Positions 1-64,000 of a stretch of 64,000 nt of DNA are shown piece after piece. Numbering within the stretch: the first letter of the stretch is position 1; each line of letters starts with the position of its first letter. Position numbers and translations under genes: made by a program. The notes beneath the pieces were generated by a model. It saw only the letters and a program-made list of their open reading frames with translations, did not search any database and was not told the origin of the DNA. Origin of the DNA: Endosaccharibacter trunci (GTDB lineage: Bacteria; Pseudomonadota; Alphaproteobacteria; Acetobacterales; Acetobacteraceae); assembly GCA_024515975.1 (NCBI GenBank), contig JAMSKV010000003.1:186001-250000 (forward strand). The letters are read 5' to 3'.

Positions 1-1
1 G

Positions 2-1054
2 AGGTTCGAGGACCGGCTGGACCGGATCGTCGCGCGTGCCGACGAGCTGCAGGCCATGTTGTCTGGCACGCTGAGCGGAGACGCCTTCACCAAGGCATCG
101 CGCGAATTCGCCGAGCTGGGTCCGCTCGTGGAGCGTGTCGGGGCGCTGCGGGCGGCCGAGAAGGAGCTGCGCGACGCCGAGGCGCTGATGGCCGATCCTG
201 ACATGCGCGAGCTGGCCGAAGCCGAGCGCGACCGGCTGCTCGCCGAGCTTCCCGGCCTGCGTCACGAGATTCGTCTGGCGCTGCTGCCCAAGGACGAAGC
301 CGACGCGCGCAGCGCGATCCTGGAGATCCGCCCGGCCGCGGGCGGCGACGAGGCCGGATTGTTCGCCGCCGAGCTGTTCGCCGCCTACCGGAAATTCGCC
401 GAGCTGCACGGCTACAGCTTCGAGCTGATGGATTACGACGAGAGCGAGCTGGGCGGCCTGCGCGGCGCGATCGCCACCATCAACGGGCGCGGCGTGTTCG
501 CCAAGCTGAAGTATGAATCGGGGGTGCATCGCGTGCAGCGCGTGCCGGCCACCGAGTCGCAAGGGCGCATCCATACCTCCACGGTGACGGTGGCGGTGCT
601 GCCTGAGGCGGAGGAGGTCGATGTCTCCGTCAACGAGAGCGACCTGCGTATCGACGTGTATCGCGCTTCCGGCGCCGGTGGGCAGCACGTCAACAAGACA
701 GAAAGCGCCGTGCGCATCACCCATCTGCCGACCGGCATCGTGGTGGCGATGCAGGAGGAGCGGTCGCAGCACAAGAACCGCGCCAAGGCCATGAAGATCC
801 TGCGTGCGCGGCTTTACGAGGGCCAGCGCGCGCAGGCGGCCTCGGAGCGGGCCGCGGACCGGAAATCGCAGGTCGGCACGGGCGACCGCTCGGAGCGCAT
901 TCGCACCTATAATTTCCCGCAGGGGCGGGTGTCGGATCATCGCATCAACCTGACGCTCTACAAGATCGACCGGGTGATGCAGGGCGAGTTCGACGAGTTC
1001 GTGGATGCCCTGGCGGCCGACGAGCAGGCGACCCTGCTGGCGCAGGAGGAATGA
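2..1054 (+). CDS. prfA: Peptide chain release factor 1 (5' truncated by window)
   Basis: RF1 recognises UAA and UAG in the ribosomal A site and triggers hydrolysis of peptidyl-tRNA. The frame is open from base 2 and reads [19 protein letters not shown] before the first internal ATG at 56, so the true start lies just upstream of the window. Seen directly are the PAT codon-recognition tripeptide (about 545-553), which marks RF1 rather than RF2, and the GGQ catalytic motif (about 677-685) in [18 protein letters not shown]. About 350 residues are present, close to the family's usual 355-360. It lies upstream of prmC, whose product methylates the GGQ glutamine, with one opposite-strand gene between them. 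Identification is near certain. Confidence 0.97.
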
Positions 1055-1071
1055 GCGGTCGCGTCCTTTCT

Positions 1072-1524
1072 CTAGGAGATCGGCGCCTCGCAGAAGGGCG
1101 ACGGGCCCGGCTTCGGGCGCGAGGCCATGCGGTCGGCAGGGTCGACCAGGAAGAACAGGGTGAAATCCGCCGCGCCCACGGCGATGAACCGCATCCCGTC
1201 CGGTGCAGGCAACGTGCCGCCGCCGCTGACCTGCCGCGTCTGACGCGCACCGTCGGCCGCGACATAGCTGATCTGGCCGCACAAGGCGTAGTCATGGGCG
1301 GTCTGGCCCGGCCGGTCGGGCGCGTCCACGCGGATCTCCTTGTGGGTATGCACGTCGTCGAGCCGGAATTGGGCGGCGAGCTTGCCGTCGATGTAGAGCC
1401 GCGTGGTTTCGGCGATTTCCTCGGCCGCCTTGTCGTCCACGACCGTAAAACTTGCGGCGTGGGCCCCAAGCGGCGTCGCGAGCAGAAACAGGGCGGTGGC
1501 GGCGAGGCGTGTTCTGAGCGGCAT
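1072..1524 (-). CDS. Small secreted protein of unknown function
   Basis: I do not recognise a family. The start at 1524 gives 150 residues opening with a clear signal peptide (MPLRTRLAATALFLLATPLGAHA, cleavage after AHA); a start six codons upstream (1542) is also open. The mature part is about 127 residues, soluble-looking, with two cysteines (in ALCGQ and SPFCEAP) that could form a disulfide, so a periplasmic location is likely. It lies head to head with prmC: its start overlaps the first codons of prmC if 1542 is used and is 11 bases from it if 1524 is used. It sits on the opposite strand between prfA and prmC. The reading frame is plausible but has no functional assignment. Confidence 0.65.
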   Translation of the reverse strand: MPLRTRLAATALFLLATPLGAHAASFTVVDDKAAEEIAETTRLYIDGKLAAQFRLDDVHTHKEIRVDAPDRPGQTAHDYALCGQISYVAADGARQTRQVSGGGTLPAPDGMRFIAVGAADFTLFFLVDPADRMASRPKPGPSPFCEAPIS

Positions 1525-1535
1525 GGTGCGCCAGC

Positions 1536-2393
1536 ATGACACGGATCAGCATCGGACGTCTTCTGGCGGAGGCGACTCAACGCCTGGACGCCGCAGGGAT
1601 CGAGCAGCCGGGCCGGGAAGCGCGCCTGCTTCTGGCGCAGGCCCTTGGCACCGACATGGCCGGGCTGATTCGGCTCGGTCGCGAGGCATTGGCGGAATCT
1701 GACCGGTTCGAGGCGCTCCTGGCGCGGCGCTGCCAGCGCGAGCCGATGGCGTTTCTGCTCGGCTCCTGCGGCTTCTGGTCCCTCGATCTGGCGGTCTCGG
1801 AGGAGACGCTGATTCCACGCGCCGATAGCGAGGCGGTGATCGAGGCTGTGCTGGCGGCAATTCCCGACCGGTCCCGTCCCCTGCGCGTGCTGGATTTCGG
1901 CACGGGTACAGGCTGTCTGCTGCTGGCGGTGCTCAGCGAATATCCAGCGGCGACGGGCTTCGGCATCGACCTGTCGCCCGGCGCGGCCGCGCTGGCACGC
2001 CGAAACGCCGCGTCGAACGGGCTCGGCGAGCGCGCGGCGTTTCTTTGCGGAAGCTGGGATGCGGCGATCGACATGACGGCGGATCTGGTCCTGTCCAACC
2101 CGCCCTATATTCCCGAAGCTGACCTCCCGTCGCTGATGCCGGAGGTGCGGTTGTTCGAGCCGGCGCGGGCCCTGGACGGGGGTGGGGATGGTTTGACCGC
2201 CTATCGGGCGCTCGTGCCGGCTTTGCATCGTCTCCTGGCGCCGAACGGCCTGGCTGTGTTCGAGTTCGGCATTGGCCAGGCGCCGGCGATCGCGTCCCTG
2301 GCGACGGAGGCGGGTCTCGATGTTCGGGCGGTCCGGGCCGATCTTGGCGGGGTGGATCGCGCCATCACGCTCGGATGGCGGGAGAAGGCGTAA
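1536..2393 (+). CDS. prmC: Peptide chain release factor N5-glutamine methyltransferase
   Basis: PrmC (HemK) transfers a methyl group from S-adenosylmethionine to the glutamine of the GGQ motif in RF1 and RF2, increasing termination efficiency. The 285-residue protein has an N-terminal helical domain (about 1-80) that binds the release factor and a Rossmann-type methyltransferase domain. Motif I reads DFGTGTG (120-126). The catalytic NPPY motif is at 188-191 and binds the substrate amide. The length is typical. It lies downstream of prfA on the same strand, separated by a small gene on the other strand. Confidence 0.96.
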   Translation: MTRISIGRLLAEATQRLDAAGIEQPGREARLLLAQALGTDMAGLIRLGREALAESDRFEALLARRCQREPMAFLLGSCGFWSLDLAVSEETLIPRADSEAVIEAVLAAIPDRSRPLRVLDFGTGTGCLLLAVLSEYPAATGFGIDLSPGAAALARRNAASNGLGERAAFLCGSWDAAIDMTADLVLSNPPYIPEADLPSLMPEVRLFEPARALDGGGDGLTAYRALVPALHRLLAPNGLAVFEFGIGQAPAIASLATEAGLDVRAVRADLGGVDRAITLGWREKA

Positions 2394-2630
2394 GCCGCAA
2401 ATATCGTTTGGTGAAATCCGCCCGGAAGGGTAGCATCCGGAACAGTCCATCGAACCAGCGGCTTCCGCGCCGCCCGGCGATGGCCGGAGTTCGGTTCGAG
2501 AGGCCGGTCCGGCCGACCGAGAGACACGGTCGAGACCCCAGGATCATGATGCCGGGTTCGTCCGGCGTGCAATCCACCATGACCGACCAGAACCCGTCCG
2601 GCATCCACAGGAAAGCGCTGCGATAAGCTG

Positions 2631-3092
2631 ATGAACATGAAACGTATGCGTGGCCGCAACCATCGTCAGGGCGGCGGTGGCGGCGGCGGTTCGCCGATCC
2701 GGCACAATAACGGCCAGATCCCCCTCAACCGCAATCATGTCTTCGACAGCAACGGTCCCGATCTGCGCATCCGCGGAACGGCGCAGCAGCTTTTCGAGAA
2801 ATACCTCCAGCTCGGTCGCGATGCGACCAGTTCCGGCGACCGTGTGATGGCGGAAGGCTATTTTCAGCATGCCGAACATTATTTCCGCATCCTGAATGCC
2901 ATCGCCCAGGCGGCGCAGCAGAACCAGGCCGCCCAGCAGGCGCATCACCAGCGCAATCGCCAGAACCTCGAGGGCGAGCAGGGCGAGCGCTCCGGGCAGG
3001 ACGAGCCGTCCGGCGATGCCGGCGCGCAGCAGGCAGCGCCGGTCGCGCACGAGGCGGACGCTCAGCCTGATCTGTCGCCCGCCGACGCCTGA
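2631..3092 (+). CDS. DUF4167 domain protein
   Basis: This 153-residue protein matches the alphaproteobacterial DUF4167 pattern. A short basic Gly/Arg-rich N-terminus (RMRGRNHRQ followed by a glycine run) precedes a conserved core (residues about 35-85: FDSNGPDLRIRGTAQQLFEKYLQLGRD, then AEGYFQHAEHYFRIL). A Gln/Ala/Glu-rich disordered tail follows. The family commonly follows prmC in alphaproteobacteria; its function is unknown. The Arg/Gly N-terminus would suit nucleic-acid binding, which is only inference. Its last 31 bases overlap the 3' end of the convergent MscS gene. The 237 bases between prmC and this gene hold nothing I can support. Confidence 0.9.
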   Translation: MNMKRMRGRNHRQGGGGGGGSPIRHNNGQIPLNRNHVFDSNGPDLRIRGTAQQLFEKYLQLGRDATSSGDRVMAEGYFQHAEHYFRILNAIAQAAQQNQAAQQAHHQRNRQNLEGEQGERSGQDEPSGDAGAQQAAPVAHEADAQPDLSPADA

Positions 3093-4198
3093 ACCGGTTC
3101 CGGTCCTCCCGAGCGTTCGGGGGGATCGAAGCGCACTCTGGCCCTGGGCAGCGCCTCCGGCGCGTTCTGCTGCAGCCAGGTCAGAATGCGCTCGCGCACG
3201 AAGCACCGCAGGTCCCAGGTCTGCGGCGCGTTCCGGGCGCTCATCAGCATGCGGATTTCGATCGTGTGGTCCTTTACGTCGCTGACTTGAAGGTTAACGA
3301 CCTTGCCGTCCCAGAGCGGCGTCTGCCGGACAATCTCTTCCAGGACTGCGCGCATCGGCTCCACCGGCACCGCGTAGTCCAGATAGAAATACACGCTGCC
3401 GATCAGCGACGCCGATTGATGGGTCCAGTTCTGGAACGGTTTTTCCAGGAAATAGGCGATCGGCAGGATCATCCGGCGCCAGTCCCAGAGACGCACCACC
3501 ACGTAGGTCGAGGTGATCTCCTCGATCCAGCCCCATTCGCCTTCCACGATCACCGCGTCGTCGATCCGGATCGGCTGCGTCATGGCGATCTGCACGCCTG
3601 CGATCAGGTTCGTGAGCAGCGGCCGCGCGGCGAGGCCGACCACCAGCGAGGCGGCGCCGGCCGAGGCGAACAGGCTGAGCCCATACTGACGCACCGGCTC
3701 GAACGTCATCAGCGCCGCGGATACGGTGATCACGACCAGCAACAGATCGGCCGCGCGCTTGAGGATTCGCACCTGCGTGACATGCTTGCGGGCGTTGAGA
3801 TTGTCCTCCTCGCCGGTCTTGAAGCGGGCGAGATACAGTTCGGCGGACACGCGTATCAGCGCGGATGCGACCCAGCCGAGCAGCAGGATGAACGCGACCA
3901 GCAACCCCTGTCCGACATTGGCCAGCGCGCGATAGGACAGTCCGGCTGCCGGCAGGGCGGCGCCCATCGCCACCACGACCACGAACAGGCGGGCGGGGCG
4001 CCTGATTTCCTTGAGGAACGAGCGGAAGAAGGCCTGACGCGGATTCGGGATGCGCAGGAACAGATCGACGATGAGGTTGCTGGCCAGAAGCGCCCCAAGC
4101 CCCGCCAGCAGCATCACCAGCAGGGACGCGAGCGGCGCCGGCGCCCAGTCCAGCCAGCCGTGAACCAAACTCAGATAGTGCAGAAAATCCTTGCGCAT
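3062..4198 (-). CDS. MscS-family mechanosensitive channel
   Basis: A small-conductance mechanosensitive channel of the inner membrane, which would release solutes when turgor rises suddenly. The 378-residue protein has several N-terminal membrane segments, then a pore-lining helix rich in Gly and Ala (SLFASAGAASLVVGLAARPLLTNLIAG). The MscS beta domain follows (IRIDDAVIVEGEWGWIEEITSTYVVVRLWDWRRMILP), then a cytoplasmic alpha/beta domain. The ATG at 4198, preceded by GAGGG, is preferred over the in-frame TTG at 4228. Its 3' end overlaps the convergent DUF4167 gene by 31 bases. It is one of three mechanosensitive channels in the window; which MscS subfamily it belongs to is not resolved. Confidence 0.92.
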   Translation of the reverse strand: MRKDFLHYLSLVHGWLDWAPAPLASLLVMLLAGLGALLASNLIVDLFLRIPNPRQAFFRSFLKEIRRPARLFVVVVAMGAALPAAGLSYRALANVGQGLLVAFILLLGWVASALIRVSAELYLARFKTGEEDNLNARKHVTQVRILKRAADLLLVVITVSAALMTFEPVRQYGLSLFASAGAASLVVGLAARPLLTNLIAGVQIAMTQPIRIDDAVIVEGEWGWIEEITSTYVVVRLWDWRRMILPIAYFLEKPFQNWTHQSASLIGSVYFYLDYAVPVEPMRAVLEEIVRQTPLWDGKVVNLQVSDVKDHTIEIRMLMSARNAPQTWDLRCFVRERILTWLQQNAPEALPRARVRFDPPERSGGPEPVQASAGDRSG

Positions 4199-4253
4199 GA
4201 ACCCTCGGATCGGTGTCGGACGTCTCAAGGCCGGAAGAGCACGCGCGCGGGCG

Positions 4254-4282
4254 TTGACTTGCCCACGCCGGCTGGGTATCTG
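4254..4282 (+). promoter_or_regulatory. Sigma-70-type promoter of the tRNA gene
   Basis: TTGACT (4254-4259), a 17-base spacer, then TATCTG (4277-4282). Predicted initiation is near 4289, about 11 bases before the tRNA. Five of six bases match the -35 consensus and the spacing is ideal. Confidence 0.55.
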
Positions 4283-4299
4283 ACCGCTCCCGGCGCGAT

Positions 4300-4374
4300 G
4301 GCGGCGTAGCTCAGCGGTAGAGCAGGGGAATCATAATCCCTTGGTCGGCGGTTCAAATCCGTCCGCCGCTACCA
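4300..4374 (+). tRNA. tRNA-Met (anticodon CAT)
   Basis: A complete cloverleaf can be folded by eye. The acceptor pairs GGCGGCG with CGCCGCT (first pair G-U), the D stem is GCTC/GAGC, the anticodon stem is GGGGA/TCCCT with loop ATCATAA, the variable loop has 5 bases, and the T stem is GGCGG/CCGTC with loop TTCAAAT. CCA is encoded (4372-4374). Anticodon CAT fits elongator tRNA-Met; the absence of three G-C pairs above the anticodon loop and the G1-U72 pair argue against the initiator. The isoleucine tRNA whose CAU is modified to lysidine has the same anticodon and cannot be fully excluded. Confidence 0.94.
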
Positions 4375-4616
4375 CCGCGCCGGGTTTCCCGACATATGAA
4401 CGCACGGGATGGCACAAGGTGCCTGCCCGCGAGCGTGACGGCCACACGTCCTGTTTGCACGCATCACGCGTGACCGCCGCCGTCCATAACACCCGCGAAT
4501 GCCGCGGGACTGTGGCATTTCTCGGACTTTTTCGCGAGCGGCGACCCGGATCGGCCGGCGCGATCGTTGCGGAGCGGTTCCCAAGAGCGTTGGATGGGCG
4601 CGGGAGAACCGTCGTG

Positions 4617-6449
4617 ATGAAGAAACGGATTCTGTTCGCGTGCCGTGCCGGCGCGTTCTGCCTCGTGGCAATCGGAGCGTCGCCGCACGCCGCCCTGGCG
4701 ACGCCCGGATCGGTCTGGGCGTTCGGCGACAGCCTGTCCGACAACGGCAACATCGCCCGCATCCTGCCCGGATACAGCAACGGGCCCGGTTATGACGGCG
4801 CCCGGTTCTCGAATGGCCCGGTCTATGTGGAGTATCTGCCCGGATTGCTGGGACAGGGCTTCGTGCCCAGCAATGACAGGGCGGTCGGCGGGGCGTTCGC
4901 GGGAACGGGAAATCTGGTTGGCGGCTTCCTGCCCGGCACCGCAACGGAGATCGCCAATTTCGCCGCATCCGGGAGCCGGTTTGGCGCTCACGACACGGTG
5001 CTGCTGCTGGCCGGCGCCAACGATTATTTCGGCGTTCTGGCGGGCGCCAACGGCGGCGCGATCAACGTGGCGGCGCAGAACGCACGCGTGACCGGAGACA
5101 TCGTTTCGGATGCCAGTCGCCTGACGAATCTCGGTGCCCGCACGCTGGTGGTGCTGAACGTGCCCGATCTGGGCCTGACGCCGCGTTATCTCGGCAACGC
5201 CACGGCGACGGCCTTGTCCGCCGGCACCGACTCTGCCTTGCCGTCGCTGCTTCGGCCGCTCGCCGGCAATGGGCGCAACGTCTACCTGGTCGACCTGAAC
5301 GGACTGCTGCACGAGGCGGTGGCAGACCCGTCCCGGTTCGGGCTTTCCGACGTGACGCATGCCTGCACGGCGGAGCCATCCTGCGTGGGGGCCGACGTCG
5401 CGACGCAAAACCGGACCTTGTTCTGGGACACGGTGCATCCGAACACGGCCGTGCATCAGATCATCGCCGCGGCGGTGGCGAACCAGCTCGGCGCGGCGGA
5501 CGCGATCGGCATGCAGGGTCAGGTCGCACTCGAGACCGCCCGCGGTTTCAGCGAAAGGCTGATCCGACAGGGGGCGGGCGATGGCGCCGTGCCGATCGGC
5601 GACGGACGCGTCTCGGTGTTCCTGCAGGCGGACCACCAATCCGGCCGGTTCGATGCGCAAGGCCAGCAGGATTCCTTCGGCGACGATATCCTGTCGACCA
5701 GCGCGGGCTTTTCGGTGTGGCTGGCCCCGTATGCCGAAATCGGCGTGGCTGTGGGCTATAGCCGGGCCGATGCCGGCGCGACCGATGCGTTCGGTCGCGA
5801 CGATGCCGCCAGTTTGCGCACCGACGCCTATCACATCGGCAGCTTCGCCCGCATCGAGCGCGGCGGTCTCTTTGCCGGTCTCGCCGGCAGCTACACGGCG
5901 CTGCGCGGGGCCCAGGGCAGCCGAACCGGATTGCTCGCCGGCGAGCGGATCGACGGCGCGCCGGATGGCGAAGCGGGGAGTGTGGCCGCGGCACTCGGCT
6001 ATCGCCTGCAATCCGGCCGGTTCCGGATCGGGCCGGTGGCCCGCTTCGCCTACACCCATGCCTCCCTCGACGGATACACCGAAACCGGCGAGCCGGTCCT
6101 GGTGCAGCATGTCGGCCGCCAGAGCCTGGACAGCGTCCTCGGTCGCGCCGGTCTGGAGGCGGATGCGCGGTTCCGCGTGCCTCTGGGAACTCTCATGCCC
6201 TATGCCGGCATCGCCGCCGCGCGCGAATTTCTCGACGGGAGCCGGACGCTCGACACCAGCTTCGTGTCGGCCGGTTTGCCGATCCGAACCGCTCTGCCCG
6301 GCTATGGCGAAACGTTCGGCGTGGCTGGCGGGGGATTGTCTTTGTCTTCCACCCGCGGGAACGGTGTCGATCTTGGTTTCCAGAGTTCGTTCGCGCGCCG
6401 GGATGTGGTCCAACGCGACGTGCTGCTGCGCGTGCATCTGCGGTTCTGA
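4617..6449 (+). CDS. GDSL esterase/lipase autotransporter
   Basis: A predicted surface esterase of the EstA type, in which a GDSL hydrolase passenger is anchored by an outer-membrane beta barrel. The ATG at 4617, preceded by GGGAGA, gives 610 residues with a signal peptide ending ALA near residue 30. The passenger shows block I (FGDSLSDNGN, nucleophile Ser), block III (GANDYF) and block V (DTVHPNTAVH, catalytic Asp and His). The last 190 or so residues alternate polar and hydrophobic as barrel strands do and end in LLRVHLRF, a typical terminal Phe. The substrate is unknown. It follows the tRNA; the 242 bases between them show no feature I can support. Confidence 0.9.
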   Translation: MKKRILFACRAGAFCLVAIGASPHAALATPGSVWAFGDSLSDNGNIARILPGYSNGPGYDGARFSNGPVYVEYLPGLLGQGFVPSNDRAVGGAFAGTGNLVGGFLPGTATEIANFAASGSRFGAHDTVLLLAGANDYFGVLAGANGGAINVAAQNARVTGDIVSDASRLTNLGARTLVVLNVPDLGLTPRYLGNATATALSAGTDSALPSLLRPLAGNGRNVYLVDLNGLLHEAVADPSRFGLSDVTHACTAEPSCVGADVATQNRTLFWDTVHPNTAVHQIIAAAVANQLGAADAIGMQGQVALETARGFSERLIRQGAGDGAVPIGDGRVSVFLQADHQSGRFDAQGQQDSFGDDILSTSAGFSVWLAPYAEIGVAVGYSRADAGATDAFGRDDAASLRTDAYHIGSFARIERGGLFAGLAGSYTALRGAQGSRTGLLAGERIDGAPDGEAGSVAAALGYRLQSGRFRIGPVARFAYTHASLDGYTETGEPVLVQHVGRQSLDSVLGRAGLEADARFRVPLGTLMPYAGIAAAREFLDGSRTLDTSFVSAGLPIRTALPGYGETFGVAGGGLSLSSTRGNGVDLGFQSSFARRDVVQRDVLLRVHLRF

Positions 6450-6503
6450 AAGCGGCGTCTCAACGAGCGGGACGGTTCCGCCGCAAATCGGTGGCTGGAC
6501 CCA

Positions 6504-6531
6504 TTGGGGACAGGCATAGTGTCATTATACG
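6504..6531 (+). promoter_or_regulatory. Candidate promoter for a leader RNA
   Basis: TTGGGG (6504-6509), a 16-base spacer, then TATACG (6526-6531). It lies 55 bases after the esterase stop and would start a transcript near 6538 that runs into the terminator at 6676-6703. Moderate match only. Confidence 0.4.
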
Positions 6532-6537
6532 GCGGAT

Positions 6538-6703
6538 GACGGTTCGGAGGCGATTGGACCATTCCGTTCCCGTATCGTCTGTCGTCGGAGCGCGGTTCGG
6601 TCCCTGCTCCCCGTCCTCGTTTTGGCAAGCATCGTGATCCGGCCGAGCGACTTCGTTCGAACGGATGATGCTCTGAAAGGCCGCCCCTCCGGGCGGCCTT
6701 TTT
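6538..6703 (+). ncRNA. Candidate structured leader or small RNA ahead of the hydrolase cassette
   Basis: Between a promoter-like site and a strong intrinsic terminator lies about 165 bases without a convincing reading frame. Its 3' half can fold: AGCATC at 6628-6633 pairs with GATGCT at 6667-6672, enclosing the perfect palindrome CGTTCGAACG at 6654-6663. The terminator stem at 6676-6686/6691-6701 follows directly. This could be an independent small RNA, or an attenuated 5' leader of the cassette starting at 6724. No known RNA family was recognised. Confidence 0.33.
6676..6703 (+). terminator. Strong intrinsic terminator
   Basis: An 11-bp perfect stem (AAAGGCCGCCC with GGGCGGCCTTT), a 4-base loop and a run of five T. 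It ends 20 bases before the hydrolase start at 6724 and 227 or more bases after the esterase stop. Confidence 0.82.
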
Positions 6704-6723
6704 CATGTTCGGAGTGTTTGCGG

Positions 6724-7206
6724 ATGAGTTTCGACATGAGTTCGCCCCGGCTTGTGCTGGCCGGCACTGCTTACGGGGAATGCCGCGGCGGGGGCCGGAC
6801 GGGGATGGAGAACGTCCTCTCCGTGGTGATGTGCCGCTGGCGCGACGGGTGGGAAAACACCCCGCTCGCCGTTTGTCTGGCGCCGCACCAGTTTTCCTGC
6901 TGGGGCGACTGCAACAGAAGCGCGATCCTGTCCGCGTCCATGCGTGATCAGGCCAGCTGGGAACTCGCGCTCAGCATCGCCGACGCGGCGCTGGCTGGGA
7001 CGCTGCCGGATCGCACCGGCGACGCAGACAGCTATTACGCGCTGAGCATGGCGAAGCCTGCCTACTGGGCCCGCCCGCCCGCCCGGCACGTGGTTTCCGA
7101 CAACTGGCATTCCTTCTGGCGGGTGAACCGGACGCCCGCGACCGATGATGCCACCGACCAACTCAACCAGGCCGAACTCGCCGCCCATACCCTGGAGCCC
7201 GCATGA
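6724..7206 (+). CDS. SleB/CwlJ-type cell-wall hydrolase (endolysin-like)
   Basis: A predicted peptidoglycan hydrolase of the SleB/CwlJ family (Hydrolase_2). The ATG at 6724 gives 160 residues; the frame continues upstream to 6622, but that stretch crosses the terminator. The family signature is at the N-terminus: AGTAYGECRGGGRTGMENV, with the likely catalytic Glu in YGE, then VVMCRWRDGW and HQFSCW. There is no signal peptide, so access to the wall would need a holin-like partner or another export route, as for phage endolysins. Its stop overlaps the next start (ATGA), making it the first gene of a coupled five-gene cassette. The family call is good; the biological role is inferred. Confidence 0.85.
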   Translation: MSFDMSSPRLVLAGTAYGECRGGGRTGMENVLSVVMCRWRDGWENTPLAVCLAPHQFSCWGDCNRSAILSASMRDQASWELALSIADAALAGTLPDRTGDADSYYALSMAKPAYWARPPARHVVSDNWHSFWRVNRTPATDDATDQLNQAELAAHTLEPA

Positions 7207-7544
7207 CCGAATCCGTTTCCGTCGCCCCTTCGAGCTGGAGCATGGCCGTCCGGCATCTGCTCGACTGGTCGAAGCAGCCTTCCACGCAGCAGGGGCTGAG
7301 TCTGTTGATCGGCGGCGTGGTGCTGGCTTTTGCCCATCCGTTCGCGGCGGCGGAAGGCATTGCCGCGACGCTGATCGCGGCGAGCCTGCCCAAGCTGTGG
7401 CCGGACAACACCACGGATGCGATCCGTGTCGGCGTCCTGTCCAACGCGATCGCCCATGCCGCGGTGACGCGCAAATCGACGGATATCGCCGCCGTTGCGG
7501 AAGACGCGGTTGCCATTCTGAAGCCGGTTGGAGCTGCCGCATGA
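7203..7544 (+). CDS. Small membrane protein, holin-like by position
   Basis: A 113-residue protein without a family I recognise. The N-terminal 30 residues are polar (MTESVSVAPSSWSMAVRHLLDWSKQPSTQQ). One or two hydrophobic segments follow (about 32-66, GLSLLIGGVVLAFAHPF and EGIAATLIAASLPKLW), then an amphipathic tail. Its ATG overlaps the hydrolase stop by four bases (ATGA), and its own stop overlaps the next start in the same way. Size, membrane segments and position directly after an unsecreted wall hydrolase resemble a phage holin, but this is context only and no sequence match supports it. Confidence 0.75.
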   Translation: MTESVSVAPSSWSMAVRHLLDWSKQPSTQQGLSLLIGGVVLAFAHPFAAAEGIAATLIAASLPKLWPDNTTDAIRVGVLSNAIAHAAVTRKSTDIAAVAEDAVAILKPVGAAA

Positions 7545-8104
7545 AGATCCGTGACGTTCTGACCGCGTCATCGTCGCGTCGCGCTCTGCTGCGCGGCCTT
7601 CTCCTGGGCGGGGCAGCCCTGGGCGCAGGCGCTTGCACCGTGACCCATGGCGGCACTGTGATCACTGCGACGCTCGATCTGAACAGGATGCTGACGGACG
7701 GGCAGGCGATTCTCACCGCGCTCAACACGGCGCTTTTGATTCCCGGTATCGCGGCGATGCTCGGGGCGAATTTCGCGGCTGCTGAAACGGCCCTCGCCGC
7801 CGCCGGGGCCGCCATGACCGAACTGAAGACGCTGGCTGGCAGCAGCATTTCGGTCAGCATCGACGTTGCGCGCGTGCAGACGCTGGCAGCGAGCCTGCTT
7901 GCCGATTTTCAGACAGTTTTGTCGTTGCTGAGCAAGCTGGCGCCCGGCAGCACGGCGACATCGCGGCTTGCGCTGCTGATTTCCGCGGCCACCACGCTGG
8001 TACCGCTGGTGCAGAGCGCCGCGGGTCTGCCCGTATCGACGACCGCCATGCCCGGCGTGCGCATGACCGAGACCGAGGCGTTGCGCATCGCCCAGGGCGG
8101 GTGA
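7541..8104 (+). CDS. Lipoprotein of unknown function, possible Tat signal
   Basis: A 187-residue protein starting at the ATG overlapping the previous stop. The N-terminus reads SSRRALLRGLLLGGAALGAGAC: twin arginines, a hydrophobic stretch and a lipobox (LGAGAC), so a lipid-anchored and possibly Tat-exported protein. The mature part is rich in Ala, Leu and Thr, with long helical heptad-like stretches (about 50-165) and no cysteine beyond the anchor. I recognise no domain. In a lysis reading of this cassette it would occupy the place of an outer-membrane spanin, which is speculation. The stop overlaps the next GTG start (GTGA). Confidence 0.8.
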   Translation: MKIRDVLTASSSRRALLRGLLLGGAALGAGACTVTHGGTVITATLDLNRMLTDGQAILTALNTALLIPGIAAMLGANFAAAETALAAAGAAMTELKTLAGSSISVSIDVARVQTLAASLLADFQTVLSLLSKLAPGSTATSRLALLISAATTLVPLVQSAAGLPVSTTAMPGVRMTETEALRIAQGG

Positions 8105-8937
8105 ACCGGCCTTTTCGTTTCCCTCCCGGAGGACAGCGCCGTTTGATCGAACCGAACCGTTCCCTGAAGCTTGGCCGCAAACCGGCCCGTATCGACATCC
8201 GCACGCCGAAGCTCGGCGTCATGCTGAGCGCGCAGCTACCAGCGCCGCCCGCGTCTTGCGACCACGGCGCGCTGTTTTCCGGATGGAAGCTGTGGCGCAA
8301 CGGCGACCAGCTTGGCGGCCATGACCAGACCATTCCGGGCCTCGGCGACTGCACCGCGGTCAGTGTCGCCAGTGCCATTCGGGTCATGACCGGCGGCCGC
8401 GGCGGCGAGATCGAGCTGTCGGACGAGCAGGTGGTCGGGATCTATGAGGCCAATGGCTACGATCCCACCCGTCCGGCTACCGATCAGGGTGCGGTTGAAC
8501 TCGACGTGCTCGATCGCTGGTGCCAGGACGGCTACGCGATCGGGCGTCAGGCGCCGGACGTGCTGACCGCCTACGGCACGGTGGACTACACCCATCCGGA
8601 TTCGGTCCGGCGCGCCATCGCCATGCTGGGCGGCCTCTATATCGGCCTCGCCTTGCCGGACTATGCCCTTGTCCAGGGCACGGATTGGTGTGCCCAGGCG
8701 TCCAGGCCGCCCTCCGTCGGCGGCCATGCTGTGTTCCTGCATGGCTACGATGCCGACTGGCTGTATCTCAACAGCTGGGGCGAGCGGAAGCGGATGGACT
8801 GGGGTTTCTTTCGCAATTATTGCGATGAGTCCTACGGACTTCTGTCCCGCGACTGGCTCGATACGCGGGGTCATTCGCCGATGCACGAAAGCTTCGACGT
8901 GGTTGCGCAGGAGCTGCAGGCGGCGCGCTCGGCATGA
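8101..8937 (+). CDS. Papain-fold (C1-like) cysteine peptidase
   Basis: A 278-residue protein with three blocks that line up with papain-family peptidases. GDCTAVSVASAI (near residue 82) supplies the nucleophile Cys, GGHAVFLHGYD (near 210) the catalytic His, and LNSWGERKRMDWGFFRNY (near 223) the Asn and the typical NSWG-WG ending. The usual GxCW is GDCT here. No signal peptide is visible. The GTG at 8101 overlaps the lipoprotein stop; no ATG is available before the conserved core. Function could be proteolysis or peptide crosslink cleavage; pairing with a wall hydrolase suggests envelope work, by inference only. The next gene overlaps its stop (ATGA). Confidence 0.82.
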   Translation: MNRPFRFPPGGQRRLIEPNRSLKLGRKPARIDIRTPKLGVMLSAQLPAPPASCDHGALFSGWKLWRNGDQLGGHDQTIPGLGDCTAVSVASAIRVMTGGRGGEIELSDEQVVGIYEANGYDPTRPATDQGAVELDVLDRWCQDGYAIGRQAPDVLTAYGTVDYTHPDSVRRAIAMLGGLYIGLALPDYALVQGTDWCAQASRPPSVGGHAVFLHGYDADWLYLNSWGERKRMDWGFFRNYCDESYGLLSRDWLDTRGHSPMHESFDVVAQELQAARSA

Positions 8938-9386
8938 AGCGATATCGGGCCGCGTCGATGGCGGTGCTGCTGTCTCTCTCCGGCTGCGGAAGCCTGCAGG
9001 CCTGGCGTGCGCGCAGCGTCCTGCCCGGGGCGACCGAACCGGATCTGATCGCCTGCATGGGCGTGCCGGCGGAGAAACAGTATCTCAGCCGCGACCAGTC
9101 CGTGCTGCAATGGGACTACGCGCAGAGCGGCACGGACGTCGATCTCGAGTTGGGTATCTATGCGTTGAAGCTCGGCCGGCCCGGTTTGTGCCATGCCGCG
9201 ATCCGGTTCGATCGCGGCATCGCCATGTCGGTGCATTTCGCCGGATCGGTCGTGACGCCTACAGACCCGGACAGCGTGTGCGGCAGGCTGGTGCATGATT
9301 GCCTCATGCACCGGGAAAACACGAAACTGCCCGCCGATTTCAGCAATCTCGACATATTGGAGAACAAGCCGCCGACGCCGCCCTGA
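8934..9386 (+). CDS. Small lipoprotein, SmpA/BamE-like in outline
   Basis: A 150-residue lipoprotein: MKRYRAASMAVLLSLSGCGSLQ carries a signal sequence and lipobox (LSGC). The start of the mature part (LPGATEPDLIACMGVPAEKQYLSRDQSVLQWDY) resembles the SmpA/OmlA/BamE pattern of a helix followed by a G-x-P turn and a beta hairpin ending in a W-x-Y strand. Similarity is weak and BamE function is not claimed. Two further cysteines (VCGRLVHDC) could form a disulfide. It is the last gene of the coupled cassette; the convergent S10 peptidase gene ends 20 bases downstream. Confidence 0.78.
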   Translation: MKRYRAASMAVLLSLSGCGSLQAWRARSVLPGATEPDLIACMGVPAEKQYLSRDQSVLQWDYAQSGTDVDLELGIYALKLGRPGLCHAAIRFDRGIAMSVHFAGSVVTPTDPDSVCGRLVHDCLMHRENTKLPADFSNLDILENKPPTPP

Positions 9387-9405
9387 CAGCGCCGGCGTCG
9401 TCCTC

Positions 9406-11082
9406 TCAATGCGTCTTGTCGGATGCGGCCGGTTCGTGGTCGTTGGCGCGGATGAAGTTGGCGACGTTGTCGTGCAGCTGCTTCCGCGCCGCGTCGTTCA
9501 GATAGACCATGTGCCCCGACGTATACTGGTGGAACTCGATATTGCTCTCCAGTCGGCGCGGCATCGGCAGGTGCTGCATCTCGTAGATGCCTTCGTAGAA
9601 CGGCGTGCCGAGGTCGAAATAGCCGGCGTTCAACTGCACCTTTAGCGTCGGATTGAACTTCATCGCCGTCGCCATGTCCTGCAGCACGTTCGGCAGGGCC
9701 GGCTCCGGCGACGACTCGCCCGGCGGCTGATGCTTGTTGTCCCAATCCTTGAAGACGTCGATCTCGGTCTTGTACTTCAGGTTGGTGTTGTAGTGCAGCG
9801 TGTTGCGCACATAGTCGTTGAAGCCCGCGGTGAAAGCGGCATCGATGCCGGCATCGAGCGGATCATACGAAGCGCCGCTGTCCAGCGGGTTCATGCTCGG
9901 GCCCTGATAGCGGGAATCGAGACGCCCGGTGATGTCGCCCTGATCGATCAGCAGTTCATGCGCGAACTCGTCGCCCTCGATCCGAAGATCGGCGCGCTTG
10001 ATGTAGTCGACCGGCAGACCGGTATAGGCGTGCAGCTTGTTGGCGATCTCGTCGCGCCTGGCGTCGTCCAGGGCCGAACCCTGCGCGAGGGCAGTCAGGT
10101 AGTCCGTGGTGGCGAATTGCTCCACTTCCTTCAGGAAGCTGGGCAGATCGGCCGGCTGGTTCGGCAGCTTGTGATGATACCAGGCGGTGGCGGCGTAGCT
10201 CGGCAGCGCCAGAACATAGGACATGTCCTCGCCCGGGAAGCTCTTCGACGTGTCGACCGAATTGGCATAGTCGAAGATCTGCGACAGCAGGATCACGCCG
10301 TTCAGCCCGACTCCCTCGTTCTGCTCGAGCATGTTGGAGAGAACCGCCGACCGCATGGTGCCGTAGCTCTCGCCCATCAGGAATTTCGGCGAGTTCCAGC
10401 GATTGTACTTGGTCAGGAACGAGACGATGAACTGCGAGAACGCATAGGCATCCTGATCGGTGCCCCAGAACGCTTTCTCCTTGTCCTTGCCTTCGAGACG
10501 GCCGAAGCCGGTGCCCGGCGCGTCGATGAAGACGAGATCGCTGGCGTCCAGTAGGCTCTCGTTGTTGTTCACCAGCTCGAACGGCGCCGGCGGCGTCACG
10601 GCCGCATTGGCGGTCACCACACGTTTCGGCCCGAACGCGCCCATATGCAGCCAGACGGTCGAGGAGCCGGGGCCACCATTATAAAGGAAGGTGATCGGCC
10701 GCGAGCCCGGCGCGACGCCATGCTTGAAATAGGCCACGAACGACATTTTCGCTTCCGCGTCCTTGTCGTGGCCACCGCCGCCCGCGCTCTTGTTGTCCGA
10801 AGCGTTGCCCGGTTCCACCGCGGGCTGCGCCGGCGCGTCGCTGGAAGATCCGGAATCGTCCCAGCCCTTCGGATGCACCACCAGCGTGCCCACCACAGCC
10901 TGATAGCCGACCGGCACGCCGCCAATGGTCACGGTGCCGTCGCTGGTCACGGCATCGCCATGCATGTCGGGCTTGGCCGGTGCCGGCTTGTCGTGCGGAT
11001 CGGCGGCGAAACCGGAGGCGGACAGGGACAGAGGAACCGCGAGACAGGCCGCCCCGAGAAGGAGGCGGAAACGATGCGTCAT
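9406..11082 (-). CDS. Peptidase S10 family serine carboxypeptidase
   Basis: A secreted serine carypeptidase-type enzyme (serine carboxypeptidase family S10) removing C-terminal residues from peptides. The ATG at 11082 gives 558 residues with a signal peptide ending SGFAA; the longer frame begins with a TTG at 11112 and is less likely. Seen are the oxyanion block FLYNGGPGSSTVWLHMGAFGP, the nucleophile motif GESYG, a late Asp region (NAGYFDLGTPF) and the catalytic His in YTSGHMVYLND. A Gly/Ser/Asp-rich insert lies between the signal peptide and the catalytic domain (about residues 75-110). It is convergent with the five-gene cassette and probably periplasmic. Confidence 0.92.
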   Translation of the reverse strand: MTHRFRLLLGAACLAVPLSLSASGFAADPHDKPAPAKPDMHGDAVTSDGTVTIGGVPVGYQAVVGTLVVHPKGWDDSGSSSDAPAQPAVEPGNASDNKSAGGGGHDKDAEAKMSFVAYFKHGVAPGSRPITFLYNGGPGSSTVWLHMGAFGPKRVVTANAAVTPPAPFELVNNNESLLDASDLVFIDAPGTGFGRLEGKDKEKAFWGTDQDAYAFSQFIVSFLTKYNRWNSPKFLMGESYGTMRSAVLSNMLEQNEGVGLNGVILLSQIFDYANSVDTSKSFPGEDMSYVLALPSYAATAWYHHKLPNQPADLPSFLKEVEQFATTDYLTALAQGSALDDARRDEIANKLHAYTGLPVDYIKRADLRIEGDEFAHELLIDQGDITGRLDSRYQGPSMNPLDSGASYDPLDAGIDAAFTAGFNDYVRNTLHYNTNLKYKTEIDVFKDWDNKHQPPGESSPEPALPNVLQDMATAMKFNPTLKVQLNAGYFDLGTPFYEGIYEMQHLPMPRRLESNIEFHQYTSGHMVYLNDAARKQLHDNVANFIRANDHEPAASDKTH

Positions 11083-11202
11083 GGAATGAGCCGACAAAGG
11101 TGATGCTCCCAAACGGGCCGGCGGAGCCGGAACGATCCCTTAGACCGGCATCGGCAATGTGTCGCAACCAACGAAAAATTACATTTCCGTCTTATTTGAA
11201 CC

Positions 11203-11481
11203 TTAGACGTGCACCCCGCCCGCAGGGGCGATCACCGCATGCAGCAGCAGGATCAGCAGGGCGAGCGCGATCAGGATCGCCAGGACACGGCCGAACACCC
11301 TGAACGCCGCGACGATCAGCAGCAGCAGAAGAAGCAGCAGCAAAAGCGTCTGCGCCTCGCCGCTGATGCCGAGGGCGGCCAGGCCATGCCGGGCCGCGCC
11401 CTCGATCACCCCGATCGCCGCGCCGATCAGGCCCAGCAGCGAAACGACCAGCCCGGCGATGATGGAGAACAGGTGATCCAT
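11203..11481 (-). CDS. Small hydrophobic membrane protein
   Basis: A 92-residue protein from the ATG at 11481, preceded by GGAGA (the open frame extends to 11517). It has three hydrophobic stretches: residues about 4-25 (FSIIAGLVVSLLGLIGAAIGVI), a poly-leucine run near 45-60, and a C-terminal helix near 65-85. It is probably inserted in the inner membrane. No family is recognised, and low complexity makes any similarity search unreliable. It stands alone, upstream of the S10 gene on the same strand but separated by 120 bases. Confidence 0.58.
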   Translation of the reverse strand: MDHLFSIIAGLVVSLLGLIGAAIGVIEGAARHGLAALGISGEAQTLLLLLLLLLLIVAAFRVFGRVLAILIALALLILLLHAVIAPAGGVHV

Positions 11482-11568
11482 GACGGTCTCCGTCGGGCTG
11501 GAACGATGCGCGGGCAACTCGCGCGGGCGGCATCTGTTGGGAGGGGATCAGCGATAAGGGAGTTCAGC

Positions 11569-11910
11569 ATGTCCGCCTCCATCCGTCACGCCCGGCCCTC
11601 CCTGTGGGACATCGCCGTCGCGGTCACCTTCGCGTCCGCCGGCATCGCCAAACTGGTGCCAGCCAAATCCGAGGAAGCCCTGTTTAAGTCCTGGGGCTGG
11701 ACTCGGCGCGACATGCAGACGATCGGCAGCGCGGAATTGCTCGGCGCGGCTTTGCTGACCACGCGCGCCACCAAGAAGGCCGGCGCAGCCCTGCTCAGCG
11801 CCACATCCATTTGCATCCTGACCACCGAGCTGCGGCACAAGAACGACGCGCTGGTCACCCCACGCGCCGGTTTGCTCGCCGCCGCGATCTCAGGTTTCTT
11901 CGGCCGCTGA
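11569..11910 (+). CDS. DoxX-like membrane protein
   Basis: A 113-residue protein with DoxX-like layout: an opening helix with W-x2-A-x4-FASAGIAKL (residues about 12-30), a loop containing the wg motif (FKSWGW), then helices with IGSAELLGAALL (about 52-63) and a C-terminal helix. Four membrane passes are expected. Small DoxX-like proteins are often linked to redox or stress functions, but no role can be assigned here. The start is supported by GGGAG upstream of the ATG at 11569. The 3' end overlaps the convergent DUF3253 gene by 21 bases. Confidence 0.75.
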   Translation: MSASIRHARPSLWDIAVAVTFASAGIAKLVPAKSEEALFKSWGWTRRDMQTIGSAELLGAALLTTRATKKAGAALLSATSICILTTELRHKNDALVTPRAGLLAAAISGFFGR

Positions 11911-12183
11911 GCCGTCCGTCCGGCGGATGCGCAGGCGTATGACGCCGCGCATCTCGTCCGGCTCGATCGGCTTTCCCTTCCGGAGAATGTCGATCACGCC
12001 TTCCTTAGCCAGCGCGCGCGCCGCGTTGCGCACCGGCGTCATCAGCCGCTGCCAGTCTTCCCCATAATTCCGGGCGACTTCGCTGGGGCAGATCGACTTG
12101 TCGGCCCCACGACCCGCCGTCTGACGAAGGATCTCCGCCCGGAGCACGTCCGGGGCGGGTACCTTGGGCTTCTCCGTCGCCAT
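11890..12183 (-). CDS. DUF3253 family protein
   Basis: A 97-residue protein matching DUF3253. It carries the conserved ICPSEVARNYGEDWQRLMTPVRNAARALAKEG region (about residues 31-62), a beta hairpin (VIDILRKGKPIEPDEMRGVIRLRI) and charged ends. The fold is predicted to resemble a winged helix, so nucleic-acid binding is possible but unproven. Its ATG shares one base with the stop of the isocitrate dehydrogenase gene (TGATG), so the two are probably co-translated, with this gene second. Confidence 0.86.
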   Translation of the reverse strand: MATEKPKVPAPDVLRAEILRQTAGRGADKSICPSEVARNYGEDWQRLMTPVRNAARALAKEGVIDILRKGKPIEPDEMRGVIRLRIRRTDGSAAEET

Positions 12184-13202
12184 CAGCGCAGCTGTTGCAG
12201 GATCGCGTCCGCCACGTCGCGTGTTCCGGCGGTGCCGCCCAGATCGCGCGTACGCAGGCCGTTGGCCAGAACGGTGTCGATCGCCTTGGTCAGACGCTCG
12301 GCAAGATCGATGCGGCCGACATGGCGCAGCATCAGTTCGGTCGAGAGCAGCATCGCCAGGGGGTTGGCAACGCCCTTGCCGGCGATATCCGGCGCCGAGC
12401 CGTGCACAGCCTCAAAGATGGCCGCGTTCTCGCCGATATTGGCGCCCGGCGCCATGCCGAGGCCACCCACGAGACCGGCGATCAGGTCCGACAGAATGTC
12501 GCCGAACAGGTTGGTGGTGACGATCACGTCGTACTGCCACGGATCCAGCACAAGCTGCATGGCGCAGGCATCGACAATGCGGTCGTTCATCTCGACCCGG
12601 CCTTCGTATTCCTTGGCGACCTTGCGGCCTTCCTCCAGGAACAAGCCGGTGAGCGCCTTCAGGATGTTGGCCTTGTGCACCACCGTGACGCGCTTGCGGC
12701 CGTTCTTCACCGCATGCTCGAAGGCGTAGCGCACGATCCGCGCGCATTCGGCGCGCGTGTTGAAGCCGGTCGACATCGCGACCGCTTTCGGATCGTGATT
12801 GATCGGCAGCCAGTTCTCCATCGCCGCGTAGAACCCTTCCAGGTTCTCGCGCACCAATACGATGTCGATCCTGTCGAAACGTCCGCCCGGGATCAGCGTC
12901 CGCGCGGGGCGCAGATTGGCGAACAGCTCGAATTCCTGCCGCAGCGTCACGTTGATCGACTTGAACCCGCCGCCGACAGGCGTGGTGAGCGGGCCCTTCA
13001 GCGCCAATCCCGTGCGGCGGATGCTCTCGATGGTCTGCAGCGGCAGCGGATCGCCGGAATCGGCCACGGCGGCCATGCCGGCCAGCTGGTTCTCCCACGC
13101 GAACGGCGCGCCGAGACCGTCCAGCACCGCCACGACCGCGTCGGCGATCTCGGGACCGATGCCGTCGCCGGGGATCAGGGTGGCCGGAATCTTGTCTGCC
13201 AT
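12183..13202 (-). CDS. Isocitrate/isopropylmalate-type dehydrogenase, probably NAD-dependent isocitrate dehydrogenase
   Basis: A member of the beta-decarboxylating dehydrogenase family, which oxidises isocitrate to 2-oxoglutarate in the TCA cycle or a related 2-hydroxyacid. The ATG at 13202 with GAAGGAG ahead gives 339 residues. Seen are the N-terminal IPGDGIGPEI motif, the substrate segment SINVTLRQEFELFANLRPARTL, RENLEGFYAAMEN, the VVHKANILKALTGLFLE helix, and the cofactor region NLFGDILSDL...GANIGENAAIFEAVHGSAPDIAGKG. Serine in the SINVTLR motif and the short NAD-type length favour isocitrate over isopropylmalate; homoisocitrate or tartrate as substrate is not excluded. Coupled to the DUF3253 gene and 14 bases after the aminopeptidase gene. 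Confidence 0.92.
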   Translation of the reverse strand: MADKIPATLIPGDGIGPEIADAVVAVLDGLGAPFAWENQLAGMAAVADSGDPLPLQTIESIRRTGLALKGPLTTPVGGGFKSINVTLRQEFELFANLRPARTLIPGGRFDRIDIVLVRENLEGFYAAMENWLPINHDPKAVAMSTGFNTRAECARIVRYAFEHAVKNGRKRVTVVHKANILKALTGLFLEEGRKVAKEYEGRVEMNDRIVDACAMQLVLDPWQYDVIVTTNLFGDILSDLIAGLVGGLGMAPGANIGENAAIFEAVHGSAPDIAGKGVANPLAMLLSTELMLRHVGRIDLAERLTKAIDTVLANGLRTRDLGGTAGTRDVADAILQQLR

Positions 13203-13216
13203 CGGTGGAAACTCCT

Positions 13217-15007
13217 TCAGACGGGGTCGTTCAGCTCGAGCGGGGCGCATGCCGCTTCCAGCCAGGGTCGGTTGGCGTCGTCCACGAGCGGTCCGATCCG
13301 CTCGAGCACAAGCCGGTGATAGCTGTCGATCCAGTCGCGCTCGGTCTCGTCGAGCAGCGCCACGTCGAACAGCGCCCGATCGAACGGCACCAGGGTGAGC
13401 GGCTCGAAGCCCAGAAACGGTTTGCTTTGCCCGACCGGCTGCGGCACGACCAGCACGAGATTTTCCAGCCTGATGCCATAGGCGCCGGCCGCATAGAAGC
13501 CGGGCTCGTTCGACAGGACCATGCCGGCCTCGATCGGCACCGGCCTTGCCGCAGGCGAGATCCCGCACGGGCCTTCGTGCACCGACAGGCACGAGCCGAC
13601 CCCGTGCCCCGTGCCATGGTCGTAGTCGAGCCCGGCCTGCCAGAGCGCTGTGCGCGCCAGAGCGTCGAGCCGTCCGCCATGCACGCCTTGCGGAAAGCGC
13701 GCCCGGCTCAGGGCGATATGACCCTTCAGCACGCGCGTGACGCGTTCTCGCAGCTCTGCCGGTGCCGGTCCTGGCCCGCTCCAGAGCGTGCGCGTGACAT
13801 CCGTGGTGCCGGAAGCGTATTGGCCGCCGCTGTCGATCAGATAGACCTCGTCCGGCCCGAGCCGGCGCGCCGTGGCCGGGTCAGCACGATAGTGGATGAT
13901 GGCGCCGTTCGGACCGGTGCCGGAAATCGCCGGGAAGCTTTCTCCCCGATACTCCGCCGAGCGGGCGCGGAACCTGTCCAGGTGCTGCGACAGCTCGGTT
14001 TCGGTCAGGCCGACGCCGTGCTCCGCGACGAACTGAAGAAAGCCGCACAGCGCCATCGCGTCCAGCGCGTGCGCGCGCCGGAATCCCGCCTGCTCGGCCG
14101 CGTTCTTGCGCGCTTTGGGCAGCGCGCAAGGATCGGCGCCGGGCGACACGGTGGCGCCGGCCTCGCGCAATGTCTGCGCGAACCACACCGCGCTCGCGGA
14201 CGGGTCGATGCGTACGACCCTGCCCGCGTATCCCGCCAGCACGGACGCCAGCGCGTCCGGCGGCCGCACCGAGACGCCGTCGCCGAGCCACGCGAGCAGG
14301 GCGTCGTCGATCTTCTCGGGCGCCATGAACAGGATGGCCGAGCCGTCGGATTCCAGCACGGCGAAGCCCAGCGCGAACGGGGTGAAGCCGACGTCCCGGC
14401 CGCGAATGTTGAACAGCCAGTTCACCGATGCGGGGTCGGTCAGCACCGCCGCATCCTGCCCGGCCGCGCGCAGGATCGCCGCGATCTCCTGCCGTTTTTC
14501 GCTGCTCTCCCGACCGGCGAATTCCATCGGATGCGGCACGGCGGGAAGCAAGGGTGGGGCAGGGCGGTCGTGCCAGATCGCGTCGACCGGGTTGCGCGCC
14601 ACCGGCACCATGCGGAAGCCGTGTTTGTTGAACCGGGCCAGGACGTCCTGGCTGAGCAGCCAGGGATCGTAGCCGATCCGCTTCTCGCCCTCGCCGCCGC
14701 GCAGGGCCGCCGCCAGCCAGTCTTCCGGTGGGGTTTCGGTGATATGCTCCCGCTCGAAGCAGGCGGGATCGGTCTGCGCGGCGAGTTGCAACACGTAGCG
14801 GCCGTCGGAGAACACAGCGGCCCTGTCGCTCAGGACCACCACCATGCCGGCACTGCCGGTGAATCCGGTGAGCCAGGCCAGACGCTCGGCATAAGGGGCG
14901 ACATACTCGCCCAGATGCTCGTCCCCGCGCGGCAGCACGAACCCGTCCAGCTCGTCCCCGGCAAGAACCGCGCGCAGTGCGGCTAGTTTCTCGGCGCCGT
15001 GCATCAT
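13217..15007 (-). CDS. M24 Xaa-Pro aminopeptidase (AMPP-type, two-domain)
   Basis: A metallopeptidase releasing the N-terminal residue from peptides with proline in second position. The ATG at 15007 (or the adjacent one at 15004) gives 596 residues. Two creatinase-like N-terminal domains precede an M24 pita-bread domain with the metal ligands visible: IDSGGQYASGTTDVTRT (two Asp), a later HGTGHGVGSCLSVHEGP (His), LSNEPGFY (Glu) and GIRLENLVLV (Glu). A C-terminal ~60-residue extension (FEPLTLVPFDRALFDVALL) is typical of the large eukaryote-like form. It probably acts in the cytoplasm. It precedes the dehydrogenase by 14 bases on the same strand and may share its transcript. Confidence 0.93.
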   Translation of the reverse strand: MMHGAEKLAALRAVLAGDELDGFVLPRGDEHLGEYVAPYAERLAWLTGFTGSAGMVVVLSDRAAVFSDGRYVLQLAAQTDPACFEREHITETPPEDWLAAALRGGEGEKRIGYDPWLLSQDVLARFNKHGFRMVPVARNPVDAIWHDRPAPPLLPAVPHPMEFAGRESSEKRQEIAAILRAAGQDAAVLTDPASVNWLFNIRGRDVGFTPFALGFAVLESDGSAILFMAPEKIDDALLAWLGDGVSVRPPDALASVLAGYAGRVVRIDPSASAVWFAQTLREAGATVSPGADPCALPKARKNAAEQAGFRRAHALDAMALCGFLQFVAEHGVGLTETELSQHLDRFRARSAEYRGESFPAISGTGPNGAIIHYRADPATARRLGPDEVYLIDSGGQYASGTTDVTRTLWSGPGPAPAELRERVTRVLKGHIALSRARFPQGVHGGRLDALARTALWQAGLDYDHGTGHGVGSCLSVHEGPCGISPAARPVPIEAGMVLSNEPGFYAAGAYGIRLENLVLVVPQPVGQSKPFLGFEPLTLVPFDRALFDVALLDETERDWIDSYHRLVLERIGPLVDDANRPWLEAACAPLELNDPV

Positions 15008-15026
15008 GGCGAATACCCGTTCGTTC

Positions 15027-15536
15027 TCAGCCCAGCAGGCGATGCATGAAGACCAGATCGTGCCAGAGATCAAATTTGCGTCCCACCTGCGGCAGGCTGG
15101 CAGTGGCGGCGAAGCCATGACGCAGGTGCAGGGCGATGGAGCCCGCATTGGCCGCGCCGACCGCGCCGACCATCGCGTGCATCCCCGACGCTCCGGCATG
15201 CGCGACCAGCGCGGCGAGCAGCGCATCGCCGAAGCCGCGCCGTCGGAACGCCTGATCCACATAGACGGAGTGCTCGACCGTGTGCCGATAACCTTCCTGC
15301 GGCCGGAACGGGCCGTAGGAACCGAACCCGGCCACCTTGCCCTCTGTTTCCGCGACCAGGACCGGATATCCCGCCGCTCGACGCTCGGCGAGCCATGCGG
15401 CGCGGTTTTCCAGCGTCACGGGCGTATCGTTCCACAAGGCCAGGCCAGTCCGGATCTCGTGATTGGTGATCGCGACGATCGCCGGCAGATCCGCCTCCGT
15501 CGCATCCCGTACCGTCATGCCCACACCCTTTGTCAT
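15027..15536 (-). CDS. GNAT N-acetyltransferase (phosphinothricin/methionine-sulfoximine type)
   Basis: A 169-residue acetyltransferase of the Pat/MddA group, which acetylates small amino-acid analogues using acetyl-CoA. The family opening is clear (VRDATEADLPAIVAITNHEI), as are the acetyl-CoA segment (VYVDQAFRRRGFGDALLAALVAHA, with the R-x2-G-x-G/A pyrophosphate loop) and the closing GFAATASLPQVGRKFDLWHDLVFMHRLL. The ATG at 15536 overlaps the prmA stop (ATGA), so translation is probably coupled; an internal ATG at 15518 is an alternative. The natural substrate is unknown. Confidence 0.88.
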   Translation of the reverse strand: MTKGVGMTVRDATEADLPAIVAITNHEIRTGLALWNDTPVTLENRAAWLAERRAAGYPVLVAETEGKVAGFGSYGPFRPQEGYRHTVEHSVYVDQAFRRRGFGDALLAALVAHAGASGMHAMVGAVGAANAGSIALHLRHGFAATASLPQVGRKFDLWHDLVFMHRLLG

Positions 15537-16447
15537 CGAACCGGCCGGCGCAGGATCAGGGTGGCCCAGTAGCCTTCCACCAGCTTGCGCTCGAGAACCA
15601 GGCCCTGCCTGCGATGCGCGGCCAGCACCATCCGCGCTTGGCTGTCGAGCAGACCGGCTAGGATCACGGTGCCGCCCGGCGCCAGCTTGGCGGCGAGCGA
15701 CTTCGCCATGCTGCAGAGCGGCCGCGCCAGGATATTGGCGAAAACAAGATCGTAGGGCCCGCCGCGACGGATTGCAGCGGTACGCCAGCCATTGCCGTAG
15801 CGGCAGTCGAGCTGGTTGCGCAGACCGTTCAGCGCCGCGTTCTGCGCGGCCACGCGCACGGACCAGGGCTCGATGTCGACCGCCAGCACCCGCCGGTTCA
15901 ACAGGCTGGCTGCCGCCATCGCCAGGATGCCGGACCCCGTGCCCAGATCGAGAATCCGCCGTGGCTTGCGATACGCCACCAGTTCCAGCGCGCGCAGACA
16001 GCCACGCGTGGAGCCATGCTCGCCCGAGCCGAAGGCGATGCCGGCGTCCAGTGTCAGGGTGATGCGGGGGCCGGTTTTCGTCTCGGCCAGATGGGTGCCG
16101 CGAATGGCGAAGCGCCGTCCGACCTGCTGCTCGGGGAAGCTCTCGTAAGTGCGCGCGAGCCAGCCCTCGGTCTCAGTATGCGCGCGCTCCAGCGGTGCCG
16201 CGATCCCGGTCGCCGCCGCGGCCAGAGCGAGGGCGGTTTCGAGAACATCCTCGCCGGTGCCGACATCCTTCACGCCCTCGATGCGCCACACGGTCTGCGT
16301 GTCGTCCGCCTCGAAGATGCCGACTGTGGTGCAGACGCTCGACAGCGCGTTCTCGTAGGCTTCCACAGCCTCGTCCGGAACGGTGACGTGGATGGTCTCC
16401 AGCGCCGTGGCGTGGCGGCGGACGATGCTGTTCGCCATGGTGTTCAC
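15533..16447 (-). CDS. prmA: Ribosomal protein L11 methyltransferase
   Basis: PrmA uses S-adenosylmethionine to methylate several amino groups of ribosomal protein L11. The 304-residue protein has an N-terminal substrate-binding domain (about 1-105, with short acidic loop EADDTQTVWRIEGV) and a class I methyltransferase domain. The segment AFGSGEHGSTRGCLRALEL is typical for PrmA (usually GTGxHxTT), motif I reads ILDLGTGSGILAMAAA and the N-x2-A motif is VFANILARPL. The GTG at 16447 overlaps the helicase stop (GTGA); the ATG at 16438 is an alternative. It is the middle gene of uvrD-prmA-GNAT. Confidence 0.93.
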   Translation of the reverse strand: MNTMANSIVRRHATALETIHVTVPDEAVEAYENALSSVCTTVGIFEADDTQTVWRIEGVKDVGTGEDVLETALALAAAATGIAAPLERAHTETEGWLARTYESFPEQQVGRRFAIRGTHLAETKTGPRITLTLDAGIAFGSGEHGSTRGCLRALELVAYRKPRRILDLGTGSGILAMAAASLLNRRVLAVDIEPWSVRVAAQNAALNGLRNQLDCRYGNGWRTAAIRRGGPYDLVFANILARPLCSMAKSLAAKLAPGGTVILAGLLDSQARMVLAAHRRQGLVLERKLVEGYWATLILRRPVR

Positions 16448-18672
16448 GAGACCGCTCCGGCCGGTTCCACGAAATTATCCAGCACGCGCTTGAACCCCGC
16501 CTTCTCGAACCGGACGTCCAGCTTGCCGTCCTCCGCGCCTTCCACGATTCCGTAGCCGAATTTCTGATGGAATACTCGCGTGCCGGGCGCAATTCCGCCC
16601 TCCCGCTTCGGTCTGGCCGGCTGCTCCCAGGCTTCGATCGTACGCGGCCTGCGCGCGGAGAGAGGGAACTGGCCCCCGAAGACGGGCGGCGCGTTGCGCA
16701 TCTGCTCCCGCGCCAGCGCCGCCGATCCCATCTGCTCCACATGCTCCGGCGGCAACTCGTCGATGAAGCGGCTCGGAATCGAGCTCTGCCAGTTGGCGTA
16801 GATGCGGCGATTGGCGGCGTGGCTGATCAGCGCGCGCTTGCGGGCGCGGGTGATGCCGACATAGGCCAGCCTGCGCTCCTCCTCCAGACCCTTCTCGCCG
16901 CCTTCGTCCAGCGTGCGCTGCGACGGAAACACGCCCTCTTCCCAGCCCGGCAGGAAAACGCTGTCGAATTCGAGCCCCTTGGCGCCGTGCAGCGTCATGA
17001 GGTTCACGCGTTCGGCGCCGGCATTCTCGTCGTTCTCCATCACCAGAGAGACGTGTTCGAGAAAACCGCCCAGGGTTTCGAAATCCACCAGGGCGCGCAC
17101 CAGCTCCTTCAGATTGTCGAGACGGGTCGGCGCATCCGGCGATTTGTCCTTCTTCCACATCTCCACATAGCCGCTCTCCTCGAGCAGCATCTCGACCACG
17201 CCGATATGCGCCGGTCCGAGATCCTCCGCGGCCGAACGCGACAGCATCTCGCGTCCGCGCGCCAGCGTCTCCATCAGCGCGTTGAGCTGTTCGCGCACGC
17301 GGCCTTTCAAGGACCCGTCCTGCAGCTTGCGCAGCACCGCCATGGTTAGCGGAATACGTTCCTCGCGCGCCAGCGTATGGAGTGCGGACAAGGCGACGTC
17401 GCCGACGCCGCGACGGGGAACGTTGATGATCCGCTCGAAGGCGAGATCGTCCGATGGCTGGTTCAGCACCCGCATATAGGCGATCGCGTCGCGAATCTCC
17501 TGGCGCTCGTAGAACCGGAGGCCGCCGACCACGCGATAGGGAATGCCCAGCGTGATCAGCCGCTCCTCGAACGCCCGCGTCTGGAAACCGGCGCGCACCA
17601 GGATCGCCATTTCCGACAAAGACTGCTTCTCGCGCTGCAACTGTTCGATGCGCTCGCCGACCATGCGGGCTTCCTCGTCGGAATCCCACACGCTGGCGAT
17701 CATCACCTTCTCGCCCTCGGCATCGTTGCGGCCCGGGCGCAGGGTCTTGCCGAGCCGCCCGTCGTTATGCGCGATCAGCCCGGACGCGGCGGCCAGGATC
17801 GGCGCGGTGGAGCGGTAGTTGCTTTCCAGTTTCACCAGCGTGGCGCCGGGGAAATCCTTCTCGAAGCGCAGGATGTTCTCCACCTCCGCGCCGCGCCAGG
17901 AATAGATCGACTGATCGTCGTCGCCGACGCAGCAGATATTGGCGCTGCCGTCCGGACGCTGCGCCAGCAGACGCAGCCAGAGATACTGCACCGTGTTGGT
18001 GTCCTGGTATTCGTCCACCAGCATGTAGCGAAAGAAGCGGTGATACTGCGCGAGAACATCCGGGCGCGCGCGCAGGATCTCCACCATGTGGAGCATCAGA
18101 TCGCCGAAATCGGCGGCGTTCAGCTCCGCCAGGCGGCGCTGGTAGTCGCCGTAGACGAGGCGCGCCTTGCCGCCCGCGAACTCCGTGTCCTCTGCGGGCG
18201 TCACACGCTCCGGCGTCAGCCCGCGATCCTTCCAGCGCTGGATCGCTCCCATCAGCCCCGGCGCCGGCCAGCGCTTGGTGTCGATCCGGTGCAGTTCCAT
18301 CACCTGCTTCAACAGGCGAAGCTGATCGTCCGTGTCCAGAATGGTGAAGTTGGAGCTCAGGCCGACATATTCCGCGTGACGGCGCAGCATGCGCGCGCAG
18401 AGCGCGTGGAACGTGCCCAGCCACAATCCCTCCGCCGGGCGGCCCAGCAGCGCGGAAACACGCTCGCGCATTTCGCGCGCCGCCTTGTTGGTGAAGGTCA
18501 CCGCCAGCACCTGGCCCGGCGACGCGCGGCCGCTGAGCAGGATATGCGCGAAGCGGGTGGTCAGAACGCGGGTCTTGCCGGTGCCGGCGCCCGCCAGCAC
18601 CAGGAGCGGTCCGTCCACGGTTTCCACCGCCAGCCGCTGTTCGGGATTCAGCCGATCGAGATAGGTGTCCAT
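16444..18672 (-). CDS. uvrD: UvrD/PcrA-type ATP-dependent DNA helicase
   Basis: A superfamily 1A 3'-to-5' helicase for excision and mismatch repair and removal of protein roadblocks. It has 742 residues. The Q motif is near residue 9 (LNPEQRLAVE), Walker A is AGAGTGKTRVLTTR (about 28-41), motif Ia AVTFTNKAAREMRER, motif II VDEYQDTN, motif III DDDQSIYSWRGA, motif IV LESNYRST, motif V LMTLHGAKGLEFDSVFLPGWEEGVFP and motif VI EERRLAYVGITRARK. The C-terminal ~50 residues form the PcrA/UvrD tudor-like domain (GTRVFHQKFGYGIVEG) that contacts RNA polymerase in PcrA. First gene of the uvrD-prmA-GNAT run. Confidence 0.95.
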   Translation of the reverse strand: MDTYLDRLNPEQRLAVETVDGPLLVLAGAGTGKTRVLTTRFAHILLSGRASPGQVLAVTFTNKAAREMRERVSALLGRPAEGLWLGTFHALCARMLRRHAEYVGLSSNFTILDTDDQLRLLKQVMELHRIDTKRWPAPGLMGAIQRWKDRGLTPERVTPAEDTEFAGGKARLVYGDYQRRLAELNAADFGDLMLHMVEILRARPDVLAQYHRFFRYMLVDEYQDTNTVQYLWLRLLAQRPDGSANICCVGDDDQSIYSWRGAEVENILRFEKDFPGATLVKLESNYRSTAPILAAASGLIAHNDGRLGKTLRPGRNDAEGEKVMIASVWDSDEEARMVGERIEQLQREKQSLSEMAILVRAGFQTRAFEERLITLGIPYRVVGGLRFYERQEIRDAIAYMRVLNQPSDDLAFERIINVPRRGVGDVALSALHTLAREERIPLTMAVLRKLQDGSLKGRVREQLNALMETLARGREMLSRSAAEDLGPAHIGVVEMLLEESGYVEMWKKDKSPDAPTRLDNLKELVRALVDFETLGGFLEHVSLVMENDENAGAERVNLMTLHGAKGLEFDSVFLPGWEEGVFPSQRTLDEGGEKGLEEERRLAYVGITRARKRALISHAANRRIYANWQSSIPSRFIDELPPEHVEQMGSAALAREQMRNAPPVFGGQFPLSARRPRTIEAWEQPARPKREGGIAPGTRVFHQKFGYGIVEGAEDGKLDVRFEKAGFKRVLDNFVEPAGAVS

Positions 18673-18846
18673 GCGCGTCGCAATCTAGAGCATCCTCCCG
18701 CTGAACGGTATCGTTCGGGCGGATAAAGCTCGCGCGCCGGAGGGACAGCCGGGAGCGCGATCCGATCCGCCCCGCCAGCCCCCGCCGGGATAAGGTGTTC
18801 CCTCCCGCCGCCATTCAATCTAACGTTCCGTTAGCGATCTTATGCG

Positions 18847-19557
18847 GTGGTGCTCTTGCCGGTTTCCACGGCCCCTCAGCCGGTTTTCAGCTCGACGGGC
18901 CCGCAGGGCCATCGCGCCCGCATGCGCGAGCGGCTGCTTTCGCGCGGCGCGGCGGCGCTGGCCGATTACGAGATCCTGGAAATGCTGCTGTTCCTGGGCA
19001 TTCCCCGGCGCGACACCAAGCCGCTCGCCAAGGAGCTGATCAACCGCTTCGGCGATCTCGCCGCGGTTCTGTCCGCACCTCCCGACGCCCTGGCCGTGCG
19101 TGGCGGGCTCGGTGCCGATGCCGTCTCCGTCCTCGGCATGCCCCGGGAAGCCGCTGCGCGCCTGTCGCTTGCGGAGGATCGGGCCCGTCCGGTGCTCAAC
19201 AACTGGGACCGGCTGCTGGCCTATTTCGACACAGCCCTGCAGGGCGCCGTGCCCGGCCAGCTCCGCATGCTGCTGCTCGACAACCGCAATCGCCTGCTCT
19301 CGGACGAACCGCTTGCCGGCGAGGCGGAGGACCTGCCGCACGCCCTGGCCGCGCGGGCGCTGTTTCTGCACGCCACCGCCCTGGTGCTCGTGCGGGTTCT
19401 GCCGCCGGGCCCGCTGGACAAGGCTTTGCCCAGGAAGGAAGCCACCCTGGCCACCGCGCTCGGCCGGGCGATCGCGCCGCTGAATATCGTGCTGCACGAC
19501 CACATGCTGGTCGGCGGAGCGAACTGGATCAGTCTGCGGCAGAAGAGTCTGCTGTAG
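18847..19557 (+). CDS. RadC-like protein lacking the JAMM metal site
   Basis: A 236-residue RadC/UPF0758 paralogue. The N-terminal signature GHRARMRERLLSRGAAALADYEILEMLLFLGIPRRD (about 21-56) and the helix-hairpin-helix region are normal, and the C-terminal HDHMLVGG...WISLRQKSLL is conserved. The JAMM block, normally VHNHPSGDPxPS..D, reads VRVLPPGPLDKALPRKE here, so both metal-binding His and the Asp are gone. The preceding TVNHTPVYPRE block is also degenerate. It therefore cannot be a JAMM hydrolase. A GTG start at 18847 (or 18850) is required, as a stop lies 12 bases upstream. Its end overlaps the convergent HAD gene by 29 bases. A normal RadC is encoded 850 bases downstream. Confidence 0.85.
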   Translation: MVLLPVSTAPQPVFSSTGPQGHRARMRERLLSRGAAALADYEILEMLLFLGIPRRDTKPLAKELINRFGDLAAVLSAPPDALAVRGGLGADAVSVLGMPREAAARLSLAEDRARPVLNNWDRLLAYFDTALQGAVPGQLRMLLLDNRNRLLSDEPLAGEAEDLPHALAARALFLHATALVLVRVLPPGPLDKALPRKEATLATALGRAIAPLNIVLHDHMLVGGANWISLRQKSLL

Positions 19558-20227
19558 CATGGAGGGATTGCGCGATCGCGGCGACCAGCTCGTCCGTCCG
19601 TTCCACCAGGGCGTCCGCGCCGGCCTGCTCCAGCTCGGCACGTCCGCCATAGCCCCAAAGCACCCCCAGCGCCCGCACGCCATTGGCATGCGCGCCGTTG
19701 ATGTCGTAGCGCCGGTCGCCGATCATCACGGCGCGGGCGGGATCCACGCGCTGCTCGCGGATCAGGCGCGCGATCAGGTCCGGCTTCTCAGCGCCACTGT
19801 CGTCCGGATTGGCGCCGTAGAAGGCGGAGAAGAACCGGCTGAAGTTCTTCCGCTCCAGGATCTGCACGGCCATGTGGCGCGGCTTCGAGGTTGCCAGGAT
19901 CAGCCTGTAGCCCGAGGCGGCAAGCTGCTCCAGCGCCGTCTCGATGCCCGGAAAGGCCGGGCTTTCGAACATGGCGCCGCCGATCTCGTAATGGTACCGG
20001 TAGCGCTCCACGGCCAGATCGACGCGGTCGTCGCCGCGATCGCGCAGCAGTTTCAGCACGCTGTCGTGCAGCGGCGGCCCGATCATCCACTCGAGCCGCT
20101 CGTCCGGCGGCAAAGCGTGGCCCAGATCGGACATGCCGCGCCGCAGCCCGGCGACGATGCCGTCGTAGGAAGCGATCAGCGTGCCGTCGAGATCGAGCAG
20201 AACAGCGGGCGCATCGGGGTGAGGCAT
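19529..20227 (-). CDS. HAD-superfamily phosphatase (phosphoglycolate phosphatase-like)
   Basis: A 232-residue HAD hydrolase from the ATG at 20227. Motif I is LLDLDGTLIAS (nucleophile and acid Asp, about residues 10-20), motif II LILATSK (Thr/Ser), motif III Lys in AEKPDLI, and motif IV MIGDRRYDINGAHANG. The helical cap between motifs I and II is of the C1 type seen in Gph/PgmB proteins. Substrate is not resolved: 2-phosphoglycolate or another small phosphoester. The gene lies alone between two RadC genes on the other strand and overlaps the 3' end of the first. Confidence 0.9.
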   Translation of the reverse strand: MPHPDAPAVLLDLDGTLIASYDGIVAGLRRGMSDLGHALPPDERLEWMIGPPLHDSVLKLLRDRGDDRVDLAVERYRYHYEIGGAMFESPAFPGIETALEQLAASGYRLILATSKPRHMAVQILERKNFSRFFSAFYGANPDDSGAEKPDLIARLIREQRVDPARAVMIGDRRYDINGAHANGVRALGVLWGYGGRAELEQAGADALVERTDELVAAIAQSLHATADSSAAD

Positions 20228-20406
20228 TCGAACTCCATCGGCCGCTTCACCAACCGCCAAGGTTTCGGCGCGACACTCCTGAACGGCCGCGAGGGCCACG
20301 CCGTCGAGAATGGACGCTCCGCTCCACCCCGTCCATGCACGCCGGGCGGACAACAGGACGGTGTTTGCCGCAAGGCAGCATGGGCGTCGAGGGGAGGAAG
20401 GCCGTC

Positions 20407-21162
20407 ATGAGCGGTTTCGCCGATGCGGGTCTCTCGGCCAGAGTAACGCAGCCGCCGGAAGCGGTCGCGGCGCTCGACACGCTGGACCGCCGTTTGCGCG
20501 AGGCCGGCCTTCCCGGCTTGTCACCCGCCGCCGTCACGCCTCCGGAGCCGGAAACCGATCTGGCGCTGCTGGCCCGCTTCCTTCGGATGCTGATGCCGGC
20601 TGCCGGCGATACCGGTCGCCTCGCGGAACAGGCTCTGGCCCGGTTCGGCTCCTTTGCCGGCCTGCTCGCGGCGCCGTTGCAGGAGCTTCGCGGCATGCAA
20701 GGGTTCGGCCCGCACTGCCTGTCCGGCATCAAGCTTCTGCACGAGGCGGCCTTGCGCCTGGCCCGCGCCCGCATGGACGGAACTCCGGTGCTGAACGACC
20801 CGGCAGCCCTGATGGACTATCTGACCGCCGTTCTCGCCCGGGAGCGCATCGAGCAGTTCCGCATCCTGTTTCTCGACGATCGCGATCGCCTGCTCGCCGA
20901 CGAGGCGCAGGCGCGCGGCACCGTGAACCACACCCCGGTCTATCCGCGTGAGGTCGCCAGGCGCGCGCTCGAGTTGCGTGCCGCCGCCGTGGTGCTGGTG
21001 CACAACCATCCGAGCGGCGACCCGACCCCGTCGCGCGAGGATCTCGAGATGACCAGACAGGTCGTCGCCGCCTGCGCCGTGCTGCGCGTCTCCGTGCGCG
21101 ATCATCTGATCATCGGCAACGGGCGCTGGATCAGTTTCCGGGCGGAGAGGTTGATCGGGTAG
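20407..21162 (+). CDS. radC: RadC family protein with intact JAMM motif
   Basis: A 251-residue RadC/UPF0758 protein. A helix-hairpin-helix-like N-terminal half (RFGSFAGLLAAPLQELRGMQGFGPHCLSGIK) precedes the MPN/JAMM domain with all ligands: Glu in FLDDRDRLLADEAQ, then VNHTPVYPREV and LVHNHPSGDPTPSREDLEMT (two His and Asp). The end (HLIIGNGRWISFRAERL) is typical. RadC proteins were once linked to DNA repair, but the biochemical role is uncertain. The start at 20407 is chosen because the family core begins about 30 residues later; the open frame continues upstream without features. Followed by a small hairpin (about 21163-21181) and a dispersed repeat. Confidence 0.91.
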   Translation: MSGFADAGLSARVTQPPEAVAALDTLDRRLREAGLPGLSPAAVTPPEPETDLALLARFLRMLMPAAGDTGRLAEQALARFGSFAGLLAAPLQELRGMQGFGPHCLSGIKLLHEAALRLARARMDGTPVLNDPAALMDYLTAVLARERIEQFRILFLDDRDRLLADEAQARGTVNHTPVYPREVARRALELRAAAVVLVHNHPSGDPTPSREDLEMTRQVVAACAVLRVSVRDHLIIGNGRWISFRAERLIG

Positions 21163-21206
21163 AGAAAGGCTGTTCTTTCTTGGCCCGGCGCGTTGCCAAT
21201 TCTGCG

Positions 21207-21254
21207 CACCAGACGGACAGAAATCTTTTGCTTCTTTTTCTTCAGAAAAAGGAG
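21207..21254. repeat. Dispersed AT-rich hairpin repeat, copy A
   Basis: ACGGACAGAAATC followed by TTTTGCTTCTTTTTC-TTCA-GAAAAAGGAG. The palindrome 21231-21254 has one mismatch relative to the other copies. It lies between the convergent radC and purK genes, four bases from the purK stop, so it could terminate transcription from either side. Strikingly AT-rich against its surroundings. Confidence 0.75.
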
Positions 21255-21257
21255 CCC

Positions 21258-22400
21258 TTACTCATCTGCTCGCGCCAGCACGCCGAGTGCATCTCGCACC
21301 CCGAATGCCCCTGGCAAGCCGCCCTTCGGGAACAGCCGGTTCACATGGCCCATCTTCCGGCCGGGGCGCGCTTCCGCCTTGCCGTAGAGATGCGGCAGCA
21401 GGCCAGGCGTCGCCAGGATCTGCGGCCAGAGCGCCATGTCCTCCGGCCCGACCAGATTGCGCATCACCGCGTCGGAATGGCGGATTGCCGGGGGCAGAGG
21501 CAGGCCGGTCACGGCGCGCACATGCATCTCGAACTGGTCCACGGGGCAGGCATCCATGGTCCAGTGCCCGGAATTATGCGGACGCGGCGCGATCTCGTTC
21601 ACCAGCAGCCGTCCCTTGCGGTCGAGAAAGAACTCGACCCCCATCAGCCCCACCAGATCGAGCGATTCCGCCACGCGAGTCGCCAGCGCCACGGCCTCGT
21701 CGCACGCAGCCTCGCCAACCGGCGCCGGCGCCAGGGTAAGGTCGAGAATATGGTGGCGATGGATGTTCCGCACCGGATCGAAGCAGCGCACCGTGCCGTC
21801 CAGCCCGCGGGCCACCATCACGCTCAGCTCGCAGTCGAAATCGACGAAGCCTTCCGCCACCAGCGGATGCGGCGCCAGCGCGTCGAATGCCGCGTCGAGC
21901 TCGCCGGCGTCGCGCAGGAGGCGCTGGCCCTTGCCGTCATAGCCCAGCCGTGTCGTCTTCAGCACGAACGGGAAACCAAGCGCGTCAGCCGCCGTGTCCA
22001 GCTCCGCGCGATCGTGCACCGCGCGATACGGCGCCACAGGGACGCCGGCGCCTTCCAGAAACGCCTTCTCTGCCAGACGGTCCTGGCTGGTGCGCAGAAC
22101 GGCTCCGGACGGACGCACGGGGCGCAGCGAAGCCAGCAGTTCCAGCCCGTCGGCGCTGACATTCTCGAACTCGAACGTCACCACATCCACCGCCTCGGCG
22201 AAGCGGCGCAGCGCGGCCGGATCGTCATGCGCGCCCAGAGTCGTCGCCGTTGCCACCTGCGCCGCGGGGCCGCCTTCGTCATCGGTCAGGATGTTGGTGC
22301 GAAAGCCCAGCCGCGCCGCCGCCATGGCCGACATCCGGCCGAGCTGGCCGCCGCCGACGATCCCGATCACCCCACCAGAGGGGAGCGCCGCCTCGCTCAC
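21258..22400 (-). CDS. purK: N5-carboxyaminoimidazole ribonucleotide synthase
   Basis: PurK uses ATP and bicarbonate to convert AIR to N5-CAIR in de novo purine synthesis. The 380-residue ATP-grasp protein opens with [24 protein letters not shown] (dinucleotide-like N-terminal domain). It has [14 protein letters not shown], the ATP-grasp segment [18 protein letters not shown], a C-terminal [20 protein letters not shown] signature and [14 protein letters not shown]. The GTG at 22400 overlaps the purE stop (GTGA), giving purE-purK translational coupling; the longer open frame to 22460 would reach into purE. The hairpin repeat copy A lies directly downstream. Confidence 0.96.
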
Positions 22401-22948
22401 GAGGCGGGTGCGTCGGTCGACGGCGCGTCGGCCACGGAGGCGGTCTGCAACGCGCGCCATGCTTCCAGACGCGCGCGCAAGGCCGGGTCGGCGAGCGACA
22501 GGATCGATGCCGCCAGCAGCGCCGCGTTCGCGGCACCGGCGCGGCCGATCGCCAGCGTCCCCACAGGAATGCCCGCCGGCATCTGCACGATGGAGAGCAG
22601 GCTATCCATCCCCTTAAGGGCATGGCTTTCCACCGGAACCCCCAGAACGGGCAGGGTGGTCCAGGCCGCGCACATGCCGGGCAGATGCGCGGCGCCGCCC
22701 GCGCCGGCGATGATCACGCGAAGCCCGCGCCGTTGGGCGCTGTCGGCGTAGTCGCGCAAACGGTCCGGGGTGCGATGCGCCGAGGTGATGCGCGTCTCGT
22801 AGGGAATGCCCAGCGTCTCGAGTTGCGACGCCGCATGGCTCATGGTCGCCCAGTCGGACTGCGATCCCATGATCAGCCCGACCAGGGGCGACGCGGTTTC
22901 CGCGGTCTCGGGCAGAACGGGCTCGGCGTCGAGCTCGGTATCGCTCAT
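22397..22948 (-). CDS. purE: N5-carboxyaminoimidazole ribonucleotide mutase (class I PurE)
   Basis: PurE moves the carboxyl group of N5-CAIR to C4, giving CAIR, directly after PurK in purine synthesis. It has 183 residues. The class I signature is clear: [13 protein letters not shown] (about 24-36), the catalytic His loop [25 protein letters not shown], and [33 protein letters not shown]. It has about 20 extra acidic residues at each end compared with the usual 160. It is the upstream partner of purK and follows the DUF465 gene by 10 bases, so the three may form one transcript. Confidence 0.96.
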
Positions 22949-22958
22949 TGCTGGGTCC

Positions 22959-23159
22959 TTACGCGATGCTGTCGGGGATCAGCCGGCTTTCCAGCACGGC
23001 GATCTCGTCCTTCAGCAGCAATTTGCGCTTCTTCAGTCGCTGCAGCTGCAGCTGGTCGATCGGCTGCGGCGCGAGCCGGCCGATCACGGTGTCCAGATCG
23101 CGGTGCTCGCTGCGAAGTTCATGCAGTCTGCGCAGCAGGGTATCGCGGTCGATCAGCAT
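22959..23159 (-). CDS. DUF465 (YdcH-like) small protein
   Basis: A 66-residue helical protein from the ATG at 23159; a GTG at 23195 would add 12 residues. The pattern [22 protein letters not shown]...[22 protein letters not shown] is the DUF465/YdcH helical hairpin, common in alphaproteobacteria. Function unknown; the basic [12 protein letters not shown] segment is the conserved part. It is 10 bases upstream of purE and divergent from a second DUF465 gene. Confidence 0.84.
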
Positions 23160-23314
23160 CGGAATCGCATAGCACGCGTCCGCATCGGGCTCCACATCCG
23201 TTCGCTGAACGTCCGTCCGGTTACGCCTGCGTCATCCGCGCATTTGAGACTCGCCAGCCGGCGCGGGACGGGTCTAGCGTGTCACTGTTCCGTCACACGA
23301 ACAGGAGTCATCAC

Positions 23315-23482
23315 ATGAGCCTGCAATCACGGATCGATAGCCTGCAAACACGACACGCTTCGCTCGATGCCCGTCTGCACGACGAAGACACGCGCCCCAT
23401 GCCCAATCAGGCCACGCTGAACCAGATCAAGCTCGAGAAGCTCCGCGTCAAACGCGAACTGGAGCGTTTGCGACAAAGCTGA
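23315..23482 (+). CDS. DUF465 (YdcH-like) small protein, second copy
   Basis: A 55-residue protein from the ATG at 23315, preceded by CAGGAG. MSLQSRIDSLQTRHASLDARLHDE, then LNQIKLEKLRVKRELERLRQS, shows the same two-helix pattern as its divergent neighbour, with only limited identity between them. It is predicted to be coiled. Function unknown. The 155 bases between the two starts are the only room for both promoters; the first in-frame start of the much longer open frame is far upstream and antisense to purE, so it was not used. Confidence 0.85.
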   Translation: MSLQSRIDSLQTRHASLDARLHDEDTRPMPNQATLNQIKLEKLRVKRELERLRQS

Positions 23483-23491
23483 TCGCGTCGC

Positions 23492-23517
23492 GGCTCCGGG
23501 GCGAGGGCCCCGGGGCC
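23492..23517. terminator. GC-rich hairpin between convergent genes
   Basis: A 10-bp stem with one G-U pair (GGCTCCGGGG with CCCCGGGGCC) and a 6-base loop, 9 bases after the second DUF465 stop and 12 bases from the convergent TrcR stop. No T run on either side, so termination is uncertain. Confidence 0.4.
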
Positions 23518-23528
23518 AAGCGCCGTCG

Positions 23529-24110
23529 TTATGCCGCCTCGTCGTCCGAGTGCGGCGCCGGCGGCAGCGGCACGTTGTGGCCCTCGCGGATCAGCCGCTC
23601 ATTGGCGGCATTCACCATCGCGTTCAGATCCGTCTGCGAGCAGAGGCCCAGAATGACAGGGTCGCGCGGCTTGATATTGGCGCTGTTCCAGTGCTGGCGG
23701 TCGCGCACCTTGGCGATGGTGTCCTTGGTGGTGCCCAGCAGCTTGATGATCTGCACTTCGCTAAGCTGCGGATAGTTCCTCAAAACGAAGGCGATCGCGT
23801 CCGGACGATCGTTCCGCTTCGCCACGGGCGTATAGCGCGCGCCCTTGGAGCGCCGGGCGACCGGGTTCTTCGTCGTCAGCACGGTCAGCCTTGCCTCGGT
23901 GTCCTTTTCCGCCCGGGCGATATCCTCGGCCGACACCTGGTGGTTCGCCACCGGATCGTATCCCACGATGCCCTGGGCCACTTCGCCATCCGCGATCGCC
24001 TGCACTTCCAGCGGGTGCATGCCGCAGAATTCGGCGATCTGGGTGAAGGTCAGCCCGGTCTTCTCGATCATCCAGACCGCGGTGGCCTTGGGCATCAGGG
24101 GCAGGGTCAT
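23529..24110 (-). CDS. DUF1013 regulator, TrcR-type cell-cycle transcription factor
   Basis: A 193-residue protein matching DUF1013, annotated in alphaproteobacteria as the cell-cycle transcriptional regulator TrcR. The conserved opening is MPKATAVWMIEKTGLTFTQIAEFCGMHPLEVQAIADGEVAQGI (about 6-48), a helix-turn-helix-like unit. A second one follows near 120-155 (YPQLSEVQIIKLLGTTKDTIAKVRDRQHWN). The middle holds a basic segment (TTKNPVARRSKGARYTPVAKRNDRPD). The ATG at 24110 is chosen over upstream in-frame codons because the family begins here. A single-gene unit; regulation is not evident. Confidence 0.9.
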   Translation of the reverse strand: MTLPLMPKATAVWMIEKTGLTFTQIAEFCGMHPLEVQAIADGEVAQGIVGYDPVANHQVSAEDIARAEKDTEARLTVLTTKNPVARRSKGARYTPVAKRNDRPDAIAFVLRNYPQLSEVQIIKLLGTTKDTIAKVRDRQHWNSANIKPRDPVILGLCSQTDLNAMVNAANERLIREGHNVPLPPAPHSDDEAA

Positions 24111-24353
24111 GGCAACGGTCCTATGGGCGCGAGACGGTCCGGCCCTGCGGCCGGACGGATGGTCTTCTGAAAGGTAGCGGGGATATGGGGTTCCGGCGCG
24201 GACCCGGTCAAGCCTTTCAGCCATGCGTGCGGCCGAGGACGCCCGATCAGGCAGCATGATGCAACACAGCGCCCCGGCGGCCGGCCCGTTTCCCGCCGAT
24301 GTTCCGCGAGGCCGGTTGCCATGGGCACCCCAGCACCCCGATGCTCGCGCACG

Positions 24354-24380
24354 AAAAAGGGGCCGGTTTCCCGGCCCCTT
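24354..24380 (-). terminator. Intrinsic terminator of hsp20
   Basis: Read on the minus strand, an AAGGGGCCGG/CCGGCCCCTT stem with a 4-base loop and a run of five T. It begins 21 bases after the hsp20 stop. The adjoining 24111-24353 stretch up to the TrcR gene holds nothing else I can support. Confidence 0.85.
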
Positions 24381-24401
24381 CCGTTTCGCGAAACGGCCCG
24401 A

Positions 24402-24881
24402 TCAGGCTGCCTGGCTATCCTCGGCCGGCGCGCCGCCATCATTGGCGATCTGCTTCGGAGCCTGGCCGATGGGGATCCGGCGCGGCTTCAACGCTTCCGG
24501 CACCACGCGCTTCACGGCGATGCGCAGCAGGCCGTGCACGAGATCGGCGTCCTCCACCTGGATGTGGTCAGCCAGGGCGAAACGGCGATCGAAGGCTCGG
24601 GTGGCGATGCCGCGGTGGAGCAGTTCGCCGGAGGCGGACTGGCCCGACGCACGGCCGGAAACGCGCAGCGTGTTGTCCTGAACCAGGATCTCGATGTCGT
24701 CCGGACCGAAGCCGGCGACCGCCAAAGTCAGCACATAGCTGTCTTCGCCGGTCTTCTCGATGTTGTAGGGCGGGAAGGAAGAACCGTTCGTGGTCCCAAC
24801 GGCCTGAGCGGTGTCGATCAGACGCGCCAGACGATCGAAGCCGATCGCGTTGCGGAACAGGGGAGCGAAGTCGGTCTGCAT
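24402..24881 (-). CDS. Small heat-shock protein, Hsp20/IbpA type
   Basis: A cytoplasmic holdase chaperone that keeps denatured proteins soluble. The 159-residue protein has an N-terminal arm (FAPLFRNAIGFDRLARLID), an alpha-crystallin domain (about 39-125, starting FPPYNIEKTGEDSYVLTLAVAGF and including LRVSGRASG and LLHRGIATRAFDRRFALADHI), the conserved A-x-L-x-GLL variant DADLVHGLLRIAV, and a C-terminal IPIG (I-x-I) oligomerisation motif. Class A alphaproteobacterial sHsp. Regulation is unusually legible: the Shine-Dalgarno sequence is inside a ROSE-type hairpin, about 95 bases downstream of a sigma-32-like promoter, and a terminator follows. Confidence 0.95.
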   Translation of the reverse strand: MQTDFAPLFRNAIGFDRLARLIDTAQAVGTTNGSSFPPYNIEKTGEDSYVLTLAVAGFGPDDIEILVQDNTLRVSGRASGQSASGELLHRGIATRAFDRRFALADHIQVEDADLVHGLLRIAVKRVVPEALKPRRIPIGQAPKQIANDGGAPAEDSQAA

Positions 24882-24884
24882 GGT

Positions 24885-24906
24885 AAACCTCCTAGGAGCA
24901 AGGTTT
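24885..24906 (-). promoter_or_regulatory. ROSE-type RNA thermometer hairpin over the hsp20 Shine-Dalgarno
   Basis: On the minus strand the 22 bases just before the hsp20 ATG fold on themselves. AAACCU pairs with AGGUUU, followed by U-G, a bulged G, C-G and U-A, and a 3-base loop. The AGGAGG ribosome-binding site is wholly in the 3' arm, and the 5' arm carries UUGCU with the bulged G, which is the published ROSE signature. Melting on heat shock would release the ribosome-binding site. Upstream leader to about 24979 is of ROSE length. Confidence 0.78.
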
Positions 24907-24985
24907 CGTGGCCCCCCGTACGGCGGGGCCGGTCCATTCGGTGTTTTTCGCCGGCGACCTCATCCGAGCATCGCCCGCCATGCCA

Positions 24986-25014
24986 AAATGGACAGCGCCG
25001 CCCCCTGGATCAAG
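24986..25014 (-). promoter_or_regulatory. Candidate sigma-32 (RpoH) promoter of hsp20
   Basis: On the minus strand: CTTGATC (25014-25008), a 14-base spacer, then GTCCATTT (24993-24986), resembling CTTGAAA-N13/14-CCCATNT. Predicted initiation is near 24979, leaving a leader of about 98 bases. It is embedded in the preceding hairpin. Confidence 0.42.
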
Positions 25015-25025
25015 GGGCGGCGCTG
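24993..25025 (-). terminator. Hairpin after rpmE
   Basis: A 12-bp perfect stem (CAGCGCCGCCCC with GGGGCGGCGCTG) and a 9-base loop, 29 bases after the rpmE stop. The following bases on the minus strand (TCCATTTTGG) are only weakly T-rich. Confidence 0.5.
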
Positions 25026-25054
25026 CGAAATTTCTGCAACCGGAGGGGAGGGAC

Positions 25055-25285
25055 TCAGCCCTTCGTGCGGTTGCCCAGACCGGCGAACTTCTTGTTGAAC
25101 TTCGCGACCTGGCCCCCGGTGTCCATCATGCGCTGCACGCCGGTCCAGGCCGGATGCGACTTCGGATCGACGTCGAGACGCAGCGTGTCGCCTTCCTTGC
25201 CGTAGCAGGAGCGGGTGGTGAACTGCGAGCCGTCGGTCATGACGACGTTCACGGTGTGGTAGTTCGGATGGATGCCGGGCTTCAT
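25055..25285 (-). CDS. rpmE: 50S ribosomal protein L31
   Basis: A 76-residue L31 of the large ribosomal subunit. The opening [26 protein letters not shown] and the [29 protein letters not shown] end are characteristic. The zinc-binding CxxC pairs of C+ type L31 are missing, with one cysteine ([17 protein letters not shown]), so this is the C- (zinc-free) form usual in alphaproteobacteria. It is driven by its own sigma-70 promoter and followed by a hairpin. Confidence 0.97.
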
Positions 25286-25342
25286 GATGATCTCGTGTCC
25301 TGTTGGCTGCCACGGTTACCGACCGGGGCACGCAATCGGGCG

Positions 25343-25371
25343 CGTATAGAGCGTCGGGCGTGCAAGCTCAA
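25343..25371 (-). promoter_or_regulatory. Sigma-70-type promoter of rpmE
   Basis: On the minus strand TTGAGC (25371-25366), a 17-base spacer, then TATACG (25348-25343), 58 bases before the rpmE start. Good match and ideal spacing; it lies just after the stop of the LTxxQ gene. Confidence 0.55.
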
Positions 25372-25393
25372 GCTTTCCCGCGCCCGGCTTGCG

Positions 25394-26002
25394 TCAGTTC
25401 ACCTTCTTCACCGCCTTGTCGATGTGACGGACGAAGATCGCGTCCGCCGCCTTCTGCTGCTGCGGCGACAGGGCGCCATAGAGCGCCTCGAAGGGCGGCA
25501 GCAACTGGGCGATGTTCTGGGCATTGATCTGCTCGACCTCGCCGTAGGACTGCAGATCCTGCACGGCGTTCATGCTCGCGTAGTTCTGCTGCCGGCGGCT
25601 GAAGGCGGTATCCATCTGCACGGCGTTGGCGCGCATCGTCCCGGCGAAACGCTGCCAGGCCGGCTCCTGGGCCGCGGTGATCTTGAGATCGTTGTGCAGG
25701 CGGGTGATGTGGGCCTCGATCCGCCCGGCCTTCTCCTTGCCGAGCGCCGCCTGCAGCGCGGCCTGGTCGAGCTCGGTCGCCGCGCCATTCGGCGTCGCGG
25801 GCTGGACCGCAGCGGGCTGGACCGCGGCCGGAGCGGACGCGGCCGGCGGGTGGGTGGCAGGGGTCATCGCCGCACCGCCGACCGGGGTCGTCGCGGCGCC
25901 TCCGGCGTTCTGCGCCCGGGCGGGGCCGGACGCCGCGAGGGCCAGGGTCAGCAGCGCGACCCCGCCAACACCGTAACCGCTGGTGGACATGCGTTTGAGC
26001 AT
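25394..26002 (-). CDS. LTxxQ/Spy-CpxP-like periplasmic protein
   Basis: A 202-residue exported protein from the ATG at 26002, preceded by GGAGGA. The signal peptide ends GPARA near residue 30. An Ala/Pro-rich linker (about 31-75, with PAAVQPAAVQPAT) precedes a helical Spy-like domain: ITRLHNDLKITAAQEPAWQRFAGTMRANAVQMD, a long amphipathic stretch, then YGALSPQQQKAADAIF. The two LTxxQ-type motifs read ITAAQ and LSPQQ. The family includes periplasmic chaperones and metal-stress proteins. It is divergent from pdxY with only 22 bases between the two starts. A second copy of the family is at 41278-41739. Confidence 0.82.
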   Translation of the reverse strand: MLKRMSTSGYGVGGVALLTLALAASGPARAQNAGGAATTPVGGAAMTPATHPPAASAPAAVQPAAVQPATPNGAATELDQAALQAALGKEKAGRIEAHITRLHNDLKITAAQEPAWQRFAGTMRANAVQMDTAFSRRQQNYASMNAVQDLQSYGEVEQINAQNIAQLLPPFEALYGALSPQQQKAADAIFVRHIDKAVKKVN

Positions 26003-26024
26003 CGTGTTCCTCCTGTCGGATGCC

Positions 26025-26924
26025 ATGCAAGCATCGGAGACCCGGATCGTGAATATCCTGTCGGTCCAGTCCTGGGTCGCATATGGCCATGTCGGAAATG
26101 CGGCCGCCTTGTTTCCGTTGCAACGACTCGGCGCGGAGGTATTCGCGGTCAATACGGTCCAGTTCTCCAACCACCCGGGCTACGGCGACCATGCCGGCCG
26201 GATCACCGGGGGCGACGCGGTCGCCGAGCTTCTGGCCGGCCTCGAACGGCGTGGCATCCTGCCCGGACTCGATGCCGTCCTGTCCGGCTATCTCGGCGAT
26301 GCCGGCAGCCTCGATGCCGTTCTCGGCCTCGTCGCGCGCGCCCGGCAGGCGCATCCGGGCCTTCTGTTCTGCTGCGATCCGGTGCTCGGCGATCGCGGTC
26401 CCGGGGTCTATGTCGCGCCCTCCCTCGCCGAGGCTCTGCGCCATCGGGCGGTGCCTGAAGCCGACATCCTCCTGCCCAACATGTTCGAACTCGGTTTCCT
26501 GCTCGACGGTCCCGACGCGCAACCCCAGGCGCGCGACCTCGCGACACTGGCCCGCGATGCCGCACGGCTGCGCGCGCGCATGCGCCCGGGCGGGCTGGTC
26601 CTCGTGACCAGCGTCGTGCTCGACAACAGCCCGCCCGGCACGGTCGGGCTGTTTCTGGCGACACCGCGGGGAGACCACCTTCTCTACACCCCGGAACTCC
26701 CCGCCGCCTTCAACGGCGCGGGCGATCTGCTGTCGGCCTTGTTCCTCTGGGGTCTGCTGCGCAGCGACGGTCCGGCCCGGGCGCTCGACCACGCGGCCAG
26801 CGCGGTCTGGTGCGTGCTCGACCACACGGCGAAACAGGGCGCCCGGGAGCCGATGGTGGTCCAGGCCCAGGATCAGCTGCTCTCGCCGTGGCGGCGGTTC
26901 GCATCCGTTCCCGCCGTACCCTGA
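26025..26924 (+). CDS. pdxY: Pyridoxal kinase
   Basis: PdxY phosphorylates pyridoxal to pyridoxal-5'-phosphate in the vitamin B6 salvage route. The 299-residue ribokinase-fold protein starts at the ATG at 26025; an in-frame GTG at 25983 would overlap the neighbouring gene. Seen are ILSVQSWVAYGHVGNAAALFPLQRLGAEV, NTVQFSNHPGYG, CDPVLGDRGPGVYV, ADILLPNMFELGFL, and the ATP/anion-hole region PAAFNGAGDLLSALFLWG, where the catalytic Asp sits in GAGD. Typical GxGD/TGDxF variation. Slightly longer than the usual 287. Same strand as mscL, 80 bases upstream of it. Confidence 0.93.
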   Translation: MQASETRIVNILSVQSWVAYGHVGNAAALFPLQRLGAEVFAVNTVQFSNHPGYGDHAGRITGGDAVAELLAGLERRGILPGLDAVLSGYLGDAGSLDAVLGLVARARQAHPGLLFCCDPVLGDRGPGVYVAPSLAEALRHRAVPEADILLPNMFELGFLLDGPDAQPQARDLATLARDAARLRARMRPGGLVLVTSVVLDNSPPGTVGLFLATPRGDHLLYTPELPAAFNGAGDLLSALFLWGLLRSDGPARALDHAASAVWCVLDHTAKQGAREPMVVQAQDQLLSPWRRFASVPAVP

Positions 26925-27004
26925 AGAGGATCCCGGAGAAAGGTTGTTTGGCGCCGCCAAACATGGTGCTGTCGGCTCAATCTTATCATGGGGATGAGCG
27001 GATC

Positions 27005-27490
27005 ATGAAAACGCCTTCAGTACGTGCGCCCGGCTGGGTCGGCGAGTTCCGCGCCTTCATCATGCGCGGCAATGTGGTCGATCTGGCGGTCGGTATCATC
27101 ATCGGCGCGGCATTCACCGGGATCGTGCAGAGTCTGGTGAAGGACATCTTCACGCCCGTGATCGGCCTTCTTGTCGGCGGTATCGATTTCTCGAACATCT
27201 TCGTTCAGCTCAAGGCGCCGAACGGACAGCATTTCCAGACCCTCGCCGAGGCCCAGAAGGCCGGTGTGCCGACGGTCAATATCGGCGTCTTCCTGAACGC
27301 CGTGATCCAGTTCCTGATCGTCGCGCTGGTGATCTTCTGGCTGGTGAAGCTGCTCACCCGCCTGCATGTGCGCGAGGACGCCAAGCCGGCGGCTCCGCCC
27401 GAGCCGACCAAGAGCGAGGTCCTGCTTGCCGAGATCCGCGACGCTCTGGTTCGCGAGCGCCCTGTCCCGCCGGTGTCGCCAGCGCCCTGA
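27005..27490 (+). CDS. mscL: Large-conductance mechanosensitive channel
   Basis: MscL opens a wide pore in the inner membrane under extreme turgor, releasing solutes during hypo-osmotic shock. The 161-residue protein has the conserved N-terminal helix (GEFRAFIMRGNVVDLAVGIIIGAAFTGIVQSLVKDIFTPVIGLLVGG, with the pore-lining TM1), a periplasmic loop with DFSN...PTVNIGVFLNAVIQFLIVALVIFWLVKLL as TM2, and a cytoplasmic helix. Followed by a clear terminator at 27525-27557. Confidence 0.96.
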   Translation: MKTPSVRAPGWVGEFRAFIMRGNVVDLAVGIIIGAAFTGIVQSLVKDIFTPVIGLLVGGIDFSNIFVQLKAPNGQHFQTLAEAQKAGVPTVNIGVFLNAVIQFLIVALVIFWLVKLLTRLHVREDAKPAAPPEPTKSEVLLAEIRDALVRERPVPPVSPAP

Positions 27491-27524
27491 TCCCGGAGTC
27501 GCGCGGGGCAGACGACCGAACGAG

Positions 27525-27557
27525 AACCGCCGGACGATCGCTCGCCCGGCGGTTTTT
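27525..27557 (+). terminator. Intrinsic terminator of mscL
   Basis: AACCGCCGG/CCGGCGGTT stem, a 12-base loop and a T run, 34 bases after the mscL stop and 21 bases before the convergent DUF3597 stop. Confidence 0.85.
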
Positions 27558-27578
27558 GTTTCGCTCGTGCGCGCCGTA

Positions 27579-28010
27579 TCAGTGCTGCATCGAGGCCGGC
27601 ACCTTGCCGCCATTCTCGGCCAGCTTCGCCACGACGGCCTTGTGCAGGGCGATGTTCTGTTCCGCGCTGCCATCCTCGCCGGCGTGCACGTTCAGCTCCT
27701 GGGCAAGCTGCTTGCGCGCCGCCAGGCTCGAATCGAGGTCCAGCAGCTTCAGCAGATCGACGATGGAGGTCTGGTAGTTCAGGCCGCCGCCCTTCTTCTC
27801 CGACAGGGCAGACAGCACCGCTCCCACGTCCACGGACTGGATCGACGCCGCGCCGCTCGCGGGCGCGCTGGCCGGGGCGGGCGCCGCGGACGGGCTCGCC
27901 GCCGTGGCGCCGGTGGTGCCGTCGCCACCCTGCGTCGCCGCGGAGGCGCCGGGAATCACGCTCTCGGCATAGTGGACGATCTTGTCCACGATCGACCCGA
28001 ACAGGCTCAT
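27579..28010 (-). CDS. DUF3597 family protein
   Basis: A 143-residue protein matching DUF3597. It opens with MSLFGSIVDKIVHYAE, followed by a low-complexity Ala/Pro/Ser linker (about 25-58), then the conserved domain (about 60-143): VDVGAVLSALSEKKGGGLNYQTSIVDLLKLLDLDSSLAARKQLAQELNV, ending HKAVVAKLAENGGKVP. The fold is LysM-like or helical in related structures; function is unknown. No signal peptide. Convergent with mscL. Confidence 0.88.
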   Translation of the reverse strand: MSLFGSIVDKIVHYAESVIPGASAATQGGDGTTGATAASPSAAPAPASAPASGAASIQSVDVGAVLSALSEKKGGGLNYQTSIVDLLKLLDLDSSLAARKQLAQELNVHAGEDGSAEQNIALHKAVVAKLAENGGKVPASMQH

Positions 28011-28155
28011 GACAACTTCCTCACCTTCCATGACGCGCGCTTGATCTCGCACGGGTGACAAGCGTTCCGCACTGTTCCAGGGTTCCCGGCGCACCGAAGC
28101 CGGGGCGACGGGCGTGCCGCCGGCGCGCCGCTTCTTCTTGATCCGAAAGGCCGGC

Positions 28156-28548
28156 ATGGCTCTCGTTCTCGCTCGGCGGTTCCGTCTGCCCCGCTTCCTC
28201 GTTCCGATCGCCGCCGCCGCGCTGCTGTCCGCCTGCACCACCGGCCTGATGCCGCAGCCGAAACCGATCGACACCAGGCGCGCGCTGATCGACAGCTATC
28301 TGATCGCGCATGGCATGGCGGTCGGCTATGCCCGATCCGGTCGCGCCGGCCCGGCCGAGATCGCCCAGCTCATCGGCATCGACCGCGCGGCCATGCTGGC
28401 CGTGGCCGAAGCCAGCATCCAGCCCAGCAGCGCGCATACGAAGCAGGCGCAGACCGCGGTGGGCGCCTTGCTGCGCTACACCGACGAGCAGGATCTGTCC
28501 GGCGTTCCGGCCTCCGACGCGCCGGGTCAGGACGCGGCGGGGCCGTAG
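28156..28548 (+). CDS. Lipoprotein of unknown function
   Basis: A 130-residue protein from the ATG at 28156; the open frame extends to 28114. The N-terminus (RFRLPRFLVPIAAAALLSACTTG) has a signal sequence and lipobox LSAC. The mature part is helical: IDTRRALIDSYLIAHGMAVGYARSGRAGPAEIAQLIGIDRAAMLAVAEA, with no recognised domain. It lies between divergent DUF3597 and convergent secF, and a pair of hairpin repeats follows its stop. Confidence 0.68.
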   Translation: MALVLARRFRLPRFLVPIAAAALLSACTTGLMPQPKPIDTRRALIDSYLIAHGMAVGYARSGRAGPAEIAQLIGIDRAAMLAVAEASIQPSSAHTKQAQTAVGALLRYTDEQDLSGVPASDAPGQDAAGP

Positions 28549-28556
28549 GGTGAAGT

Positions 28557-28606
28557 CTTCTTTTTCTGAAGAAAAAGAAGCAAAAGACTTTTATCCGTTT
28601 GATGCG
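28557..28606. repeat. Dispersed AT-rich hairpin repeat, copy B1 (inverted)
   Basis: CTTCTTTTTC-TGAA-GAAAAAGAAG (28557-28580, perfect 10-bp stem), then CAAAAGACTTTTATCCGTTTGAT, the reverse complement of the unit seen at 21207 and 35290. Eight bases after the lipoprotein stop. Confidence 0.78.
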
Positions 28607-28627
28607 AAATGTGCAGGCATGCACAGA

Positions 28628-28672
28628 ATCAAACGGGCAGAAGTTCTTTGGTTCTTTCTTTCAAGAAAGAAC
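28628..28672. repeat. Dispersed AT-rich hairpin repeat, copy B2 (diverged)
   Basis: ATCAAACGGGCAGAAG followed by TTCTTTG and the palindrome GTTCTTTCTT-TC-AAGAAAGAAC (28651-28672). Same unit as B1 but opposite orientation and with sequence changes in both arms that keep the pairing. Ends 11 bases before the secF stop. Confidence 0.72.
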
Positions 28673-28683
28673 TTCTTTCTATT

Positions 28684-29682
28684 TCAAGCAGCCGGCGTCG
28701 CCTTGTCCTTGCGGTCGCCTCTCGCCGCCGGCTTCTGCGCGTCGCGACGCAGACGCTTCTCGCCCAGAAGCAGCAGGATGGGCGCCGCGATGAAGATCGA
28801 GGAGGAGGTGCCGACCACGATGCCGAACAGCATCACCCAGGCGAAGCCGGCCAGGGTATGACCGCCGAACAGGGCCAGAGGGAGAGCGGCCAGGAACACG
28901 GTCGAAGACGTGCCCAGCGTCCGGTTCAGCGTCTCGTTGATCGACAGGTCGATCAGCTCGCGCAGCGGCATGGAGCGGTATTTGCGCAGGTTCTCGCGCA
29001 CCCGGTCGTAGACCACCACCTTGTCGTTGGTGGAGTAGCCGAGGATGGTCAGGATCGCCGCCACCATCACGAGATCGAACTCGAAGCGGGTGATTACCAG
29101 GAAGCCGATCGTCTTGGTCAGGTCCAGGATCAGCGTCGCCACCGCGCTGACCGCGAACTCCCATTCGAACCGGAACCAGATATAGGCCAGGATCATCAGC
29201 AGCGAGATGCCGAGTGCCAGCAGGCCGTTGCGGAACAATTCGGCCGAGACCGACGCGCCCACGGCGTCGGCGCTCAGGATGGTGGCGCCGGGCTGGGCCT
29301 CGCTCACGCCCTTGCGCACCTTGTCCACAAGGTTCTGCGTCGCGGCCTCGGAGCCGGCATCCTTGCCGCCCGGCTGGTCGATCGAGATCAGAACGTCGTT
29401 GTCGCCGCCGAAGCGCTGCAGGCCGGCATCTGTGACGCCGTTCTTCGCGAGGGCCTGGCGGATACGGGCGAAATCCGCCGGGCCCTGGGTGCGTGCCTCG
29501 ACCTTGATGCCGCCCTTGAAGTCGATGCCGAGAGTCAGGCCCGGATAGAAGAACAGCCCGATCGAGGCCAGCGACAGGAAGGCGGACACGCCGAGGCCGA
29601 GGAAGCGGCCGCGCATGAACTGGATGCGGGTGCCGTCCTTGACGAAGCGGAACAGGGGACGGCCGAGAAGGGAGGAAGTCAT
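28684..29682 (-). CDS. secF: Protein translocase subunit SecF
   Basis: SecF forms, with SecD, the proton-driven accessory complex that pulls exported proteins through SecYEG. The 332-residue protein has six membrane segments. The first is followed by the family motif LTLGIDFKGGIKVEARTQG, then a periplasmic domain, and the C-terminal membrane block with GYSTNDKVVVYDRVRENL, RTLGTSSTVFLAALPLALFGG and AWVMLFGIVVGTSSSIFIAAPI. It starts 10 bases after secD on the same strand. The repeat pair B1/B2 lies downstream. Confidence 0.97.
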   Translation of the reverse strand: MTSSLLGRPLFRFVKDGTRIQFMRGRFLGLGVSAFLSLASIGLFFYPGLTLGIDFKGGIKVEARTQGPADFARIRQALAKNGVTDAGLQRFGGDNDVLISIDQPGGKDAGSEAATQNLVDKVRKGVSEAQPGATILSADAVGASVSAELFRNGLLALGISLLMILAYIWFRFEWEFAVSAVATLILDLTKTIGFLVITRFEFDLVMVAAILTILGYSTNDKVVVYDRVRENLRKYRSMPLRELIDLSINETLNRTLGTSSTVFLAALPLALFGGHTLAGFAWVMLFGIVVGTSSSIFIAAPILLLLGEKRLRRDAQKPAARGDRKDKATPAA

Positions 29683-29692
29683 CGCGCGCGCC

Positions 29693-31246
29693 TCAGACCG
29701 GCAGGGTGGCGGGGCGGTGCAGCGCGTACCAGCGCACCAGGAGCATCCGCGACAAAAGCAGGGTGGTGAACAGGGTCGTGCCGATGCCGATGGTGATGGT
29801 GAGCGCGAAGCCCTTCACCGCGCCCGAGCCGAACACGAACAGCATCACATGCGCCAGGAAGGCTGTCGCGTTGCTGTCCACGATGGTCGAGGTGGCGCGC
29901 TCGAAACCGGCCTGCATGGAGGCGAGCGCGGTGCGGCCGCGCTTCACCTCCTCGCGGATGCGCTCGTTGATCAGGATGTTGGCGTCCACAGCCATGCCCA
30001 GCGTCAGCAGGAGACCGGCCATGCCGGGCAGGGTCAGCGTGGCGCCGAACAAGCTCAGCACCGCCAGCATCAGCACGAGATTGGCCAGCAAAGCGAGGTT
30101 CGCGAACCAGCCGAACAGCCCGTAGAACAGCCCCATGAACGCCACCACCAGCACGAAGCCGACGGCGAGGCTGATGGCGCCGGCTCGCACGGAGTCGGCC
30201 CCCAGCGTCGGGCCCACGGAGCGCTGCTCGATCACCGCCAGCGGCGCCGGCAGGGCGCCGGCACGCAGCAGCAGCGCCAGATCATGGGCGGATTCGCTGG
30301 TGTAGCGGCCGGTGATCTGGCCGGTGCCGCTCGGGATCACGCCCTGGATCACGGGGGCGGTGATCACCTTGCCGTCCAGCACGACGGCGAACATCTTGCC
30401 CAGATTGGCGCGCGTGATGGCCGCGAATTGCTGCGCGCCGACGCTGTCCAGGCTGAACGCGATCGCAGGGCCGCCGGTCTGCGGGTCCTGCGTCACGGAC
30501 GCATTGGTCAGGTCCGACCCGTCCACGTCCACATGGTGATAGACCGGCAGCTTCTGCTGCGGATTGTCCTGCATCGGCAGCAGATCGACGCCCGGCGGCG
30601 GCACGCCGTTCGGGCTCACCCCTTCCGCCACCAGATGGAACGTCATCTTGGCGGTGGTGCCGAGCAGCTGGCGGATACGGTCCGGATCGCTCACGCCCGG
30701 CAGTTCGACCACGATGCGGTCGTCGCCCTGCGGGGTAATGGTCGGGTCCACGGCGCCGGTGGCGTCGATGCGCCGGCGGACGATCTCGATCGACTGCGCC
30801 ACGGCATCGCGCGCGCGCAGGCGCAGGGCCTCGGGCGAGAGAACCAGCGCGAGACGCCCGTCGGCCTCGGTCCTGGCTGAGAATTCGTGCGGCACGGTTC
30901 CCTGGAGACCGTTCAGCACCTGCAGATCGCGCGCGGTCTCGTCCGGAGATCGAGGCTGGAACGTCACCGCGCCGTTCCCGGCCTTCAGATCGCGGTAGCC
31001 GAGCCCGTTCTTCAGCAGCGCCTGGCGCACCTGGTCGGTCAGGCTGTCGAGACGCTCGCGCTCCAGCGCCTGCACGTCCACGCGCATCAGGAGATAGGAA
31101 CCGCCGCGCAGATCCAGGCCCAGATGAATCTGCCGCCAGGGGATGGACGCGCCCGGCATGCGAACGAAATTCGGCAGGCACAAGAGGAGCCCGAGCAGAC
31201 AGACCCCCAGAACGGCGGCCAGCTTCGGACGGCTATAGTACATCAT
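29693..31246 (-). CDS. secD: Protein translocase subunit SecD
   Basis: SecD, the partner of SecF in the inner membrane. The ATG at 31246 (next ATG 31243) gives 517 residues. Features are TM1 (LAAVLGVCLLGLLLCLPNF), the D1 motif IHLGLDLRGGSYLLMRVD, the large periplasmic domain with RRRIDATGAVDPTITPQGDDRIVVELPG and GRYTSESAHDLALLLRAGALPAPLAVIEQRSVGPTLGADSV, and the RND-like block GMAVDANILINERIREE with Asp in the proton path. secD-secF is a two-gene unit; yajC, often upstream, is not here. Confidence 0.97.
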   Translation of the reverse strand: MMYYSRPKLAAVLGVCLLGLLLCLPNFVRMPGASIPWRQIHLGLDLRGGSYLLMRVDVQALERERLDSLTDQVRQALLKNGLGYRDLKAGNGAVTFQPRSPDETARDLQVLNGLQGTVPHEFSARTEADGRLALVLSPEALRLRARDAVAQSIEIVRRRIDATGAVDPTITPQGDDRIVVELPGVSDPDRIRQLLGTTAKMTFHLVAEGVSPNGVPPPGVDLLPMQDNPQQKLPVYHHVDVDGSDLTNASVTQDPQTGGPAIAFSLDSVGAQQFAAITRANLGKMFAVVLDGKVITAPVIQGVIPSGTGQITGRYTSESAHDLALLLRAGALPAPLAVIEQRSVGPTLGADSVRAGAISLAVGFVLVVAFMGLFYGLFGWFANLALLANLVLMLAVLSLFGATLTLPGMAGLLLTLGMAVDANILINERIREEVKRGRTALASMQAGFERATSTIVDSNATAFLAHVMLFVFGSGAVKGFALTITIGIGTTLFTTLLLSRMLLVRWYALHRPATLPV

Positions 31247-31709
31247 GACGGCGCAGCCGACTCCCCAAAAGCCACCGGCTTGATCGAAAAAGGGCGACCG
31301 GCCCCGCATGGGGCCCATGGCCGCGGCGGACCATGCCGGGGTGAGGGCAGGGATGCAACCTCGTCTTCACGACCGCGCGACGAAGGGTCTCTCGCGTGCC
31401 GCGCCGGCCGGGCCGGAGCTGCGCTGCGCCGTCGCCCGGGACAGGCGGCGCAGGACTCGGTCGGGCATTCTCCGTCGTGCTGGACGGGCGCCCCGGACGG
31501 GCCCGGTTTCGGCGTGATCTTCTCCACTGCCTTGCCGACCGGAGCGGCGATGCCCGACCGGCGTGCTGTCCTTGGGCAATGAGGGGAAGTCCGGGCCGAG
31601 CGGCCGGCCGGGCATCGCGCTTTCGTCCGGCAGGACCGGGGCCGGCGCTCTCTGGTCCGGCACACGGTTCGGCCGCATGATGGCAAGCAGGACCTGCAGG
31701 GAGCGGAGC
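31247..31709. other. Intergenic region between secD and the divergent oxidoreductase
   Basis: About 460 bases. Overlapping minus-strand frames of about 160 codons exist (31243-31725 and 31367-31846) but are rich in Arg, Pro and Ser without a recognisable domain, and they cross the flanking genes. No tRNA, clear terminator or convincing promoter was found. It must carry the promoters of both divergent units. Confidence 0.4.
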
Positions 31710-32741
31710 GTGGCATTGTTCGCAAAGCGGGGCGCGCAAGCGCCTTCCGGGGAAAGGCTGCGGATCGGCGTGATCGGCGCCGGGCATTTCGGCCGTTTCC
31801 ACGCGCTCAAGGTCGCCGCCTCCGCCCGCTCCGTGCTGGTCGGCATCCACGATCCGGACGAGAGCCGCGCCGGGCAGATCGGCCGCGAGGCCGGCGGCGC
31901 GCCCTCTCTCCCGCTCGACGTTTTGCTGGCGCAATGCGACGCGGCGATCGTGGCCGCTCCGGCCGAGCATCATTTCGCCCTCGCCGACGCAGTTCTGCGC
32001 GCGGGCAGGCACGTGCTGATCGAGAAGCCGATCGCCTCGACCCTGGAGCAGGCCGATCGCCTCGCGGCCCTGGCCACGGAAACCGGTCTGGTGCTTCAGG
32101 TCGGCCATCTTCTGCGCTATTCCGCCGAGCACAAGGCGATCACCGAGCGGATCGCCCGGCCGCTCTATATCGAGGCGACACGCATCGCGCCGTTCAAGCC
32201 GCGGGGCACCGACGTGTCGGTGATCCTCGACCTGATGATCCACGATCTCGACCTGGTTCTGGCCATCGTCGACAGCCCGATCGAAAGCGTGGACGCACTC
32301 GGCGCCGCCGTCAGTTCGCCGCACGAGGACATCGCCAATGCCCGGGTGCGATTCGCCAATGGCTGCGTCGCCGCCATCACCGCCTCGCGCATCTCGCTGA
32401 AGACGGAGCGGCGCATGCGCCTGTTCTCCGAGGAAGGCTACCTGTCGGCCGATTTCGTGGCGCGCGAGCTGACCATGATCGGCCGCGAGCGGGGCCTGCC
32501 GTTGCCGGGAACGGGCGGTTTCCGGCGCGAGGCGGTGAGCTGGCAGGACCACGACACCCTCGCCGCCGAGCACGCGGCCTTCTGCGCCGCTTGCCTCGAC
32601 GGCGCCCCGGTGGTGGTGGATGCCGCCGCCGGCCGGCGTGCGCTGGAAGCCGCCCTCGCCGTCACCGACGGCATCGCCGAGACCCGCGCCCGGATGCAGC
32701 GCTCCGGTCTGATCGGTCAGATCGCCCGCTGGGCGGAGTAG
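31710..32741 (+). CDS. Gfo/Idh/MocA-family NAD(P)-dependent oxidoreductase
   Basis: A sugar-type dehydrogenase of the Gfo/Idh/MocA family. The GTG at 31710 with AGGGAGCGGAG ahead gives 343 residues; an ATG at 31677 would add 11. The Rossmann motif RIGVIGAGHFGRFHALK lies near residues 18-34, followed by the family Lys-Pro in VLIEKPIASTLEQAD (EKP, catalytic Lys) and a C-terminal alpha/beta domain (VILDLMIHDLDLVLAIVDSP, with the HD-L motif). The pattern with MIHDLDL resembles bacterial UDP-N-acetylglucosamine 3-dehydrogenase-like members, but the substrate cannot be fixed from sequence alone. Divergent from secD. Confidence 0.9.
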   Translation: MALFAKRGAQAPSGERLRIGVIGAGHFGRFHALKVAASARSVLVGIHDPDESRAGQIGREAGGAPSLPLDVLLAQCDAAIVAAPAEHHFALADAVLRAGRHVLIEKPIASTLEQADRLAALATETGLVLQVGHLLRYSAEHKAITERIARPLYIEATRIAPFKPRGTDVSVILDLMIHDLDLVLAIVDSPIESVDALGAAVSSPHEDIANARVRFANGCVAAITASRISLKTERRMRLFSEEGYLSADFVARELTMIGRERGLPLPGTGGFRREAVSWQDHDTLAAEHAAFCAACLDGAPVVVDAAAGRRALEAALAVTDGIAETRARMQRSGLIGQIARWAE

Positions 32742-32792
32742 CCCCGAAGCGGCGGCCGGCGCGACGCTCGGCGACAGAAGCTCGGGCGCCGT

Positions 32793-34244
32793 TCAGCTCG
32801 ACAGTGCGCGCAGCATCGCCCGCAAACGGCCCAGGAACATCTCCGGCTTGCTGTCTTCCGGGTGGTCGGTCGCCTCGCCATCGCGGCTGAGCGCTTCCTT
32901 GCCGCGACGGGCCAGCTCTTCCAGCGCCAGGGCCAGCGAAGGCGTCTCACGTATCGCCGCCGACAATTCGTCGCGGCCGATGCGCCAGGCGCGTACGGTG
33001 GTCAGTGCGGTCGCGGTCACATGGGTCGGCTCGCCGGTGATGAGTCCGACCGCGCCGAGGCTTTCGCCGGGGTTCATGCGGCGGATCATCCGGTCGCCGC
33101 GACGCACCTCCACCGTGCCTGCGGCCAGCAGGAACATGGCCTCGACGGGCTGGCCCGGCTGCAGCAGGGCGTCGCCCGGATGCAGCCAGATCTGGCGGAA
33201 ATGCGGCGCCAGCAGCGCGCGCTCCTCCCGCTTCACGACGCCCAGCAGATCGCTCTGTTCGAGCATGTCGTCCAGGCTGGGTATCTCGGCCGGTCGCGTC
33301 GCGATGCCGGACACGCCGAGCCCGATTCCGGCATGCCGGAGATGGCGGTGCACGAGAGACAGCACCTCGTCGCGCGCCGCGCCGACCTCCGCGCTGGTTC
33401 CGACCGAGAAACCCAGCTCCCAGAGCGTGCCGTCGCCGCGCACCGCGACGCAGGCGACAGAGGAGGCCGGTTCCGGCAGAGACAGCCGGCATGCGGCCAG
33501 CGCCGCGGTCAGGGTGTCGCGGCAGCGCTCGAACGGCACGGCCGGATGCAGCAGCAGCTCGGTCGTGATCCGCCGCACCGGGGTCGGCGTGGACCGGTTC
33601 ACCAGACGCGCCTTGGCGATGATGCTGTTCGGCACAACCGCGATGTTGTTGTCGCCGGTGATGATCTGGGTGGAACGCCAGTTGATCTGCACCACCCGGC
33701 CCTCGATGCCGCCCTCGACCCAGAGCAGGTCGCCGGCCTCGTAGGGCCGCTCCAGCCCGACGGCGATGCCGGAGAACACGTCCGACAGCGTGCTCTGCAA
33801 GGCCAGGCCAAGCACGATGGCGATGACGCCGGAGGTGGCCAGGAGCCCCTTGATCGGCACTTCGAAGGCGAAATTGACCACCGCGAGAAGCGTTGCGACG
33901 GTGATCACGCCGGCCAGCAGGTCGGACACGATGCGGCTCTCGCGCGGCCTGTTTTCCAGGACCACGAACAAGCGGATCAGCCCGATCACCAGGCGCGCGG
34001 CCAGCCACCACCAGCCGGACTCGATCAGTTTCTCCCAGAACCGCAGTGCGGACCCGAGCGGCGAGAAGCGCGGCTGCAACGGCGAGCCGAGCGCCTGCTG
34101 CACCAGGAGCGTCACCAGCACGAAAGCCAGCGCGCGGCCCGCCACGGCCGCCCAGAGCGGCCAGCGTGCCCGGAGTTTCGGCAGGGCCAGGGACAGCAGC
34201 AGCAGGACGGAAGCGAGCCAGAGCGGATACGGCAGCGTCGACAT
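32793..34244 (-). CDS. MscS-like channel with C-terminal cyclic-nucleotide-binding domain
   Basis: A 483-residue membrane protein of the bCNG group. Four or so N-terminal membrane segments lead to the MscS pore helix and beta domain (LLATSGVIAIVLGLALQSTLSDVFSGIAVGLERPYEAGDLLWVEGGIEGRVVQINWRSTQI). A cytoplasmic vestibule domain follows (about 215-310), then a cyclic-nucleotide-binding-type domain (about 340-455: IWLHPGDALLQPGQPVEAMFLLAAGTVEVRRGDR...NPGESLGAVGLITGEPTHVTATALTTVRAWRIGRDEL). The phosphate-binding cassette looks incomplete (GESLGAVGLITGEPTHVTATA; the usual R-A-A after GE is THVTA), so cAMP binding is not assured. Single-gene unit. Confidence 0.92.
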   Translation of the reverse strand: MSTLPYPLWLASVLLLLSLALPKLRARWPLWAAVAGRALAFVLVTLLVQQALGSPLQPRFSPLGSALRFWEKLIESGWWWLAARLVIGLIRLFVVLENRPRESRIVSDLLAGVITVATLLAVVNFAFEVPIKGLLATSGVIAIVLGLALQSTLSDVFSGIAVGLERPYEAGDLLWVEGGIEGRVVQINWRSTQIITGDNNIAVVPNSIIAKARLVNRSTPTPVRRITTELLLHPAVPFERCRDTLTAALAACRLSLPEPASSVACVAVRGDGTLWELGFSVGTSAEVGAARDEVLSLVHRHLRHAGIGLGVSGIATRPAEIPSLDDMLEQSDLLGVVKREERALLAPHFRQIWLHPGDALLQPGQPVEAMFLLAAGTVEVRRGDRMIRRMNPGESLGAVGLITGEPTHVTATALTTVRAWRIGRDELSAAIRETPSLALALEELARRGKEALSRDGEATDHPEDSKPEMFLGRLRAMLRALSS

Positions 34245-34354
34245 GCGGAGGCGTCCAGCCGAAAATGCGCACGGGCATGGGCGATCCGTGCGCTGTTCCC
34301 GGTTCTAGCACCGTAACGACGAACGGCCCATCGGCCGCGGAACGGGGCGCCGGA

Positions 34355-34957
34355 TCATTCCAGCACCGCCGGCACCACGCTCGCCGCCAGCAGCGCGCCC
34401 ATGGCGATGTTGAACCGCCGCAAGCGGCCGGGCGTGGCCAGGAGACGCCCGGCGCCCAGCCCCAGCAGCATCCAGCTCGCAATGCTGGTCAGGCCCACCG
34501 CGGCGAAAACGGCGGCGCGCAACAGGCTGGACGCGACCGGGCCGTGCCCCGGAATGACGAACGTGGCGGCGGCGGCCACGGCCATGATCCAGGCCTTCGG
34601 GTTGATCCATTGGAAGCCTGCCGCGGCCAGAAAACCCATGGCGGGACGCTCCGAACCATTGGTGCCGCCCGGGGCGCTGCCGATCTTCCAGGCCAGAACC
34701 AGAAGCCAGATCGCGCCAGCCCAGCGCATCACGCCGACCAGGGAAGGGAAGCGCTGCAGCGGAACGGCGAGGCCGATCCCGACCACGGACACCATAAAGC
34801 CGAACCCCGCGACGATGCCGATCGCCATCGGGATGGTGCGCGGCAAGCCGAGGCGGGCTGCGGTGCTCATGACCATGATGTTGTTCGGTCCCGGCGAGTA
34901 TGACGCCGCGACGGCGAACAGGAACAGCGGCCAAAGGGCGGCCTCGGTCGCGGTCAT
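34355..34957 (-). CDS. LysE/RhtB-family amino-acid exporter
   Basis: A 200-residue inner-membrane exporter of the LysE superfamily. The ATG at 34957 precedes TM1 (LWPLFLFAVAASYSPGPNNIMVM), which contains the family SPGPNN motif (about 20-25). The conserved GFQWINPKAWIMAVAAAATFV (F-x2-NPKA) lies near 115-135, and six membrane segments are expected. The substrate is not predictable from sequence. The leader upstream contains a strong minus-strand terminator and a possible alternative pairing (see 35034-35210), so expression may be attenuated. Confidence 0.92.
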   Translation of the reverse strand: MTATEAALWPLFLFAVAASYSPGPNNIMVMSTAARLGLPRTIPMAIGIVAGFGFMVSVVGIGLAVPLQRFPSLVGVMRWAGAIWLLVLAWKIGSAPGGTNGSERPAMGFLAAAGFQWINPKAWIMAVAAAATFVIPGHGPVASSLLRAAVFAAVGLTSIASWMLLGLGAGRLLATPGRLRRFNIAMGALLAASVVPAVLE

Positions 34958-35033
34958 GACGCCACCGGATGGCGGCAATGGCAGGGTGTGGGCGGCATGG
35001 ATGGGAACTCCGGTGGGCGGGCGCGGACCGGAG

Positions 35034-35069
35034 AAAAACGAAACCCCGGCCGGACCGGCGGGGGTTTCG
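35034..35069 (-). terminator. Intrinsic terminator inside the lysE leader
   Basis: On the minus strand CGAAACCCC/GGGGTTTCG (9 bp) encloses a smaller GCCG/CGGC stem and is followed by five T. It lies 77-112 bases upstream of the lysE start, so it would end transcription before lysE unless it is prevented from forming. Confidence 0.72.
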
Positions 35070-35348
35070 GGAAACGGCTGAGATCAGATCAGCGCGCCGG
35101 CTCCCGCCCCACCGGGCGAGCAAATCCAGGCAACGAGACGGGCGGCGGAGCGGATCACGCCTGGGAGCAAATCAGGTCGCGCCGGCCCTGTCCAGAAAAA
35201 CCCCTTCCGGGCCGAACCTGCGGATAGAGTCCTTATTGAAGGAAAAGAACCTCCGTCCGCCTGGCGCCGCGCGTCGCCGCGCACTCGGCACCAAACGGAC
35301 AGAAGTCTTTGCTTCTTTTTCTTCAGAAAAAGAAGATTCGCTCAGCCT
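35070..35348 (-). promoter_or_regulatory. lysE upstream region with possible antiterminator
   Basis: The stretch from 35070 to the S46 stop has no convincing gene. On the minus strand, GGGGTTTTTC around 35196-35204 is complementary to the 5' arm of the terminator (AAACCCC at 35061-35067), so the two could pair as an alternative to the terminator. A frame of 66 codons (35084-35284) begins with GTG and lacks a run of one amino acid that would mark a classical leader peptide. Copy C of the hairpin repeat occupies 35290-35335. Confidence 0.35.
35290..35335. repeat. Dispersed AT-rich hairpin repeat, copy C
   Basis: ACCAAACGGACAGAAGTC, then TTTGCTTCTTTTTC-TTCA-GAAAAAGAAG; the palindrome 35312-35335 has a perfect 10-bp stem. 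It lies 13 bases after the stop of the minus-strand S46 peptidase gene, in the same orientation as copy A. Confidence 0.78.
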
Positions 35349-37451
35349 TCAGAGATGCCCGCGCACCAGCTCATCCGCCAGCGCCTCGTCGTGATAGACG
35401 CTGCGCAGTGCCGCGATGATCGCGGTCGTGTCCACCGCGACGGCGCGGTTGTTGGTGCCGTCATAGGCGAAGTCGCCGCCGATGGAATGGATGTTGCCGT
35501 CGAAGATCAGCCCCACGGCGTGGCCGTCGGCATCGATCACGGGGCTGCCCGAATTGCCGCCGATGATGTCGTTGGTGGTGACGAAATCGAGCTTGGTGTT
35601 CATGTCGAGATGCGGCTTGGCGTCGAGCCAGGCCTTGCTCAGCTTGAACGGATCGGCGCCGGTGGCGCGCGCGTAGAGTCCGGCGAAAGTGGTGAAGGGT
35701 GGCACGTCTGTGCCGTTCTCGTTCCAGCCCTCGACCTTTCCGAACGACAGGCGCTGGGTGAAGGTCGCGTCCGGATAGATGTTGCTGCCGTCTCGCGCGA
35801 AGCGGGCCTTGGCGATGGTCTCGCTGATCTGGCGTTCCGGCGCCATCACCTCGTTGTCCCATTGGTCGCGCAGCGAACGCGCTTCCGGCTCCACCTGGCG
35901 CGCCAGCACGATCATCGGATCGGTGGAGGCGGCGATGGCGGCCTCGCCACCCTTCCACAGCGCCATGCGCGCGGCCGGATCGGCCAGTTTGGTGCCCTGC
36001 ACGGCAGCGTGGGCCAGCTGTTCCGGGCTCTGGTGACCGAGCACGTCATGCACCGTCTTGTCGTCGGCGCCCAGCACCTGGCGCAGCTTGGTGAGCGAGA
36101 AGGCGAGCAGGGTCTCGTCCAGATTCTTGTGCACCGGGGCGGTGGAGCCCAGCGCCGCCTCGATCGCCGGCAGGTTGGCGTCGTGGAAGGCGGACAGGCG
36201 CTGCGTATCCGGCTTGGCGCGCTCGGCGGCGCCGCGCACCAGCGTGCGGGCATAGCCGAACAGCTCGCCCTGGAAGCCACGCGCGCTGCGACCGCCCTCG
36301 ATCATCACGTAGCGCAGATAGAGCTGGCGTTCCTTGTCCAGCACCGGGGCCAGCTTCTCCCACGGATCGCCGTACTGCGCCTTGCGCTGCGGATCGGCGT
36401 TGATCCAGTCCAGCAGGCCCTTCTCGGCGCTGCGCTTGGTCTCGATCATCTTCGGGTCGGCCAGGAATTGCTGCCAGCCGGTATAGACCTTCAGGCTGTT
36501 CTCGATGCCGAACAGATCGTCCTGCGCGTCCTGGGTCTGCTGCTTGCCCTGGCGGCCGTATTCCCACAGCACGCCATCCAGGGTGCTGAGATAGCCGATG
36601 CCGGACGGCAGTTCGAAATCGCGCATCAGCGCCAGTTCGGCGGCCGGGGTCTCGCGCGAGGTGCTGCCGGGATTGCCGGAGGTGAACACCAGCTGGCCGG
36701 CCTTGGGGCCGTTCGGATCGAACGGGAAGTAGGTGGTCTTGGCCGGCTTGCCGTTCTCGTAGGCGCGCAGCACGGTCAGGTCGAGGTCGTAGCGCGGGTA
36801 ATTGAAATTGTCCGGGTCGCCGCCGAAGAAGGCGATGTTCTGGTCGGGCGCGAAGACCAGCCGAACGTCCTGGTAGCGCTTGTAGCGGTAAAGCGCGGTC
36901 TTGCCGCCATGGTAGAGGGTGACGACGTCGCAGCGCCAATGGGTCGGGTCGCCGGCGACGCAGCCCTTCTGCAGATCGGCGTCGGCAGCCTTTTCGGCCT
37001 GGATATAGGCCGCGCCCTGCTTGCCGGCCAAAGCCTGGCTCATCTTGTCGGTCACGTCCTCGATATGGTCGAGGCGGTCCAGCTCCATCGCCGGGCATTT
37101 CGGCTCGGCGCCCTGGCTGGCGGCCTTGAAGCCGTCCTGGAACCAGTTCTGCCCCTTCGGCGACAGCTCGGCCAGGCACTCGTTGGCGCAGTGATGGTTG
37201 GTCATCACCAGGCCATCGGCGGACACGAACGACGCCGAGCAGCCGAGCGCCAGGCGGGCGGAGGACTGCGTCACCCGGCTGATCCACTCGGCCGACGGCG
37301 TGAAGCCGTAGCGCTCCTTGAGCTGCTTCAGGGGCAGATTGTCCATGGTCCACATGCCCTCGTCGGCCAGCGCCGGCGCGGTGATCGCGCAGAGCAGGGC
37401 GACCGGTGCGGCGCCGCGGAGAAGCCGTTGCATCAAGGACGGGCTAGACAT
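35349..37451 (-). CDS. S46 family dipeptidyl-peptidase (DPP7/DPP11-like)
   Basis: A secreted or periplasmic serine peptidase cleaving dipeptides from peptide N-termini. The ATG at 37451, with AGGA seven bases ahead, gives 700 residues and a signal peptide ending APALA. Catalytic His is in SADGLVMTNHHCANECLAELSPKG (about 80-95), the Asp lies in the FFGGDPDNFNYPRYDLDLTVLRAYENG region, and the nucleophile Ser is in FVTTNDIIGGNSGSPVIDADGHAVGLIFDGN. The length fits S46. Whether it prefers hydrophobic or acidic P1 residues cannot be judged safely by eye. The repeat copy C follows directly. Confidence 0.94.
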   Translation of the reverse strand: MSSPSLMQRLLRGAAPVALLCAITAPALADEGMWTMDNLPLKQLKERYGFTPSAEWISRVTQSSARLALGCSASFVSADGLVMTNHHCANECLAELSPKGQNWFQDGFKAASQGAEPKCPAMELDRLDHIEDVTDKMSQALAGKQGAAYIQAEKAADADLQKGCVAGDPTHWRCDVVTLYHGGKTALYRYKRYQDVRLVFAPDQNIAFFGGDPDNFNYPRYDLDLTVLRAYENGKPAKTTYFPFDPNGPKAGQLVFTSGNPGSTSRETPAAELALMRDFELPSGIGYLSTLDGVLWEYGRQGKQQTQDAQDDLFGIENSLKVYTGWQQFLADPKMIETKRSAEKGLLDWINADPQRKAQYGDPWEKLAPVLDKERQLYLRYVMIEGGRSARGFQGELFGYARTLVRGAAERAKPDTQRLSAFHDANLPAIEAALGSTAPVHKNLDETLLAFSLTKLRQVLGADDKTVHDVLGHQSPEQLAHAAVQGTKLADPAARMALWKGGEAAIAASTDPMIVLARQVEPEARSLRDQWDNEVMAPERQISETIAKARFARDGSNIYPDATFTQRLSFGKVEGWNENGTDVPPFTTFAGLYARATGADPFKLSKAWLDAKPHLDMNTKLDFVTTNDIIGGNSGSPVIDADGHAVGLIFDGNIHSIGGDFAYDGTNNRAVAVDTTAIIAALRSVYHDEALADELVRGHL

Positions 37452-37636
37452 GCAGAATCCTCATGAGATCGTGCCGAAGCCCATACTCCCGCATCGTTAC
37501 GACGCCAACGTCTTCACGAAACATGAGCAGGTTTTCATCTCTGGGCCGGACGCGCCTTCCGTTTCGTGATCGAAGCGGCAACGAACCGGGGGCGTGGCGG
37601 CACGGTTTGCGGCCCATAACCGATGGAGTGCCGATC

Positions 37637-37846
37637 ATGACCGCGACCCCGCACAAGGGCGACAAGGTGAAATGGAGCAGCAGCGCCGGCGAGACGACCG
37701 GCAAGGTGGAGAAGGTGGTGACCAGCACCACCAAGATCGCCGGCCACACCGCCAAGGCGACCAAGGACGAGCCGCAGGTGGTGGTGAAGAGCGAGAAGAC
37801 CGGAAAGAAGGCCGTCCACAAGCCGGAAGCGCTCAAGAAGGCCTGA
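37637..37846 (+). CDS. DUF2945 (HVA1/TUDOR-like) small protein
   Basis: A 69-residue basic protein from the ATG at 37637. It matches the DUF2945 hypervirulence-associated TUDOR-type family: KGDKVKWSSSAGETTGKVEKVVTSTTKIAGHTAKATKDEPQVVVKSEKTGKKAVHKPEALKKA. Strongly Lys-rich; an SH3-like barrel is expected. Molecular role unknown. The upstream open frame to 37463 lacks family sequence. The last 14 bases overlap the convergent PepSY gene. Confidence 0.86.
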   Translation: MTATPHKGDKVKWSSSAGETTGKVEKVVTSTTKIAGHTAKATKDEPQVVVKSEKTGKKAVHKPEALKKA

Positions 37847-39059
37847 CTGGCTGCAGCGCCGGTTCGGGAGCGGCCCGACCGGCGTTTCCAGCCACCTGCC
37901 GGACCGATCGGCGTCGCGGCCGACGCTTGCGCTGCCAGATCAGCAGACCGGTGACCACCAGCACCGGCACGACCAGCCCAATGGCGGCGACGAGAATCCG
38001 GCCTGGCAGACCAAGCAACTCGCCGCTGTGGAACGGGAATTGAAGCTCCAGAACGGTGTCGCCGAGCTTGCCACGTCCCGGCAAGACAACCTGCGTTACC
38101 GCCCCGGTCGCAGCGTCCAGCGTCACCACCGGGCCGCCCAGCCCGGCGACGCGCTTGCCGTCCGCCTCGTTGAAATAGACGACGATGCGCTGCCCGGACA
38201 TGAACAGCGCCCCCGGGCGGCCCTTCCAGCCATGCGCCCTCGCCGCCGCGCCGGCGATCCGGTCCGCCTCGTCCAGATCGATCCGCCGCGATGCAGTCGG
38301 CGGCGTCGGCCCCGTCGCCGGCGGCGCGCTGACCGGCAGCAGCGCGGCAACCACCGGCCGAAACACCTGATCCGGCAGATTGAGCGAAACGCCGCTGATG
38401 GCGATGCCCAGCAGCACGATCCACAGCCAGAGCGAGAAGGCGCGGTGCAGGTCGAAGACGCGCCGTATTCCCCGCTTGTCCGGCTCGATGCGCCACGAGA
38501 CGCCCCAACGGCGCCAGTCCCCCCGTCGCCAGGGGCGCCAGCGGACCGGCAAGGTCAGCAGCAGGCCCGTCATGCAATCCAGGGACCAGATCAAGGCGAC
38601 GATCCCCATCACCAGAATGCCGGTGCGACCCATCCCCAGCGAATAATGAAAGCGGTAGAGAAACGGGATGATCGTGCGCCGCGCGCAGCAGCCGTCATCC
38701 GGGTTGCGCGTGCCCTGGATCGCGCCGGTTGCGGGATCGAGAAAGACCTCGCTTTGCGAGAGAGCATGGCCGGGGGCAGGCTGCAGATAGGCGTGAACGG
38801 TGAAGCCGGGCGCCGGGCGATACACCAGATAGCCCAGCCGCCCGTTCGGCACCTGCTCCCGCAGCCGTTTCGCGAGCTCATCCACTGGCAAGGGGGGGCC
38901 GCTGGTCCGGGCCCGGAACAGATCCGGGTTCAACCAACCATCCAGCGCCTCATGGAACGCGGCCACACTGCCGGTCGGGCCGGCCAGCAGCAGAAACGCC
39001 GCCAGCGCCAGCCCGGCATAGCGGTGCAGCCGCAGCAGCACGGCGCGCGGCCGCGTCAT
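37833..39059 (-). CDS. PepSY-TM membrane protein (siderophore/iron-reductase type)
   Basis: A 408-residue inner-membrane protein of the PepSY-TM family. Such proteins often accompany TonB siderophore receptors and may reduce ferric chelates. The ATG at 39059 gives LLRLHRYAGLALAAFLLLAGPTGSVAAFHEALDGWLNPDLF (TM1, H-R-x-x-G). A periplasmic PepSY domain follows, then CMTGLLLTLPVR (TM), a VFDLHRAFSLWLWIVLLGIAISGVSLNLPDQVF block, a second PepSY domain, and a C-terminal TM ending LLIWQRKRRPRRRS. Starting at 39119 instead would place the palindrome at 39078-39090 inside the gene. Overlaps the DUF2945 gene by 14 bases. Confidence 0.9.
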   Translation of the reverse strand: MTRPRAVLLRLHRYAGLALAAFLLLAGPTGSVAAFHEALDGWLNPDLFRARTSGPPLPVDELAKRLREQVPNGRLGYLVYRPAPGFTVHAYLQPAPGHALSQSEVFLDPATGAIQGTRNPDDGCCARRTIIPFLYRFHYSLGMGRTGILVMGIVALIWSLDCMTGLLLTLPVRWRPWRRGDWRRWGVSWRIEPDKRGIRRVFDLHRAFSLWLWIVLLGIAISGVSLNLPDQVFRPVVAALLPVSAPPATGPTPPTASRRIDLDEADRIAGAAARAHGWKGRPGALFMSGQRIVVYFNEADGKRVAGLGGPVVTLDAATGAVTQVVLPGRGKLGDTVLELQFPFHSGELLGLPGRILVAAIGLVVPVLVVTGLLIWQRKRRPRRRSVRQVAGNAGRAAPEPALQPVRPS

Positions 39060-39077
39060 CCGGCGCGCCGGCAGTGG

Positions 39078-39090
39078 TGAGTAATACTCA
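39078..39090. promoter_or_regulatory. Palindromic operator candidate, Fur-like
   Basis: TGAGTA-A-TACTCA, a 6-1-6 inverted repeat 19 bases upstream of the PepSY gene start, set in AT-richer sequence (GCGAATGAGTATTACTCAC on the minus strand). It resembles but does not match the 7-1-7 Fur box. Iron control would suit the gene. Confidence 0.42.
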
Positions 39091-39133
39091 TTCGCAACCG
39101 ATAGGGTGCGATCCGGCACCGCGCAAGCGGCAC

Positions 39134-39417
39134 TCAGCCCGCGACCGCGTCGATCCGTTTCGCCAGTTCGATATCCAGCGCGGTCAGCCCGCCCGCATCA
39201 TGCGTGGCGACGGACACCGCCACCCGTCCCCAGCCGAATGCAATGTCCGGATGGTGATCCAGCGCCTCCGCCACCAGGGCGATCCGCCCGACCAGTGCGA
39301 ACGCCGCAGCGAAATCCGGCAGCGTCCAGTCGCGCAGGATCGCGTTTCCGTCCAGCCGCCAGAGCGGCACGGTCTCCAGCGCCGTGGCGATTTCACGCGG
39401 GGAGAGCCGCCCCGCCA

Positions 39418-39418
<1 letters not shown>
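39134..39418 (-). CDS. phhB: 4a-hydroxytetrahydrobiopterin dehydratase (pterin carbinolamine dehydratase)
   Basis: PCD/PhhB dehydrates 4a-hydroxytetrahydropterin, regenerating the cofactor of phenylalanine hydroxylase; bacterial homologues may serve other pterin roles. The 94-residue protein has W-x(L/I)-D (LWRLDGNAILRDWTL), ALVGRIALVAEALDHHPDIAFGWGRVAVSVATHDAGGLTALDIELAKRID, including the active-site HHP and THDxGGLT. The length is normal. ATG shares one base with the ABC-F stop (TGATG). Not beside a phenylalanine hydroxylase in this window. Confidence 0.93.
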
Positions 39419-41235
<1,817 letters not shown>

Positions 41236-41277
41236 GCGTCCGGTTCTGGCCGATGGCGCCGGTCGGTGCAACGGGAG

Positions 41278-41739
41278 CTACTTGGCCTTCGTCACCTGCT
41301 TCTGCGCCTGTTCACGGAACAGCGTGTCGGCGGTCTGTTTCTGTTGTGGGCTTAGCGTGCCGTAGAGCGTCTGAAACGAATCGGACAGCTTCTGGGTATC
41401 GTCGGCATAGGCGCGAGCGACGGCGGCGTAGGACCGCATATTGTCGGCGGCGCTCATGGTGGCGGCGCTGGCGGCGCGATCCCGGAACAGGGCGTCGGTC
41501 GCGGCGGCATTGTCGCGCATCGCCTGGGTGAACGCGGTCCAGACCGGCATCTGCGCCGCGGTGATGCCGAGCGCCGATTGCAAGGCGGCGATGCGCTGGT
41601 CGGTCGCCGATTGCTCCGTCCTGGCCGGGTCGGTGGCCGCGCCCAAAGCGCCAGCAGACCCGATGCCGCCAAGCAGGGGCAGCACCACCGCACCGGCGCA
41701 GGAGAAACGGATCAGTCTCGCGGTTCGTCTCATTCCCAT
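41278..41739 (-). CDS. LTxxQ/Spy-like periplasmic protein, second copy
   Basis: A 153-residue exported protein. The ATG at 41739 lies directly after the stop of the Gly/Trp-rich gene (41742), so translation is probably coupled; an ATG at 41733 is also possible. The signal peptide ends SAGALGA. The helical Spy-like domain has RIAALQSALGITAAQMPVWTAFTQAMRDNAAATD, then LYGTLSPQQKQTADTLFREQ, with ITAAQ and LSPQQ as the LTxxQ motifs, very like the protein at 25394-26002. Paired with a His/Trp/Gly-rich secreted protein, a periplasmic metal or folding role is possible. Confidence 0.82.
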   Translation of the reverse strand: MGMRRTARLIRFSCAGAVVLPLLGGIGSAGALGAATDPARTEQSATDQRIAALQSALGITAAQMPVWTAFTQAMRDNAAATDALFRDRAASAATMSAADNMRSYAAVARAYADDTQKLSDSFQTLYGTLSPQQKQTADTLFREQAQKQVTKAK

Positions 41740-41741
41740 CC

Positions 41742-43100
41742 TCATCCTCGATGGCCCCAGCCGTGCCAGAACCCGCCGCCATGCCAGCCGCCGCCATGCC
41801 AGCCCCCGGGCCAGCCTCCATGCCAATAGCCGTGCGGGCCGGGCCCGCTACCATGCCAGCCACCGCCGGCACCGGGGCCCCAGGGCCGTGGCGACCAGCC
41901 CGCCTGCCAGGCCGGGCGGCCATCGCCATGCCAGCCCCAGCCGCGGCCTGCCCAACCATGCCAACCCCAGCCGCGCCGGCCTTCCGCATGGGGCGCGAAC
42001 AGCGCGACGCGACGGTCGTAGCCGATCCAGCCGGGTTCCCACGCACCGCGCCACACGCCCCAGCCATGGCTGCGCCAGCCGCCACCCCAGCCGCCGACGG
42101 CGATGTCGGCCAGATAGGCTGTGGTCAGTGCCAGAACGGGCGGCGCGATCGCCAAAGGATAGATTTGCGGCGCGAACACCACCGGGGGCGGTTCCGCCGC
42201 GATCATCACCTGCGGCGGCGGCAGCACCATGATCGGGGGCGGCAAGGCGGCATAGAACAGCTGGGCCGGCTTCACGACGGGCGTCGAAGCCGCGACGGCC
42301 GGCACCGGTTGCGGCACAGGCCTCGGCGCTGGCAACGCCGGCAACGGCCCGGCGGCGAGGAAGGCCGGCGCGCCGAGCACGACCGGCGGGGGCGCCACGA
42401 ACAAGGGCGGCGGCGCGTAGAAGACCGGCGGCACGACGAACAACGCTTCCGGACCGCCATAGACGGCAACGTCGTTCCACCTCCAGCCGCCATCATACCA
42501 GCCGTCGCCGCCCCAGCCATAGGCGGGACCCCACGCGCGCGCCGGGGCGATGTCCCACGAATGCGCCAAAGCCAGCCCCGCCGCAGCGCCGATGAGTGCG
42601 CCGCCTGCGAAGGCCGCGCCGACTCCGGGACCGCGACGGAAGTCAGGATGACCGCGTTCGAAAAAGCCAGGAGCACCGCGACGGAAGCCGCCTCCGGCGA
42701 AAACCGGGCCATGCCTGCCCGGACCGTGGAAATCGGGACCCCATGGATGGGGCCCGCGGAAACCAGGGCCTGGCCCCCGAAAGCCGGAACCCCGGACACC
42801 GGGACCATGGACGCCCCACCCTCCGAAACCGGGCCGGCTGCCCGGCCAACCGGCGAATCGTCCGCCCCCCGGCCCACCTCTGGGACCGACGCCGGGACGG
42901 AAGGCCGGTCCGTGGCCGAAGCCGCCGTGAAAACCCCCGCCATGCGGGCCAGCGAAGCCCTGGGCGACGGCCGGGAGCGAGAGGGTCTGAAGAGCCAGGA
43001 GCGAAGCGGAGGCGAGCCGGGTCGCACGCCTCGCCAAGCCGATCCGCCCTACGGTCTTTCTGTCGAGCAGCACCACGTTCATCCCGCTATCAAGCGGCAT
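41742..43100 (-). CDS. Secreted Gly/Trp/His/Pro-rich protein
   Basis: I recognise no family. The 452-residue protein has an N-terminal signal (TRLASASLLALQTLSLPAVAQ). A Gly/Phe/Pro/His-rich block (about 48-155) is full of FxGPG, GFHGG and FRGP units. A glycine/alanine hydrophobic segment follows (GAAFAGGALIGAAAGLALAHSW, about 165-187), then a Pro/Val/Ala-rich middle with PPPxx(V/M) repeats, and a C-terminal 130 residues dominated by Gly-Trp-His (WGWHGWAGRGWGW, then GGWHGG units). Codon composition matches its neighbours. His/Gly/Trp repeats could bind metal or form a surface layer. Followed by the coupled LTxxQ gene. The ATG at 43082 is an alternative start. Confidence 0.72.
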   Translation of the reverse strand: MPLDSGMNVVLLDRKTVGRIGLARRATRLASASLLALQTLSLPAVAQGFAGPHGGGFHGGFGHGPAFRPGVGPRGGPGGGRFAGWPGSRPGFGGWGVHGPGVRGSGFRGPGPGFRGPHPWGPDFHGPGRHGPVFAGGGFRRGAPGFFERGHPDFRRGPGVGAAFAGGALIGAAAGLALAHSWDIAPARAWGPAYGWGGDGWYDGGWRWNDVAVYGGPEALFVVPPVFYAPPPLFVAPPPVVLGAPAFLAAGPLPALPAPRPVPQPVPAVAASTPVVKPAQLFYAALPPPIMVLPPPQVMIAAEPPPVVFAPQIYPLAIAPPVLALTTAYLADIAVGGWGGGWRSHGWGVWRGAWEPGWIGYDRRVALFAPHAEGRRGWGWHGWAGRGWGWHGDGRPAWQAGWSPRPWGPGAGGGWHGSGPGPHGYWHGGWPGGWHGGGWHGGGFWHGWGHRG

Positions 43101-43156
43101 GGCTTGTGGCGGGGATAAGGCGGGCGTGCGACCCGACCGTTACAGAACGGTCACGT

Positions 43157-44656
43157 TCAGTTGACCGAGCGGGAAGGTGGCTGGCTCGAGATGATGCGGA
43201 TATCGGCGCCGGTCGGCGTGCGACGCTCGATGGGCGATTCGAGGACGGTGCGCGAGGTCCGCGCTGGACGCGGAATCTCGCTGCCGGCACGCGACAGGGC
43301 CGAGACGAACGAGCGGCCCCAGCCCAGCGCGGACGCATCCTTGATGGCTTCCCAGCACGCCTGCCAGCGATCCTGCCGCTCCGGACGGCTCATGCGCAGC
43401 GCCAGATCCAGCGCATCGGCGATCTCATCCGGGTCGACGGGATTGACCAGGATCGCCGCGCCAAGCTGCCGGGCGGCGCCGGCGAACTTGCTCAGCACCA
43501 GGACGCCCGGATCCTCGGGGTCCTGCGCCGCGACATATTCCTTGGCCACCAGGTTCATGCCGTCGCGCAAAGGGGTGACCAGGCCGATCCTTGCCTCGCG
43601 CATGAAGCCCGAGATCGCGTCGCGCGGGACGCCGCGGCTGATCAGACGCAACGGCACCCAGTCGCTCTCACCGAGAGTGGCGTTGATGCGCCCGGCCGCG
43701 CCTTCCAGATCGTCGCGCAGGTGCTGGTAGGCGTCCACGTCCTGGCGGCTGGCCGCCGCGATCTGCAGGAAGGTGGTCTGGCGCGACCATTCCTTGCGCG
43801 TCTCGAGCAGGCGCCGGTAGCCGGCCAGACGGTGGCGCAGCCCCTTGGTCGGGTCCATCCGGTCGATGCCCAGGATCAGATGCTGCCCATCCAGGCTGCG
43901 GCGCAGGCGCTCGGTTTCCGGCGAGCCCTGGTTCTCTTCGGCCATCTCGGCGAAGTCGCGTGGATCGATCTCGACCGGGAACGATCCGACCTTGATCTGC
44001 CGGTTGCCGAGCTGGAGCCCGCCCCCGGCAAGCCTCGCCGCACCGGCAATACGCTGCGCGGAAGCGGAGAAATTCTCGGCGTCGTTGGCGGTCTGGAAGC
44101 CGAGAAGATCGGCGGACAGAAGATCGCGGATGAACAAGGCGGCTTCCGGCACGCTGGAGAGCATGTCCGGGCTGGGGAAAGGCGTGTGCAGGAAGAAGCC
44201 GATCGGGCAGTTCACGTTGCGGGCGCGCAGCGCGGCCGCCATCGCCAGGAGGTGGTAGTCGTGAATCCAGATCGTGTCGCTCGGGCGCAGAAGCGGCAGC
44301 AGAACGTCGCTGAGGCGCTGATTCACCGCGCGATAGCCTTGCAGGCTGCGCCGGTCGAAATTCATCTGCTCGGGCAGGGAGTGCAACAACGGCCATAGCG
44401 TGCCGTTGGAGAAGTTGTTGTAGTAAAGCTCCAGCTCGCTCGGCGTCAGGTCGACGGTGGCATACTGGACCTGTCCGTGGTCGACGATGGCAGGGACGTT
44501 GCAGCGTTTCTCGTCAGTGGACGACCCGCCCGACCAGCCGAACCAGAGGCCGCCCTGTCGTTCCATCAGATCGTTGAGAGCGACGGCGAGGCCGCCGGCC
44601 TTCGCGTCGCCGGTGGGGATGGTCACTCTGTTGGAGACGACAACCAGCCTACTCAT
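43157..44656 (-). CDS. otsA: Trehalose-6-phosphate synthase (alpha,alpha-trehalose-phosphate synthase)
   Basis: OtsA joins glucose from UDP- or GDP-glucose to glucose-6-phosphate, giving trehalose-6-phosphate, a stress-protective sugar precursor. The ATG at 44656, after GGAGATATGAC, gives 499 residues of the GT20 family. Seen are VVVSNRV, AKAGGLAVALNDL, WFGWSGG, the IWIHDYHLL motif, IGFFLHTPFPSPDMLSSVP, LGIDRMDPTKGLRHRLAGYRRLLE, and DGMNLVAKEYVAAQDPEDPGVLVLSKFAGAARQLGAAILVNPVD (nucleotide-sugar site). No otsB (phosphatase) gene is present in the window. It is 149 bases after malQ; that gap contains an inverted repeat TATCTC-N5-GAGATA near 44728-44744. Confidence 0.95.
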   Translation of the reverse strand: MSRLVVVSNRVTIPTGDAKAGGLAVALNDLMERQGGLWFGWSGGSSTDEKRCNVPAIVDHGQVQYATVDLTPSELELYYNNFSNGTLWPLLHSLPEQMNFDRRSLQGYRAVNQRLSDVLLPLLRPSDTIWIHDYHLLAMAAALRARNVNCPIGFFLHTPFPSPDMLSSVPEAALFIRDLLSADLLGFQTANDAENFSASAQRIAGAARLAGGGLQLGNRQIKVGSFPVEIDPRDFAEMAEENQGSPETERLRRSLDGQHLILGIDRMDPTKGLRHRLAGYRRLLETRKEWSRQTTFLQIAAASRQDVDAYQHLRDDLEGAAGRINATLGESDWVPLRLISRGVPRDAISGFMREARIGLVTPLRDGMNLVAKEYVAAQDPEDPGVLVLSKFAGAARQLGAAILVNPVDPDEIADALDLALRMSRPERQDRWQACWEAIKDASALGWGRSFVSALSRAGSEIPRPARTSRTVLESPIERRTPTGADIRIISSQPPSRSVN

Positions 44657-44805
44657 GTCATATCTCCTGCCCACGCCGTCTCGCCGCCAGGATGGATGGC
44701 CTCCGGGCAAGACGCAAACGGGATCTTCTATCTCGTTGAGAGATAAAGGAGAAAAAGGCGGCGAAGTTGCATCGATCTCGCGCGTCCGCCGCGGGGGGCG
44801 GCGGG

Positions 44806-46803
44806 TCAGGGCCGCCTGAGCTGGTCCACGACGCGCAGACGCAGCGCCGCCCGTTCGTCCGCCAGCACGGCCCCGACCGGCGCGTGCAGCCGTCTGCGCC
44901 AGTTCGGATGCTCATCGACCGTGCCCGGAATATTGGGCTGTTCCTCGAGGCCCAGCACGTCCTCGATCGGCAGAACCGCCAGCTCGCAATCCGCACGCGC
45001 CACCTGCGACACGGCCGCGTCCACCACGGGGATCGCGTCCCAGACCGCCGGCATGGCGCCCTGCGCGGCGCCGGCCTCGAGGAACGCCGACCAAAGCTGT
45101 TCGCGCTCCTGCGCCCTTTGATCGAGCGCCTCGGCCTCCTCCTTCTCGGTGCCGCCCAGGGCGCGGCGATGAGCGATATCGATGCCTTTCCACCAGCCGG
45201 CCACGGTCGGGAGGTCATGGGTACTGGTCATGGCGCTGGCCTGCCGGGTCCAGGAAGCTGGCGGTTTGAAGCTGTTGCCGGCCTTCTCGAACCAGAGCAC
45301 CCGCATGCCGTCGATGCCGGCGCGCTCCAGCCGCTCGCCGAACCCTTCCGGCACCGTCCCCAGATCCTCGCCCAGCACCACGGCCCGGTTGCGGACGGAT
45401 TCCAGTTTCAGCAGCCGAAGCAGATCGGCTTCGGGCAGTTGCAGGAACGCCCCTGCCGACGCGCTGACGCCTTCCGGCACCACCCAGAGCCGGTTCAGAC
45501 CCATCGCATGGTCGATCCGCACCCCGCCGGCATGGCGCATGGCCCCCGACAGCATCTCGATGAAGGCGCGGAAGCCGTTGCGGCGCAGGCCGCGTCCGGA
45601 AAACGCGGTGATGCCCCAGTTCTGGCCGTTCTTCTGTAGAAGATCGGGCGGCGCACCGACGGTCAGCCCGACCAGACTCTCGTCCTGTCGGCTCCAGCAA
45701 TGGCTGCCGCCGGAATCCGTGCCCACGGCGAGGTCCGCGATCAGACCGATCGACATGCCGGCATCGCGCGCCGCCGACTGCGCCGCCGCCAGCTCGCGAT
45801 CGGCGCGCCATTGCAGCCAGGCGTGGAACGAAACCTCCGGCGCATGGGTCGCGGCGAAATCCCGCACCGCCTGGTTGCCGGGGGCGCGATAGTCTTCAGG
45901 CCAGTCCCGCCAATGCCAGGACAGATCCTCCTCACGCCACAGCTGGGCATGCAGCGCCTCGAAAACAGCGTGGGATTCGAGCTTGTCGCCCTCGGCGGCG
46001 CGCCATTCGGCGAAGAGGGGGTCCTGATCCCCGCCGCTCTCGAACGTACGCCGCAGCCGTTGCAGCCGGTCGCGGCCCACGGCGGGCCAGTCCACCAGAT
46101 CCAGCGCCTCCAGACGCGCCGCCTCGTCGCCGGGATCGCCCGCGGCGATATGCAGCACGTTGAGCATGATCCGGCTGGAGGGCGCGTAGGGGCTGAACCG
46201 GTCCGGGTCGGCGGAGAACTGCGCGTGGACCGGGCTGATCGAGACCGAAGCGGCGCCCTGGCCGGCCGCCTCCACCACGAAATCGCGCAGGGCGGCGAAA
46301 TCGCCCACGCCGCCATCGCCAGGACGCCGCAGGGCGTAGAGCTGCTGGGCGAGCCCCCAGGCGCGCCCCCCGCCGGGCGCGGCGCCCATCGCGTCGGACA
46401 GGGTGAAGCAGCGTTCCGGCGCCACGGCGACGCGCGTGCTGATCGGCCCCGCTTCGAGCCGGTAATAGCCGGGTCTTTCCGGGAGCCGCAGCGCGCCGTT
46501 GCCACGCGCGGTCTCGCCATCCTCTTCCGGCGTCAGCGTCCAGCTTCCCTGCAGCCCCGGAACATCCAGCACCGAACCCGCATCGCCGGTGAGGAGTGGC
46601 GGCAAGGTCTCGTCCTCCCGTCGCAGGGCCTCGATCGCGTCGCGCATCGCCGCCTCGCTGCCCGCGTCGATGCCGAGCGCGCCCAGCACACGCTTCAGCG
46701 CCGAGGGTTCGACCTGCTGCGGCTGACCGAACGCGTCCACCCAGCGCGTGGAAAGCCCGGCTCGGTCGCAGAGCTGGTGCAGCATGGTGTCGCACTCGTT
46801 CAT
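44806..46803 (-). CDS. malQ: 4-alpha-glucanotransferase (amylomaltase)
   Basis: MalQ transfers maltosyl or longer glucan units between alpha-1,4-glucans (GH77). The 665-residue protein has an N-terminal extension ([20 protein letters not shown]..., about 1-130) as in E. coli-type MalQ, then the GH77 domain. Catalytic motifs are [20 protein letters not shown] (nucleophile Asp), [14 protein letters not shown] (acid/base Glu) and [15 protein letters not shown] (transition-state Asp). The ATG overlaps the glgB stop (ATGA), so the gene is co-translated with glgB. The role here is probably to process short glucans made or released around GlgE. Confidence 0.94.
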
Positions 46804-48989
46804 GCGCGCGGCGCCAGCACCAGTGTGGCGAGCGGAGGCAAGGTGAGGGTGAGTGAGGCCGGCTGGTCGTGCAGCGGCTCGGCAATCGCCTCGACCCTGC
46901 CCTGATTGCCGACATTCGAGCCGCCGTATCGCTCGGAATCCGTGTTCAGCACCTCTTCCCAGATCCCCGGCTGCGAGACACCGACGCGATAGAGGTGACG
47001 CACCACGGGCGTGAAGTTGCACAGCACGAGCAGCGGGCGCTGGCCCCATTCCCCGAAGCGCAGCCAGGCGTAGACGCTCTGCTCGGCATCGTGCAGCACC
47101 ACCCAGCGGAATCCGTCCTCGCGACAATCGCGACCATGCAGGGCCGGCTCGGCGCGGTAGATCGCGTTCAGGTCGCCGATCAGCGTCTGGATGCCCTTAT
47201 GGGCGGGGTTCTCCAGCAGGTGCCAGTCCAGGCCGGTATCGTGGTTCCATTCGCGCCATTGCGCGATCTCGCTGCCCATGAACAACAGCTTCTTGCCGGG
47301 ATGAGTCCACATGAAGCCGTAATAGGCGCGCAGGTTGGCGAAACGCTGCCAGTCGTCGCTGCCCGGCATCTTGCCGATCATCGAGCCTTTTCCGTACACC
47401 ACCTCGTCATGCGAGATCGGCAGCACAAAGCGCTCCGAGAATGCATAGACCAGGCCGAACGCGATCTCGCCGTGATGCCATTTGCGGTAGGCGCTGTCGG
47501 TCTCGATGTAGTGCAGGGTGTCGTGCATCCACCCCATGTTCCACTTGTAGTCGAAGCCGAGCCCGCCTTCGTCGGCGGACCGTGTCACGCCGGGAAAAGA
47601 AGTCGATTCCTCCGCCACCAGGATGGCGCCCGGACTGGTTTCCTTCACCGCACGGCTGAGATCCTGCAGGAAGGCGATAGATTCGAGATTCTCGCGGCCG
47701 CCATAGATGTTCGGCACCCACTCGCCGTGCTTGCGGCTGTAGTCGCGATACAGCATGGACGCGACTGCATCGACCCGCAGCCCATCGATATGGAACCGCT
47801 TCAGCCAGAACAGGCCGCTCGCGATCATGAAGCCGCGCACCTCGTTGCGGCCCAGATTGTAGATGAAGGTGTTCCAGTCTTGATGGTAGCCCTCGAACGG
47901 ATTGCCGTGCTCGTACAGCGCGGTGCCGTCGAAATGCGCGAGGCCGTGCGAGTCGGTCGGGAAATGGGCCGGCACCCAGTCGAGCAGGATCGCGATTCCG
48001 GCCGCATGGCATCGGTTCACGAAGCGGGCGAACTCTTTCGGCTCACCCATGCGTGACGTCGGCGCGAACTGGCCCAGCACCTGATAGCCCCAGGAACCGC
48101 CGAACGGATGCTCCATGATCGGCATCAGCTCGATATGGGTGAAACCCAGCGCCTGGATATATGGGATCAGCCGGTCGCCGAGCAGGGACCAGCTCGGCTC
48201 CTGGCCGTCATGCGGCAGCCAGGACATGGCGTGCAGTTCGTAGACAGAGATCGGCGCGTTCGGCGCCTGACGCGCAGCACGATTCTCCATCCAGGCCTGG
48301 TCGGTCCAGGCGAACGGTTCAGAGTCGACTACGACAGAGGCCGTCTGCGGCGGCTTTTCCGCCTGCCACGCTACCGGATCGGCGCGCCAGGGCAGGACGT
48401 TGCCGTCCGGTCCGACAAGTTCGAATTTGTAGAGTGCGCCGGCGGAAACGCCGGGGATGAACAATTCCCAGACGCCGTAGGGGATACGCGCGCGCATTGG
48501 GTGGCGACGCCCGTCCCAGTTGTTGAACGACCCGACCACGGAAACGCGCTGCGCGTTCGGCGCCCACACGGCGAAAAGTGTACCCGCGACGCCGTCCACC
48601 ACGCGCGGATGCGCACCCAGCACATCACCCAGGTCGTGATGCCGGCCGGCCGCCAGCAGATAGAGATCGAGATCGCCGAAAAGAGGCGGAAAGGCGTAGG
48701 CATCTGCCGTCTCGATGACGGTTTCGCCGCCTGCGCCATTCGCGAGCGTCTGGCGCAGGCGGTAGGGACCGCTGCCAATCACCGTGCCGGACCACAGCCC
48801 GTCGGCATGCACGCGGTCGAGCGTGCCGCGCGACAGGCCGTTGGTCGCATCCACCACCTCCACGGCGAGCGCGTCCGGAAGGAACGCCCGCACGGCGTCG
48901 CCATGCTGCCCCAGAAGGGAGAACGGATCGCCATGTCGCGCCCGGACGAAGCTGTCCACGGCGCCGGGATGCGGAAGATGCTCGGCCAT
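46800..48989 (-). CDS. glgB: 1,4-alpha-glucan branching enzyme
   Basis: GlgB cuts alpha-1,4 chains and rejoins them through alpha-1,6 bonds, branching the glucan made by GlgE. The 729-residue GH13 protein has an N-terminal module and a CBM48 ([30 protein letters not shown], about 135-165). In the barrel, the nucleophile is in [19 protein letters not shown], the acid/base Glu in [15 protein letters not shown], and the third Asp in [15 protein letters not shown]. The C-terminal domain ends the chain. The ATG starts two bases after the treS-mak stop; its stop overlaps malQ. Confidence 0.96.
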
Positions 48990-48991
48990 GC

Positions 48992-52297
<3,306 letters not shown>

Positions 52298-52343
52298 CTC
52301 GAAAACGTCCCGGACGTGGTAGGGGAGAGAAGGAAGGTCAGGA

Positions 52344-55300
52344 TCAGCGCGCGGGCGAGGCGCGCCAGATCCGGTATGGGCTTTGCGGCGACAAGGTCAA
52401 TTGCTGGGTCCGGCCGTAGAGAACGAAGCTCTCGTCGGTAACGAGATCGTCGATCCGAAGCGCCGCCTGATCCGGCAGGCCCCATTTCCACAGCGGCAGG
52501 TCGATGGTCGCTGTCTGCTCGTTATACGGGTCCATGCTGATCGCCACCAGCAGCACATCGCCGCGGTTGCGTGTCGCCTTCTCGAAGAACAGGACGGCGT
52601 CGTTGGCGGCGGGAAGGAAGGAAACGCCGCGATGCGATCGCAGGGCCGGACTGGTGTTGCGGATCGCGTTCAGGCGCGTGATCTCGCCGACGATGTTGCA
52701 CGGACGGTTCCAGTCCCAATGGCGGATCTGGAACTTCTCGCTGTCGAGATATTCCTCCTTGCCGGGTGCGAGACGCGTGCCTTCGCAGAGTTCGAACCCG
52801 TTATAGACCCCCCAAAGCCCGCTCAGCGTCGCCGCGGCGGCGGCACGGATCAGGAAGGAGGCGCGGTCGCCGTTCTGGAGAAAGAACGGATTGATGTCCG
52901 GCGTGTTGACGAAGAAATGCGGCCGGAAGAACTCCTTCGGCGCTTCCTCGGTCAACTGCGTCAGGTATTCGGTCAGCTCGGCCTTGCTGTTGCGCCAGGT
53001 GAAGTAGGTGTAGCTCTGCCCGAAGCCCACCTTGGCGAGGCGGTTCATCACCTTCGGTCGCGTAAACGCTTCCGCCAGGAATACCGCATCCGGATAGCGC
53101 GCGCGGACTTCCGCGATCATCCACTGCCAGAACGGGAACGGCTTGGTGTGCGGGTTGTCGACCCGGAACAGCCGGATGCCCTGCTCGCACCAGAACAACA
53201 CGACGTTGGCCAGGGCCAGCCAGAGGCCCGGCACGCTGCCCTCGGCGTAGAAATCGACGTTGACGATGTCCTGGTATTTCTTGGGCGGGTTCTCCGCATA
53301 GCGAATGGAGCCGTCCGGCCGCCATTCGAACCAGTCTTTGTGATCGCGCAGCCAGGGATGATCGGGGGAGCACTGGATGGCGAAATCGAGCGCCAGCTCC
53401 AGCCCGTGCGCCTCCGCTGCCTCGCGCAGATGCAGGAAATCCTCCAGCGTGCCCAACTCAGGATGGATCGCGTCGTGACCGCCGGCTTCCGAGCCGACGG
53501 CGTAGGGACTGCCGACGTCGTGCGGTTCCGGGGTCAGCGTGTTGTTCGGGCCCTTGCGGTTGGTCCTGCCGATCGGATGGATGGGCGGGAAATACAGCAC
53601 GTCGAAGCCCATCGCCTGCACGCGTGGCAGGTGCTTCTCCACATCGGCGAAGGTGCCGTGCCGGCTGGAATCATCGGCCATGGACCGCGGAAAGACTTCG
53701 TACCAGCTTGCGAAACCCGCACCGCTGCGTTCCGCATCGACCGGGATCTCCGCACTGTGGACGCCATGCGGCCGGTTGTCCGCCGCCTGCATCAGCGCCA
53801 AGGTCTCGTCCGACATCAGCGTCTCGCGCACCGTATCGGCGTCGGCGCCATCGATCGCGCGCAGAAGAGGGTCCAGCGCCCCATGGCCGCGTGCGCTTGC
53901 CTTTCGCACCAGCTCGGTGCCCTCGCGGAGTTCGAGCGCGATCGGTACGCCCGCCTTGTGTTTGGCGCCCAGCTCGTGCCGGAACGTCGCCCAGGCGTCG
54001 CGCCAGGCCTGGACCCGGTAGCGATGCAGGCCGCGGATCTCGAGCGGAAAGGATGCGGTCCAGCGATCGTTCGCCACCGGGCGCATCCGGGTCTCGCGCC
54101 ATTCCGCATCCCCCGGGCCCTGCCATTGCAGCGCCGCGCTGAGCACGTCGTGACCATCGCCGATGACATCGATTTCGACATCGACGGTTTCGCCTGCGAT
54201 CCGCTTCACCGCGAAGGCGCCACCATCCACGGCGGGGGAAGGGTCCTCCAGCGCCAGACGCGCCCAGCCACCAGCGCGTGTCGCCGACTCCGGGTCGATC
54301 GGCAGAGGCGTTCCGCCGGTCGCGCGCGTGGCGCTGAAGGCCAGCATGGTGCCGGCTGGGATGGTGATGATCTGCCCGGGAACCAGCTTGCTATGCTGCG
54401 GCGCCGGATGGCCGTCGACGGCGACGGCCGCAAATGGCGAGAACGCGCCGCCGACCGCGGGCAACACCGATGCGGGATCGAACGACGCGGCGTCATTCGT
54501 GACGTTCAGGAGCAGCAGCGTGGCCGTCGAAGCGAACCGTGCGTCGCCGTCCGAACGCAGCACTGCGAGAATATCGGCCCCGGGCGGCGAGAGCACGCGC
54601 GAACAGCTTAGCGCGTCGAACTGACGCGCCACCGCAGCGACGTGCTCCGCTGCCGACACGGCCGCCGCGTCCTGAGCCGGAACCACAGACCCGATGCCAC
54701 GCGAAGCCGCGATGCCGATGCCGGAGACGGCCGAATGGGCCGGCCCGCGGTCGAACGGCGCCAGAACGCCGGCCACGGGCGATAGAGTGGCCAACTCCTG
54801 ATCGAGCCACGCGGCACGCCCGTTCCACCAGGGCAGCGAACATTGCACCGCATCGAGACCGAGGCCGGCCAGCCCGGCGATCTCTCCCCAGTTCAACCCG
54901 TTGGTCTCGACGATCAGCACGGCATCCGGAGCCGCCTGGCGAAGCGCCGACAGGAGGGGGCGAAGCTGGCCATGGGGCACCGTGCCGAGACCGCCGATCC
55001 TTGCGCCGGCAAATTGGCCGCTGCACAGCCCGGCAATCACCCCGCCCCAATAGGCGCCGAGTGCGACGGAGGCGCCGACGCTCCCGAATGCGGCTTCGGC
55101 CACGTTCTCGGAGAAATCGCGGCGCGGATCGCGGGCGTGCGAGAGGTCCGGGGCGGGATAAAGGTCGGGGCGCTCCCGGGCGGCGATGCCGGACGCATCC
55201 ACCTTGTCGATGGCGATATCCGCCAGGATCCGCTGCGTCGCTCCGTCGGGCACGGCAATAGATCCAGTCGAAGAATACGGAAAGAGAACCGCGTCGAACG

Positions 55301-55430
55301 TCTCGCTTCGCACGGAGCCGAGAGCTGCCAGAACGGCGTCCACGCTGCCGGACAGAATGCGGTGCGGGGCTGTGCGGCCGGCCGGCGGTGCGTTTTGATC
55401 AACCTGCTCGCGCGGTTCGATCCCATCCAT
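52344..55430 (-). CDS. glgE: Maltosyltransferase GlgE with large N-terminal extension
   Basis: GlgE uses maltose-1-phosphate to extend alpha-1,4-glucan by maltosyl units (GH13_3). The protein has 1,028 residues, while canonical GlgE is about 660-700. The GlgE part begins near residue 388 (ARLALEDPSPAVDGGAFAVKR). It shows GIRLFRVDNPHTKPFPFWQ (nucleophile Asp), DAVFLAEAFTRPKVM (acid/base Glu) and HFFVNTPDINPFF. The first ~385 residues look like an amylase-type barrel without its nucleophile (GARIGGLGT where G-F-R-x-D is expected; LIVETNG; GLDAVQCSLPWWNGRAAWLDQEL). No ATG lies between that extension and the core at a suitable place, so it is probably translated whole. First gene of the glucan operon. 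Confidence 0.95.
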   Translation of the reverse strand: MDGIEPREQVDQNAPPAGRTAPHRILSGSVDAVLAALGSVRSETFDAVLFPYSSTGSIAVPDGATQRILADIAIDKVDASGIAARERPDLYPAPDLSHARDPRRDFSENVAEAAFGSVGASVALGAYWGGVIAGLCSGQFAGARIGGLGTVPHGQLRPLLSALRQAAPDAVLIVETNGLNWGEIAGLAGLGLDAVQCSLPWWNGRAAWLDQELATLSPVAGVLAPFDRGPAHSAVSGIGIAASRGIGSVVPAQDAAAVSAAEHVAAVARQFDALSCSRVLSPPGADILAVLRSDGDARFASTATLLLLNVTNDAASFDPASVLPAVGGAFSPFAAVAVDGHPAPQHSKLVPGQIITIPAGTMLAFSATRATGGTPLPIDPESATRAGGWARLALEDPSPAVDGGAFAVKRIAGETVDVEIDVIGDGHDVLSAALQWQGPGDAEWRETRMRPVANDRWTASFPLEIRGLHRYRVQAWRDAWATFRHELGAKHKAGVPIALELREGTELVRKASARGHGALDPLLRAIDGADADTVRETLMSDETLALMQAADNRPHGVHSAEIPVDAERSGAGFASWYEVFPRSMADDSSRHGTFADVEKHLPRVQAMGFDVLYFPPIHPIGRTNRKGPNNTLTPEPHDVGSPYAVGSEAGGHDAIHPELGTLEDFLHLREAAEAHGLELALDFAIQCSPDHPWLRDHKDWFEWRPDGSIRYAENPPKKYQDIVNVDFYAEGSVPGLWLALANVVLFWCEQGIRLFRVDNPHTKPFPFWQWMIAEVRARYPDAVFLAEAFTRPKVMNRLAKVGFGQSYTYFTWRNSKAELTEYLTQLTEEAPKEFFRPHFFVNTPDINPFFLQNGDRASFLIRAAAAATLSGLWGVYNGFELCEGTRLAPGKEEYLDSEKFQIRHWDWNRPCNIVGEITRLNAIRNTSPALRSHRGVSFLPAANDAVLFFEKATRNRGDVLLVAISMDPYNEQTATIDLPLWKWGLPDQAALRIDDLVTDESFVLYGRTQQLTLSPQSPYRIWRASPAR

Positions 55431-55646
55431 TCGCCGACCCCCGATGAACCTGTTCCGAGAAAGACGGGCGGCGGTTGCCGACCGGCCGATGCCCGCGACG
55501 AAACGACCACAGCGCTTGCCATGGCCGGTTTCGCCGTCCTTCGCTCTCCCGTCCGTTTCGGGGATCGGGCGAGGACGGGCTTTCGTTGAATCGAACGTGA
55601 GGCCGAGGGGCGGGGTTCCCCTCGGATGCGCCGGGACCGGAGACGG

Positions 55647-56390
55647 CTAGCGCAAATCCACGCCGCCGCTCACCGCCTGATAGGTGGCGATCGCCAGCGT
55701 CAGTGGTTCGAACGGCTTGGTGATCACGAAAGCGGGCTCCACCGCTTCGCCGGTCAGAAGCCGCTCGGGATAGGCCGTCACAAAGATCACCGGCGCGTAG
55801 TGGTGCTTCAGGATCCGGCTGACCGCGGAAGTGCCATCGCCGCCCAGGCCGAGATTGATGTCGGCCAGGATCAGGCCAGGCTTGGTCGCCTGCGCCAGAC
55901 GCACGGCATCGGCTTCCGTCGAGGCGACGCCCACCACCTTGTGGCCGCAGCCTTCCACCAGCTCCTCGATATCCATGGCGATGATCGGCTCGTCCTCGAT
56001 GATGAGGACGTCGGTCGCCGCGGAGGCGCGAAGGCGCTCGCGTGCGTCGCCAAGCTGGCTCTGCGCGTCCGCCAGAGGCAGCGACACGATCCCCGAGGCG
56101 TCCTCGATCGAGACCTCCTCCAGCGCCGTCAGCAGCAGAAGCTGGCGTTGCTTGTTGGATAGGCCACCCACGAGCGAAGGCAAGGTTGAGATGCCAGCGT
56201 CGAACCGCCGCGTGACCCAATGATATAGGCCGTAGCGCGGCATCATGGCATTGTCGGTCGCCGCCAGCATCTCGCGCAGGCTTTCCGCCACCAGCAGATC
56301 GCCGCGTGGTTGGCTTCCGGTGAGGGCACGCGCATAACGTCGTGCATAAGGAAGGGCGCGGAGTAGGTCGTCGCGCCGCGTGCTGGCCAT
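55647..56390 (-). CDS. phyR: PhyR-type response regulator of the general stress response
   Basis: PhyR is the anti-anti-sigma switch of the alphaproteobacterial GSR: phosphorylation exposes its sigma-like domain, which takes NepR away from EcfG. The 247-residue protein has an N-terminal sigma-like domain (about 1-115: LLRALPYARRYARALTGSQPRGDLLVAESLREML..., ending in LSNKQRQLLLLTALEEVSIEDASGIVSLPLADAQSQLGDARERL). A C-terminal receiver domain follows (about 125-247: VLIIEDEPIIAMDIEELVEGCGH, phospho-acceptor Asp in LILADINLGLGGDG, Lys in FVITKPFEPL). Divergent from ecfG. The 216 bases from its stop to glgE hold nothing I can support. Confidence 0.95.
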   Translation of the reverse strand: MASTRRDDLLRALPYARRYARALTGSQPRGDLLVAESLREMLAATDNAMMPRYGLYHWVTRRFDAGISTLPSLVGGLSNKQRQLLLLTALEEVSIEDASGIVSLPLADAQSQLGDARERLRASAATDVLIIEDEPIIAMDIEELVEGCGHKVVGVASTEADAVRLAQATKPGLILADINLGLGGDGTSAVSRILKHHYAPVIFVTAYPERLLTGEAVEPAFVITKPFEPLTLAIATYQAVSGGVDLR

Positions 56391-56446
56391 CAGGCGTCTC
56401 TCTCTGGATAGGAACGGGATATTAGTTGGACGATCCGGCTAACGCG

Positions 56447-56474
56447 AAAACCCCCGAAGCGCGAATCCCGGGGG
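56447..56474 (-). terminator. Minus-strand terminator upstream of phyR
   Basis: Read on the minus strand: CCCCCG/CGGGGG stem, 12-base loop, then TTTT, 57-84 bases before the phyR start. It would end a minus-strand transcript entering from the ecfG side, or form part of a phyR leader. Confidence 0.42.
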
Positions 56475-56548
56475 CGGCGGATGCCGTAACATCGCCCGCG
56501 TCCGGCCCGAACGCCGGAAGCGGGACGGGTGGGGACCTTCGCCGTCAG

Positions 56549-57019
56549 ATGACCACGCTGCTGCCGGATCTGCGCGCCTTCGCGCGATTCCTGACGCGTG
56601 ATGCGACGGCTGCCGACGATCTGGTGCAGGACACGGTGGTGCGCGCCCTGGCCGGACTGTCGTCCTTCCAGCCCGGCACCAACCTGAAGGCATGGCTGTT
56701 CACCATCCAGCGCAACGGCTTCTACGAGCAGATCCGGCGTCACAAGCGCGAAACCCGTATGCTGGGCGCGCAAACCGCCGCGAGCGAGATGCAGGCGCCG
56801 GAGGCCCATCGTCGCAGCGATCTCAACGATCTTCAGCGCATGTTGTGGACGCTGCCCCCGCTTCTGCGCGAGGCGCTGGTGCTGGTCGGTGCGCAGGAAC
56901 TGTCCCATGACGAAGCCGCCGCGATCTGCGGTGTGCCCGTGGGCACGATGAAGGCGCGGGTATCGCGCGCGCGAAGCCAGCTCGCCCGCACCATGGGACC
57001 CCAGCCGGAGCAGGATTGA
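56549..57019 (+). CDS. ecfG: ECF sigma factor EcfG (general stress response)
   Basis: EcfG directs RNA polymerase to GSR promoters when NepR is removed by PhyR. From the ATG at 56549 it has 156 residues. Region 2 is MTTLLPDLRAFARFLTRDATAADDLVQDTVVRALAGLSSFQPGTNLKAWLFTIQRNGFYEQIRRHKRE, and region 4 is LPPLLREALVLVGAQELSHDEAAAICGVPVGTMKARVSRARSQLARTM. A TTG start at 56426 would add 41 Ala/Pro/Gly-rich residues, cross the minus-strand terminator and leave 35 bases to phyR; the ATG is preferred because family members begin near region 2. Divergent from phyR. Confidence 0.92.
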   Translation: MTTLLPDLRAFARFLTRDATAADDLVQDTVVRALAGLSSFQPGTNLKAWLFTIQRNGFYEQIRRHKRETRMLGAQTAASEMQAPEAHRRSDLNDLQRMLWTLPPLLREALVLVGAQELSHDEAAAICGVPVGTMKARVSRARSQLARTMGPQPEQD

Positions 57020-57399
57020 AGGCGCGGTTTCGGTCTGCGTCATTCGTCCCGGCCTCCCTTCTCCGGTTCGGTTTCATTTCCACCGCGCCGGTGCGGTCGT
57101 CCGGGGCGCAGTCTCACAGGGTCGCAGCCCTGCCGTTCATCTCATGACACTATCTCATGACACTGGGGCAACGGCGCTTGCAACACGCGGTCGCGTGCTT
57201 CCGGTTCCGCCGGGGCACGGTTGCGGAAGGATGGGTTCCTGTAAAGAGCCGTGGCCTGACGCAAGAGCGTGAGGGGTGGATCGGAAAGGTTCGATTGATC
57301 GCCGATCACTCTCTTTTTCGTGATGATGGTTGTCCCAACCGGATGCAACGGATCGCTCCGGCCGGTCATTGCTTGGGCAGATTACGGAGTGAATGCCCC
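57020..57399 (+). other. Intergenic region between the two sigma genes
   Basis: 380 bases with no gene I can support. The frame of the downstream gene continues open to 57157 without homologous sequence. It holds the tandem 13-base repeat at 57139-57164. I did not find a clear GGAAC-N16-CGTT promoter in it. The ATG of the downstream gene has GGAG ahead. Confidence 0.45.
57139..57164. repeat. Tandem duplication of a 13-base unit
   Basis: ATCTCATGACACT occurs twice with no gap (57139-57151 and 57152-57164). Each unit contains the palindrome TCATGA. Could be a replication slippage product or a double binding site. Confidence 0.8.
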
Positions 57400-57984
57400 A
57401 TGTCCGCGACTTTCCACGACCAGGTCATCGCCATCCTCCCGAAGCTGCGCGTCCAGGCTTTGGCTTTGACCCGCAACCGGGCCGCCGCGGAGGATCTGGT
57501 CCAGGATGCCGTGTGCAACGCGCTTTCCGCGCAGAACAGTTTCATTCCCGGCACGAACTTCCCGGCCTGGATGCACCGCATCCTGCGCAACCGGTTCATC
57601 TCGAACCTCCGCAAGCGTCGCGACACCACCGATATCGACGATCTGCCGGCGTCTGCCTTCGCCACGGAGGCCCCGCATGAGGATCGTCTCGCCCTCAAGG
57701 ATCTGAGCAAGGCGATGAACCGTCTGCCGGTCGATCAGCGCGAGGCCCTTGTGATGGTCGTCGTGCAGGGCATGAGCTACGAGGCTCTGGCGGAGGCGAC
57801 CGGCTGCGCCGTGGGCACCGCCAAGAGCCGCGTGTTCCGCGCCCGCCGTCAGCTCGAGACCTGGCTGACCGGAGAAGCGCCGGACAGTGCGGAAGGCCGC
57901 GCCATTGCGGCGCGCGCCTCCGCGCTCAGCCGCTCGCTCGATGCGCGTCTCGCCGAAGCTGCGCGCAACGAGCGCAGGGCGTGA
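57400..57984 (+). CDS. Second EcfG-like ECF sigma factor
   Basis: A 194-residue ECF sigma factor. The ATG at 57400 follows GGAG. Region 2 is VIAILPKLRVQALALTRNRAAAEDLVQDAVCNALSAQNSFIPGTNFPAWMHRILRNRFISNLRKRRD, region 4 LPVDQREALVMVVVQGMSYEALAEATGCAVGTAKSRVFRARRQLETWL. About 35 residues follow region 4 (EAPDSAEGRAIAARASALSRSLDARLAEAARNERRA, helical and Ala/Arg-rich), which the first sigma lacks. Likely an EcfG-group paralogue that may also bind NepR; partition of roles between the two cannot be read from sequence. nepR follows after 129 bases. Confidence 0.92.
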   Translation: MSATFHDQVIAILPKLRVQALALTRNRAAAEDLVQDAVCNALSAQNSFIPGTNFPAWMHRILRNRFISNLRKRRDTTDIDDLPASAFATEAPHEDRLALKDLSKAMNRLPVDQREALVMVVVQGMSYEALAEATGCAVGTAKSRVFRARRQLETWLTGEAPDSAEGRAIAARASALSRSLDARLAEAARNERRA

Positions 57985-57997
57985 GGGGCTGTCTTTT

Positions 57998-58039
57998 CGC
58001 CGCTGCAGGGTGATATTACGGCGCTGAAGCGTTTTTTTT
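57998..58039 (+). terminator. Weak terminator after the second sigma gene
   Basis: CGCCG (57998-58002) can pair with CGGCG (58019-58023); a run of eight T follows at 58032-58039 after an 8-base gap. The T run is strong, the hairpin weak. Confidence 0.35.
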
Positions 58040-58042
58040 AAG

Positions 58043-58067
58043 GGAACGGGCCCGGCGAGGGCCCGTT
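58043..58067 (+). promoter_or_regulatory. EcfG-type promoter of nepR
   Basis: GGAAC (58043-58047), 16 bases, then CGTT (58064-58067): an exact match to the published GSR consensus GGAAC-N16-CGTT. It lies 47 bases before the nepR ATG and largely coincides with the perfect inverted repeat GAACGGGCCC-N5-GGGCCCGTTC. nepR should thus be under EcfG control. Confidence 0.75.
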
Positions 58068-58113
58068 CTCATGTCTGCGCTGGGATCGCGCAGGACTGGA
58101 GTTGTCGGAGGTC

Positions 58114-58299
58114 ATGACGTCAGCGAACGAAGATCCGCCGAAGGGGCGTTCGCAATCGGCCCATCCCAGAAAAGGGAAGGGCGATCACGCTTTCGATATG
58201 TGGTTGCAGCGCGGCCTGCATCAGATGTTCGACGAAGCCGCATCCGAGCCCATTCCCGAAGAGCTGCTCCGGCTTATCGAAGACGACCGCGGGCATTGA
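58114..58299 (+). CDS. nepR: NepR anti-sigma factor
   Basis: NepR binds EcfG and blocks it until phosphorylated PhyR takes NepR away. The 61-residue protein from the ATG at 58114 ends with the family domain HAFDMWLQRGLHQMFDEAASEPIPEELLRLIEDD, two helices around P-I-P; the Lys/Arg-rich N-terminus is variable in the family. A TTG at 58102 would add four residues. It is not adjacent to the first ecfG but lies behind the second sigma gene, preceded by its own EcfG-type promoter. The kinase gene begins one base after its stop. Confidence 0.92.
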   Translation: MTSANEDPPKGRSQSAHPRKGKGDHAFDMWLQRGLHQMFDEAASEPIPEELLRLIEDDRGH

Positions 58300-58300
58300 A

Positions 58301-60025
58301 ATGCCGTCGGAACGGACGTCTCCCGCCGATTACCGATGGTTGCGGCCGTTCGGAACCGTAAGCGTCCGTCTTGTCGTGATCATCCTGCTCGCGGTTGTGC
58401 CGGTCGGCGTGATCGGCGCTCTGATGGCCTATCACACCTATGTCGCCACGGTGGATGCCAGCTCGAGCCGCGCCGATGTCGTGGCGCAAACTCTCCGTGC
58501 GCAATTCGACCAGCGTATCTCCGATGCCCGGCATATGCTGCACGAGCTGGTACGTCAGCCGCAGATGCAACAGCCGGAGAGTTGCAACGCGCTCCTGGCG
58601 CAAACGCTGAATCTGCAGACCGCCGCTCTGCGCGACATCGTCCTTCTCGACGCCGCCCATCGCCCGATCTGCGCGTCCGGACCTCTCGTTCCCGCCCGCG
58701 CGGCGGGTGAACCCGATATGCAGCCCTTCCCCGATGGGATCGGCACTGACCAGCGGCCGATGCTGCGCCTGTCCGTTCCGGCAACCTTTGGAGGGCAGCC
58801 GGCCAGCCTGTCCGCGGACCTGTCTCTCGGCTTCACACGCTCCGAACTGGCCGATGCCCAGCTCTGGCATCCGAGTTCGGGCGGCGGGGAAACGGATGCC
58901 TGGCTGCTGATGCCGCGGGGGCAACCCGTCCCGATCTGCGCCGATTGCGGCTGGAGCAGCGCCAGTCACGCCCGCACGGCGGTCGATCGTGCCAAGGAAG
59001 GCCGGTCCATTCAGCATAACGTGGTCGGCGACCTGGACTTGCTGGTGGTGACGCAGCCGAACAGGGCCGAGGATCGTGCACTGGCTGTTTTCCTGTGGCG
59101 GGTCGTGGCGATCGCAGCGCTGCTCATTGCCGGCCTCGTGGTGGTGATGGTCGGTGCCAGCCGGCTGATCGTAGTGCCACTGCGCACCGTGACGCGGTCC
59201 GTGGCAACCTGGCGCGAGGCCGGTGCCTACGTTCCCGTGCAGTCGCGCGCGACGCCGACCGAGCTGCGACAGCTTTCCCGCGCCTTCGCCGACGCCACGC
59301 GTTCGGTCGCGGCGCATGAGGAGCGCCTGCGCAAGGCCGAGATCAAGCAGGAGCTGCTGATCAAGGAGATTCACCATCGGGTGAAGAACAACCTGCAGAT
59401 CATCGCTTCGCTGCTCAACCTGCAGGCCAACCGTATCCGCCAGCCCGAAGCCCGTGCCGAGTTCGCCTCGGCGCGCGACCGGGTCCGGGCGCTCGCGACG
59501 CTGCACCGCCATCTGTATTCCGAAGGCGAGCTGCACACGCTCAATATGAAGTCTTTTTTAGAAGAATTGTGCGGACAGCTTTTCCAGGCGATCGGCGAGA
59601 CCGAAGGCAGGCGCATTCGTCTGGAAATCGAAGCGCCGGAAATCGTTATGTCCACGGATCAAGCCGTGCCGCTCGCTCTGGTGGTGACGGAAGCGGTCAG
59701 CAACGCCATCAAATACGCTTTCCCAGGCGGGCGCAGCGGTTTTGTCTCCGTGAAGCTGGCGGAAACGGCCCCGGGTGTCGCTACACTCGTTATCCGCGAT
59801 AACGGCGTCGGCATCCCCGCCGGGCGCGCCGAAACCGAAACGGGTATCCGCGACGGGCTCGGCATTCAGCTCATTCGCGGCTTTGCCCGGCAGCTCGGCG
59901 CGACCCTCGAGGTGGTCGAGGGCGGCCCGGATCAGGATGGGCGCAGCGGAGGGACCTGTTATACGCTGACCGTGCCGTTGCAGCCGGAGGCCGATCCAGC
60001 CGAAAGCGAGGCCGCGGCCGGATAG
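58301..60025 (+). CDS. Membrane sensor histidine kinase, HisKA_2/HWE type (PhyK-like)
   Basis: A 574-residue sensor kinase of the type that phosphorylates PhyR in several alphaproteobacteria. TM1 is near 21-43 (VRLVVIILLAVVPVGVIGALMAY). A periplasmic domain follows (about 45-262, with two cysteine-containing parts including ICADCGW), then TM2 (FLWRVVAIAALLIAGLVVVMVGA, near 264-286) and a HAMP-like linker. The dimerisation helix carries the phospho-acceptor His (EIHHRVKNNLQIIASLLNLQA, near 357), and the ATPase domain has EAVSNAIKYAF and DNGVGIP. It starts one base after nepR. Signal sensed unknown. Confidence 0.93.
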   Translation: MPSERTSPADYRWLRPFGTVSVRLVVIILLAVVPVGVIGALMAYHTYVATVDASSSRADVVAQTLRAQFDQRISDARHMLHELVRQPQMQQPESCNALLAQTLNLQTAALRDIVLLDAAHRPICASGPLVPARAAGEPDMQPFPDGIGTDQRPMLRLSVPATFGGQPASLSADLSLGFTRSELADAQLWHPSSGGGETDAWLLMPRGQPVPICADCGWSSASHARTAVDRAKEGRSIQHNVVGDLDLLVVTQPNRAEDRALAVFLWRVVAIAALLIAGLVVVMVGASRLIVVPLRTVTRSVATWREAGAYVPVQSRATPTELRQLSRAFADATRSVAAHEERLRKAEIKQELLIKEIHHRVKNNLQIIASLLNLQANRIRQPEARAEFASARDRVRALATLHRHLYSEGELHTLNMKSFLEELCGQLFQAIGETEGRRIRLEIEAPEIVMSTDQAVPLALVVTEAVSNAIKYAFPGGRSGFVSVKLAETAPGVATLVIRDNGVGIPAGRAETETGIRDGLGIQLIRGFARQLGATLEVVEGGPDQDGRSGGTCYTLTVPLQPEADPAESEAAAG

Positions 60026-60094
60026 GCGGCGTCCCGTAAAACGCTGCGTCCGATCACCGCCGTCGTTCCGTCGTCTACGGGAGCCGCTTGACCG

Positions 60095-61876
60095 ATGACC
60101 CGATCCAAGGCCGCCCGGGCCGGGGCTTCACCCCGGCCGGATCGCTCCGCTTTCCGCGCCTGGAGCAAGCAGCAAAGCAGGATCGGCCGCAAACTGGCGA
60201 TGCCCTCCATTCTGCTCGGTCTGGTCGTGACCTGTCTGGCCATCGGTCAGGCCTGGTGCATTGCCGTCGTGCTGGCGCATGCGCTCGCGACGCTGGGCGC
60301 ACCGGGCGAACTTCCGGGTGCCCGTATGAACCCCGCCTGGGGCCCGCTGCTCGGCTTCGCCGTGCTGGCGCTCGTGCGCACGGCGTTGCAGGTCGCGCAG
60401 GAAACGCGCGCCGCCGATGCGGCCTCCTGGGCACGGCGACGCCTGCGCGGCGAGGCGCTCGGGGCGATCCTGGCGCGTGGCCCGGCTCTGCTCCGCACCG
60501 GCTCGGCCGGCGTTCTCGGCTCGTTGGTCGTGGACCGCATCGAGGCGCTGGACGGGTTCTTCGGCCGCTGGATCCCCGCAGCGCAACTGGCCATTTTGTC
60601 GCCCGCCGCGATACTGTTCGCGGTGGCCGTCGTTCAGCCCAGCGCGGCGCTGGTGCTGCTGATCTGCGGTTTGTTCGTTCCCGTCGCCCAGGCCGTGTTC
60701 GGGATCGGCGCCGCCGTCGCGTCTCGCCAGCAATTCGTGGCGCTGGCCCGGTTGCAGGCCCGGTTTCTCGACCGCATTCGCGGTATCGCCACCATCGTCC
60801 TGGCCGGGCGCGCCGATGACGAGGCCGCCCGTCTCGGTTTCGCCGCGGCGGAACTGCGCATGCGCACGATGCGGGTGCTGCGGGTCGCCTTTCTGTCGTC
60901 GGCGGCGCTGGATTGCGCGTTCGCTGTCGCCCTGGTCGCCATCGCCCTGCTCGACGGGCGCGCGCTGCTCCATGGCGGCGCGACTCGCTCCTGGCTCGGC
61001 GAATTGCTGCTGCCGCGCTCCTTGTTCGCGCTGATCCTGGTGCCGGAATTCTTTGCTCCGCTCAGGACCTTCGCGCTCGCCTATCAGGACCGTATGCAAG
61101 CGGTCGGCGCGTCCGAATCCCTCGGCGCCCTGCCGAAGCCGCCGGAACCCGACGCTCTGCCGGCGCCGTCGGTCCGCACGGTCAGCGCGCATGGCGTCTC
61201 CGTCGCGTTCGAGACTGTCAGCTTCGCCTGGGATCGCAGCCGCGGTCCCGCGATCGATTCCGTGAGCTTCCGCATCCCGGCGCAGGAAACCGTGATCCTG
61301 GCCGGGCCGTCCGGCAGCGGCAAATCCACGCTGATCGAGCTGCTGCTCGGCTTCGTTGCGCCCGATTCCGGTCGCATTACCCTGAACGGCGCCGATATCG
61401 CCACCATCGTTCCGGAAGCCCTGTCGCAGATGACCGCCTGGATCGGCCAGCGTCCGTTGCTGTTTTCGGGGTCCATCCGGGAGAACGTGTTGTTCGCGAA
61501 ACCCGATGCGACGCCGCAGCAGCTCGAGGCGGCGCTCCGCAATGCCGCGCTCGGTGCCTTCGTCGAGACCTTGCCCGACGGCCTGGATACGATGATCGGA
61601 GAGGGCGGCTACGGCCTGTCCGGCGGGCAGGCGCAGCGTGTCGCCATCGCCCGCGCTTTTCTCCGCAATGCGCCGCTCCTGTTGCTGGACGAGCCGACCG
61701 CCCACCTCGATCCGGTCACCGAACTCGAGATCCTGGACAGCCTCCGGCGCCTCGCCGTCGGCAGGACCGTGCTGCTCGCCAGCCACTCCACCGCTGCGCA
61801 TGCCTTCTCGGGCCGCAGGGTCGATCTGATGAACGGCCGGCTGCTGCACCATACCCTCGCCGGAGACGTCGCATGA
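60095..61876 (+). CDS. cydD: Thiol reductant ABC exporter subunit CydD
   Basis: CydD and CydC form a heterodimeric ABC transporter that moves glutathione/cysteine to the periplasm and is needed for cytochrome bd assembly. It has 593 residues. Six membrane segments span about 40-310. The ATPase domain holds VILAGPSGSGKSTLIELLLGF (Walker A), GYGLSGGQAQRVAIARAFLRNAPLLLLDEPTAHLDPVTELEIL (signature and Walker B) and LLASHSTAA. The ATG at 60095 is 69 bases after the kinase gene. Its last four bases overlap cydC (ATGA). No cydAB is in the window. Confidence 0.93.
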   Translation: MTRSKAARAGASPRPDRSAFRAWSKQQSRIGRKLAMPSILLGLVVTCLAIGQAWCIAVVLAHALATLGAPGELPGARMNPAWGPLLGFAVLALVRTALQVAQETRAADAASWARRRLRGEALGAILARGPALLRTGSAGVLGSLVVDRIEALDGFFGRWIPAAQLAILSPAAILFAVAVVQPSAALVLLICGLFVPVAQAVFGIGAAVASRQQFVALARLQARFLDRIRGIATIVLAGRADDEAARLGFAAAELRMRTMRVLRVAFLSSAALDCAFAVALVAIALLDGRALLHGGATRSWLGELLLPRSLFALILVPEFFAPLRTFALAYQDRMQAVGASESLGALPKPPEPDALPAPSVRTVSAHGVSVAFETVSFAWDRSRGPAIDSVSFRIPAQETVILAGPSGSGKSTLIELLLGFVAPDSGRITLNGADIATIVPEALSQMTAWIGQRPLLFSGSIRENVLFAKPDATPQQLEAALRNAALGAFVETLPDGLDTMIGEGGYGLSGGQAQRVAIARAFLRNAPLLLLDEPTAHLDPVTELEILDSLRRLAVGRTVLLASHSTAAHAFSGRRVDLMNGRLLHHTLAGDVA

Positions 61877-63552
61877 GCCGTGCGACGACTGAGCGGCCGG
61901 GACAGGCCGGCATCCGCCCGGTTCTGCGCATCCTCGGCCTGTGGCGCGCGCATGCTGTCGGTCTTGCCATCGGCGTGATCCTGTCGCTGCTGGCTTTCGT
62001 GGCGGGCCTCGCCCTTCTCGCCGCTTCCGGCTCTGCCGTGGCCGGCACGGGCGTCGGGCTGGTGCTCGCCTCGGCTCTTCTGCTGCGGCTCTTCGGGGCC
62101 GGACGCGTCGTGCTGCGTTATCTGGAACGTCTCGCCACGCACGATGCCACGTTCCGTGCCCTGGCCGATCTCAGGGTCTGGTTCTTCCGGGGCGTCGCCG
62201 CGCGCTCCTCGGGCGGCCTCGGTTTCCGGCGTTCCGGCGACCTGCTGTCGCGCCTGGTCGGCGACGTCGAGGCGCTGGACGGTCTTTATCTCCGCATCAT
62301 CGTTCCGCTCGCGGGCGCGATCATCGCTGTTCCGCTGCTCTTTATCCTGGCTGAGCGCGCCTCGCCGGTGCTCGCCATCGTTCTGGTCGCGCTCCTCGCC
62401 TTGGCCGCTTTCGTCCTGCCGTATCTCGCCGGCTGGCTGGTGAGCCGGGACTCCCGCGCGCTCTCCGGCGCCTCCGCCGCCCTGCGGATCGCCGTGCTCG
62501 ACCTCGTGTCGGGCCTGCGCGAGGTGCGCGCCTTCAATGCCGAGCGGCGCATGCTCGCCGGTGTGCAGGGGCGAGAGGCCGAGCTGCTCGCCGTCCAGCA
62601 CAGGCTGTCACTGCGTACGGCGATCGCCGGCGCCGCCTCGTTCCTGTGTCAGCAACTGGCGATCCTGGCGGTGCTCGCGGCCCTCACGGGACTGGTTTTC
62701 GCGAGGGTCGATCCGATCGCCGGTACGATCGTCCTGTTCGTGCTGCTGGCCTCGTTCGAACTGGTCGGCGGGCTGACGCGCGCCGGTGCATTGGCCGGAA
62801 ATGTCGCCAACGCTGCCGAGCGCGTGCTCGATGCCCGCGCGCCGGCGCTGGACGGGTCGGCGCCGGCCGGCGTCAAACCGGCCGGGACGGCGATCAGCTT
62901 CCGTGATGTCGGATTCCGCTGGCTGCCCGGACGGCCGGCGGTGTTCGAGCATCTGACGCTCGACATCCAGGCAGGGTCCAGGGTGGCGATCCTGGGACCG
63001 TCGGGCTCCGGCAAATCAAGCCTCGCGGCGCTGCTGCTGCGCGTGGTCCCGCCGCAGCACGGCCAGATCACGATGGGCGGGGTCGATCTTCAGAAACTGG
63101 ACGAAACCGAGCTGCGCTCGCGCGTCGCGTGGCTGTCCCAGGCCACGCATCTGTTCGCCGACACCATCCGCGCCAATCTGCTCCTCGGCCGTCCGGACGC
63201 CACCGATACCGAACTCTGGCAGGCCCTGGATCAGGCGATGATCGGCGATGTGGTGCGCGCCATGCCGGACGGGCTGGACACTTGGCTGGGCGAGGGCGGC
63301 TCCGGCTTCTCCGGCGGCCAGCAGCGCCGCCTGGCCCTGGCGCGCACACTGGTCTCGACCGCGCCGATCCTGATCCTGGACGAGCCTGCCGCCGGGCTCG
63401 ATGCCGAGACCGAGCGCGCTTTTCTGCAGACGCTGAACGGCGTCGCCGCGGGCCGAACGGTGATTCTCATCGCCCATCGTCTCACCGGCGTGGAGGTGCT
63501 GGACCGGATCTGGCGCCTGGCTGGCGGCCACGCATCGGCGGCGGCGGCCTGA
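61873..63552 (+). CDS. cydC: Thiol reductant ABC exporter subunit CydC
   Basis: Partner of CydD. 559 residues from the ATG at 61873, which overlaps the cydD stop. Six membrane segments occupy about 25-310, with the CydC-typical RLFGAGRVVLRYLERLATHDATFRALADLRVWFFRGVAARS segment. The ATPase domain has VAILGPSGSGKSSLAALLLR, LGEGGSGFSGGQQRRLALARTLVSTAPILILDEPAAGLDAETERAFL and VILIAHRLTG. The longer open frame from 60913 is the wrong reading of cydD. A 7-bp hairpin (CCGGCAA/TTGCCGG, 63596-63615) follows, without a T run. Confidence 0.93.
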   Translation: MSRATTERPGQAGIRPVLRILGLWRAHAVGLAIGVILSLLAFVAGLALLAASGSAVAGTGVGLVLASALLLRLFGAGRVVLRYLERLATHDATFRALADLRVWFFRGVAARSSGGLGFRRSGDLLSRLVGDVEALDGLYLRIIVPLAGAIIAVPLLFILAERASPVLAIVLVALLALAAFVLPYLAGWLVSRDSRALSGASAALRIAVLDLVSGLREVRAFNAERRMLAGVQGREAELLAVQHRLSLRTAIAGAASFLCQQLAILAVLAALTGLVFARVDPIAGTIVLFVLLASFELVGGLTRAGALAGNVANAAERVLDARAPALDGSAPAGVKPAGTAISFRDVGFRWLPGRPAVFEHLTLDIQAGSRVAILGPSGSGKSSLAALLLRVVPPQHGQITMGGVDLQKLDETELRSRVAWLSQATHLFADTIRANLLLGRPDATDTELWQALDQAMIGDVVRAMPDGLDTWLGEGGSGFSGGQQRRLALARTLVSTAPILILDEPAAGLDAETERAFLQTLNGVAAGRTVILIAHRLTGVEVLDRIWRLAGGHASAAAA

Positions 63553-63595
63553 AACCGCACGGCGCGACGGCTCTCGTCGCGTTCGCCGCAACACT

Positions 63596-63615
63596 CCGGC
63601 AATCTCTTTTGCCGG
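63596..63615 (+). terminator. Weak hairpin after cydC
   Basis: CCGGCAA pairs with TTGCCGG around a 6-base loop, 44 bases after the cydC stop. No T run follows, so intrinsic termination is doubtful. Confidence 0.33.
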
Positions 63616-63684
63616 GGCCGGCCGCGCATTGACGCACCCGTGCGTTGACGGCACCTAGGCCGTAACAACCGCAGGACTGCTTTC

Positions 63685-64000
63685 ATGCGCCTTTCATCAA
63701 TGCCCGGACGCCGTTCGGTCTCCGCCTTCGCGCTCGCGACCAGCCTGGGTCTGCTCGCAGGCTGCGCCGACCAGACTGCGAACGGCGATATCGGCCGCAA
63801 ATACGTGCTGTTCTTCACCAAGGGCTCCACCGCCATCAGCCCGGCGGGCAGCGGCGTGCTGCGTCAGGCGGCGCGTGTCGCCGGGCGCCACCCGGATCTG
63901 GGCGTGCTGGTGGCCGGATTCGCGGCGGCGCACGGCAATATCGACGCGGACCAGGCCTTGTCCGAGCAACGTGCGCGCATCGTCGCCGCCGCATTGCAGG
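63685..64000 (+). CDS. OmpA-like lipoprotein (3' truncated by window)
   Basis: The frame starting at the ATG 63685 is open to the end of the window (105 codons, no stop). It encodes MRLSSMPGRRSVSAFALATSLGLLAGCADQ, a signal sequence with lipobox LAGC. The mature part reads RKYVLFFTKGSTAISPAGSGVLRQAARVAGRHPDLGVLVAGFAAAHGN and then ADQALSEQRARIVAAALQ. The pattern VLFF-x5-S-x-I, a helix, a strand V-x-G and LSEQRAR is the beginning of an OmpA/Pal peptidoglycan-binding domain. The usual NxxLSxxRA is DQALSEQRA. Probably an outer-membrane lipoprotein contacting peptidoglycan. Independent of cydDC by a 132-base gap. Confidence 0.82.
   Translation, partial: MRLSSMPGRRSVSAFALATSLGLLAGCADQTANGDIGRKYVLFFTKGSTAISPAGSGVLRQAARVAGRHPDLGVLVAGFAAAHGNIDADQALSEQRARIVAAALQ

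Follow-up and report, generated by a model that had tools for sequence, protein, structure and literature searches.

A five-gene cassette of Endosaccharibacter trunci, probably the detached lysis operon of a domesticated contractile-tailed phage

The window, a stretch of 64,000 nt of the Endosaccharibacter trunci genome (G000), contained a cassette of five genes, g1–g5, on the + strand at positions 6724–9386. The first gene, g1 (6724–7206), encoded an endolysin-like cell wall hydrolase of the SleB/CwlJ type (Hydrolase_2), and was followed on the same strand by genes for a small membrane-like protein (g2, 7203–7544), a predicted lipoprotein with an SRR (twin-arginine-like) signal (g3, 7541–8104), a homologue of papain-family (C1) cysteine proteases (g4, 8101–8937), and a small lipoprotein (g5, 8934–9386). 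The five genes were joined by four 4-base stop-start overlaps (ATGA at g1–g2, g2–g3, and g4–g5, and GTGA at g3–g4), which the initial annotation had placed exactly. Upstream on the + strand, a GGACCC element (6497–6502) formed the core of a promoter-like motif that was also located at a phage structural cluster; this species lacks the TTGA that completes the motif. A hairpin with a T run, resembling an intrinsic terminator (6675–6704; z −3.8 to −5.5), ended about 22 nt before the start of g1.

Overlaps of 4 bases were not rare in the window, at 6 of 40 same-strand neighbours in the gene call of this analysis, and two of these six were contributed by the cassette. When the four cassette-bearing congeners were compared, just the g1–g2 and g4–g5 overlaps were kept in all of them, whereas g2–g3 and g3–g4 were separated by gaps of 23–428 nt in the three other than the window's. 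The proposal that the five products are probably made in a fixed ratio is weak, because conservation covers only two of the four overlaps.

The g1 protein matched Hydrolase_2 in Pfam (E 3.2e-9) and the endolysin family phrog_938 in PHROGs (E 8.8e-13). Residue Glu19, which we take to be the catalytic Glu of SleB/CwlJ, was invariant in all five aligned homologues. No signal peptide was seen, and the hydropathy scan gave no strongly hydrophobic segment; g1 was, as initially described, a hydrolase with the SleB/CwlJ Glu motif and without a signal peptide, as suits the endolysin of a phage lysis cassette. The g2 protein is a candidate holin. It gave no holin family match in the family-library searches and, at most, weak matches to PHROGs of unknown function. 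The protein was small and weakly hydrophobic in the relatives; among the four genus copies, the window's alone passed the hydropathy threshold of 1.6, which the second protein of Endobacter (G005) also passed.

The lipoboxes ascribed to the third and fifth proteins were recovered as a lipobox-like Cys near the N-terminus of both g3 and g5. The g3 Cys was invariant in 19 of 19 sequences, as was one of the Arg residues in the SRR motif. The g3 protein resembled phiKX2_660 and phiKM1_670, both of them lipoprotein-like, and gave no match to phage proteins with the low-complexity filter on. Its predicted model was helical, and a fold search with it gave no match at E ≤ 0.001. The spanin family had no match among the five proteins of the window, and Rz/Rz1-like nested ORFs were seen in G004 by architecture alone, with no family match.

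The g4 protein was a homologue of phiKX2_710 and matched phrog_19005 (3.8e-28), with no Pfam match at E ≤ 1 and no signal peptide seen. Residues Cys84, His209, and Trp226 were invariant in 78 of 78 homologues, and the predicted structure (pLDDT 92.9) had xylellain (3ois) as its top fold match. Of the papain-type blocks noted initially, the Asn of NSWG was not invariant. From its sequence and model, g4 is predicted to adopt a papain fold and to have the catalytic Cys and His. The g1, g4, and g5 genes were constrained, with pN/pS values of 0.32–0.58, and g3 was weakly constrained, with values of 0.64–0.89; the IDH rows with L035 and the MscS rows with L034, which were mispicked genes, were left out.

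In G000 and in three of its four congeners (G002, G003, and G004), all five genes were found in the same order and next to the same IDH gene, with all five frames open in the four species. This conserved order speaks against chance. In Endobacter medicaginis (G005), the same gene order was located at a different locus, and the second gene had no detectable similarity to g2. Single-gene homologues were also widely scattered; the possibility raised at the outset, that homologues would be scattered and never found together, did not hold in these four genomes. The wider g5 family was rejected as a marker of standalone cassettes because it is common in Acetobacteraceae chromosomes (176 of 397 genomes). 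Relatives of g5 were near g3 or g4 in several Acetobacter loci, with phage genes at some of these.

The late region of phages phiKX1, phiKX2, and phiKM1 contained homologues of g3 and g4, and the g4 homologue and a lipoprotein-like gene overlapped there by 4 nt. These phages are temperate myophages of Komagataeibacter with genomes of 52–54 kb, for which integrase genes are reported (Omata et al. 2021, PMC8566455). The likeness to a phage lysis cassette that had been noticed at first was borne out. In viral contigs, 123 of the 160 listed g4 neighbours were searched (same strand, 70–450 aa, positions −2, −1, and +1), with seven near-duplicate loci left out. Pfam gave six matches of the peptidoglycan-hydrolase type and one holin, and PHROGs gave seven endolysin matches among the best 25 of 58 families. 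With so few matches among the listed neighbours, a recognised endolysin was therefore located beside g4 in a minority of viral contigs.

The contig that carries the cassette also had a phage structural cluster, about 64 kb away and beyond the window (G000:C23:106.9–128.1 kb). The cluster contained terminase, portal, scaffold-like, and coat genes, a contractile tail (sheath and tube), and a baseplate. The coat was 67.9% identical to that of phiKX2, and the terminase, portal, sheath, and baseplate were also homologous to phiKX2; in contrast to phiKX1, phiKX2, and phiKM1, the lysis and structural operons were separate here, at fixed host loci. The early remark that no phage structural gene is near was correct within the window, where coat, Phage_capsid, and Baseplate_J gave no match, and failed on the contig. 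No integrase, replication, or lysis gene was recognised in the G000 cluster when 14 genes were scanned against PHROGs and the others were assigned by similarity to phiKX2 or phiKM1 genes, with a few short ones unscanned; within that scan, the cluster was free of autonomous integration and replication genes, as is required of a gene transfer agent (GTA).

Syntenic clusters were found in G000–G005 and G089. The ruvX-gatCAB flank was shared by G000–G003, and another gene block on the other side was common to G001, G003, and G089, and by eye to G004. A tmk-holB-metG block was located further out in G003 and, by eye, also beside the G005 cluster; the names of both sets of flank genes are the analyst's reading. 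Flanks and order were thus kept in G000–G003, and a single flank was retained in G004, in G089, and, judged by eye, in G005, which indicates vertical inheritance at a stable locus. The pN/pS values of the coat (0.11–0.20), TerL (0.33–0.51), and tube (0.07–0.19) indicated purifying selection, and are rough because pS was high. The GC content of the cluster was 61.6%, compared with 67.5% in the window.

Tailocins are usually based on contractile particles, and the conserved sheath and baseplate would also suit a real particle, released by the cassette, that serves in killing or defence and carries no DNA. This reading is unlikely: the terminase, portal, scaffold-like, and coat genes, which are needless for a headless bacteriocin, were kept and constrained. 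A tailocin in the strict sense, which has a contractile tail but lacks genes for a head and for packaging, is disfavoured because the packaging genes are kept. A second related cluster was found in G000 on contig C9, and the cassette might serve this or another resident prophage. Against this, the least probable of the readings, the cassette has stayed next to one and the same host gene in G002, G003, and G004, and the C9 element had its own lysozyme-like gene beside its tail genes (read by eye).

When the regions before the cassette and the cluster were compared, the GGACCC promoter-like element and a terminator were located just before the first gene of both operons. The full promoter-like motif was present upstream of g1 in G002 and G004. 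In G002, strict motif sites numbered exactly two in 3.8 Mb, one per operon, and the reversed control gave 0. The window's own promoter had no TTGA and fell outside the strict matches; G003 had zero strict matches, and other matches to the motif were within or next to unrelated genes. A hairpin preceded g1 in all four cassette-bearing congeners, and its position was kept in G003 despite an altered stem sequence. No terminator was found before g1 or h10 in G005. The h9 gene was located just upstream of the structural promoter; it gave no match to known antiterminators and was rejected as one of these. The phage homology and the weak constraint on g3 would also fit the decay of a lysis region left by an old prophage and now without function, a reading made very unlikely by the five open frames in four species, the constraint on g1, g4, and g5, and the maintained terminator placement.

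No recognised endolysin was found after the cluster fibre gene in the cassette-bearing genomes. In G001 and G089, both without g4, a GH108 endolysin was located after the fibre gene, inside the cluster; in G001, the cluster was present and the cassette, including g1, was absent. GH108 was absent genome-wide from G000, G002, G003, and G004 at E ≤ 0.001. Among 147 genomes, g4 and the cluster coat co-occurred in 20 of the 23 g4-positive ones (Fisher p 3.7e-9, and 1.5e-7 without the genus, kinship being ignored in both). The cluster tree and the cassette tree agreed in grouping G000 with G002 and in setting G003 and G004 apart from this pair; support for the host IDH tree was poor.

Export by holin and endolysin is termed type 10 secretion, and the cassette could be a system of the host's own, independent of the particle, for secretion or cell death, with the papain-like protease g4 as cargo. 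The g4 protein, with no signal peptide seen, would suit such a role, as would the lone chromosomal g4 copies in several Acetobacter species, where no lysis gene was recognised alongside. The promoter element and terminator common with the particle cluster and the co-occurrence of g4 with the coat gene make this reading improbable.

The cassette is probably the lysis (release) operon, now detached, of a contractile-tailed phage that has been domesticated and is most likely a GTA. Three results link the cassette to the cluster: the complementary endolysins, the promoter-terminator layout common to both operons, and the palindrome of other genera in the family. Weighing against this reading are the cluster without cassette in G001, the lack of strict motif matches at the window's promoter and in G003, the lower GC of the cluster, the carbon comparison described below, the failure of h9 to match antiterminators, the weak hydrophobicity of g2 in relatives, the missing spanin match, the terminator not found in G005, and the g3 result with the low-complexity filter on. 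Among the four host systems offered initially (vesicle, secretion, GTA release, and cell death), the evidence favours GTA release. A phage-type regulator, perhaps h9, would let RNA polymerase read past the terminator directly before each operon, and promoters with the common GGACCC element would switch on the particle and lysis genes together. The g2 protein would make the inner membrane permeable, peptidoglycan would be cut by g1, g3 and g5 would act at the membranes, and the target that g4 cleaves during release would be a protein of the envelope or of the particle. If this reading is true, the cassette probably serves to release particles that carry DNA and transfer genes from cell to cell.

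The system resembled RcGTA and RcGTA-like elements (Rhodogtaviriformidae) in having a vertically inherited phage-like structural cluster and genes in several loci, and differed in its contractile tail and phiKX2-like coat. In the accounts consulted, RcGTA genes are spread over five loci (PMC9662315), and lysis in R. capsulatus follows a holin-endolysin route (PMC13236601). An RcGTA-type element, with a GTA_TIM protein and the HK97-type capsid of that lineage, was rejected. The GTA_TIM domain was found in 0 of 6 genomes, with the control Caulobacter vibrioides positive, and Phage_capsid gave no match in the four cassette-bearing congeners and one match each in G001 and G005, away from the structural cluster. 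The lower carbon content of RcGTA-type structural proteins was also not found, as a rough side-chain carbon comparison with phage homologues gave no difference. In CcGTA of Caulobacter crescentus, as described in PMC11150451, the palindrome bound by the regulator sits between the −35 and −10 elements, and an antiterminator serves to bypass a terminator. The arrangement proposed here is similar, except that the terminator is located after the first gene in that description of CcGTA and before the first gene here. CcGTA lysis proceeds via LypABC, with no holin-endolysin homologues in the account of PMC13236601, whereas the lysis genes here are phage-like. BaGTA and BhGTA are likewise domesticated phage particles; in the account consulted (PMC9662315, a review-like classification paper), the tails described are absent, short, or non-contractile, and none of the GTA tails is given as contractile.

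On a wider scale, it is about as likely as not that the Acetobacteraceae hold an undescribed lineage of contractile-tailed GTAs that was domesticated independently. A single promoter element, together with terminators close to the promoters, would link its structural operon in trans to a separate lysis operon that includes a papain-like protease, in the way of phage late-gene antitermination. The release module would have been swapped one or more times, with GH108 inside the cluster as one form and the five-gene cassette at a separate place as the other, and a second version of the system, linked by a different palindrome, would occur in other genera of the family. Genetically resolved GTA lineages are few, and the Acetobacteraceae have many cultured members. 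If true, a contractile-tailed GTA across this family would be a further independent phage domestication. The coupling in trans of a distant lysis operon, by a common promoter element and terminator, would make it directly testable how domesticated phages with dispersed genes still lyse the proper cell at the proper moment, and the widespread papain-like phrog_19005, listed as of unknown function, gains a first role to test.

The coat was 55–58% identical in five genomes (G010, G018, G079, G086, and G065), and among the coat-positive genomes below 80% identity, G012, G026, and G088 were given a closer look. In other Acetobacteraceae genomes, a different palindrome marked a related cluster and also modules detached from it, among them the papain-like gene. 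Palindrome sites in G012 and G052, together with a single site in each of G029, G082, and G088, fitted no explanation and were counted against the reading; two of the nine sites in G058 were inspected. In G026, which belongs to another genus, the palindrome TGGCAWWWTGCCA was present at three sites: at the cluster, at a detached g3-g4-lipoprotein module, and at a 104-residue gene that preceded a phiKX2_640-like gene.

The five-gene cassette at positions 6724–9386 most likely serves as release operon for a contractile-tailed gene transfer agent (GTA) of a lineage not yet described, and its link to a particle cluster was well supported. The five reading frames (g1–g5) were recovered at exactly the coordinates given in the initial annotation, with a 4-base overlap at each of the four junctions. 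The g1 product was a Hydrolase_2 protein (E 3.2e-9) resembling phage endolysins (phrog_938, E 8.8e-13). Both a profile search (xylellain 3ois, E 6.2e-9) and a confident predicted model (pLDDT 92.9), for which xylellain was again the best solved structure, place the g4 product in the papain family; a Pfam search of g4 gave no match. Of the papain-type blocks proposed earlier, Cys84, His209, and Trp226 were the same in all 78 aligned rows; the Asn of the NSWG block was variable. As suggested, the g3 and g5 products both look like lipoproteins. The g2 product had no match to any family in family searches and was weakly hydrophobic in relatives; therefore, "holin" is a guess from gene position. 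Genes g1, g4, and g5 were under purifying selection (pN/pS 0.32–0.58), g2 was less constrained (0.48–0.64), and g3 was the least constrained of the five (0.64–0.89).

The cassette is phage-derived yet fixed in the host. Homologues of g3 and g4 were located in the late region of phiKX1, phiKX2, and phiKM1, temperate myophages of Komagataeibacter, where the g4 homologue shared a four-base overlap with a lipoprotein-like gene. The phage match of g3, which is alanine-rich, was found in phmmer and with the low-complexity filter off, and vanished with the filter on. Several loci of Acetobacter combined g3 and g4 with a g5 relative; one of them (L110) also contained tail genes and recurred as an IMG/VR locus (L143). 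Within the genus, g1–g5 had one order in the genome of the window (G000) and the congeners G002, G003, and G004, with the same IDH gene to the right. To the left was MscS in G000, G002, and, farther off, G003; no MscS gene was detected on the cassette stretch of G004. In the congener G001, g1 and g4 were absent and no cassette adjoined the IDH gene. Endobacter medicaginis (G005) kept the five-gene order at another locus (L130), with a different second gene.

Several minor features were observed around these genes. A tRNA-Met gene was located at window positions 4300–4374, ~2.3 kb upstream of the cassette, and phiKX1 and phiKX2 had tRNA-Met near one end. The g3–g4 interval of G004 (L035:4274–4670) contained a 66-residue reading frame that overlapped the stop of g3 at its start and had an N-terminal hydrophobic stretch; a lipoprotein-like frame was nested within it. 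The pair looked like Rz/Rz1 spanins and had no family match. In six Acetobacter loci (L096, L097, L100, L101, L109, and L111), the g4 homologue was read from sequence as lying downstream of a purine-nucleoside-phosphorylase-like gene and adjoining a Crp/Fnr-like regulator gene; no lysis gene was recognised as its neighbour. Homologues of the g4 type (L112–L141) were also present in Streptomyces, Spirosoma, and Chitinophaga, and in Gemmatimonadetes, Planctomycetales, and Thermoplasmata MAGs.

The particle genes were located outside the window on the same contig (G000 C23:106.9–128.1 kb), and comprised small and large terminase, portal, scaffold-like protein, coat, sheath, tube, baseplate genes, and fibre. 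In a survey that compared 14 genes with PHROGs and the others with phiKX2 and phiKM1 genes, a few short ones being left out, no gene of the cluster was recognised as an integrase or as having a role in replication or lysis. The coat was 67.9% identical to the phiKX2 coat and scored below the cut-off against the N4-gp56 capsid model; Baseplate_J was present in all five genomes searched. The left flank was ruvX-gatC-gatA-gatB in G000, G001, G002, and G003 (host gene names in the flanks were assigned by reading sequences). G001, G003, and G089 had one common gene block as right flank, which was also seen by eye in G004; in G000 and G002 the right flank ran from greA to ctaB. The G005 cluster adjoined a tmk-holB-metG block, seen by eye further out in G003. 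The cluster tree placed G000 with G002, then G001, G003, and G004, then G089 and G005; the clusters of two other Acetobacteraceae genomes, G026 and G012, and an element on G000 contig C9 fell outside. The C9 element (about 23–57 kb), a second related phage element of G000, had tail genes of its own, and a lysozyme-like gene was seen in it by eye. The pN/pS values were 0.11–0.20 for coat and 0.07–0.19 for tube. Because packaging genes were kept and inheritance was vertical, the particle may transfer host DNA.

Coat relatives occurred in 47 of 147 related genomes, g4 in 23, and both in 20 (Fisher p 3.7e-9, or 1.5e-7 without the genus, kinship ignored); in two of these, G063 and G065, both genes were inside one element. 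The coat was at least 80% identical in seven genomes, five of which had the cassette (G000, G002, G003, G004, and G005). The lysis genes of cassette-bearing and GH108-bearing genomes are complementary. The fibre gene was directly followed by a glycosyltransferase-like gene in G000, G002, G003, and G004, whose entire genomes lacked GH108. The other two genomes, G001 (E 5.9e-17) and G089, had a GH108 endolysin after the fibre gene and lacked g4. In G005 the fibre gene was followed by a 102-residue protein without a family match and then by further genes; two GH108 copies were on contigs other than that of the cluster, one of which (C31) also held phage tail genes. A second GH108 copy was located elsewhere in G001. 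Such a pattern would be expected if release modules had been swapped.

The cassette and structural operons appear to be tied by regulation, judging from shared upstream sequences. A hairpin with a T run ended 21–23 nt before the g1 start in four of four cassette-bearing congeners, the hairpin being kept in G003 with a different stem sequence. In the structural cluster the same arrangement was located 21–34 nt before h10, which comes immediately after h9, in G000, G001, G002, and G003; neither hairpin was found in G005. A promoter-like element, TTGAC-GGACCC-TATAA, was located upstream of the cluster hairpin in G000, G001, G002, G003 (as GGGTCC), and G089. GGACCC was also upstream of g1 in four of four congeners, and not in G005. 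A general sigma-70 scan detected no promoter in either upstream region. Whole-genome scans of the strict pattern gave exactly two sites in G002, one per operon. G004 had three, including one at the cassette, and G000 had two, of which one was at the cluster and neither at the cassette. One cluster site was also present among the five of G001 (two overlapping) and among the three of G089, and G003 had zero sites. The remaining sites were at unrelated genes, and the reversed pattern gave 0–1 sites per genome. The h9 gene adjoins the structural promoter on its upstream side; its protein was conserved (60–71% to G000), matched solely an unnamed PHROG, and may act as an antiterminator. For CcGTA, GafZ has been proposed to read through a terminator after loading at a palindrome that lies between −35 and −10 (PMC11150451). 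The palindrome position and downstream terminator seen here resemble that layout, whereas the terminator follows the first gene in CcGTA and precedes it here.

In the accessible portions of the open-licence literature, no description of a GTA in Acetobacteraceae or acetic acid bacteria was found. Phage-like contigs with baseplate motifs that match Acetobacteraceae genomes are described in PMC12142844, where GTAs are named as a general outcome of cryptic phages. Omata et al. (PMC8566455) report that 15 of 177 acetic acid bacteria yielded myovirus-like particles, and describe one particle genome without integrase, the 34.1 kb phiAO1 of Acetobacter orleanensis NBRC 3170.

Other genera of the family, presumably acetic acid bacteria, provided an independent parallel to the cassette–cluster link. 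A related cluster was located between the same host genes in G012, G026, and G088. The palindrome TGGCAWWWTGCCA was searched in nine genomes, with reversed controls of 0 except 1 in G013, which had zero sites itself. G026 had three sites. One was at the cluster, close to h9 and to an XRE-like regulator. Another preceded a detached module that combined g3 and g4 with a small membrane protein and a lipoprotein-like gene, and the third preceded a 104-residue protein accompanied by a gene 46% identical to phiKX2_640. This last gene is a putative lysis gene from the place of the phage gene, whose PHROG has no assigned function. Both detached modules had a terminator between the palindrome and the first gene. 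G029 had three sites, at the cluster, at the g4 module, and at one place without assigned context. G041 had two, at the cluster and at a phiKX2_640-like gene, and none at its g3–g4 pair. G082 and G088 each had one cluster site and one of no assigned context, and none of the sites found in G012 and G052 was tied to cluster or module. G058 had nine sites, two near the coat gene. Five sites of G058 were within 2.5 kb (C251:150628–153072) at a metG/tatD-like block, which also flanked the G003 and G005 clusters.
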